Shown one piece after another: positions 1 through 33,926 of a stretch of 33,926 bases of DNA (positions within the stretch are counted from its first letter, which is position 1; every line of letters starts with the position of its first letter). Location: NCBI GenBank assembly GCA_009937205.1, contig JAACCR010000050.1, forward strand, positions 1 through 33,926. The letters are read 5' to 3'. The position numbers and the translations under genes were made by a program. Under the pieces are notes generated by a model. It saw only the letters and a program-made list of their open reading frames with translations, made no database searches and was not told the DNA's origin. This DNA is from Methanobacteriota archaeon. Lineage in GTDB: Archaea > Thermoplasmatota > Poseidoniia > Poseidoniales > Poseidoniaceae.

Positions 1-1267
1 AGTCATCGTTTACTTGCCATTGTTCAACATAGTTTCCATTGTCACATAGATGCATGTATTCGTACGGGTCGTATGACTCCTCCTCAGCATCATCGTGGAA
101 CGGATTTAGTTCTCCTAATTCCAGGTCCATTTCGTCTGCAATATCTTCGCCGAATGTTTCTATGGTCTCAGTCATTGAGGCTTGTATTACATGCCCCATC
201 ATCCAGGACATCAAAGGGTTAATTGGGCCACAACTGTTACAAAATCTAACATTGGTTGAACCGCCATCTCCTAGCTCAACTGAAAGTGAATCGGACATCT
301 CAAAGTACATGCCAGTATCTGCCAAATCTGATTCAGTAATCTCCAAGGCACCTGAATTTGAGAGAGAGTCTGAAAGACTGAAATCGAATTCACCTACACC
401 CATACCGAACTCTTCGGTTGGGATACCTGTCAAATCAAAAGCATAATTCATTGAAGCGGAATAAGTTCCATCCATCTCCCCACACTCGTCGTTGACGTCA
501 GCCCACAAATCTGTAGAGCCTGTTTCAATACAGTTCCATTCTGTTTCATCTTCAGTTGAAACAGTGGAGTATAATTCACTAGCTTCATTTAATCTCCATT
601 CTGTGTGGGATGAATCTAATCCAATATCTCCGCTTGCGCTAATTCCAAAATCAACATCAAGAACTTCTCCACCGCCTTCAATTTGAGCGATAATTGTGAA
701 TTCAGCACCCATTCCAGCATTAATCGCTAAGTCTAGGTCAGCGCCAACCAATTCGCCGGTAGCGACATCAAAATATTCCACGTATAGTGCATCGGTTGTA
801 AATGTGTTATCAACATCATAACTTGCTTCTATATCAAATCCCGTAGGGTCCATAGATCCAAAGGTTGTCTCATCCCATTGTGTGTATAATGCTGAATCTG
901 CTAACATTCCGTGTCGAATTGTCAAATCAGTTGTTCTTGTCCAAACATCACCACTAATTCCATTGACATTTTGTGCCGTATGGTCTTCTTCCGAAAGCAC
1001 ATACATATTTGTTGCACCAGTTGTGATTTCTGCAACAATGAGTTCAAATCCTGCTGACGTTGCAGCATCCATTACATCGCCAAGAACATCGTTAAAATCT
1101 ATTTCGATAAAACCTTCAATGTCGCCATCTAGGTTAGACCAATCATATTCCATTCCATATGATACTACATTTGTAGGGGTTGAAGCCATGGCCCCTTGAG
1201 GGACGATGGATAGGGCTAAGATTGTCGCTAAAAGAACGACGGAAACTGTTCGCTGGGACTGCTTCAT
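1..1267 (-). CDS. Secreted protein of unknown function, N-terminal part (runs off the left edge)
   Basis: Reading leftward from an ATG at 1267, one frame stays open to the window edge for about 422 codons, so the C-terminus is missing. The first ~28 residues are a clear signal peptide: MKQSQR, a hydrophobic core (VVLLATILALSIV) and a likely cleavage after the Ala in GAMA-S. The mature part is acidic, rich in Asp/Glu/Gly/Thr, and looks like extended beta-structure with repeated short strands. It contains Cys pairs such as C-N-S-C, which could form disulfides or bind metal. No enzymatic motif is recognised. There is no obvious Shine-Dalgarno motif before the ATG; a TATA-like box lies 25-31 bases upstream, which would suit a leaderless transcript. 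Probably exported or on the cell surface; function unknown. Confidence 0.8.
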   Translation of the reverse strand, partial: MKQSQRTVSVVLLATILALSIVPQGAMASTPTNVVSYGMEYDWSNLDGDIEGFIEIDFNDVLGDVMDAATSAGFELIVAEITTGATNMYVLSEEDHTAQNVNGISGDVWTRTTDLTIRHGMLADSALYTQWDETTFGSMDPTGFDIEASYDVDNTFTTDALYVEYFDVATGELVGADLDLAINAGMGAEFTIIAQIEGGGEVLDVDFGISASGDIGLDSSHTEWRLNEASELYSTVSTEDETEWNCIETGSTDLWADVNDECGEMDGTYSASMNYAFDLTGIPTEEFGMGVGEFDFSLSDSLSNSGALEITESDLADTGMYFEMSDSLSVELGDGGSTNVRFCNSCGPINPLMSWMMGHVIQASMTETIETFGEDIADEMDLELGELNPFHDDAEEESYDPYEYMHLCDNGNYVEQWQVNDD

Positions 1268-1291
1268 GTGTGGATTGAGAAGAGGGCCCCT

Positions 1292-1298
1292 CATAAAA
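1292..1298 (-). promoter_or_regulatory. Possible TATA box for the secreted-protein gene
   Basis: Leftward strand reads TTTTATG, placed 25 to 31 bases before the ATG at 1267. This is the spacing expected of an archaeal TATA box for a leaderless mRNA. A short GC-rich imperfect palindrome (GAGGG-C-CCCTC on the + strand) lies between the box and the start. Assignment rests on position and AT-richness only. Confidence 0.3.
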
Positions 1299-1325
1299 GT
1301 TAGGGTTGTTATTAAATTCAAAAAA

Positions 1326-2324
1326 TTACCTTAATAAGGATTCTCTGTTGCCCCATATATCAAGCCAATGTCGTAGGTCTGATTCTATTCCTGCTGCTGA
1401 AACACGACATCCGCAAGCATTAGCATGTCCACCTCCCGTTGGATCAAGTGATGTTGCTAACCGAGATAAATCATAACGATCTTGTCCGTTTTCAATAAAG
1501 GAGTTAGCATAGAAACTAGCTGATAGTGCTGGCCTATCCGGAGTCTCTATTGCACCGTCCGAGTAACCATGAATTATGCAACAAGCATCAGCATCCTCTC
1601 CAGCCCAAGCTGTTACCAAATATCCATTAGAACGAACTCCTTTTTCATCCATACGACAAATAGCCAATCTATCTACAATCATAGTGTTCTCTTCTACAAT
1701 CTTCTGCGCCAAAATTCTGTCAGACTTGGCTCTATCAACATGTTGTGAAATTTTTTCATCTTGTAATAAATCTTTCAACGATAATCCACTTGACAATAAA
1801 TTTAGTACATTTTGAAGGTGCTCAGGATGTCGTAGAGAGAGTGAACGCGATAATTGTAATACTTTGCCGTCGGCCAAAAAATCCTCCTTGGAAATCCCAC
1901 CCGAATCTAATGCATCCACGATAGGCATTATTTCATTGAGATGGTCCAAATCCAGGACTGGAGAAAGTAAATCATATGCCAATCTTGCTGCGCTGGGAGT
2001 TGCTTCCCAATGGCAAACACCGCCTCTAGCAATGAATTCCTCCTCTTGTTTTGGAGAAGGGCGATTTGTTTGATGGTGGTCAATATACCACCCGCAATTT
2101 TCATGGAAAGGTAAATCGACAATTGCGGTGTTTTCATCTATGTATGAATCCATTGCTCCTGAGCGAACCAATGCTGCATGAGCAAAAACAACTTGCGCGT
2201 TTGGATTGGCTGCCTTGAGCACTGCTGCTGCGCATAACCCATCTAGATCAGAATCGGCAACAATACGTTTGAAATTCGGCAAACCTGCCATCTCCAAGAC
2301 CTCAGTACCGCTCACCATATCCAT
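1326..2324 (-). CDS. DHH/DHHA1-family phosphoesterase (RecJ/nanoRNase-like)
   Basis: Mn-dependent phosphoesterase of the DHH superfamily, which includes RecJ exonucleases, oligoribonucleases and cyclic-dinucleotide hydrolases. With the start at 2324 the protein is about 332 residues. Motif I is DSDLDG (24-29), the name motif is YIDHH (Asp82-His84), a VDALDSGG segment follows in mid-protein, and the DHHA1 substrate-binding signature GGGHANACGC sits at about 297-306. Metal-binding residues appear intact, so it should be active; the substrate cannot be read from sequence. The frame is open upstream to an ATG at 2405, whose CATG is shared with the divergent NUDIX start. I prefer 2324 because the DHH fold starts just after it and this leaves about 80 bases for promoters, but 2405 is possible. 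Confidence 0.85.
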   Translation of the reverse strand: MDMVSGTEVLEMAGLPNFKRIVADSDLDGLCAAAVLKAANPNAQVVFAHAALVRSGAMDSYIDENTAIVDLPFHENCGWYIDHHQTNRPSPKQEEEFIARGGVCHWEATPSAARLAYDLLSPVLDLDHLNEIMPIVDALDSGGISKEDFLADGKVLQLSRSLSLRHPEHLQNVLNLLSSGLSLKDLLQDEKISQHVDRAKSDRILAQKIVEENTMIVDRLAICRMDEKGVRSNGYLVTAWAGEDADACCIIHGYSDGAIETPDRPALSASFYANSFIENGQDRYDLSRLATSLDPTGGGHANACGCRVSAAGIESDLRHWLDIWGNRESLLR

Positions 2325-2403
2325 GCGTAAGCACGGGTGAAGAATATGTTTTCCTTGTCTAAAGTCCAAAAGTGACTTCAATAAAGCCCTGTTACCGTCA
2401 CAC

Positions 2404-2814
2404 ATGGAGACCTCATGCGGAGTTGTTCTTGTAAACCTAGGAACGGTATTACTACTCCAATACCCGCAAGGACATTGGGATTTCCCGAAAGGCCATGTTG
2501 AAGAGTCTGACACTGATCATTTTGAAACCACTAGAAGAGAATTATTAGAAGAAACTGGAATTAAAGATATCCATTTCGTAGAGGATTTTGTTGAAAGGAG
2601 CGAATACACCTATCGGCATAGAGGTAATATGAATACCAAACAAGTATACTGGTATCTAGCAGAAACTGAAAGAATCACCGTCACATTATCACATGAACAT
2701 CGCGGCCATATGTGGCTTGATTGGGAACAAGCCGAAGAGCAATTAACTCATGCAGAAACAACAAAAATATTGCAACTTGCACGTATTCATATGCGCTCAC
2801 TTGGTAAAGAATGA
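2404..2814 (+). CDS. NUDIX hydrolase, diadenosine tetraphosphatase-like
   Basis: A 136-residue single-domain NUDIX protein that should hydrolyse a nucleoside diphosphate-X substrate; the segment PQGHWDFPKGHVEE is typical of the Ap4A hydrolase branch. The Nudix helix follows: GHVEE then RRELLEETGI, giving the catalytic Glu cluster. Compared with the canonical spacing GX5EX7REUXEEXGU there is one extra residue and an Asp in place of the first Glu. The C-terminal part has the aromatic-rich strands (YRHRGNMNTKQVYWYLAE) usual for this group. The ATG at 2404 fits because the family begins with T-S-C-G-V-V soon after Met. It ends 3 bases before the convergent PduO-type gene and is divergent from the DHH gene. 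Confidence 0.88.
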   Translation: METSCGVVLVNLGTVLLLQYPQGHWDFPKGHVEESDTDHFETTRRELLEETGIKDIHFVEDFVERSEYTYRHRGNMNTKQVYWYLAETERITVTLSHEHRGHMWLDWEQAEEQLTHAETTKILQLARIHMRSLGKE

Positions 2815-2817
2815 GTG

Positions 2818-3513
2818 TTAAATGTCATCGTATTGAGAATCGGTTTGTCTCATTTTTTGCAGTATATCTGTAATCCCTGATTCCGCTCCTCGTTTTCCTA
2901 ATGGTTGCCATAATGTTTCTTCACTAACTAACATTTTTGATATCCAACGGCTCATGATAAACAGCCAATCGGAAAACCGATTGATATAGATTAGCGAGAT
3001 GTTGCTAACTGCGTCTTCTCCCTCTAAATCCTTCAGCCTAACCATCTCTCTTTCCAACCTCCTTGTAACCGTTCTAGCGAGATGTAAAGCTGCAACTGGG
3101 CCATCCCCGGTTGGTAAAATAAAACTAGACAGGGGTTCTAAATCCAATAGCCAAGCATCCATTTCTTCAAGCAAAACATCAGATTGTTGTTGACCGATTA
3201 ATACCATGTATTGGGGGATTTTTTCCGGATCGCAAGCCAACTCTCCTCCAAGATCAAACAACTCATTTTGAATCCGCTTCAGTGCTGAAGATATTACTAA
3301 TTGAACCCGCTCTATTGCTTTACTACCGCCACCATCTTCATGCGCTGGTAAACGATTAATTTCCATTGCTACGATTCCGATAACTGCGTTTAATTCATCA
3401 CAGCAACCTACGACCTCAAATCTCTGGTCAGATTTACTTCTACGTGAACCATCAACCAATGATGAACTACCGTCATCGCCTCCACCAGTGTAGACTCTTG
3501 TGATACGAACCAT
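2818..3513 (-). CDS. ATP:cob(I)alamin adenosyltransferase, PduO type
   Basis: Transfers the adenosyl group of ATP to cob(I)alamin to make adenosylcobalamin, the cofactor of mutases such as methylmalonyl-CoA mutase. At 231 residues it is somewhat longer than usual for the family. The N-terminal ATP-binding loop is TRVYTGGGDDGSSSLVDG. The family helix with (G)xxDELNAVIG follows, then FILPTGDGPVAALHLARTV with TRRLEREM, the counterpart of the canonical LP-G-G-x-x-A-x-L-H-x-A-R-x-x-x-R-R-x-E-R segment, and YINRFSDWLFIMSRW near the C-terminus. ATG at 3513 with a purine-rich GAGGGCGGGG upstream. Only 24 bases follow the DUF2203 gene on the same strand, so they are probably co-transcribed. No other cobalamin gene lies nearby. 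Confidence 0.9.
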   Translation of the reverse strand: MVRITRVYTGGGDDGSSSLVDGSRRSKSDQRFEVVGCCDELNAVIGIVAMEINRLPAHEDGGGSKAIERVQLVISSALKRIQNELFDLGGELACDPEKIPQYMVLIGQQQSDVLLEEMDAWLLDLEPLSSFILPTGDGPVAALHLARTVTRRLEREMVRLKDLEGEDAVSNISLIYINRFSDWLFIMSRWISKMLVSEETLWQPLGKRGAESGITDILQKMRQTDSQYDDI

Positions 3514-3537
3514 GGCCCCGCCCTCAACCCGACGAGG

Positions 3538-4023
3538 TCATGCCTCTATGAGTGGTTTGCGGGCGTTGAACCCCGCGTCTACGGCATGATACCATTCGAT
3601 ATCTTCTTCACCCAATGCCCAAGAAAATAGCGCGAGATTGCCATCTATCACCCCATACCATTCCAATCGCCCTGGTTCCAAACAAGCTACTCTTGTACCT
3701 GTTGATTCCAGGTTTTTCGCTGCTTGCTGCCATTGAGAGACAAGTTTAGCCAAATATTCTGCAATCTCTGAGACATGTTCGTGATTTGGATTTAGTGTTT
3801 CTAGCAATACTTCAAGTTCTTCACATAGATCGTGGGCTTCATCATTCATTACCTGTAAATCAATTAACAATTTTGATGCGAGCGGTAAAGATTCTCTAGC
3901 ACCTTCAATGGTGAGGATAACGGCATCGCTTGGGAGATGTGCGAGCATGGGGTCGGTGTCTAACAGAGCGGTTATCTCCACTGGACGACCTGAAAACTTT
4001 GAAGCATCTATAATTTCAGTCAC
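3538..4023 (-). CDS. DUF2203 family protein
   Basis: A 161-residue soluble, acidic protein. The C-terminal signature W-x-LGEEDIEWYHAVDAGFNARKPL matches what I recall of DUF2203 (LGEPEI-YWHELDAGFAGRKPL), and the centre is a predicted helical pair (DEAHDLCEELEVLLETLNP and EIAEYLAKLVSQWQQAAKNL). The preceding CLEPGRLEWYGVIDGNLALFSW forms the usual strand pair. The family has no established function known to me. Start is a GTG at 4023 with AAGGA about six bases upstream. It lies just upstream of the cobalamin adenosyltransferase gene in the same direction; whether that pairing has meaning is unknown. The 164-base gap upstream (4024-4187) contains two copies of TTGGCCGA but no gene I can support. 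Confidence 0.8.
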   Translation of the reverse strand: MTEIIDASKFSGRPVEITALLDTDPMLAHLPSDAVILTIEGARESLPLASKLLIDLQVMNDEAHDLCEELEVLLETLNPNHEHVSEIAEYLAKLVSQWQQAAKNLESTGTRVACLEPGRLEWYGVIDGNLALFSWALGEEDIEWYHAVDAGFNARKPLIEA

Positions 4024-4187
4024 CGTAGTTCCTTGTTATGGCACTCCTTCAAGTCATCGGCCAATTTCAATGAGAAAATGATGGTTTTCAAGATGGTTAA
4101 TTCGGCCAACATAGACTCATTGTAAATCAATTAGCCCAATTATGACCTGTTTCAGCTCATCTTGAATATCGAAAGTTGTGTAAAGGC

Positions 4188-4466
4188 TTACTTTCCGAGG
4201 CTTGGAACAATGTTAACAGTTTTTAGTTTCAATTTACGGACTATTTTACTTGCTGATAATACTGCAAGTAGGGCCCACATAGTCATTTCAATTATTATCA
4301 GAACGATGTATGCTGGACCAATGTCTCCAAGCAAATCAATTGCATCGTATGGAATACCATAAAATCCAATGAAAAGCGCTTGAGAAAGTATGCTAGATGA
4401 AAACCAAATCAATACTGCATACCAAAGCATTCCCCCTATACGATTTTGTTGTACATCCCTAAACAT
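4188..4466 (-). CDS. Small two-helix membrane protein, unknown
   Basis: A hypothetical protein of about 92 residues. From the ATG at 4466 (MFRDVQQNRIGG...) it has a short N-terminal tail, a first hydrophobic helix (WYAVLIWFSSSILSQALFIG), an acidic connection (GIPYDAIDLLGDIG), a second helix (AYIVLIIIEMTMWALLAVL) and a basic C-terminus (KIVRKLKLK), which suggests both termini face the cytoplasm. The frame is open to a TTG at 4496, but the ATG is preceded by GAGG, so I chose it. No family recognised. It stands alone between two gaps of over 100 bases, with an inverted repeat upstream that may act on it. Confidence 0.6.
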   Translation of the reverse strand: MFRDVQQNRIGGMLWYAVLIWFSSSILSQALFIGFYGIPYDAIDLLGDIGPAYIVLIIIEMTMWALLAVLSASKIVRKLKLKTVNIVPSLGK

Positions 4467-4528
4467 CTCAATCCTCAATATACAATTAGTCGTCAATCCT
4501 CTTAAGTCCTTCGCCTAATTGTGCAAGG

Positions 4529-4550
4529 AATTGCCGTATATTCGGCAATT
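4529..4550. repeat. Perfect 8-bp inverted repeat, hairpin or operator
   Basis: AATTGCCG, a 6-base AT spacer (TATATT), then CGGCAATT. It lies between the 3' end of the leftward gene at 4607 and the start of the leftward gene at 4466. It could be a hairpin after the upstream gene or an operator about 63 bases before the small membrane protein. There is no U-run directly after it on the leftward strand, so a bacterial-type terminator is unlikely. Confidence 0.4.
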
Positions 4551-4606
4551 TATACATAAAGCGGAAACAAAATACTCTTTTAGGTAGTTTTCCGGAAAGA
4601 GCGTAA

Positions 4607-5410
4607 TTATTCCTCTTCGCTTAATATTGGAAGATTTTGTGCGGCGATTGGATCGATTAATTTCAAATATTGATGAATCGCTTTTATCCATTCTTTTGCT
4701 ACTGCTTTCTCCCCTCCAACATCAACAAGAGAATCTAGCCATTTATCTGCTTCTTCAACATCTTGCATGAATAGATAAATTCTGTGAAGTGCCAAATATG
4801 CCATTGGGTTAAGATGTTCTTCATCTGCATCCCACCCCTTTTCGAAACAGGATATTGCCCCATGCGATCCAGATAACTGACCACGCTGTAAGGCGACCAT
4901 GCCCGCTTGTGACCATGCCAGTGGTAGACGTCCGATCAACAACCCTCTGAAAACAAGCCAAGTCTGAATTCCTGCTAGAACGACTAGAGAAAAGAATCCT
5001 GCCCATTGCTCACTCAAAGACAAATCTGGCCATGTCTGAATAATTAGGCCCGTCATGCCGACACAGAACATGAATCCGGACATTGGAGCGATGAGAACTT
5101 CTCTGCGAGTAACCATCATGTGATGGACGCCTGCAATTATTCCAAAAGCACCTAGTAAAGCAAGAGTCGCTAAATGCCCTGAAACTGCTACTGGATGTGG
5201 TGCAGATTGGCCAATGAAAAATCCAAAAGTTATCAGCAATGTTAGTGTTCCAAAACGCTTACTGGGTGTTGGGAATGGTTGCCTTCTACTCCCTAAGACG
5301 AGTATTATTCCGATTACTGCTTCGAATGCAATCAGCAGCCAACGCATATCCGATTCGTTAGCGAATATCATCTTCTGCCCCAACTCAACCAAATGGCCAG
5401 TGTTTTTCAC
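4607..5410 (-). CDS. Multi-pass membrane protein with a TPR-like C-terminal region
   Basis: About 267 residues. I count roughly five or six hydrophobic helices in the first 165 residues (for example WLLIAFEAVIGIILVLG, LTLLITFGFFIGQ, LATLALLGAFGIIAGV, FMFCVGMTGLIIQTW, FFSLVVLAGIQTWLVF). The last ~100 residues are soluble and helical with a TPR-like pattern (AGMVALQRGQLSGSHGAISCFEKGWD, then MAYLALHRIYLFMQDVEEADKWLDSL). No enzyme motif is seen. The start is a GTG at 5410, one base after the stop of the RlmH-like gene, so translational coupling is likely; ATG codons at 5371 and 5347 are alternatives. It may be a scaffold or assembly protein, but nothing beyond the topology supports that. Confidence 0.65.
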   Translation of the reverse strand: MKNTGHLVELGQKMIFANESDMRWLLIAFEAVIGIILVLGSRRQPFPTPSKRFGTLTLLITFGFFIGQSAPHPVAVSGHLATLALLGAFGIIAGVHHMMVTRREVLIAPMSGFMFCVGMTGLIIQTWPDLSLSEQWAGFFSLVVLAGIQTWLVFRGLLIGRLPLAWSQAGMVALQRGQLSGSHGAISCFEKGWDADEEHLNPMAYLALHRIYLFMQDVEEADKWLDSLVDVGGEKAVAKEWIKAIHQYLKLIDPIAAQNLPILSEEE

Positions 5411-5411
5411 C

Positions 5412-5846
5412 CTATGCTTTGTGATATCCGCTACCGCGATTTATCTCTGTGGCACGATATAATTGTTCAAGCAATAATACTGATGCCAATTCATGTGGAA
5501 ATGTCATCAAGGATAGTGAGATTCTAGCGATTGACTGTGATTTCCCGCTCTTTGGCCATCCATCAAATGGTCCGATCGCCAGATGCGTGTCCTGCCCTTG
5601 TAATGCCCACTCTTTGCACAATGTTGCTAATTCTTCAGAAGTATATTGTTTACCTCCTTCATCTAATAAAATCAATATTCCTTGCTTTGATTGTAATTGT
5701 TCCAAATAATCATCAACGCTTAATTTTTCACTATGCAACTCGGTTTTTATTCCCCGTGGCAATATCCTCTCACTATAACTTTGGATTAAGGAAGACATGG
5801 ATTTGTCTTTTGATTTGCCGTGGAAGTGAACTACAATCCTGCCCAT
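5412..5846 (-). CDS. rlmH: RlmH-like SPOUT methyltransferase (23S rRNA pseudouridine N3-methyltransferase family)
   Basis: About 144 residues from the ATG at 5846. Family features: an N-terminal strand plus lysine-rich turn (HFHGKSKDKSM), LILLDEGGKQYTSEELA, an AdoMet-knot segment (HLAIGPFDGWP, where bacterial RlmH usually has IGG(A/S)xG), and the very characteristic C-terminus SLSLMTFPHELASVLLLEQLYRA followed by I-N-R-G-S-G-Y-H. In bacteria RlmH methylates the pseudouridine in helix 69 of 23S rRNA; related proteins occur in some archaea and the target here is assumed by family. An upstream in-frame ATG at 5885 would add 13 residues; I chose 5846 because family proteins begin near that strand. 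Divergent from the 5967 gene across about 120 bases. Confidence 0.85.
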   Translation of the reverse strand: MGRIVVHFHGKSKDKSMSSLIQSYSERILPRGIKTELHSEKLSVDDYLEQLQSKQGILILLDEGGKQYTSEELATLCKEWALQGQDTHLAIGPFDGWPKSGKSQSIARISLSLMTFPHELASVLLLEQLYRATEINRGSGYHKA

Positions 5847-5966
5847 AGATATGCCAATGTGTTTGAGCACATGGCTTAATCGCATGATTTAGTGGAATTG
5901 TTGATATGGAGTTGATTGTTAGGGTTTTTACACAAGCCTCAAGTTTAGGAGGGGAGAGGGTAAGAT

Positions 5967-6302
5967 ATGGGATGGTGGCCGTTCGCAAAGAAATCTGCAA
6001 AGCGAGTCGTCAACGACCCGCTATTGAAAGATAATCGCACCTGGATTGGCGAATTAAGAGATCTTTGTGAAATGAATTTTGATTCACCTGAAGAGGCTCG
6101 CCGGCAAATCCGCCATAGACAAGTTGAATGGCGTAATAGTTGCAGTGAAGGTATCTTGACAAAAGCAAATTTGGAAGGATTGGAAAGTCGAGCTTTTCAC
6201 CTTCTAACATGTGATGATTCGGAATGGATGCGATGGTTGGATGACTTGGATTTCTGGAAGCCCGGGTGGAAACCTGTAACGGATGATACAAACGAGGCTT
6301 GA
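5967..6302 (+). CDS. Hypothetical tryptophan-rich protein, 111 residues
   Basis: Soluble protein with no family I recognise. The N-terminus is basic and aromatic (MGWWPFAKKSAKR), the middle is a charged helix-rich segment (DSPEEARRQIRHRQVEW) and the C-terminus is tryptophan-rich and acidic (SEWMRWLDDLDFWKPGW). It has a strong Shine-Dalgarno tract, GGAGGGGAGAGGG at 5948-5960, six bases before the ATG, so expression as a real gene is likely. It is first of three rightward genes; the next ATG is 26 bases after its stop. The amphipathic N-terminus might touch the membrane, but this is speculation. Confidence 0.65.
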   Translation: MGWWPFAKKSAKRVVNDPLLKDNRTWIGELRDLCEMNFDSPEEARRQIRHRQVEWRNSCSEGILTKANLEGLESRAFHLLTCDDSEWMRWLDDLDFWKPGWKPVTDDTNEA

Positions 6303-6328
6303 AGAAGGAGAGCCATAGCCCCAAACAC

Positions 6329-7015
6329 ATGGGTAAGCCGACTGTGCACTTGCTGTATACTTGTCCATTTAGTTGGAAAATACGTGGCTTAGTAGATTAT
6401 ATTGGGCTTGATGTTGATTACATTGGCATTAATGGACTAAGAGCAAAAAAGGAACTAGCTTTTGTCGAAGATTGGAATAAAGTTCCAGTCTTAACCGACT
6501 CCGATGGCTCAATACATTACGATTCCACTCCGATGATGTTCTATCTTGATGAGAAATACAACTCCTCTAAATTAACGACAACGAGTGATGTTGCGCGACG
6601 CGATGAATGGTTGCAATGGGTTGATACAAAAATGTCTAAGGCAACCATTCCAATATTATATGGTGGTTTATTTTCAGCCCTCCAAACAACTGTTCGGGTT
6701 TCAAGACTTGAAAAGTTTGGCTTCTTTTCTAGACGCCTATATGCCTGGGCTGGATTCCCAATAATGTGGGGATTTATCGCTCGTTCAAGAGTGAAGAAAG
6801 ATGGTCGCACACCTAAGCAGTTATGGCATGACCTTCTTAGTGAATTCACATCATCTCATACCGGAGATTTCTTTTCAGGAGATTCCCCTGATATCGTTGA
6901 TTTCGCTGCATTTGGCTATATGCGTTCTATCTCACCCTTTCCTCAATTTTCAAAATTGGAAGACCATGAAGCTGGAATGGCTTGGTATAATCGCATGATG
7001 GCGACTATTCAATGA
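6329..7015 (+). CDS. Glutathione S-transferase/PGES2-like thioredoxin-fold protein
   Basis: About 228 residues from the ATG at 6329. The N-terminal thioredoxin-like domain has LLYTCPFSWKIRGLVDYIGL, a CPxS redox/thiol motif at Cys12-Ser15, then NKVPVLTDSDGSIHYDST with the cis-Pro VP and the substrate-contact D-S pair. The rest is a helical GST C-terminal domain (RRDEWLQWVDTKMSK ... IVDFAAFGYMRSI). The combination with KKELAFVEDWNKVPVL resembles membrane-associated prostaglandin E synthase-2 and its microbial homologues. Most archaea lack glutathione, so the thiol partner is unknown. The frame is open upstream to a TTG at 6299 overlapping the previous stop; GGAG at 6307-6310 is rather far from the ATG. 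Followed after 9 bases by the FGE-like gene. Confidence 0.78.
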   Translation: MGKPTVHLLYTCPFSWKIRGLVDYIGLDVDYIGINGLRAKKELAFVEDWNKVPVLTDSDGSIHYDSTPMMFYLDEKYNSSKLTTTSDVARRDEWLQWVDTKMSKATIPILYGGLFSALQTTVRVSRLEKFGFFSRRLYAWAGFPIMWGFIARSRVKKDGRTPKQLWHDLLSEFTSSHTGDFFSGDSPDIVDFAAFGYMRSISPFPQFSKLEDHEAGMAWYNRMMATIQ

Positions 7016-7020
7016 GGTGA
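7014..7020 (+). promoter_or_regulatory. Shine-Dalgarno site that decides a TTG start
   Basis: GAGGTGA overlaps the TGA stop of the GST-like gene (7013-7015) and ends four bases before the TTG at 7025. It is the reason for accepting a TTG start for the next gene and implies coupled translation. Confidence 0.6.
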
Positions 7021-7024
7021 AAAT

Positions 7025-7870
7025 TTGCCAATAGTTAACCTACTCGGACTAGAGTTTGAGGTGGTTGAAGCGGATAGTATCTTTGTTGGTACTGACAAAG
7101 GCGGTTGGGTATATTCTGGTCAGAGACCAAGGCATGAAGTGAAATGTCCTAAATTTTATATTCTCAAAGAACCAATTTCAAGAAGACAAATTGCAACCAT
7201 ACTTAACGGTCCAGAACCTGATGAAAGGCCTGATGACTTGATGGAAGGCATTGATGGATCTGCATTGAAGGAAATTCTTTTACATGCAAATAGTAGTCTG
7301 CAAAAATTGGCAGATTCTACTTTGGATAAAGAGTATGAATGGGAAGTTCGTTGTCCAAGTGAAGGGGAATGGCGAATCGCACATCAACAAATAATATTGA
7401 ATCATCCTACTAAAAAGGTGGAGATACTCGCTGATTCACCAGCATCAAATTACCGCGGTGCAATGATGGATGGCAGCCCTAGAAAATCACCAGGGATCGG
7501 ACCTACTGCAAACCACAGGGCGGCGATTGAATCCCACCCAACTAAGAATTTAGTTGCACTTTCTTCAATCCCAATGGACAGAAGTTTGAACGATGTGATT
7601 ACTAGATTAGTAATCACTCCTATTAGAACAGAGCCACGCTTAATGGTCCCCGATAATGCTGATTTTGCAAATAATCTTAGAGGTGAATTGTTCTGGATGA
7701 CAATTCTTGGAATCGTTCCTTCATTTGCTATCCCAATTTTACGAGGAATGTCTGATTATGCAGTAAATGGTTGGCCAAATTTATTATTTGGCGGATTATG
7801 TATTGGCTTTGTTAGTGGTGCTTTTTGGAGGCCACGCAGACCGAGTATCACAATACAAGATGTGAAGTGA
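7025..7870 (+). CDS. Formylglycine-generating-enzyme-like domain protein with C-terminal membrane helices
   Basis: 281 residues. The N-terminal half resembles FGE-sulfatase/SUMF1 domains: F-V-G-T-D near residue 20, then RPRHEVKCPKFYILKEPISRRQIATIL, which parallels the family's E-x-P-x-H-x-V-x-(12)-VT-x-x-x-Y, and CPSEGEWRIAHQ, which parallels LPTEAEWEYAAR. The family's copper-binding catalytic cysteine pair is not visible, so this is probably a non-catalytic or divergent member. Near the C-terminus two hydrophobic helices (FWMTILGIVPSFAIPILRG and WPNLLFGGLCIGFVSGAFW) anchor it. The start is TTG, chosen for its Shine-Dalgarno motif. It ends directly against the convergent malic enzyme stop with no gap. 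Family call is moderate; a paralogue-type scaffold or binding role is possible. Confidence 0.6.
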   Translation: MPIVNLLGLEFEVVEADSIFVGTDKGGWVYSGQRPRHEVKCPKFYILKEPISRRQIATILNGPEPDERPDDLMEGIDGSALKEILLHANSSLQKLADSTLDKEYEWEVRCPSEGEWRIAHQQIILNHPTKKVEILADSPASNYRGAMMDGSPRKSPGIGPTANHRAAIESHPTKNLVALSSIPMDRSLNDVITRLVITPIRTEPRLMVPDNADFANNLRGELFWMTILGIVPSFAIPILRGMSDYAVNGWPNLLFGGLCIGFVSGAFWRPRRPSITIQDVK

Positions 7871-10195
7871 TTATTCTTCCTCAACATACGCCGTAACCAA
7901 TGATTCCCAGTATGAATCTTGGCGGATAGAGTCGGCCGCACAAATTGCAGCCATGTTGACTATGTGGCGCACACCATCTTGCCTTGCAACTAATTGAACT
8001 GGTTTATCCATGCCTTCTAGAATTGGCCCTGTCATCTCTGCGTCTCCAAGTTCCTCGAGTAATTTGTAAGCGATATTTGCTGCCGCAAGATTAGGCAAAA
8101 CAAGTACATTAGCTGGTCCATCAAAGGCCATGAATTCGTATTCACCTTGTATTGCTCCATTGAGTGCTGTATCTCCTTGCATTGGTCCGTCTATTATCAA
8201 GGACGGGTCGAGTTCTCTGGCAAATTCAATCGCTTCTTCAATCCTCTCAGAACGTTGTGCTCTACTGCTGCCAAAATTGGAGAATGATAACATTGCAACC
8301 TTAGGGTCAACACCAAAACGACGAGCAACCTTTGCGGTTTGAACTGCTATTTCCGCTAATGTTCTACTATCTGGATATACATTGACAGTAGCATCTGCCA
8401 AGAAAACGGTTCTACCTTTGACATTCATCATATAACATCCAATAATGCAATGCGCGTCATCTGCTGAACCTATCAATTCGATAGTTGGCCTAAGTACGTC
8501 TCCATAATTTCTTGAAACTCCTCCAACGAATCCATCAGCATGACCACTCTTTACCATTTGACTTGCGAAATATGGGCGGCTCTTCAGCAACCTTGCAGCG
8601 TCAAGATAGGTCATACCTTTCCGCTTCCTATGATCTAACACAGCCTTTGCATATTCTCCCTTGCGGCGTTTATCACGACGCGGGTCATAAGACTCGTAAT
8701 CGAAATGCAAGCCCAATTCTTCAACCATTGAATCTATTCTCTTCTTTGGACCAAGTAATATTGGAATGCAGATTTTCTGTTCTACTAATTGTGCAGCAGC
8801 CTTGATAACTTTCTCATTATCTCCTTCAGGGAAAACAATTCTCTTGCCTTTTCTACGGACTTGATTGATGACGTGGCGCATTACTGAATAAGATAATCCA
8901 AAGCGACCTTCTAGTTGTTCTTTGTATTTTTCAATGTCGAAATCTTCGGCCTTGACACCAGTTATTCCCTCATCTACAGCCGCTTGTGCAACCGCACTGG
9001 CCTCCCAAATTAATACGCGTCTGTCGAACGGTTTGGGAATTATATATTCCGGCCCATATTGCATTGTCGCGCCATCATAAGCTGCTGAAATATAATCTGG
9101 GACTGGTTCTTTGGCCAATGCTGCAAGCGAATAAGTTGCAGCCATTTTCATACCTTGCGTAATATCACGCGCTCTAACATCTAATGCTCCGCGGAAAATA
9201 TATGGAAACCCTAATACATTATTCACTTGATTAGGATAATCTGATCTTCCAGTAGCAATAATTGCATCATCCCTTACTTCAAGGATATCCTCTGGATCTA
9301 TTTCTGGAGTCGGGTTAGCAAGTGCAAAAATTACCGGTTTGGCAGCCATTGTTGCCACCATTTCTTTAGAAACTAATCCACCTTTAGACAATCCTAACAT
9401 CATATCTGCTCCTTTCAATGCATCTGCTAAATCTCCTCCTTTGACATCATGTGCAAATGTTGCTTTGAATTCATTTAGTTCTCCGGCATCTAAACGCTTC
9501 TTTGTCACAATACCTTGGCTATCTACCATCAAGATATTTTCATTTTTCACCCCTACTGCAACATAGTGGTTAGCACAAGCAATTGCACTTGCACCAGCAC
9601 CGATAACAACAACTTTGATTTTTGATACTTCTTTTCCTTGTAATTCAACCGCATTCAACATTGCTGCTGCAGAAATAATTGCAGTTCCGTGTTGATCGTC
9701 ATGCATAACTGGAATGTCTGTTGCTTCCGCAATTCGCCGTTCAATTTCAAAACACTCTGGCGCCTTGATATCTTCGAGATTAATACCGCCGAATGTTTTT
9801 GCGATATTACAAACCGTATTGATAAATTCTTCAGTATCTTCTGTATCAACTTCAATATCAAAGACATCAATATCTGCGAAAGTTTTCAATAACAATCCTT
9901 TTCCTTCCATGACTGGTTTACTGGCTAATGCACCAATATTTCCAAGTCCTAATACTGCTGTACCGTTTGAAATTACTGCGACTAAATTACCTTTAGATGT
10001 ATATTTGTACGCATCTTCAGGGTTCTTTTCAATCTCTAGACACGGGTAGGCTACACCGGGTGAATAAGCCAAACTCAATTCATATGCTGTTGAATGTGGT
10101 TTAGTAGGTACAACCTTGATTTTTCCACGCGGTTCTAGTTCGTGATATTCTAACGCTTCTTGGCGCAACCTGCGCTCCTTTTTCTCGCGTACCAT
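7871..10195 (-). CDS. maeB: Bifunctional-type malic enzyme with C-terminal phosphotransacetylase-like domain
   Basis: 774 residues, the usual length of MaeB-type malic enzymes (malate + NAD(P)+ to pyruvate + CO2). The malic N-domain has LSLAYSPGVAYPCLEI with the catalytic Tyr, GKGLLLKTFADIDVFDIE with the catalytic Lys, and the metal-binding LEDIKAPECFEIE and MHDDQHGTA. The Rossmann domain has VVIGAGASAIACA. From about residue 430 a phosphate acetyl/butaryltransferase domain follows (RIVFPEGDNEKVIKAA, MLSFSNFGSS, DGPMQGDTALN), which in MaeB proteins is generally regulatory (acetyl-CoA binding). All key residues appear present. ATG at 10195 has GGAAGGGGAAC just upstream. It links the TCA cycle with pyruvate in a heterotroph. 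Divergent from the giant surface-protein gene. Confidence 0.93.
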   Translation of the reverse strand: MVREKKERRLRQEALEYHELEPRGKIKVVPTKPHSTAYELSLAYSPGVAYPCLEIEKNPEDAYKYTSKGNLVAVISNGTAVLGLGNIGALASKPVMEGKGLLLKTFADIDVFDIEVDTEDTEEFINTVCNIAKTFGGINLEDIKAPECFEIERRIAEATDIPVMHDDQHGTAIISAAAMLNAVELQGKEVSKIKVVVIGAGASAIACANHYVAVGVKNENILMVDSQGIVTKKRLDAGELNEFKATFAHDVKGGDLADALKGADMMLGLSKGGLVSKEMVATMAAKPVIFALANPTPEIDPEDILEVRDDAIIATGRSDYPNQVNNVLGFPYIFRGALDVRARDITQGMKMAATYSLAALAKEPVPDYISAAYDGATMQYGPEYIIPKPFDRRVLIWEASAVAQAAVDEGITGVKAEDFDIEKYKEQLEGRFGLSYSVMRHVINQVRRKGKRIVFPEGDNEKVIKAAAQLVEQKICIPILLGPKKRIDSMVEELGLHFDYESYDPRRDKRRKGEYAKAVLDHRKRKGMTYLDAARLLKSRPYFASQMVKSGHADGFVGGVSRNYGDVLRPTIELIGSADDAHCIIGCYMMNVKGRTVFLADATVNVYPDSRTLAEIAVQTAKVARRFGVDPKVAMLSFSNFGSSRAQRSERIEEAIEFARELDPSLIIDGPMQGDTALNGAIQGEYEFMAFDGPANVLVLPNLAAANIAYKLLEELGDAEMTGPILEGMDKPVQLVARQDGVRHIVNMAAICAADSIRQDSYWESLVTAYVEEE

Positions 10196-10389
10196 TTCGT
10201 TCCCCTTCCTGTTGGGAGTGGGTCTGTGGTTTGAGTGTTGTGTGTTTTAATTACAAATTCTTCAAGTTTTTTCAGTAAAAAAATCTAACCGGATTGTGGC
10301 TGAGGGCGATAATAACGGCGAAATTGGTTGATTATTAGTTTCACATCTAAGGGCCGCTTTCAAATACTGTAAAAGCCGCCTCGCATACT
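10196..10389. promoter_or_regulatory. Divergent intergenic region between maeB and the giant surface-protein gene
   Basis: 194 bases, the longest gap in the window, AT-rich in the middle (runs of T and A around 10246-10286). On the leftward strand TTGTAATTAAAAC near 10241-10253 could be the maeB TATA region. On the rightward strand TTTCAAATA at 10358-10366 lies about 24-32 bases before the ATG at 10390 and could serve a leaderless or short-leader transcript. No gene or RNA is seen inside. Both promoter placements are by position only. Confidence 0.3.
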
Positions 10390-13300
10390 ATGACCCATTA
10401 TTCCAAGGTACCCAAGGCGTCTCGCAGTGCCAGCCAAGCAATCTCGCTTGTGCTGATAATGTTGCTTTCTAGCCTGGCACCTATACTGGCATCTCCTGTT
10501 GTTTCTACACATGGATTGAATGAAAGTGCGATATGGCCAAAGGAGGGGCATAACGACACTGGCTGGGTTCAACTCGACACCGTCGGTGCAGGGGTAACTC
10601 CTGGCGCCCAAGGCATCACTGAATGGCAATTAGAGTTCGCTCCAGGTGCAGATTTGTCAAATGTTTCCTTGCAATTAAGAGTAAATGGTAGCGATGGTTT
10701 ACTAATTGAGGAGCCGATTCTTACCGCCTCTGATATCGGAATTAACTTGTTTGATTGGAGAGGACTTGGGATGTTTGGTTCAAACGATTTCTTTGATGGC
10801 TCCAACCCACATTCCAGCCGATTGAACCCAAATAGTGACACCGGCGCAGGGTGGACTCTACCAAGCGATGCTGAAATTACAGAATTGGTATTTGAAGCCT
10901 TAGCACCTGCTGATCCTGCTGTGTCTTTTGAGCCAATAAATCTCGACATTAGAGCTAATGCGATTCATCCTGACGATGGTAGAATGATGGTTGGTGTTAC
11001 AAATTCTGTTGTTGTATTAGATGCAAATAATGATCCACAAATAATCGATATCATCACATTTGAAAATGCTAGTTCTGTTCTTGATATAGCAGTAGATGAA
11101 GTTAATCGCTACCTGATAGTCCTAACCGATACAGATGGAATACATTTCTTGAACCTAGATGACTGTTCTTTAGCGATGATCGTTCCTGCTCCTGTCGTAA
11201 CAGATACATATCAAACAAAATTACTAACACTAAATGGAATGGTCTATTTGTCAGGTTATGGAGGATTATTCCAATATGATGCTGCTGCAAATTCTTGGCT
11301 AAACTTAGCAGATTCTACTGATGCTAATTGGAATGGTGGATTCTCCGTTGACATGATTGAAAACAATGGAATCATCTATGTCAGTTCATGGGAGAATGGT
11401 ATCAACCGGTGGGACATCTCCTCTGCCACTTCCCTCTCTGCTTGGACTACTGCAAATGTATTGCATTCAGATTATATCTGGTCTATTACAGTCACTAATA
11501 ATCAAATTTTATTCGGTTCATATGATAACGGAGTTGCCCGCTTTGATTGGAATTCTAATTTCTGGTTAAGTACTTGGAACTCTGCAAATTGGTTAGCCAA
11601 TGATGATATTTGGGGTGTTGAATCACTCGGCGATCAATTGCTAATCTTGAACGGGGCAAATGTCCATTATTACAATACTACAAGTGGAGTTTTCGGAACC
11701 ACTGATACATTGTCAAGTTATGGCATCTTTGCAGGTAGATCGATGTTTACTTGGCCTTCAAGTGGCTCTCGCGCACCAATGACTGATACAATCCTACTAA
11801 CAGACTATACAGGGAAGATTGTCAAATTAACACCTACTAAGTCCACTCGCTACGATGGTCAAATCCCGATATCAAGTTCACCAAGTGCAGGTGATATGAC
11901 AAATATTGTTGAGTTGGATAATATCCTATTCATCACCAATCCGTATGTTTTGGATAGATATGACATCGGACAATCCAAATGGCTAAGTCCAGTAATCCAT
12001 GGTATGGCTGCTACTTCAATACATACTGATGGCAGTAGTGTATTCATGGGAACTGAAGCAAATGGAATCATCAATTATGCTAAGAATGGTAGCGTAATTA
12101 ATTCCTATTCCAATGCAAATGGAATGTATAGTAATTCCATCACAAATTTTGCAATCAATAATGGAATCATAGTCTCTACTCATCAAAGTGGTGGAATAAG
12201 TATTATCAATCTCTCATCGTCTTCAATTTTGAGTTATGATTCATCTGATGGGATGGACTCGGATTTTCTAAATGATGTTGCTATCCATCAAGATATAGCC
12301 TTTATTGGAAGTGAAGATTCTGGAATTATTCGATATGATATTAGCAATGATACATTTCTCTCATCTTGGATCTCAACTGGCGTTAACGGAGTAGATTACG
12401 CACCTATCGCAGTTGTTGGAGATATACTACATCTAGGACTTTCAGGCTATGGTGTTGCTCGCAAAGACCTAGCTACTGGAGAGATATTAACGCCTTTGAC
12501 TACACGGGGGGGCGTCTTGCCAAGTTCTAACATCTATGCTTTGGAAAGTGATGGTTCTGATCTCTACATCGGAACCCAGCGTGGAGCAATACGCTGGGAC
12601 GGTAACCAAGCAGATAATTTTGTTAGCGGTAGCCAATGGCAAACAAGGCCAAATCAATTCTTTGACTTCTCTATTGATGGAGGGGATTTGTATGTTGGAA
12701 CAAACATTGGAGTTTGTAAATATGTATTGTCGACTATAACTATTGATGATTGTCAAAATGTCCAAGATGGAATGCCAAATTGGGCTGTATATGCTGTCCA
12801 CTCCGATTCTGATTTCGTATATGGTGGAACTCTTTCCGGTGTTGGATTGATTGATATTACAAATTTTGAACATGATTCAAATTGGGGCGAAGGCGCTCAA
12901 AGTGATACTGCTCCTGTGGAAGTAATCGGTACTACAGCCTATATTGGGCTTGATGGAATTGGTGTATTGAGGTATGATATTACCAACAATACATGGCTTC
13001 CTACTTGGACTGTTAATGGGGTATTAGATACAAACGGAATTACCAGTTTAGTGGCTGACATTAGGCCTAACCAAATTTGGATTGGTGGTGATGACGGTTT
13101 CCAATTGATTGACATTGTCAATGAAACCGAAGAATATGATATTGAAAAAACCAATGCTATGTATTCTGGAAATGGCGATCCGTATCAGTTGATGATTCAT
13201 GGAGACACATTATATTTCCATCAATCCACTCAAAGCGACAGCATCCGTAGAATAAACATCTTGAACTTCACTTCGATGACATCACTCGATATTGGAAGTC

Positions 13301-16300
13301 AATTATCAGAAAATAATGGTGATGTTTACGGAATGAATTTCATCGGTGACATCTTGATGGTCGGATTGGCTTCTGGCCAATGGTGGAATGCAGATGGGTC
13401 TGGCGGTATTGCTCAATGGAATGCCAGCAATAATTCATGGGGGCCAAATGTTGAACCTATTGGAGAGATTAACCGAGTAACATCTTACCTTTCATCTGCT
13501 GGTAATCATTGGGTTGCCTGGGGCGAAACTAAATTGGATCTTTACAATAATGGCTCTTTAGTTAATTCTTGGGATGATTCTGTATTTGACTTCCCAATAA
13601 GAGGAATTGTTGAATTTGATGGTGCGACATTGTTCGCGACTGAAGATGGTGTGGCAAGATATAACGAATCTTCTAATTCTTGGCTAACAACTTGGACTGA
13701 AGGTAGTGGATTACCAAATAATGCAGGAGAGAGGTTCTATGACATCTGGACTGATGGTACTGATTTGGTAGTCGGAGGCGCTGACTTCACTAATTGGGGC
13801 GGATTTAGTACTGGTAGGATTTCCCACTTAGATAGTACTGGTACTTGGTCTACATTTACCGGTGGGCAAAGTGGAATGCCAAATGGATATCCAATTTCTA
13901 TGACAATTTGTGGTGGAGTTCTCAATGTTGCTATGTACAATAATTTCAATGGCGGAATTGCAGTAATCGATTTACAAAATTCTACTGCTGGCACTCATAT
14001 TTCTGGAACTTCTTTGGAAGATGATACTCCTTCAGCAGTGGCTTGTGATGGAGTTAATACACTTTACATCGCTTATTATGCTGACGATATGCCTGTTTCA
14101 AAGTATAGTTATCAAACCGGAACTTGGTTGAATGACATAACTTCTCGAAATCACAATATTCCTTCAGACAGAGTGTGGTGGGATGCAATAAATTATCACG
14201 CTGGTAAACTAATTCTAGGACATGGATTGGGTACTTCTGGCAATAATATCATTGGAGGAGGATATTCAGTTATCGCTACATCCGGGAATACTGCGGCTTC
14301 TGCAACGGTAATCACACAAGGCTCATCAGTCACGTCTTTCCAACCTTATGGCCAAGGTTGGATTATTGGACAAGCGGGTGGAACTTCTGGCTATAGCCAC
14401 GTAGACATAGTATCTTCACAAGGGCTAACTCCTTTGATCAAACTGCCTGGACTTGTCAGTGGACAAATAACAAGTATCGCGGGTAGTGCAACAACTATTT
14501 GGGTTACAACCTTTGGACAATCTCAAGGGTTCGGAATCGCTGGAGGAGCTGGTATTCTTCAAGGTGATCGGAATGCTGATGGATCTATTGAATGGGATTA
14601 TGGATGGTCTCTATCCGCACAATCTCGCGGTAATGATGTTGAATTGATCGGAAATGATCTCTATGTTACTACATCACCCGCAGGGTTGTACAAATTAGAT
14701 GTTCAAACTCTACAACTTACCACCTATACTGGAGCATTGCACAACAGCCACTATGGAATGGTGAAAACAGGAAATGACTTGGTTATCGGGTTATCTGGAC
14801 AAGGTAATTCAATACCAGGTGTGCAAGTTTTCAATATTAATTCTCAGACCTTTACTCAAGGGAAGTTAATCGCAGGATTACCATCCCCTGTGATCAATGG
14901 ATTTGGCAGTACTAGTGATGTCATGTACATCGCTACAAATGGTGGAATCGGTAGATGGAATTATACTACAAGTGATTGGATGAATCCAATTACCATACTT
15001 GAAGGATTACCTTCAAACATTGTTGAAGACATATTAGTAGATGGTAATGATATTTGGTTGACCACTCCAAGTGGACTTGCAAAGTACAGCCCTGGGACTG
15101 GAACTGTCACAACTATGACCTCGCAAACTGGATTGTTTGGAACCTCAACTTGGGGCCTAACAATGAAAACCAGTGGTGCTAATTCCACTCTATACGTTTC
15201 ACACGATGGTAAAAGTACGGAAAGACCTGGTGTTTCCAGTTTTGAGACTAGTACGCCTACATTGATTGATACTCATCGCTTTGACCAAATTCCTTCCAAT
15301 ACTGTTTCCGCATTGGCTGCAGATTGGTGGGGATTACATATCGCCACTGATATCGGTCCAATGACGCACTGGAATGGACAAGTTGGTGAATTTGAAGATG
15401 GAATGGCCTCTTGGCAAATTAGCGGGTGGCCTATTACGAGTATGCAAAGTGACGGCGATGATGTTTTGGTTATTACCGAGCAAGGTGCTGCAATAATCAA
15501 AGCACGAACTGCTACACACGCAATAATAAAATCCTGGTTTAAAACCAATACTTCAGATGGAATATTAACTGCCAACAATGTTTGGCTAACCACTGAAAGT
15601 GATGGCCTATGGGGTTATGAAAGAACTGCATCTTGGAATGAATTAGATCGATTTGAAATGCGTCGTGCAATACCACTGAACGCTGGATTTAATATGAAAA
15701 ATTCTAACATTAGTGAGTGGACGCATCCTGGCGCTCAAATCCAATTGGTTGATGTTGACAATCCTGTCAAATTAGATTCCACTGCTGGTTCTGCGGGCGC
15801 GCATGGTTTGCTATTCCAAAATGTACCTTTGACCTTTACCTCAACGGTTGCTGGCGCTGCTACTTGGTCTCGTTCTGTGTCACTCAAATATAATGCTACA
15901 GTCAACTTAACCAGTGACCCTGGACTTGAAAATACCATGCAGAATGCTGTTGATAATGGTGTGATCATAAATGGAACTCGTTATGTCACACTAACATTAC
16001 GTTCACCAAGCAATGGCTCCCTACAAGCAAGATTAGTTTATGATTATATCAAGTTGGAGACTCCTGTTGAAATGACTAATTTGATCGACAGACCTGATGA
16101 TGGCGGGGGCGCGTTGATGGCTGATTGGACACTCGTTCATGATGAAGACTTTGCTCGTTACCTCGTATATGTTAACGACGGCCCATTCGTTACTACTGGT
16201 GGTTCAGCATTAACTGCAGCAGACCTCACTGGAAGAACGATTGACAAAGCGATTTCATTGCATAGCCGTTTGTCAAGCGGAGTAACTACTGCAAACGGAG

Positions 16301-18660
16301 TACCACTTGTTGATGGAACTGAATATTATGCTGTAATTGTCGTTGAATATAATGATGGAAGATGGGGATTAATCTCATCACCGATGGGACCAGCAACTCC
16401 TACAGATGAAGTACCTAATTCACCACTTTGGGCTACTGCTGGACCATATGATGGTGGCCAAGATGGTGATTTAGAAGTTGAATGGGCACGTTGTACTGCT
16501 CTCGATTTAGCAAGTACCCGCATTTACACATCAACATCTCAAATGACTGATATTTTAGGACTTAGCATAACTGCTGACCTTCCACCAAGTGAAGGGAATA
16601 CTACCATATTATCACTTGATGCTGGCAAACCATACTGGTTGGGTCTAACTTGTGTAGATGAAGCTGGTCAAGAAGATTGGCAAAATGCTACGATTATTGG
16701 CCCAGTTGTACCGACTGGTGGACTAAATGATAACACAGCACCTGCTAAATTAGAAAATGTTGTTGCAATAGATACTCCGGATGATGATGGTGGAAGAATT
16801 ACTATCTCATGGAATATTAGTGCTGATGAGGATGGTACTTTCTATGCCATCTTTATGATGATAGGTGATGAAGAAGTTCAGTATCCAGACAATGTTAATT
16901 CCTTTTCGCAAACGGCTATCATAAATGACTGTGCTGAAAATTCAACTATTATTTCCAATATGGATGGAGTTGATCTGCAAGATGGCCAACTTTACTGGGT
17001 TGGCGTTGTTGCTTACGATGATTGGCTCAATGCTAACTTGGATGATGTCGATGTTGTCGGCGTTACACCGTTTAGAAACACGATGGGTTCAGGCTCAGCA
17101 CCGAGTCGAATTGGCGTAATCAATGCCTTTGATCATGCTGATGATGATGGAACCGCAATAGATGTTATTTGGTCTATTTCTGATGCTGATGATTTCTCCC
17201 ACTACATCGTATGGGTTGCAGATAAACCTGTTACAGACCTCTCAATACTTTGGGCTGCAATAGGTGATGATTCAGCAAACTGTGCCTGTTTGAAGGTGAA
17301 TAAGCAATGGATTGATGAAGATAAGAATCCGATTGAAATCACATTGAGTACTGCCCTATATGGGGGAGATTCATTGTTAGATACTACGCCGAAATCGATT
17401 ATGCCAGATGTTGAATTATATGTCACCGTCACTGTTCATGATAACAAAGGAAATGTATTCCTCACCGATTTAGTTCAAGCAACTGTTACTCCAATCGATA
17501 ATTTGAATGATGTTGTTGCACCAGATCGATTACAAGACTTGGAATTAATTGACAAGCCTGCTGATGATGGAACTGCACTATTACTGGACTTTAATTTGTC
17601 TGATGATGGTGATGTAAAGTCATATGAAGTCTATGCAGCGACTTGGGAATTCACTTCTGTTAGCACTGGAGGAGATGGCCCAATCGCTCCAATCGCAACT
17701 TTATCAAGAAACCCAGAATTGCCTCTGTCTATCAAATTGACTGCGGGTGATACACCTGTGGTTCCTGGCCAGATGGTTTGGGTCGCAGTAGTCGTGATAG
17801 ATTCTTCTGGAAACTCCTTTGAAGATAATTTAGTTGTAGTGAGTGCTGCATCTGTAGACGATGGGATTAATGATATGGGAGCCCATTTACCAGATATTAT
17901 TGGAATTAGTTTAGCATGGAATGAAGAAGTAAATATTCTAGTTCAGTGGCAACATTCCTCATCGTCTTCAGTTAGAGGATATCAAATTTATATCTCCGAT
18001 GAAGAATACACGACTACTGATGACGCTGTATTAGTCGGAGAAGTAAAAGCCAGTAATACATTCCTAATCACTCAAAATGGATTTGAGGATCTTGTGAATA
18101 ATACCGCATGGTATGTATCGGTAAGTGCAATCGATGAAGAATATCACAAAGAAAGTGTCAAGCCGATTAAATTAGACGCCTTTGAGGCCGGTAATATTGG
18201 CGGTGGAAATGACGAATCTGGAGCAGAGGATGAAAGCAAGCAATTGGGTTCATATTTGACAACTCCAAATCTCTTAGCCATGGGATTAGCCATTGTCGCC
18301 CTATTCCTAATACTAGCAATTTTCAAGAGTCGGGGCAGTAACCAACGCCGTAGTAAAGATTGGGAATTACAAGAAGCTACATGGGGATTACAAAATCAAA
18401 ATGATGCTGGATGGGATAATGTTCCGAAGGGAACTCCTGCCCCTCCACCTGCAGCCACCGTTACTCAAACTCAATCAAGTGACATATATGCTGCCGCAAA
18501 CAGAGTTCAATCTGATAGTTATGGCCGACCTGCATATCAAAGCCAACAACCGGTGTTACAGCCTGTTATAAACGAGACACTGCTTGATGATTTAATCGAA
18601 AAGCCGGCACAGCAATCTCAACAGAACATTGACACATCATTCCTTGATGACCTGCTGTGA
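10390..18660 (+). CDS. Giant cell-surface protein: beta-propeller array, Fn3-like repeats, C-terminal membrane anchor
   Basis: 2756 residues. Residues ~1-40 are a signal peptide (basic start, then AISLVLIMLLSSLAPILAS). A beta-sandwich-like segment runs to ~180. From ~180 to ~1800 there are many propeller-type repeats of the form G-x-(I/V)-Y-(V/I)-G-(T/S)-x-x-G-(I/V)-x-R-(W/Y)-(N/D), often with GLPSNxV-type blades like two-component-regulator propellers. From ~1890 to ~2590 there are about six Fn3-like domains, most opening with an acidic D-x-P-x-D-D-G-G/T motif followed by a W and a Y-x-V/I-Y/W strand. A Gly/Glu linker precedes one transmembrane helix (~2624-2645, AMGLAIVALFLILAIF), then a ~110-residue Gln/Pro-rich cytoplasmic tail ending in LLDDLIEK and SFLDDLL. 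Likely an adhesin, glycan-binding or S-layer-associated protein; the ligand is unknown. Confidence 0.85.
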   Translation: MTHYSKVPKASRSASQAISLVLIMLLSSLAPILASPVVSTHGLNESAIWPKEGHNDTGWVQLDTVGAGVTPGAQGITEWQLEFAPGADLSNVSLQLRVNGSDGLLIEEPILTASDIGINLFDWRGLGMFGSNDFFDGSNPHSSRLNPNSDTGAGWTLPSDAEITELVFEALAPADPAVSFEPINLDIRANAIHPDDGRMMVGVTNSVVVLDANNDPQIIDIITFENASSVLDIAVDEVNRYLIVLTDTDGIHFLNLDDCSLAMIVPAPVVTDTYQTKLLTLNGMVYLSGYGGLFQYDAAANSWLNLADSTDANWNGGFSVDMIENNGIIYVSSWENGINRWDISSATSLSAWTTANVLHSDYIWSITVTNNQILFGSYDNGVARFDWNSNFWLSTWNSANWLANDDIWGVESLGDQLLILNGANVHYYNTTSGVFGTTDTLSSYGIFAGRSMFTWPSSGSRAPMTDTILLTDYTGKIVKLTPTKSTRYDGQIPISSSPSAGDMTNIVELDNILFITNPYVLDRYDIGQSKWLSPVIHGMAATSIHTDGSSVFMGTEANGIINYAKNGSVINSYSNANGMYSNSITNFAINNGIIVSTHQSGGISIINLSSSSILSYDSSDGMDSDFLNDVAIHQDIAFIGSEDSGIIRYDISNDTFLSSWISTGVNGVDYAPIAVVGDILHLGLSGYGVARKDLATGEILTPLTTRGGVLPSSNIYALESDGSDLYIGTQRGAIRWDGNQADNFVSGSQWQTRPNQFFDFSIDGGDLYVGTNIGVCKYVLSTITIDDCQNVQDGMPNWAVYAVHSDSDFVYGGTLSGVGLIDITNFEHDSNWGEGAQSDTAPVEVIGTTAYIGLDGIGVLRYDITNNTWLPTWTVNGVLDTNGITSLVADIRPNQIWIGGDDGFQLIDIVNETEEYDIEKTNAMYSGNGDPYQLMIHGDTLYFHQSTQSDSIRRINILNFTSMTSLDIGSQLSENNGDVYGMNFIGDILMVGLASGQWWNADGSGGIAQWNASNNSWGPNVEPIGEINRVTSYLSSAGNHWVAWGETKLDLYNNGSLVNSWDDSVFDFPIRGIVEFDGATLFATEDGVARYNESSNSWLTTWTEGSGLPNNAGERFYDIWTDGTDLVVGGADFTNWGGFSTGRISHLDSTGTWSTFTGGQSGMPNGYPISMTICGGVLNVAMYNNFNGGIAVIDLQNSTAGTHISGTSLEDDTPSAVACDGVNTLYIAYYADDMPVSKYSYQTGTWLNDITSRNHNIPSDRVWWDAINYHAGKLILGHGLGTSGNNIIGGGYSVIATSGNTAASATVITQGSSVTSFQPYGQGWIIGQAGGTSGYSHVDIVSSQGLTPLIKLPGLVSGQITSIAGSATTIWVTTFGQSQGFGIAGGAGILQGDRNADGSIEWDYGWSLSAQSRGNDVELIGNDLYVTTSPAGLYKLDVQTLQLTTYTGALHNSHYGMVKTGNDLVIGLSGQGNSIPGVQVFNINSQTFTQGKLIAGLPSPVINGFGSTSDVMYIATNGGIGRWNYTTSDWMNPITILEGLPSNIVEDILVDGNDIWLTTPSGLAKYSPGTGTVTTMTSQTGLFGTSTWGLTMKTSGANSTLYVSHDGKSTERPGVSSFETSTPTLIDTHRFDQIPSNTVSALAADWWGLHIATDIGPMTHWNGQVGEFEDGMASWQISGWPITSMQSDGDDVLVITEQGAAIIKARTATHAIIKSWFKTNTSDGILTANNVWLTTESDGLWGYERTASWNELDRFEMRRAIPLNAGFNMKNSNISEWTHPGAQIQLVDVDNPVKLDSTAGSAGAHGLLFQNVPLTFTSTVAGAATWSRSVSLKYNATVNLTSDPGLENTMQNAVDNGVIINGTRYVTLTLRSPSNGSLQARLVYDYIKLETPVEMTNLIDRPDDGGGALMADWTLVHDEDFARYLVYVNDGPFVTTGGSALTAADLTGRTIDKAISLHSRLSSGVTTANGVPLVDGTEYYAVIVVEYNDGRWGLISSPMGPATPTDEVPNSPLWATAGPYDGGQDGDLEVEWARCTALDLASTRIYTSTSQMTDILGLSITADLPPSEGNTTILSLDAGKPYWLGLTCVDEAGQEDWQNATIIGPVVPTGGLNDNTAPAKLENVVAIDTPDDDGGRITISWNISADEDGTFYAIFMMIGDEEVQYPDNVNSFSQTAIINDCAENSTIISNMDGVDLQDGQLYWVGVVAYDDWLNANLDDVDVVGVTPFRNTMGSGSAPSRIGVINAFDHADDDGTAIDVIWSISDADDFSHYIVWVADKPVTDLSILWAAIGDDSANCACLKVNKQWIDEDKNPIEITLSTALYGGDSLLDTTPKSIMPDVELYVTVTVHDNKGNVFLTDLVQATVTPIDNLNDVVAPDRLQDLELIDKPADDGTALLLDFNLSDDGDVKSYEVYAATWEFTSVSTGGDGPIAPIATLSRNPELPLSIKLTAGDTPVVPGQMVWVAVVVIDSSGNSFEDNLVVVSAASVDDGINDMGAHLPDIIGISLAWNEEVNILVQWQHSSSSSVRGYQIYISDEEYTTTDDAVLVGEVKASNTFLITQNGFEDLVNNTAWYVSVSAIDEEYHKESVKPIKLDAFEAGNIGGGNDESGAEDESKQLGSYLTTPNLLAMGLAIVALFLILAIFKSRGSNQRRSKDWELQEATWGLQNQNDAGWDNVPKGTPAPPPAATVTQTQSSDIYAAANRVQSDSYGRPAYQSQQPVLQPVINETLLDDLIEKPAQQSQQNIDTSFLDDLL

Positions 18661-19454
18661 TGGGACAGGACGAGCCGGCGCAATCACGTCCGCGTGATTC
18701 GGTATTCACCACAGTTACGTGGGATGGGTTACATCATGTCGCTGACTTTCAAATACATTTGAATCGCTTGTCAAATCATGCTGAGCGATTGAGAATGACC
18801 TTGCCGGAAAACCTCGAGTCGGAAATAAAAAAGGCATTTGTAGATATCGTTACCCTAAAAAACGGAGAACTAAAACAACCGATTGGCCTTGTTAAAATTG
18901 TTATTGATTGTACTGGTAAATCGGGTATGAGGTTAGTGGAGAGATCAATCACTTTACGTAATGAAGAAATTGAAGCTATCACCGTACCTGCTCCACGCTG
19001 GAATAGAAAAGTTACTGGAACGAAGCACGGCGATTGGGCTCCTTATCATCGGGCTAGATTAAAGGCTGATAGTGAAGGTTCTGACCTTGCATTACTAGTG
19101 CATGAATTCTCAATTATTGATGGCGATAGAGCATCACCAATAATCCTTGATGAAGATGGAGTTGTGTGGTATTCCAATAGTGAACAGGGTGGCGTTGAAA
19201 GTATCACTCGAAGTATTATATTATCTGGACTTGAACAATATGGTTTCCCATTTCAGAGTGGTAACTTAACTGAAAGAATCGTTGCACGTGCACACGAAAT
19301 GGTTGCGTTAGGGAGCGGAATGGGCGCTTGTAGAATTATTACTATTGATGGTGAAGACATTGGCGGCTCTGCTGATTTATTGACTCAGACCTGTCGCCAA
19401 ATATTATCGCAACACTATGCAGATTCTAACAATTGGACAAAGATGGTGAATTGA
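18660..19454 (+). CDS. pabC: PLP aminotransferase class IV, probable 4-amino-4-deoxychorismate lyase
   Basis: 264 residues, fold-type IV PLP enzyme. The Schiff-base lysine is K122 in VTGTKHGDWAPYHRARL, matching the family's K-x-x-x-Y-x-x-x-x-x-A segment. Then comes SIIDGDRASPIILDEDGVVWYS, where the usual E-G-x-x-S-N is D-G-D-R-A-S, and GGVESITRSIIL, parallel to G-I-T-R. The C-terminal GSGMGACRIITIDGEDIGG corresponds to the end-domain loop. By context it should release pyruvate from aminodeoxychorismate to give p-aminobenzoate, since the PabBA synthase follows at once; a branched-chain or D-amino-acid aminotransferase is the alternative. The ATG overlaps the surface-protein stop (TGATG); a GTG three bases earlier also fits. 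Its stop abuts the next ATG. Confidence 0.78.
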   Translation: MGQDEPAQSRPRDSVFTTVTWDGLHHVADFQIHLNRLSNHAERLRMTLPENLESEIKKAFVDIVTLKNGELKQPIGLVKIVIDCTGKSGMRLVERSITLRNEEIEAITVPAPRWNRKVTGTKHGDWAPYHRARLKADSEGSDLALLVHEFSIIDGDRASPIILDEDGVVWYSNSEQGGVESITRSIILSGLEQYGFPFQSGNLTERIVARAHEMVALGSGMGACRIITIDGEDIGGSADLLTQTCRQILSQHYADSNNWTKMVN

Positions 19455-21743
19455 ATGATTTGTCCGATTCTAAACTTACGAAATAGCCTAAACAAGGCTG
19501 GTTTACTTGGTAGAAATGCAGTTAATTACGGGTCTCCTGATTCGCTTATCCTGCTCTCTGGAGGGCCCGAAAGCCATCTTGCACAACATTCATTCCTTTG
19601 CGGTCCAAGTTCTACAAGAGTTGTTATCAAACAACCAAATAGGCAAAAAATAGCGCCACAAGAGACTACAGATGCATTGAATGGTGAATTCAATCTCTTA
19701 CTTAAAAAGCCACAATTCATTGCTGAAATTGAGCAATGGCGCCATGGCTGCTGGTATCATGCAGATTCAATATTTTCTGATGGATTAGACGATTTATTTG
19801 TAAAATTGAGACTACATAGCAATGAAGATAATTTTGTTTCTAATTCTATTATTTCTGATAAAAAATTACCGCAGCGGCCATTTTGGAGCGGAGGATTGTC
19901 ATATGATCTGTTACAATGGACACAACCAATCGCTCTACAAAACCCCCCTAAAGAAGACGCTTTACTAGCAGTTCTTTGGTTGATTGACAAAGTGGTTATT
20001 CATGATAAGAAAACAGAGCAGATAGATGTATTTTCACTTGCAGGTGATGATTGGTCCAATAAGGTTAACAAATTGTTATCCAAATTTGAAAATAAACCTT
20101 TTTTACCACATCAATTACCTAGTGGAGTAATTGAAGAAATTAGTAGCCACAGTGATCAAGAGCATGAAAATGTAGTAAATCAAATTCAAGATTCTATTCG
20201 TTCAGGTCAAGTATACCAAGTTAATTTTGGAAGAAGATGGAGTGGAGAATTACTATGTCATCCAAGCGATGTATTTGACCGCTTGTCAATTGAAAACCCT
20301 GCGCCATTTTCTGCATATCTTGAAGCGGAGGACCTTGGATTTGCCTTGGCCTCCAGTTCCCCTGAGACTCTACTGAGATGTGATGATGAAGTAATCAATA
20401 CTGCACCGATAAAGGGTACGTGTCCAAGAGGGGATAGTAGCGAAGAGGAAGAATTGTTGCGGATAGAAATGTTAGTTGATGAAAAAGAAAGAAGCGAACA
20501 TAGAATGTTGGTTGATTTGATGCGTAATGACCTATCAAAAGTTTGTTCGGTTGATTCGGTAAAGGTAGAACGTTTTGATGTTGAAGTATATGCCAATGTA
20601 CAGCATTTAGTAAGTCATATCAAAGGTTCAATATTACCTAATATGAGTGGCATTGATGCGATTCAAAGTATCTTCCCAGGTGGCAGTATTACCGGATGTC
20701 CTAAAACTGCAGTTTGTGCAGTAATCGATCAATTGGAAGGAAAATCGCGTTCCTTTTGGACTGGATCAGTTGGTTGGATAGATGTATTCAGTGGTTCAAG
20801 TTCTTGGAATATTTTGATTCGCACTTTAGAAGCTCACAGAACAGGTAAACTCTGGAGTGGTGAGATTGTTGCAGGTGGTGGAATTACCATAGCAAGTAAT
20901 CCCGCAGCGGAAGTATCTGAAGCAAAATGGAAAGCTGAGGCTTTGAGGAAGGCATGTGGATGGATTCCAACTAGTCGCCAAAGCGGTCAATCTGCCCAAT
21001 TGAGTATTCATCCGCAAATAGCTGAAAATAGCGATACCACTGGAACTGGAACTCTTGGTAAGGTTTTCCAATTTGAAGAAATGCGTAATTTACTACATGA
21101 TGATTCTTCAATAAACTCATGTGGAGTATTGTTGATTGACAATTTGGATTCATTCACCTACAATATTGCGCACAATATCGCAATCCTTGGACACGATGTG
21201 ACGGTTCTTCGCGGACGCGGTGCAATCGCAGATGCTTTTTCCGATCCAACTACATTATTCGATTTGCTAAAATTGCTAAATCCAACTCACCTAATACTAG
21301 GTCCTGGACCTGGCAATCCATCCGATTCAGAATTGACTATGGCATTATCGAGGCATGCTCTTGCTGGGCAATTGAATGTGCCACTGTTGGGAGTTTGTCT
21401 TGGACATCAAGCACTGGCTGAGGCTGATGGCATGAATGTAATTCGCGCACCGCTAGGCCCTGTTCATGGCACTCCGAGGCCATGCCACCATAATTCAAGT
21501 GGGGTGTTTACTGGAATAGATTCACCTACTAATTTTACTCGCTATCATTCACTGGTTGTTGAGGGTAAAAAACCCAATTCGCAATTAGTGATTTCTGCTA
21601 CTGATAAAAGTAAATCTATCATCATGGCACTTCAACATACTACGCTACCTATTTGTTCTGTTCAATTCCATCCAGAATCTGTTGGTTCTGAATATGGAAA
21701 CATTTTGTTGACTAATTTCTTGAGGATGTATGCGGATGCTTGA
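19455..21743 (+). CDS. pabBA: Fused aminodeoxychorismate synthase, PabB-PabA
   Basis: 762 residues in two parts. The chorismate-binding component I (~1-515) has AFSAYLEAEDLGFALASSSPE, APIKGTCPRG, HRMLVDLMRNDLSKV, SITGCPK and IVAGGGITIASNP. Lys320 in PIKGT is the residue that marks PabB; anthranilate synthases carry Ala there. The glutamine amidotransferase (~556-762) has DNLDSFTYNI, LGPGPGNPSD, the nucleophile Cys648 in GVCLGHQ, and His738/Glu740 in FHPESVGSEYG, a complete triad. The enzyme should convert chorismate and glutamine to aminodeoxychorismate; with the preceding class IV enzyme it gives p-aminobenzoate. B-A order is opposite to the A-B fusions of plants and fungi and like TrpE-TrpG fusions, so anthranilate synthase is the alternative. 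Starts right after the upstream stop (TGAATG). Confidence 0.87.
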   Translation: MICPILNLRNSLNKAGLLGRNAVNYGSPDSLILLSGGPESHLAQHSFLCGPSSTRVVIKQPNRQKIAPQETTDALNGEFNLLLKKPQFIAEIEQWRHGCWYHADSIFSDGLDDLFVKLRLHSNEDNFVSNSIISDKKLPQRPFWSGGLSYDLLQWTQPIALQNPPKEDALLAVLWLIDKVVIHDKKTEQIDVFSLAGDDWSNKVNKLLSKFENKPFLPHQLPSGVIEEISSHSDQEHENVVNQIQDSIRSGQVYQVNFGRRWSGELLCHPSDVFDRLSIENPAPFSAYLEAEDLGFALASSSPETLLRCDDEVINTAPIKGTCPRGDSSEEEELLRIEMLVDEKERSEHRMLVDLMRNDLSKVCSVDSVKVERFDVEVYANVQHLVSHIKGSILPNMSGIDAIQSIFPGGSITGCPKTAVCAVIDQLEGKSRSFWTGSVGWIDVFSGSSSWNILIRTLEAHRTGKLWSGEIVAGGGITIASNPAAEVSEAKWKAEALRKACGWIPTSRQSGQSAQLSIHPQIAENSDTTGTGTLGKVFQFEEMRNLLHDDSSINSCGVLLIDNLDSFTYNIAHNIAILGHDVTVLRGRGAIADAFSDPTTLFDLLKLLNPTHLILGPGPGNPSDSELTMALSRHALAGQLNVPLLGVCLGHQALAEADGMNVIRAPLGPVHGTPRPCHHNSSGVFTGIDSPTNFTRYHSLVVEGKKPNSQLVISATDKSKSIIMALQHTTLPICSVQFHPESVGSEYGNILLTNFLRMYADA

Positions 21744-21780
21744 AGAATCTAAAGCGACTCGGGTTGTTTGAGGGAACCCC

Positions 21781-22167
21781 ATGCCGACCTGCCGTCACTG
21801 CTTCAGCACCTATCCGCGTAACTATTTCATTCATGGAGTTGGCCCTCGAGCGCAAGTGTGTGTTCGTTGCGGAGTTGAGAAAGGTTTAGTGACTGAAGAA
21901 GAGGCTCCTACTCTATTCAGCAATTCTCAAAAGAATGCTAGATTTGGTATTGTTGCACGAAGATACGGTTTCTTTCTCTATCTGCCAATGTTGTGGATTT
22001 TCTGGTCTGTTTCTCTGTCCGAAGTAGATCCATGGGGAATGTTTTTTCTCATTGCTCTAATCTTACTAACACTATTGACGCCTATTTGGTTCATCTATCG
22101 TTCGTCCCAGTTCTCGGGGGATATGGCTCGTTTGACACCTGCCTATGATCGTCCTGAAGGACATTGA
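21781..22167 (+). CDS. Zinc-ribbon membrane protein, unknown
   Basis: 128 residues. An N-terminal zinc ribbon has two CxxC pairs (Cys4/Cys7 and Cys27/Cys30), then a short polar linker, then two hydrophobic helices (GFFLYLPMLWIFWSVSL and WGMFFLIALILLTLLTPIWFIY) and a polar tail. This is a common layout for small archaeal membrane proteins, with no assigned function. GAGG lies about ten bases before the ATG. It follows pabBA by 37 bases on the same strand and ends 8 bases before the convergent PAP2 gene, so it is the last gene of the rightward block. Confidence 0.7.
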   Translation: MPTCRHCFSTYPRNYFIHGVGPRAQVCVRCGVEKGLVTEEEAPTLFSNSQKNARFGIVARRYGFFLYLPMLWIFWSVSLSEVDPWGMFFLIALILLTLLTPIWFIYRSSQFSGDMARLTPAYDRPEGH

Positions 22168-22175
22168 TACAAGAT

Positions 22176-22784
22176 TCAGGGCTGAATCAATTTGTATAGT
22201 TCCCATGCAATCCACCCAGGAACTACACCCGCCACTACATCGACAACATAATGCTGCTTTGTCCACAAAGCGCTTAATGCAATAATTACTGGGAATAAGA
22301 AAGGCCAATTCCCAACTTCTGCAACATTATTAGCAACATGGAAGGCAACTAAAGTCGCTACAGAAACATGCATGCTTGGAAAGCAGTTGGTATTATCATC
22401 ATATTTTTGAACAAGTTGCATAAAACGTACGCTGCGAGTCTGTTTAATATCACTAAAGTCTCTCCAGTCCGCAGGTGTTTCTACTGGATAATAGCGGACA
22501 AATGCCATTTGAATAAATAGTAAGAAGACGAATGACATAAATGAATAATTATATTCTTTCATATTATCAATTGTTAAAACCGTTGCAATTATCATTGGGT
22601 AATACAAGCCAGAATATAACCAAACCCAATAGCCTTTGAATTTGAAAAGTTTGTCAACTTTCATATCAAATTGCTTTGCAGGTTTTATCATATGATTCTG
22701 AGTTAAAAAATAAAATTGATAGACTCCCACTATTAAGAAAATCGTCATTACGATTGCAACAATTATATCTTGTAATGGCATCAT
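22176..22784 (-). CDS. PAP2-superfamily membrane phosphatase/phosphotransferase (inositolphosphotransferase Aur1-like)
   Basis: 202 residues with about five membrane helices. The phosphatase motif C2 is NCFPSMHVSVA (PSMH at 136-139) and motif C3 is LWTKQHYVVDVVAGVVPGW (His178, Asp182). Motif C1 (KxxxxxxRP) is not clear, as in the inositol phosphorylceramide synthase/Aur1-like branch. It probably acts on a lipid phosphate or transfers a polar head group at the outer face of the membrane; with a serine decarboxylase of lipid synthesis a few genes away, a role in archaeal lipid head groups is possible. The start is ATG-ATG at 22784. The 89 bases upstream, before YchF's stop, are AT-rich and hold no visible gene. 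Confidence 0.8.
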   Translation of the reverse strand: MMPLQDIIVAIVMTIFLIVGVYQFYFLTQNHMIKPAKQFDMKVDKLFKFKGYWVWLYSGLYYPMIIATVLTIDNMKEYNYSFMSFVFLLFIQMAFVRYYPVETPADWRDFSDIKQTRSVRFMQLVQKYDDNTNCFPSMHVSVATLVAFHVANNVAEVGNWPFLFPVIIALSALWTKQHYVVDVVAGVVPGWIAWELYKLIQP

Positions 22785-22873
22785 TAGATGCTTGCCTATT
22801 ATTTTTGAACTTCAAGGTTGTTACGGCAAATATAGGAAATTGTAGTTTTTAGCACCTAGTAATTTTACCGACA

Positions 22874-24157
22874 TCAAGATTTTGCATGGATTTTAAGAAC
22901 GTCTCCATCACTTAATTCATGATCTGCACCAACCACTCTTCTTGTCCTTCCATCCACTCCTTTGATGAATCCGTCTCCTAAGTCAGAATGTACCTTGTAA
23001 GCAAGAGGCTTCGCCTGAATAGCATTCGGAACAACGAAAGCATCTGGTAAAACTTTACCATCACCATCAGTCCAATGTAATTCATCTTGTACTGGATATA
23101 CTACAATGTGGTCTAATTCATCAAAGAGAACTTTGTCAATGATTGTTGCAACGCCTGTTCCTCCATTAGAACTCAAACGTTCTTGCATATGCGAGAGTGC
23201 TTTGATTTGCGCCTCGTTCAATCCTTTGTCTTTCTCTATTGTGAACGAGTCTTGCCCAGTGGTGTAATTGATCAAACCTGCTGATTGGGCCCTACGTAGA
23301 GCCAATTCAACATCTGCCATACAAGCAACTATTGTTCCATTTGCTGTAATTTCCTTTAGAACTCCTTTAGGAGCGATATCGCATTTATTTGCTGCAATAT
23401 GAATTGGGAATAAGTAAATGCGAACATGTACTGCCAGTTTCGTGATTATATCATCTTGCCAATCCCAAGGTTGTCCACAATCGCCAACTTCATTCCTGAA
23501 ATCATCAAATGCGTTAGCAACCAAATTTATAGTAGCCCCTAATCCAGTTAATCTTTCATGAATAAATGAAATTAAGCCCTTCTCACCTTCAGCTTGAACT
23601 CTTCTAACACCTCTTTGCCAACCATCGTTTAGTAAACCGGAGATCCAAGCATCTAATTCATCTGCAAGAAACTCAATCTCTTGATTAATTCTCAACTGAG
23701 CATCTTCTTTTGTTTGACCTGGTCCGAGCGGATTTCCTTCAATATCTGTTGATCCTGCTGCATCAATTACCTGAATTAACGCATCACTATTTGCTAAATC
23801 AGCTAAGAACGCGTTACCTCTCCCTTTGCCTTCACTGGCACCAGGAACTAAACCTGCTACATCGACTAAGAAACATGGAACTAGTCTACGGAATCTAATA
23901 CAACTCCCTGTTCTTGGCTGACATATACTGCCTTGACGTGGGTCGTCTTCGCCGATTGGTGGTAAGCGCCCTTCGGACTCCAGTCGTTGTCTGATATCCT
24001 TGCATGGGCATGGTTTACGCGCTTCAATCAAAGCAACGCCTACATTTGGTTCTATAGTACAAAATGGATAGTTTGCAATGTCAACCTTTGCAAGTGTTGC
24101 AGCGCTGAAAAATGTTGATTTACCAACATTTGGTTTTCCTACAAGACCTATTCGCAT
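22874..24157 (-). CDS. ychF: OBG-family GTPase, archaeal YchF-type, with TGS domain
   Basis: 427 residues. G1 is GKPNVGKS (7-14), then NYPFCTIEPNVG, G3 with DVAGLVPGASEGKGRGNAFL, and G4 as NKCD (257-260), the canonical N-K-x-D of archaeal members. Between switch I and G3 lies the archaeal-type Cys-bearing insertion (CPCKDIRQRL ... GSICQPRTGSC). The TGS domain is C-terminal (VYPVQDELHWTDGDG ... LSDGDVLKIHAKS). YchF binds ribosomes and hydrolyses nucleoside triphosphate in translation control or stress; the archaeal role is less defined. ATG at 24157 with GGGGGAA upstream in a short GGGGAATTCCCC palindrome. It follows the oxidase-like gene by 15 bases, so it likely shares its transcript. Confidence 0.93.
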   Translation of the reverse strand: MRIGLVGKPNVGKSTFFSAATLAKVDIANYPFCTIEPNVGVALIEARKPCPCKDIRQRLESEGRLPPIGEDDPRQGSICQPRTGSCIRFRRLVPCFLVDVAGLVPGASEGKGRGNAFLADLANSDALIQVIDAAGSTDIEGNPLGPGQTKEDAQLRINQEIEFLADELDAWISGLLNDGWQRGVRRVQAEGEKGLISFIHERLTGLGATINLVANAFDDFRNEVGDCGQPWDWQDDIITKLAVHVRIYLFPIHIAANKCDIAPKGVLKEITANGTIVACMADVELALRRAQSAGLINYTTGQDSFTIEKDKGLNEAQIKALSHMQERLSSNGGTGVATIIDKVLFDELDHIVVYPVQDELHWTDGDGKVLPDAFVVPNAIQAKPLAYKVHSDLGDGFIKGVDGRTRRVVGADHELSDGDVLKIHAKS

Positions 24158-24158
24158 T

Positions 24159-24170
24159 GGGGAATTCCCC
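24159..24170. repeat. Perfect palindrome over the ychF ribosome binding site
   Basis: GGGGAATTCCCC is a 12-base perfect palindrome directly before the ychF ATG, covering its G-rich Shine-Dalgarno tract. In the mRNA a 4-base-pair stem could mask the site, though it is short; it may also be chance. Confidence 0.3.
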
Positions 24171-24172
24171 CT

Positions 24173-26311
24173 TCAGGCCTCTGTGATAAGGCTGACTAAA
24201 TCTTTCTTTGTTCCTGACGTATCTAGGCCTAAAGAAGTTGCAAGTTCAACTAATTCAGCCTTCTTCATCTTGTTGAGTTGGGCTTTGGAAGGGACTTCAA
24301 CTTCCGATGTTGATTGTTTAGCAGCATTCGCTTTGCGAATCTTTGCAATTGCAATCGAAAGTTCTGGTAAGTTGATTTGTCCATCTCCGTCAATGTCGAT
24401 AGCAGCGATAAGGGAATCCATTTCCCACGGTGGTAGGTTTGCAACCTTTGAACTCTTCAATGCCATTTGGAATTCATAAGCATCTACCATTCCAGAATTA
24501 TCTAAATCAATGGACTCGAAAAATTGGAAAATGGTTTGCCCTGAATCTGCTAAATAATCTGCAAGCATTGTTAATTCATTACCAGTCTCTTTTGATTGTT
24601 CTTCTTCAACAACTTCTTCTTCTTCTGGGAATTCAGTGACTTCATCATCGTGTAGTGCTGCGGAAACTGCGATTACAGTGCTTCCACCTTCTTTTTCTTC
24701 TATTTCCCCTACTACCAGCGTGGTATCGACTCCAACTCCTCGTCCTAGCAGTGTGCGAATTGTTGTTGTTCCATCTCCTAGATTGTAGGTATCAATATCC
24801 GAAACAGATGTTTGAGAATGGTTTGATGTGATCTTTGAAGCACTTGTTCTTATGACTACTAATGTGGCCAATATTGCACCTATTGCAGTGAAATAGAATA
24901 ATGCTGCTCCGACTAAATAGAATCCTTCTGTTTGAGCAACTGCATCTTCAACACCTGAATTTGCAACTGCTTGCATTGTAAAGTCTCCAATCAGATTTGT
25001 AATTGTAGATGCAAAGCCTCCGAATAAAACAAACCAAACTGTTAGGTTGGCTTTACTTGGTTCGGAAAGTTCTTTGTTACAAGCCAATGGATGTGAAATG
25101 TAAGCACCTGATAAGATCATCAAACCACCAACAGTCCATAGGAATCCCATGTCAAGAGTTGTTGCCATATCTCCAAGTTGTCCTGTTCCGAGGAATACAT
25201 CCATTCCAGTGAAGAACGCTCCAATTGCATAGAGAGGTAGCAATACCATTGCAAGTGTTGCCGCAAGAGCCCCTGGATTCTTGACGATTGCAGATGTATT
25301 GCCACTAGCGGTGAATAGTAAGTTGACGCTACCTGCGATTATTGGTAGTAGGCCAAGTGTCATTACGATTGCACCAAGGTTGAGTAATGTTGTAGAAGCA
25401 CTCGCTGAAGCAATGAAGAATGGTGGAAGGGTAATGAATAGCAAGAATAGATTCGCTTGGCGCATTGAGGCAGACCAAATTGGTGTACCTGATGTCATCG
25501 GGATAATGTGGTATGCTGCAGAGAATATTAGAGCCAAGATTACCCAAGAGCTACCCATTTGACCCGCAAGCCAAACTATTTGGGTTGAGCCGGCAAGTTC
25601 GCCAAAGAATCCTAAGAACATTGACAAAATAAATGTCAGTAGAGCGAATATCAGGAACCAAGCACTGGTGGAAACTTCTTCATCGCCCCTATTTGCAACT
25701 GTTAGTAAGACGTTTACAAATAATCCAGCAACTATCATTGCAACTGCCAATTTGGAGACTGCATCGATTAATACAATATTTATTGCACTGTCTATGTCTT
25801 GCCCTAGCAGCCCTAATAGCGATGGTAATAATGCAGCAAATATTGTTGTTAAGGTAAACAAAAATGCTGAAAGTGATGCGCTTGCTTCACTTGCCATTTT
25901 CCCATTGCTGCTACGTGAAATTGAAACAAGTCCTGCACCAACAAGAGTTGAAAATACTGCAACTCCAAGGAATTTGGTAGTGGTTGCTGTTAATGCATCA
26001 CCATTATCGTATGCCCATCCAATGCTTGCTAGAGAATCTAGCGCTGTTGGATCGTAGTGATGCCACAGTCCGAGGAATCCACAAATTGAAGAGAATACGA
26101 ACCATAGCATGCCGAAATTAATCCATGTTCTAGCACCGCTACCTGGCTTGCTATCGAATAAGTCCACTAAACCTGCTGGGGCCTTGTTGAGGAAGAATAG
26201 TGAAAATTGGCGCATTGCCTCTGACATACTGCCTATTCCTTTTTCTGTGTAATTCGCGGTAAACCACATTGCGATTACTGTTATTGCAATTCCAAAAAAT
26301 ACTGATTCCAT
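24173..26311 (-). CDS. Heme-copper-oxidase subunit I-like membrane protein lacking heme ligands, with EF-hands and SAP motif
   Basis: 712 residues: about 13 membrane helices (1-~500), an acidic linker (~500-595), two canonical EF-hand loops (602-613 DLDNSGMVDAYE; 639-650 DIDGDGQINLPE) and a C-terminal SAP motif (~678-712, KMKKAELVELATSLGL). By eye the membrane part follows cbb3/NorB-type oxidase subunit I: HIIPMTSGTPIWSASM (His268 region) parallels YYxxPxxxGRPLYS, and LPIIAGSVNLLFTASG parallels the next helix, giving 12 core helices after one extra N-terminal helix. The positions where oxidases have heme and CuB histidines read LTATTTKF, AGQMGSS, ASASAS and LDMGFL, so all ligands seem lost. 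Catalysis is therefore unlikely; a calcium-responsive membrane sensor or tether is my inference. GGAGGTG precedes the ATG by six bases. Confidence 0.6.
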   Translation of the reverse strand: MESVFFGIAITVIAMWFTANYTEKGIGSMSEAMRQFSLFFLNKAPAGLVDLFDSKPGSGARTWINFGMLWFVFSSICGFLGLWHHYDPTALDSLASIGWAYDNGDALTATTTKFLGVAVFSTLVGAGLVSISRSSNGKMASEASASLSAFLFTLTTIFAALLPSLLGLLGQDIDSAINIVLIDAVSKLAVAMIVAGLFVNVLLTVANRGDEEVSTSAWFLIFALLTFILSMFLGFFGELAGSTQIVWLAGQMGSSWVILALIFSAAYHIIPMTSGTPIWSASMRQANLFLLFITLPPFFIASASASTTLLNLGAIVMTLGLLPIIAGSVNLLFTASGNTSAIVKNPGALAATLAMVLLPLYAIGAFFTGMDVFLGTGQLGDMATTLDMGFLWTVGGLMILSGAYISHPLACNKELSEPSKANLTVWFVLFGGFASTITNLIGDFTMQAVANSGVEDAVAQTEGFYLVGAALFYFTAIGAILATLVVIRTSASKITSNHSQTSVSDIDTYNLGDGTTTIRTLLGRGVGVDTTLVVGEIEEKEGGSTVIAVSAALHDDEVTEFPEEEEVVEEEQSKETGNELTMLADYLADSGQTIFQFFESIDLDNSGMVDAYEFQMALKSSKVANLPPWEMDSLIAAIDIDGDGQINLPELSIAIAKIRKANAAKQSTSEVEVPSKAQLNKMKKAELVELATSLGLDTSGTKKDLVSLITEA

Positions 26312-26317
26312 ACATCA

Positions 26318-26324
26318 CACCTCC
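26318..26324 (-). promoter_or_regulatory. Shine-Dalgarno site of the oxidase-like gene
   Basis: Leftward strand GGAGGTG, six bases before the ATG at 26311 and directly after the stop of the small membrane-protein gene. Full anti-SD match; fixes the start and indicates coupled translation of the pair. Confidence 0.7.
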
Positions 26325-26597
26325 TCAATCCAATAGGACCTCTCCCAATAAGTTGGAAACTATCACAGCAACTCCTGCGATCAATCCAATCAAGTAATAC
26401 CAAATCCCTGAACCACCCAAGTTACCAATCAATGGTATTAGGTCGCTGAGTAATGGAATGGAATCCCATCCAAATACATTAGAAAATAGCGCTAATAGGC
26501 CAATTACGCCCACTAAAAACAAAGTCAATAGTACGCGGCTAGTTGATGGTTCTCCGTTTCCGGTGGTCACATCTGGTAGTGTCGTAGTGTTCGTCAT
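26325..26597 (-). CDS. Small two-helix membrane protein, partner of the oxidase-like protein
   Basis: About 90 residues from the ATG at 26597 (MTNTTTLPDV...). A polar Thr/Ser-rich N-terminus (~25 residues) leads to a first helix (VLLTLFLVGVIGLLALFSNVFG), a short amphipathic segment (DSIPLLSDLIPLIGNLGG) and a second helix (IWYYLIGLIAGVAVIVSNLLG), ending in EVLLD. No family recognised. The frame is open to a GTG at 26642; the ATG is preferred because GGAG and GAGG lie 5-15 bases before it and the upstream stretch is a perfect palindrome. It is 13 bases before the oxidase-like gene, which suggests that the two work together, perhaps as a small accessory subunit. Confidence 0.7.
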   Translation of the reverse strand: MTNTTTLPDVTTGNGEPSTSRVLLTLFLVGVIGLLALFSNVFGWDSIPLLSDLIPLIGNLGGSGIWYYLIGLIAGVAVIVSNLLGEVLLD

Positions 26598-26614
26598 CGT
26601 CCTCGTCTCCAAAT

Positions 26615-26631
26615 TGACCCCATAGGGGTCA
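26615..26631. promoter_or_regulatory. Perfect inverted repeat, possible operator
   Basis: TGACCCC-ATA-GGGGTCA, 7-base arms with a 3-base spacer, 18 bases upstream of the ATG at 26597. Placed where a regulator could block transcription start or the leader could fold. A possible TATA (ATACTTATTACC on the leftward strand, about 26652-26663) lies just upstream of it. Confidence 0.4.
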
Positions 26632-26666
26632 TTCTGTTCCACTTGGGGAGCGGTAATAAGTATTGA

Positions 26667-26685
26667 CTAGCAACACAGTTGCTAG
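26667..26685. repeat. Perfect 8-bp inverted repeat with 3-base loop
   Basis: CTAGCAAC-ACA-GTTGCTAG. It lies 25 bases after the RaSEA stop and 70-88 bases before the next ATG on the same strand, upstream of the TATA-like sequence. It could be a hairpin at the 3' end of the RaSEA mRNA or a regulator site for the small-membrane-protein/oxidase-like operon. No clear U-run follows. Confidence 0.45.
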
Positions 26686-26709
26686 ACTGTGCATTGGATG
26701 GGTGTTTAT

Positions 26710-27876
26710 TCACAATGAACGCAAATTCGCTAGAACGTTGCCTCGGCGACTTTTTGAAATTCCTAAAGGAGTAGGCAATGTCTCTTCTAAGGAAATTTCA
26801 GTTGCCCAAATTGTTTGGCATTGGCATTCTAGTCCATCGAATTCTCGCAAATCTCCTGAAACTGCATAACGCTCTATTGCAGCAACGACATGCGAATCAC
26901 ATTCACCGCAGTTATGGGCTCCACGAACTTTTCCTCCAGCCGTCGGGTGAACGATAAGGCGGGAAATTTGATCTGCATCACCATTGAATCCACCATCGGG
27001 ATGGATGTAGGGGTGGGCTCGCTTGATCATCTCGACCAGTGACCATAACCATGGAGGGCGATACTCGTTATTGCGGTGTAATCTATCAATGATTGTACCT
27101 CTTTGGATATTCATTGGATTAACGGAGATCTCATCGCTCTTTTCTGCAACTGCTTCAATCCACTTTACACTATGATTCAATGCATCAGCTTCAGACATAA
27201 ATGGTGGTTTAAACATTAGGTATGTCTTTATTCTGATATTGAATTTTTGCATATTAACAACTGCCCGCTCCCAAGATTTTGTTGTAAACCCTTTATTGAC
27301 ATGAAACCTTAATACTTCATCATCATAGGCTTCTAAGCCAATTGCTACTGCGAAATTTTGATTGATTTTAGTTGCCCATGCTAATTTTTCTTCGGTCATT
27401 TGTTCACAGCGACTCTCAACTATCAATTCCTTACCGAGACGTTGACAATCTGCTAATACGGTCTCTTGGAACTCCACAGGGATTTCCCTGTCTTCAAAGA
27501 GACTACCTGAAGTGTAAACCTTAACCATTTGATGGTCTTCAAAATCATTGAATTTCTGTTTTGCATATTGCCACTGTGAATGTAGGTTTTCATTGGTAAC
27601 ATCATCACGTGTGTCATTGAAATAACCGCAAAAAGTACAACCTGAACTCCACCACCAATGGCAACCTTTGGTTCTAAGAATAACTGTTACTGCGCTGCAT
27701 GGCGTACCATCTGCTGTTGTTTCTGGAGTGTAATATACGGTTGCTGGTTCATCTGCATCCCATGATTGTTGGCGTTCTTTTGCCCAAGGGGTATTCGCTG
27801 GAGCTTTTATCAAATCATGAATACGGACGCCTTTGTTACTCTCACCGAGCAAAGTAAGTGAAACCGGCTTGTTCAT
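26710..27876 (-). CDS. raSEA: Archaeosine biosynthesis radical SAM protein RaSEA
   Basis: 388 residues. The [4Fe-4S] cysteines are C72, C80 and C83 in KGCHWWWSSGCTFCGYFND, the unusual CX7CX2C spacing and GCxW...GCTxCGYFND signature that I associate with this archaeal family. Further family features: VKVYTSGSLFEDREIP, IVESRCEQM, VAIGLEAYDDEVLRFHVNKGF, IKTYLMFKPPFMSE and a C-terminal Cys group (AHNCGECDSHV). RaSEA works with the lysine-adding enzyme ArcS to convert preQ0-lysine at tRNA position 15 to archaeosine, so it supports an archaeal host; ArcS is not in the window. ATG at 27876 with GGAGGAAGAG upstream; a TATA-like TTCTATAATC lies around 27917-27926 in the 70-base gap. Confidence 0.88.
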   Translation of the reverse strand: MNKPVSLTLLGESNKGVRIHDLIKAPANTPWAKERQQSWDADEPATVYYTPETTADGTPCSAVTVILRTKGCHWWWSSGCTFCGYFNDTRDDVTNENLHSQWQYAKQKFNDFEDHQMVKVYTSGSLFEDREIPVEFQETVLADCQRLGKELIVESRCEQMTEEKLAWATKINQNFAVAIGLEAYDDEVLRFHVNKGFTTKSWERAVVNMQKFNIRIKTYLMFKPPFMSEADALNHSVKWIEAVAEKSDEISVNPMNIQRGTIIDRLHRNNEYRPPWLWSLVEMIKRAHPYIHPDGGFNGDADQISRLIVHPTAGGKVRGAHNCGECDSHVVAAIERYAVSGDLREFDGLECQCQTIWATEISLEETLPTPLGISKSRRGNVLANLRSL

Positions 27877-27946
27877 GTCTCTTCCTCCTGTTGCTGGGTC
27901 ACCCCTTTAGCCTTCAATCCACCGATTATAGAAATTAATGTCTTAC

Positions 27947-28795
27947 CTACTCCACAGGTGTATAAAGAATCGTAGAACCCGCCATCACGAATTGGCCCTT
28001 CGGATGCTCCGAATCCCCGTCTTCTGCTGAGATCACACCGACATTGAATTTTGATGCTTGAACTCTAACGTCGACTCTAGAGCCTAGGCGTATCATCCCG
28101 AATCTTTGACCTCGGCGCAATGTTGCACCCTGACTTACCCATGGAACAATCGTTCTTGCCAATGCCCCTGAAATTTGCATGACTTCGGCTATTGTTCCAT
28201 CATCACTTTGGAATACTGAACGAACTCTTTCATTGTATTGACTTTCTTTTTTGAATGCTGCAGCAAAGGGTCCACGGCGCATACCCTTGCCAGTTCTGTG
28301 TTCCATTGCCGTGATAGTGCTAGCCATTGGAGCGCGATTGACATGTACATCAAGTGGTGACATGAATACTGCTATTCTCCAAACATCTGTATCCGATTCT
28401 TGGCCTTTGGGAACTGCTTCGAATTGCTGTTCGGTTGTGAATGATAGTGGTTCATCCAATGGTTCTGGATACCAGTCTCCTGTCTGTTTGTCACTTGTAC
28501 ATTTACCAGATTCTAATTCTTTCTTACTTGGCCGGCGTCCAATCGCTCTTTCTCTTTTTGCAAACATTACATGGCCATCAGCAGGCGAAGTAATAATTCC
28601 TGGCTGAGAAGGAATCTTCCGGTCTGGATCTCGCCAAAAATTGGCAAAGAATGCGGATAACATCAAACAAAATATTCCGAAAAGTGGAACGAGACCACTA
28701 AGTGGATCAATTATTGCTCCTATGACAACAGCGCTAACGCCCATCATCATTGGAATGATGACCGGCCCGTGCCCACCATGGGCTGAACCACCCAC
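27947..28795 (-). CDS. asd: Phosphatidylserine/archaetidylserine decarboxylase proenzyme, short form
   Basis: About 282 residues from a GTG at 28795. One or two N-terminal membrane helices (VIIPMMMGVSAVVIGAIID, LVPLFGIFCLMLSAFFA) precede the family core: FWRDPDRKIP, SPADGHVMFAK, AVFMSPLDVHVNRAPM, and the self-cleavage site RLGSRVDV, where Ser239 would become the pyruvoyl cofactor (short-form enzymes have GSRVD rather than LGST). It should decarboxylate serine lipid to ethanolamine lipid at the membrane; in archaea the substrate is archaetidylserine. It carries an extra charged insertion (KRERAIGRRPSKKELESGK and on). Start chosen by a GAGGTG seven bases upstream; a TTG at 28810 is the alternative. 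Follows the coiled-coil gene by 11 bases. Confidence 0.85.
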   Translation of the reverse strand: MGGSAHGGHGPVIIPMMMGVSAVVIGAIIDPLSGLVPLFGIFCLMLSAFFANFWRDPDRKIPSQPGIITSPADGHVMFAKRERAIGRRPSKKELESGKCTSDKQTGDWYPEPLDEPLSFTTEQQFEAVPKGQESDTDVWRIAVFMSPLDVHVNRAPMASTITAMEHRTGKGMRRGPFAAAFKKESQYNERVRSVFQSDDGTIAEVMQISGALARTIVPWVSQGATLRRGQRFGMIRLGSRVDVRVQASKFNVGVISAEDGDSEHPKGQFVMAGSTILYTPVE

Positions 28796-28802
28796 TGATA
28801 CA

Positions 28803-28808
28803 CACCTC
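28803..28808 (-). promoter_or_regulatory. Shine-Dalgarno site that decides the decarboxylase start
   Basis: Leftward GAGGTG overlaps the stop of the coiled-coil gene and is seven bases before the GTG at 28795. It argues for GTG rather than the more upstream TTG at 28810, which the motif would overlap. Confidence 0.55.
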
Positions 28809-29514
28809 AATTGTCAGACTCTGCGTCTGCTTCATCATCAGCGTCTGCTTCTGCTTCTGCTTCTGCGTCTGCTTCTTCTTCGATTACTTCAATCGGTGAA
28901 GTTTCTTCAGCAGCTGCTTCTGCTTCTGCTTCTTCTTCTGACATTTCGGAAGCTCTAACTTCAACCATTTCATCGATGCGTTCGTTGAATGCGCGAGTCA
29001 TGTGTTCACTTTGGCGTTCTGTTTCAACAGCACGTTCAATCATTGTATATCTATCCTTAATGGCCTTATTCAGGTCCTCGAATAATGACATGTGAGCGAC
29101 ATACCAATCGTCACGTGCTTTCATCTCAGTAACTGCTAAACGCAAATCCCCATCAAGTTCCTCTGCAATGTTGAATACTTTACCAAGGCGATCTTTTTCA
29201 CGAGAATACTTTTCTTCCATCTTTGCCAAAGCAGGTTCTAAATGCTCAACTTGCTTTCCACCTCTTACTGCTCTAAGTTCGAGTTCTCTAATTCTAACTT
29301 CCTTTTCGGAAAGTAGTGCTTCATTTGCTTCATTGGTTATTTCTCGCTCAATGATTTCCTTCTCAAGAACTTCGATTTCAGCCTTTGCCGTTCGCAAATC
29401 TTCAACCTGTGACTCGTGTGCTGCGAATAACTTCAACAAACGATCAGTTTGAGTCTCCAATTCTTCTTGAAGTTGTTTAATTCTAATTTCCGGAGTGATA
29501 GTTCCTTCAGACAT
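28807..29514 (-). CDS. Acidic coiled-coil protein, unknown
   Basis: 235 residues. Residues ~8-115 are a long heptad-rich helix (IKQLQEELETQTDRLLKLF, KAEIEVLEKEIIEREI, and on), a second helix runs to about 185, and the last ~50 residues are a low-complexity Glu/Ala/Asp tail (EEEAEAEAAAEE ... ADADDEADAESDN). No signal peptide or membrane helix, so it is cytoplasmic. A structural, scaffold or chromosome/membrane-associated role is possible but not shown. ATG at 29514 with AAGGTGAG five bases upstream, and a TATA-like CCTTTATGC near 29575-29584 on the leftward strand. It probably heads the transcript that continues into the lipid decarboxylase. Confidence 0.75.
   Translation of the reverse strand: MSEGTITPEIRIKQLQEELETQTDRLLKLFAAHESQVEDLRTAKAEIEVLEKEIIEREITNEANEALLSEKEVRIRELELRAVRGGKQVEHLEPALAKMEEKYSREKDRLGKVFNIAEELDGDLRLAVTEMKARDDWYVAHMSLFEDLNKAIKDRYTMIERAVETERQSEHMTRAFNERIDEMVEVRASEMSEEEAEAEAAAEETSPIEVIEEEADAEAEAEADADDEADAESDN
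28820..28880. repeat. Low-complexity hexamer tract coding the acidic tail
   Basis: Imperfect repeats of CTGCTT/CTGCGT on the + strand, i.e. GAAGCA/GACGCA codons on the coding strand. It encodes the Glu-Ala/Asp-Ala tail of the coiled-coil protein. The same tract gives a long Ser/Ala frame on the opposite strand that I regard as a shadow. Tracts of this kind may vary in length between strains. Confidence 0.65.
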
Positions 29515-29630
29515 ATTCTCACCTTAGGCATAGCCTATGTCTTGAGCCACATGCCACCTCCCCAAGAAACCGACGCATAAAGGGCGGTAAAGTATCCACA
29601 TCTTGAAAGCAATATAATTTCACGAAGTTT
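29515..29630. promoter_or_regulatory. Intergenic region upstream of the coiled-coil gene
   Basis: 116 bases between the M20 peptidase stop and the coiled-coil gene, both leftward. It holds the Shine-Dalgarno AAGGTGAG, the short palindrome CATAG-C-CTATG at about 29530-29540, and a TATA-like CCTTTATGC about 60-70 bases before the ATG. No RNA gene is seen. Confidence 0.35.
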
Positions 29631-31055
29631 TCACAATTTTTGTGCTGCGTGGGCTGCAATTACTTCTGCAACACAGCCTGTTACTGCTTTACTGGCAGGT
29701 ATGTGGGTGAATTCGTTAGGTCCGTGTGCATTAGATTCTGGTCCTAAAATTCCAGTGATCATGAATTCTGCTTGTGGAAATTGTTGCTGCAACATCGGCA
29801 TGTATGGAATTGTTCCTCCTTCACCCATAAACTGAACTGGATTTCCATAGTGATTATTACTTGCTTCAGTTAATGCTGAATGGAGCCATTCCGCTAGTGG
29901 TTTTGCGTGGAAACCATCTGCTGGATGTTCTGTTTCCCATGTGATGTGCGCACCTTGCGGCGGGTTTTCTGTTAGAGTTTTAGCAATCAATTCTGTTGCC
30001 GATTCACTATCGACTCCCGCAGGAATGCGAATTGATAATTTCAATTTAGTATTGGTTCGCAGTACATTGCCGCCTGCTGCACAAGTTGGCATTCCATCGG
30101 CTCCAGTAATTTCCAATGCTGGTCTCCAAGTCCGATTCAAGATTAATTCACTCAAGTCACTATCATTCGCTGATACTCCATCTAAGAAAGGGAACTTTGA
30201 ATATACTTCATCGCCAAGGATTTTTGCAGCTATTTCTGCTTGCTCTATTCTAGATTGTGGAATGTCAACCCATAATTCAGGAACTATTACCTTGCCAGTT
30301 GTTGAATCGGAAATTCTGTCTAAGAGATTGCGAGCGATTCTAAATGAAGATGGAATAATTCCTCCAGCATCTCCTGAATGCACTCCTGCGGTTGAGACTT
30401 CGACGTTTAGAGTTCCAACTATTACACCCCTAAGAGAGGTCGTAAGCCAAAGATGATCCCAGTCGCCCGCACCTGAATCCAAGCATATCACCATTGCCGG
30501 TGTGCCGATTCTGTCTGCAAGTGCTTCGAGGTGAGCGGGTAGGTCTGGTGAGCCAGATTCTTCACTGGCCTCAACTATTAATTTCAAATTAGCATGAGGA
30601 ATTCCTTGTTGTTGTAAACATCGTATTGCGGTAAGGCTTGCATATGCTCCGTAGCCATCATCGGCTCCGCCACGGCCATACAATTTGTCACCACGGCGAA
30701 CAGGTGTCCATGGTCCAAGCCCTTCATGCCAACCAACAAATTCTGGTTGTTTGTCTGCATGTTGATAGAGTAATACTGTTTCATCTAACGTTCCTGGTAC
30801 TTCCATATAAATCAGCGGAGTCTTACCTTCAAGTCTGCGAATTTCTACTGTGAGTCCTTCTATGTCCTGTATTTTACACCAATCTGCAATGTGTTGAATC
30901 GCTTTTTCAATGTGGCCATTCTCGTACCAGTTTGGATCAAATGCTGGAGATAATGCTGGGATACGAATGTATTCGGACAAGGATGGAATGATGTCATTCT
31001 CCCAAGTTTCTTCAATGAGATTTTTCATTTTCACTAGGTCAATGTCTACGCCCAT
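29631..31055 (-). CDS. M20-family metallopeptidase/dipeptidase
   Basis: About 474 residues from the ATG at 31055. The di-zinc centre is visible: His99/Asp101 in YQHADKQP, bridging Asp132 in GRGGADDGYG, catalytic Glu165 and metal Glu166 in EASEESGSP, Asp in CLDSGAGDWDH, and His444 in HGPNEFTH. The dimerisation-domain segment (STAGVHSGDAGGIIPSSFRI) is also typical. It resembles the carnosine dipeptidase/DUG1 branch and should cleave dipeptides in the cytoplasm, fitting protein-degrading heterotrophy. No signal peptide. The frame is open to 31178 with ATG codons at 31082 and 31031; longer versions would overlap the divergent methyltransferase, so I chose 31055, 51 bases from its start. Confidence 0.88.
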   Translation of the reverse strand: MGVDIDLVKMKNLIEETWENDIIPSLSEYIRIPALSPAFDPNWYENGHIEKAIQHIADWCKIQDIEGLTVEIRRLEGKTPLIYMEVPGTLDETVLLYQHADKQPEFVGWHEGLGPWTPVRRGDKLYGRGGADDGYGAYASLTAIRCLQQQGIPHANLKLIVEASEESGSPDLPAHLEALADRIGTPAMVICLDSGAGDWDHLWLTTSLRGVIVGTLNVEVSTAGVHSGDAGGIIPSSFRIARNLLDRISDSTTGKVIVPELWVDIPQSRIEQAEIAAKILGDEVYSKFPFLDGVSANDSDLSELILNRTWRPALEITGADGMPTCAAGGNVLRTNTKLKLSIRIPAGVDSESATELIAKTLTENPPQGAHITWETEHPADGFHAKPLAEWLHSALTEASNNHYGNPVQFMGEGGTIPYMPMLQQQFPQAEFMITGILGPESNAHGPNEFTHIPASKAVTGCVAEVIAAHAAQKL

Positions 31056-31106
31056 GTAAACTGCTGTGAGGCATCGGTTCATAGGCCATTTGCTTGAGCA
31101 TTGTGC

Positions 31107-31727
31107 ATGCGCGATGCTACAGATGTGTTCAGTGAATGGGCGGGTAAAGGCAAAGATGAAGGAATGGAAAGAGGTCATGCAGCCTCTGTTGATGAAATGT
31201 TAAACTTAGCATTAGCAACAAATAATCTATCTCAGAGGCCATTTACAGCAATCGATATCGGGTGCGGCAATGGTTGGGTCGTTCGTAAATTGCAATGTCT
31301 TGAAAATTGCCTTTCTGCCGAAGGGGTTGATGGAGCTACTTCTATGATTGAAAAGGCAATACAGATTGACCCTAAAGGAAAATATTCTGTTGCCATGTTA
31401 CCGCAGTGGCGACCTAATAATCCAGTAGATCTAATTCACAGTATGGAATTCCTTTACTATCTACTAGACCCGGTGTCAATGATAAAAATAATTCATGATG
31501 AATGGCTTAATAGTGGCGGTGTTTTTGTTGCTGGTGTTGACCATTACTTTGAAAATAAAGACTCATTGGAATGGCCAACTGCTCTAGATGTTCACATGAC
31601 TACACTCACTCAACAACAGTGGCATGAGGCTATGCTAAATGCGGGATTCACCGATGTAAAAATAATCAAAACAGGTGTCAAGGATAATTTTATTGGAACC
31701 TTAACAATGCTGGGAATTAAGAAATAA
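31107..31727 (+). CDS. Class I SAM-dependent methyltransferase, substrate unknown
   Basis: 206 residues. Motif I is FTAIDIGCGNGWVVRKL, which binds S-adenosylmethionine; the acidic residue after strand 2 is in AEGVDGATSMIEKA; motif II/III-like segments are VDLIHSMEFLYYLLDP and LNSGGVFVAGVDHYFEN, typical of the Methyltransf_11/UbiE-type fold. The C-terminal HEAMLNAGFTDVKIIK is the usual last helix and strand. Nothing indicates the substrate. The ATG at 31107 is preferred to a TTG six bases upstream. It is divergent from the M20 peptidase gene and is followed by two AATTGATTT direct repeats and a T-rich tract (31732-31770) that may end its transcript. Confidence 0.82.
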   Translation: MRDATDVFSEWAGKGKDEGMERGHAASVDEMLNLALATNNLSQRPFTAIDIGCGNGWVVRKLQCLENCLSAEGVDGATSMIEKAIQIDPKGKYSVAMLPQWRPNNPVDLIHSMEFLYYLLDPVSMIKIIHDEWLNSGGVFVAGVDHYFENKDSLEWPTALDVHMTTLTQQQWHEAMLNAGFTDVKIIKTGVKDNFIGTLTMLGIKK

Positions 31728-31751
31728 GCAATTGATTTGGAAGATAAATCT

Positions 31752-31922
31752 TTAATTGATTTTAACCTTTTTAGCAGTACTTTGTGCACATTCTGTGTCT
31801 ACAGCTGGAATAACTCCATGGATTATGCAACGGATTGAACCAATGAAAAATATTACTGCCATTTTCCACGCACCGATTAGGTGGGAAAGGTATCCTTTCT
31901 CTACGTCTGCTAAATGACCCAT
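31752..31922 (-). CDS. DUF6356-like small membrane protein
   Basis: A 56-residue protein: it begins MGHLADVEKGYLSHLIGAW, continues as a hydrophobic helix (KMAVIFFIGSIRCIIHGVIP) and ends AVDTECAQSTAKKVKIN. The pattern Y-x-x-H-x-x-x-A ... I-H-x-x-(I/L)-P ... resembles DUF6356, a family of small single-helix proteins with conserved H-L-x-x-A and H-x-(L/V)-(L/I)-P motifs; that family has no known function. The start is an ATG at 31922, 15 bases after the stop of the AddA-like gene on the same strand, and the frame closes with TAA at 31754-31752. A Shine-Dalgarno motif is weak. It is probably the last gene of the nuclease transcript. Confidence 0.65.
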   Translation of the reverse strand: MGHLADVEKGYLSHLIGAWKMAVIFFIGSIRCIIHGVIPAVDTECAQSTAKKVKIN

Positions 31923-31937
31923 AATAGAAGCGGCTCA

Positions 31938-33926
31938 TCAGTTGTTGTTAACATGGCCGGTGTCGGTGCCAACGGGACCACACAGGCGTATCTTCCCATT
32001 GTAGTATGGGCATTGCTTACACTTTGGTTCATCTACTTTTTTCATTCTATCTGGTTCATCTGATTGATCACTTAGTCGTGCCATCCAATCTAAATGGCCT
32101 TCCAATTCCTTACGCGTTGTTTGGTAATCATCATCAGTTAAACGGACCATTCTTCCTGATGCTCCGAGGAGTAATGCAGGTGCTAAAATTTCCCTTTGTT
32201 CCGATACTGGCTTTGCAGATTCCATCGCCTCCAAAGCAAGAGAATATAGTGTAAGTTGCAAACGGTATTTTGCAAGTATTTCCTTTTCTGCATCAGTAGT
32301 TGCAAATGGGGTTAGAGAGTCCCCCTCTAATCTTTGCAATAGATGGCCTTTACTAACATCTGATTCATTGAATTCACTCCTACAGCCTGTTGTTTTTAGA
32401 TCGACAACTTGCAAATAACCTTTGTTGGATTTATCGCGCAATGCCAATACCAAATCAGCTCTTCCGTCAAATGAAATTGTAACTTGTTCTACTTCTGCAA
32501 CTGGTTGAGGACCAGATAATGAAAACACTGTTTTGTATTTATCCTTCATCGAAATATTATGCTTGTATAAGAATGGTAATTCTGTCCTAAGGCCTTCAAC
32601 AGTAAATCCATCTTGAGTTTCTCCAACTGATAATTTTCCAAGTAATCCATTTTGAATTAACTGTGATAATTGAATTAGTCTCTTTGCGGTTATTCTGGCT
32701 TGCTGTGCAATGTTTTTATCGCTGCTAGAAGAGTCAATATTGAATTCCGCTAGTACTTGGTTAATGACTGACTTATCTGCTAAAGCATCCTCACTTTTCT
32801 GGCGCCAACCATCTGGCAAGTCTAGGCAAGGTTTCCCTGCTGATGCTGCCGGATTGGCAAGGCCTACCTCGACCAATCGATGCATTATTAATCCGAATTT
32901 TTTAGCGCTTGGCCAATCATCGACCGAATCAACTTGTTCATTCATCAGTTGCATTTTCTCCGGTTTCCATCCCTTGATATGTTCTAGCCAATGTCGGCGG
33001 CGGCATTCGTGAGATGTGTCCAGGGAGTGTGAACTCATCCGAATCGATTGAGAAACCATTGGTAAATTGGTAATGGATGTTGATGGCGGCGGTGTGACCT
33101 TCAATATTTTGTTTACTCTTTTTTCAACCTCTAACCAATTGCTTAATGGTGACTTGGTTTTAACACTGTCAAAACAATCTGGTGAATGGTAAATTCTAAT
33201 GCTTGAAATGGCATTTCCACCTAAACCGGAATCTGAATAAAGTTTCACTGGGTTTATTTTTAATTCTGATTCGGCATAAGGACTCAATGGTGTACCAATA
33301 ATATCTTTTTCGAGTAACCAAGGTGAATCTACCACTGAATTGGAATGGGCGAGACCGCGCAATCCCTCTACTAACATCAACCCCATGCTACGTTTGCTAG
33401 GCTTACCCTTTTTCAATTTCAAACAGGCTTCTTTTGCGTCTTGTGTTGCCTCTTTTTTATGACTACCTACGAGAATTAATCTATCCTCAACTCGAGTCAA
33501 AGCGACATAAAACTCACGCCTTCTTTCTGCTTGTGTTTGCGCTGAATCCATGTTCTTTGTGAATTGCCAAAGTCCATCATATGGCCTCTCTCGACTCACC
33601 CATGGATTAATTCTTCCAGCAAGAACTTGAGGGGTGACTAATACGTTTTCTTTGACCGCCATCGTCGCATCCATCTTACCAGCATTGAAAATTCCAGCAA
33701 CTACAACGACCTTTGATTGAAGCCCTTTGACACCATGTATTGTCATTATCTGAACTGCTCCGCCAGAAGGTACCGATACTGCCTTAGGGCCTTTTTTCTT
33801 GAGTTCGGATAATTGTTTCATTCGGCTGTAAATTGCACTGCAATCATGTCCTAATTCATTACCAATTTTATTTGCCAATGCATACCATGCTTCTCCGTTT
33901 TGCCTGTCAGCATCTCCTGGATAGGC
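31938..33926 (-). CDS. AddA/UvrD-like helicase-nuclease, C-terminal part (runs off the right edge)
   Basis: About 662 residues are visible; the frame is open to the window edge, so the N-terminal ATPase part with the Walker A motif lies outside. At the visible N-terminus is UvrD helicase domain 2: QIMTIHGVKGLQSKVVVVAG (motif V) and FYVALTRVEDRLILVG (motif VI). After a linker comes a RecB-family PD-(D/E)XK nuclease: ECRRRHWLEH, GLIMHRLVEVG, SFDGRADLVL with the catalytic Asp, VVDLKTTG with D-x-K, and YRLQLTLYSLALE. One Cys in SHEC and three in CKQCPYYNGKIRLCG could hold an iron-sulfur cluster, as in AddB or Cas4. Function: ATP-driven degradation or resection of double-strand ends in repair. A TTG at 33878 is not the real start. 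Confidence 0.88.
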   Translation of the reverse strand, partial: AYPGDADRQNGEAWYALANKIGNELGHDCSAIYSRMKQLSELKKKGPKAVSVPSGGAVQIMTIHGVKGLQSKVVVVAGIFNAGKMDATMAVKENVLVTPQVLAGRINPWVSRERPYDGLWQFTKNMDSAQTQAERRREFYVALTRVEDRLILVGSHKKEATQDAKEACLKLKKGKPSKRSMGLMLVEGLRGLAHSNSVVDSPWLLEKDIIGTPLSPYAESELKINPVKLYSDSGLGGNAISSIRIYHSPDCFDSVKTKSPLSNWLEVEKRVNKILKVTPPPSTSITNLPMVSQSIRMSSHSLDTSHECRRRHWLEHIKGWKPEKMQLMNEQVDSVDDWPSAKKFGLIMHRLVEVGLANPAASAGKPCLDLPDGWRQKSEDALADKSVINQVLAEFNIDSSSSDKNIAQQARITAKRLIQLSQLIQNGLLGKLSVGETQDGFTVEGLRTELPFLYKHNISMKDKYKTVFSLSGPQPVAEVEQVTISFDGRADLVLALRDKSNKGYLQVVDLKTTGCRSEFNESDVSKGHLLQRLEGDSLTPFATTDAEKEILAKYRLQLTLYSLALEAMESAKPVSEQREILAPALLLGASGRMVRLTDDDYQTTRKELEGHLDWMARLSDQSDEPDRMKKVDEPKCKQCPYYNGKIRLCGPVGTDTGHVNNN

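Follow-up and report, generated by a model that had tools for sequence, protein, structure and literature searches.

What is a giant archaeal surface protein doing with a short, precisely ended tail on the inner side of the membrane? The question is raised by an open reading frame in a 33,926-nucleotide stretch of DNA (the window; contig JAACCR010000050.1 of assembly GCA_009937205.1). The source genome and its relatives belong to the family Poseidoniaceae of Candidatus Poseidoniales (Marine Group II, MGII). These are the most abundant archaea in the plankton of the surface ocean and have no cultured representatives (PMC6461757).

Anatomy of a giant membrane protein

The reading frame at 10390..18660 (+) is intact, and full-length orthologues without internal stops are present in most genomes. 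Its product is a giant type I membrane protein of 2756 amino acids (aa), encoded throughout on the forward strand. From the N to the C terminus, it comprises a signal peptide (about aa 1–36, 10390..10497; sequence and hydropathy), a conserved N-terminal domain (aa 45–184, 10522..10941; AlphaFold2 confidence low), an array of β-propeller blades, a domain joining propellers and stalk (aa 1752–1892, 15643..16065; conservation, AlphaFold2 and profile comparison), six Fn3-type units, a transmembrane helix (about aa 2627–2645, 18268..18324; hydropathy) followed by the basic stretch KSRGSNQRRSK, and a cytoplasmic tail of 111 residues (18325..18657; sequence and orthologue alignment). The length, the blade array, the six Fn3-type units, the membrane segment and the tail with its two LDDL motifs agree with the initial annotation of the gene. 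The signal peptide, the single later hydrophobic helix and the basic stretch together point to type I topology, which would place the tail inside the cell. Acidic residues far outnumber basic ones in the ectodomain (306 D+E versus 99 K+R), which also has 31 N-glycosylation sequons; the cysteines C776, C788, C1174, C1219, C2035 and C2088 are conserved, and all of this fits an exposed protein. Pfam and NCBIfam searches with the full-length protein returned nothing above thresholds, and kinship between the N-terminal domain and the middle domain found no support.

A propeller array on an Fn3-type stalk

An iterated blade HMM, built from the giant protein itself, identified 26 copies there and 21–29 in homologues. 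We also generated AlphaFold2 models from orthologue alignments; their mean pLDDT was modest (63 for aa 40–1110 and 54 for aa 1108–2260), and many blades in the first model reached 70–88. As we read the strand pattern, it contains 35 four-strand units of ~44 residues from aa 185 to 1750 (10942..15639), which would probably divide naturally into five seven-bladed propellers. Blade HMM and predicted strands both resolve the repeat area into propeller blades, as first annotated, and not into a single non-propeller fold.

Foldseek searches of the PDB returned, for the first part of the array, the ectodomains BT4663, BT3049 and BT4673 of Bacteroides hybrid two-component system (HTCS) sensors as best matches (E 3e-21), then LRP2, ROS1 and PorZ; for the second part, the best were BT4673, ROS1 and BT4663. 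Given the modest AlphaFold2 confidence, these alignments indicate fold class, not homology. The HTCS alignments had TM-scores of 0.33 or less at 11–14% identity, the global scores being low because the models are loose. At the sequence level, homologues match several propeller families weakly (Reg_prop, WDR36/Utp21, PorZ_N, PQQ and Kelch), beside unrelated weak ones. Pfam Reg_prop matched weakly in 6 of 16 homologues (best 6.8e-5) with no match in the window protein, and PorZ_N weakly in 2 of 16. Searching PDB sequences with the propeller half yielded weak WD-propeller matches together with spurious ones, and the one match to the second half was discarded as spurious.

Profile–profile comparison shows the six Fn3-type units (aa 1893–2600) to be mutually homologous (E 1.4e-20 to 2e-4). 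Pfam fn3 (PF00041) matches 10 of 34 homologues (best 3.5e-8), and the window copy scores 24.0 bits, just under the curated cutoff of 25 bits; a PDB sequence search with the stalk found a contactin Fn3 domain (E 0.008). On these scores, with fn3 and with each other, the units can be assigned to the Fn3 domain family. Most had been described as opening with D-x-P-x-D-D-G-G/T, and the motif is indeed present in four of six when A is admitted at the P position: unit 1 (16066..16401, DRPDDGGG; also supported by Pfam fn3), unit 3 (16726..17085, DTPDDDGG), unit 4 (17086..17502, DHADDDGT, the one with A) and unit 5 (17503..17859, DKPADDGT). Unit 2 (16402..16725) is without the canonical opening, as is unit 6 (17860..18189), which gives the best Pfam fn3 match. 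Across the order, two Asp residues and a Gly of the motif vary little or not at all; all 75 aligned sequences have the first conserved Asp, the second one and the Gly in each of units 3, 4 and 5. The motif could be a putative calcium holder or a structural turn.

A core surface protein of Candidatus Poseidoniales

We found orthologues in 162 of the 171 genomes representing the family and in 143 of the 146 representing the order, both of its families included; the few absences mean little because most genomes are incomplete. In a phylum-wide draw, full-length matches came from Poseidoniales only. Four more distant genomes gave short matches, mostly to the Fn3 region, and five listed genomes from another family of the same class gave none. 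In these searches, the protein is essentially absent beyond Poseidoniales.

In nearly all loci examined in both families, a malic enzyme gene lies upstream on the opposite strand, and genes for a class IV aminotransferase and a chorismate-binding enzyme lie downstream. The upstream neighbour in the window, fixed across the order, encodes a fused malic enzyme and phosphate acetyl/butyryl transferase (7871-10195, −). A search for an operon partner at the conserved locus found metabolic enzymes with no evident link to the giant. The tree of orthologues splits the two families, as expected under vertical descent. Usually present in one copy and inherited vertically at a fixed locus, the giant ranks as a core surface protein of the order. 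Some Poseidoniaceae have a second copy, a paralogue, at another locus; it forms its own clade in the tree.

Having one copy in almost every genome is also how a housekeeping envelope protein behaves. The main rival to a receptor-like function is a passive one: the giant would be a structural coat or a plain adhesin, and its tail would do no more than attach it to a scaffold inside the cell (cytoskeleton, division or envelope protein), with no role in signalling. Adhesins, too, often contain propeller and Fn3 domains. We further count in its favour that two MGII overviews, in which the term S-layer is absent, name adhesion genes (flotillin, thrombospondin and archaellum among them; PMC6461757 and PMC6336850). 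However, the solved structures nearest in fold are ectodomains of ligand sensors or receptors, and a residue-exact tail end is not expected of a plain anchor. We consider the coat or adhesin explanation possible though less likely, and the strongest of the competitors.

Selection on short motifs in the tail

Conservation of the tail, which the first reading presupposed, holds in the homologues examined. In Poseidoniaceae, four short boxes sit within a Pro/Gln/Ala-rich linker: WELQEATWGIQ by the membrane, DIYAAAQRI, L-L-N/D-D/E-L and a terminal IDTSFLDDLL. Their counterparts in the window protein are WELQEATWGLQ (aa 2658–2668, 18361..18393), DIYAAANRV (aa 2698–2706, 18481..18507), LLDDLIEK (aa 2731–2738, 18580..18603) and IDTSFLDDLL (aa 2747–2756, 18628..18657), of which SFLDDLL forms aa 2750–2756. 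The last nine residues, DTSFLDDLL, do not vary among the 53 aligned Poseidoniaceae orthologues, which represent 11 genera, and are the best conserved of the 2748 nine-residue windows of the whole protein, with windows of the juxtamembrane box ranking third, fourth and sixth. The rest of the tail is low-complexity and variable (mean identity 0.53 versus 0.62 for the whole protein). A family member left out of the alignment, from genome G005, reads DTSFLDELL.

The predicted GTG start of the downstream aminotransferase gene overlaps the giant's stop by four bases (18657), as would suit an end conserved as an overlapping nucleotide signal for that gene. However, we counted 45 DNA versions of DTSFLDDLL, all synonymous and differing at as many as 12 of the 27 bases, so the constraint acts on protein and not on nucleotides. 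Moreover, the match to the downstream gene begins tens of bases past the stop in many orthologues, and the paralogue has the same end beside other neighbours. We rejected this explanation on the synonymous variation and regard it as extremely improbable. The alignments show purifying selection on the tail motifs.

In the sister family, Thalassarchaeaceae, most ends are relaxed (DTSFLDDML, DTSFLDEML, DTSFIDDIL or DASFLDDML) and rank 583 of 2748, thus with lower conservation. Repeated D-D-L-D-D-M-A-D-D-L stretches often precede the end, and the juxtamembrane box differs (PWEMGALEVELEEQM). Some genera are without the exact terminal box, reading DLEDFF or DIDDLF (g12), SLIDDLL (g17) and NLDDIL (g15). 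One Thalassarchaeaceae orthologue (L122, genome G186) has an EF-hand-like loop, DENNDRYLDAIEL, in the tail ahead of its terminal SFLDDLL. Four orthologues carry two to four residues past the terminal box (LLIP, MLEDQ, MLDDQ and ALDDN), indicating that a free C terminus at exactly that place is not essential. The paralogue keeps the juxtamembrane box and the end (IDVSFLDDLL or VDVSFLDELL) and has a new, Pro/Gln-rich linker; keeping both ends while replacing what lies between is the behaviour of docking motifs on a spacer.

A tail seen only on the giant and its paralogue in the genomes scanned

An end that is short, C-terminal, acidic-hydrophobic, nearly invariant and kept on the paralogue might instead be an acidic-dileucine-like sorting, assembly or quality-control signal, serving biogenesis or turnover and not signal output. 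A general signal of this kind should be shared, but the genomes scanned contained no other carrier. A single tail query of 9 genomes found no other protein with the tail; two weak matches (E 0.4 and 0.7) were a chance match and the paralogue. A tail profile, run on 16 genomes, and the DNA pattern F-L-D-D/E-L-L-stop, also run on 16, matched only the giant gene and the paralogue, and in 14 Thalassarchaeaceae genomes a degenerate DNA pattern gave at most one match per genome, at or adjoining the 3′ end of the giant gene. An apparent extra carrier (contig C89 of G005) proved to be the tail of the same gene, separated from it where the contig broke within a QP repeat.

The tail appears, on these scans, to be specific to the giant protein and its paralogue, and the idea that other large anchored proteins of the lineage might carry it was not borne out. 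Because no other protein was found with it, a pure sorting signal is less likely, and the extra residues behind the end in several orthologues also speak against a signal that needs an exact free C terminus. We assign this explanation a low probability, well below that of a coat protein or adhesin.

A receptor-like reading

That the tail end is the best-conserved stretch of the protein in one family suggests docking of an inner partner, and a tail conserved in this way is better explained by interaction in the cytoplasm than by inert anchoring. We favour, at a probability of about 55%, a receptor-like surface protein whose tail motifs dock a cytosolic partner and thereby couple the head to the inside. 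The giant would be exported via its signal peptide and then anchored in the membrane through a single helix close to the C terminus. The ~35 blades, probably as five seven-bladed propellers, would form an external recognition head borne on a stalk of six Fn3-type units. We infer that this head recognizes ligands, probably glycans or proteins, of particles or neighbouring cells; that the inner tail is disordered; that a partner exists; and that the purpose is coupling rather than passive anchoring. The short linear motifs of the tail, namely the juxtamembrane WELQEATWG-type box, the acidic-hydrophobic L-L-x-D/E-L and the terminal [ILV]D-T-S-F-L-D-D-L-L, would dock one or more such partners.

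No kinase or other signalling domain was detected in the giant, and no partner was found. From the proposal of the initial annotation, that the tail implies a cytoplasmic partner in signalling or sorting rather than a plain adhesin, what stands is a tail that is conserved, under selection and probably a docking site; its sharing by other anchored proteins found no support in the genomes scanned. More speculatively, the giant might represent a novel type of archaeal receptor system, a kinase-free, multi-propeller protein with a dedicated cytosolic partner bound through fixed tail motifs and core since the ancestor of Ca. Poseidoniales, an idea that we hold as possible though doubtful. The giant marks the order, and its residue-exact putative docking motif offers a handle on contact with particles or neighbours; the short tail peptide could serve as bait for finding the inner partner. 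In literature searches that covered few subscription papers, we found no description of the giant's family, and nothing relevant to the giant in work on cytoplasmic tails and on proteomes.

Comparison with known systems

Among known systems, the nearest in probable mode of action are ROS1/Sevenless and the Bacteroides propeller glycan sensors, yet the giant is a member of neither, as the kinase, Y_Y_Y and YWTD domains were tested and are missing. HTCS proteins of the BT4663, BT3049 and BT4673 type (Reg_prop propellers plus Y_Y_Y) resemble the giant in the fold class of their blade arrays outside the membrane, which may be Reg_prop-like in the giant, and provide the best Foldseek matches for both of its halves. 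BT4663 binds disaccharides on its propellers (PMC5121618). HTCS have 14 blades, whereas the giant has ~35 and adds six Fn3 units. Y_Y_Y, which in HTCS lies between propellers and membrane, matched neither the window protein nor any of 24 segments of homologues; Fn3 units take its place. The histidine kinase, receiver and AraC domains of HTCS are also absent from the giant, whose 111-residue, low-complexity tail has no domain matches.

ROS1/Sevenless, among the top fold matches, likewise combine several propellers with Fn3 domains on a single-pass protein; their propellers are of the YWTD type and are accompanied by nine Fn3 domains and an intracellular kinase (PMC11743138). By contrast, in the giant the propellers come first, there is no tyrosine kinase and no YWTD family match; scans of homologues that admitted E values as high as 1 gave no LDL-receptor repeat (YWTD). 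PorZ, also a Foldseek match sharing the propeller fold, has two seven-bladed propellers of HTCS-like fold (PMC5121618). It acts in secretion at the outer membrane and carries a secretion domain at its C terminus, whereas the giant has a transmembrane helix and a cytoplasmic tail. Sortilin/SorLA-type receptors, with a propeller and Fn3 ectodomain and an acidic-dileucine-like tail end, resemble the giant and serve here as a lead only. Neither the ten-bladed VPS10 domain nor the LDL-receptor domain had a Pfam match in the giant or in homologue scans, and an fn3_SORL1 match in one homologue (E 0.09) was too weak to be evidence of Sortilin/SorLA kinship.

Other genes in the window

Three further genes, all on the reverse strand, are of separate interest. 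The gene at 22176-22784 (−) encodes a PAP2-type phosphatase present in the three closest relatives only and missing at this spot in the other 17 loci, which looks like a recent gain or loss. At 27947-28810 (−) lies a 287-aa phosphatidylserine/archaetidylserine decarboxylase-type enzyme; most of its matches come in two separate stretches, and they fall below NCBIfam cutoffs. The gene at 24173-26311 (−), in the same place in 20 of 20 compared loci of the genus, encodes a 712-aa polytopic membrane protein with a C-terminal, cytoplasmic-looking EF-hand pair and a SAP domain.
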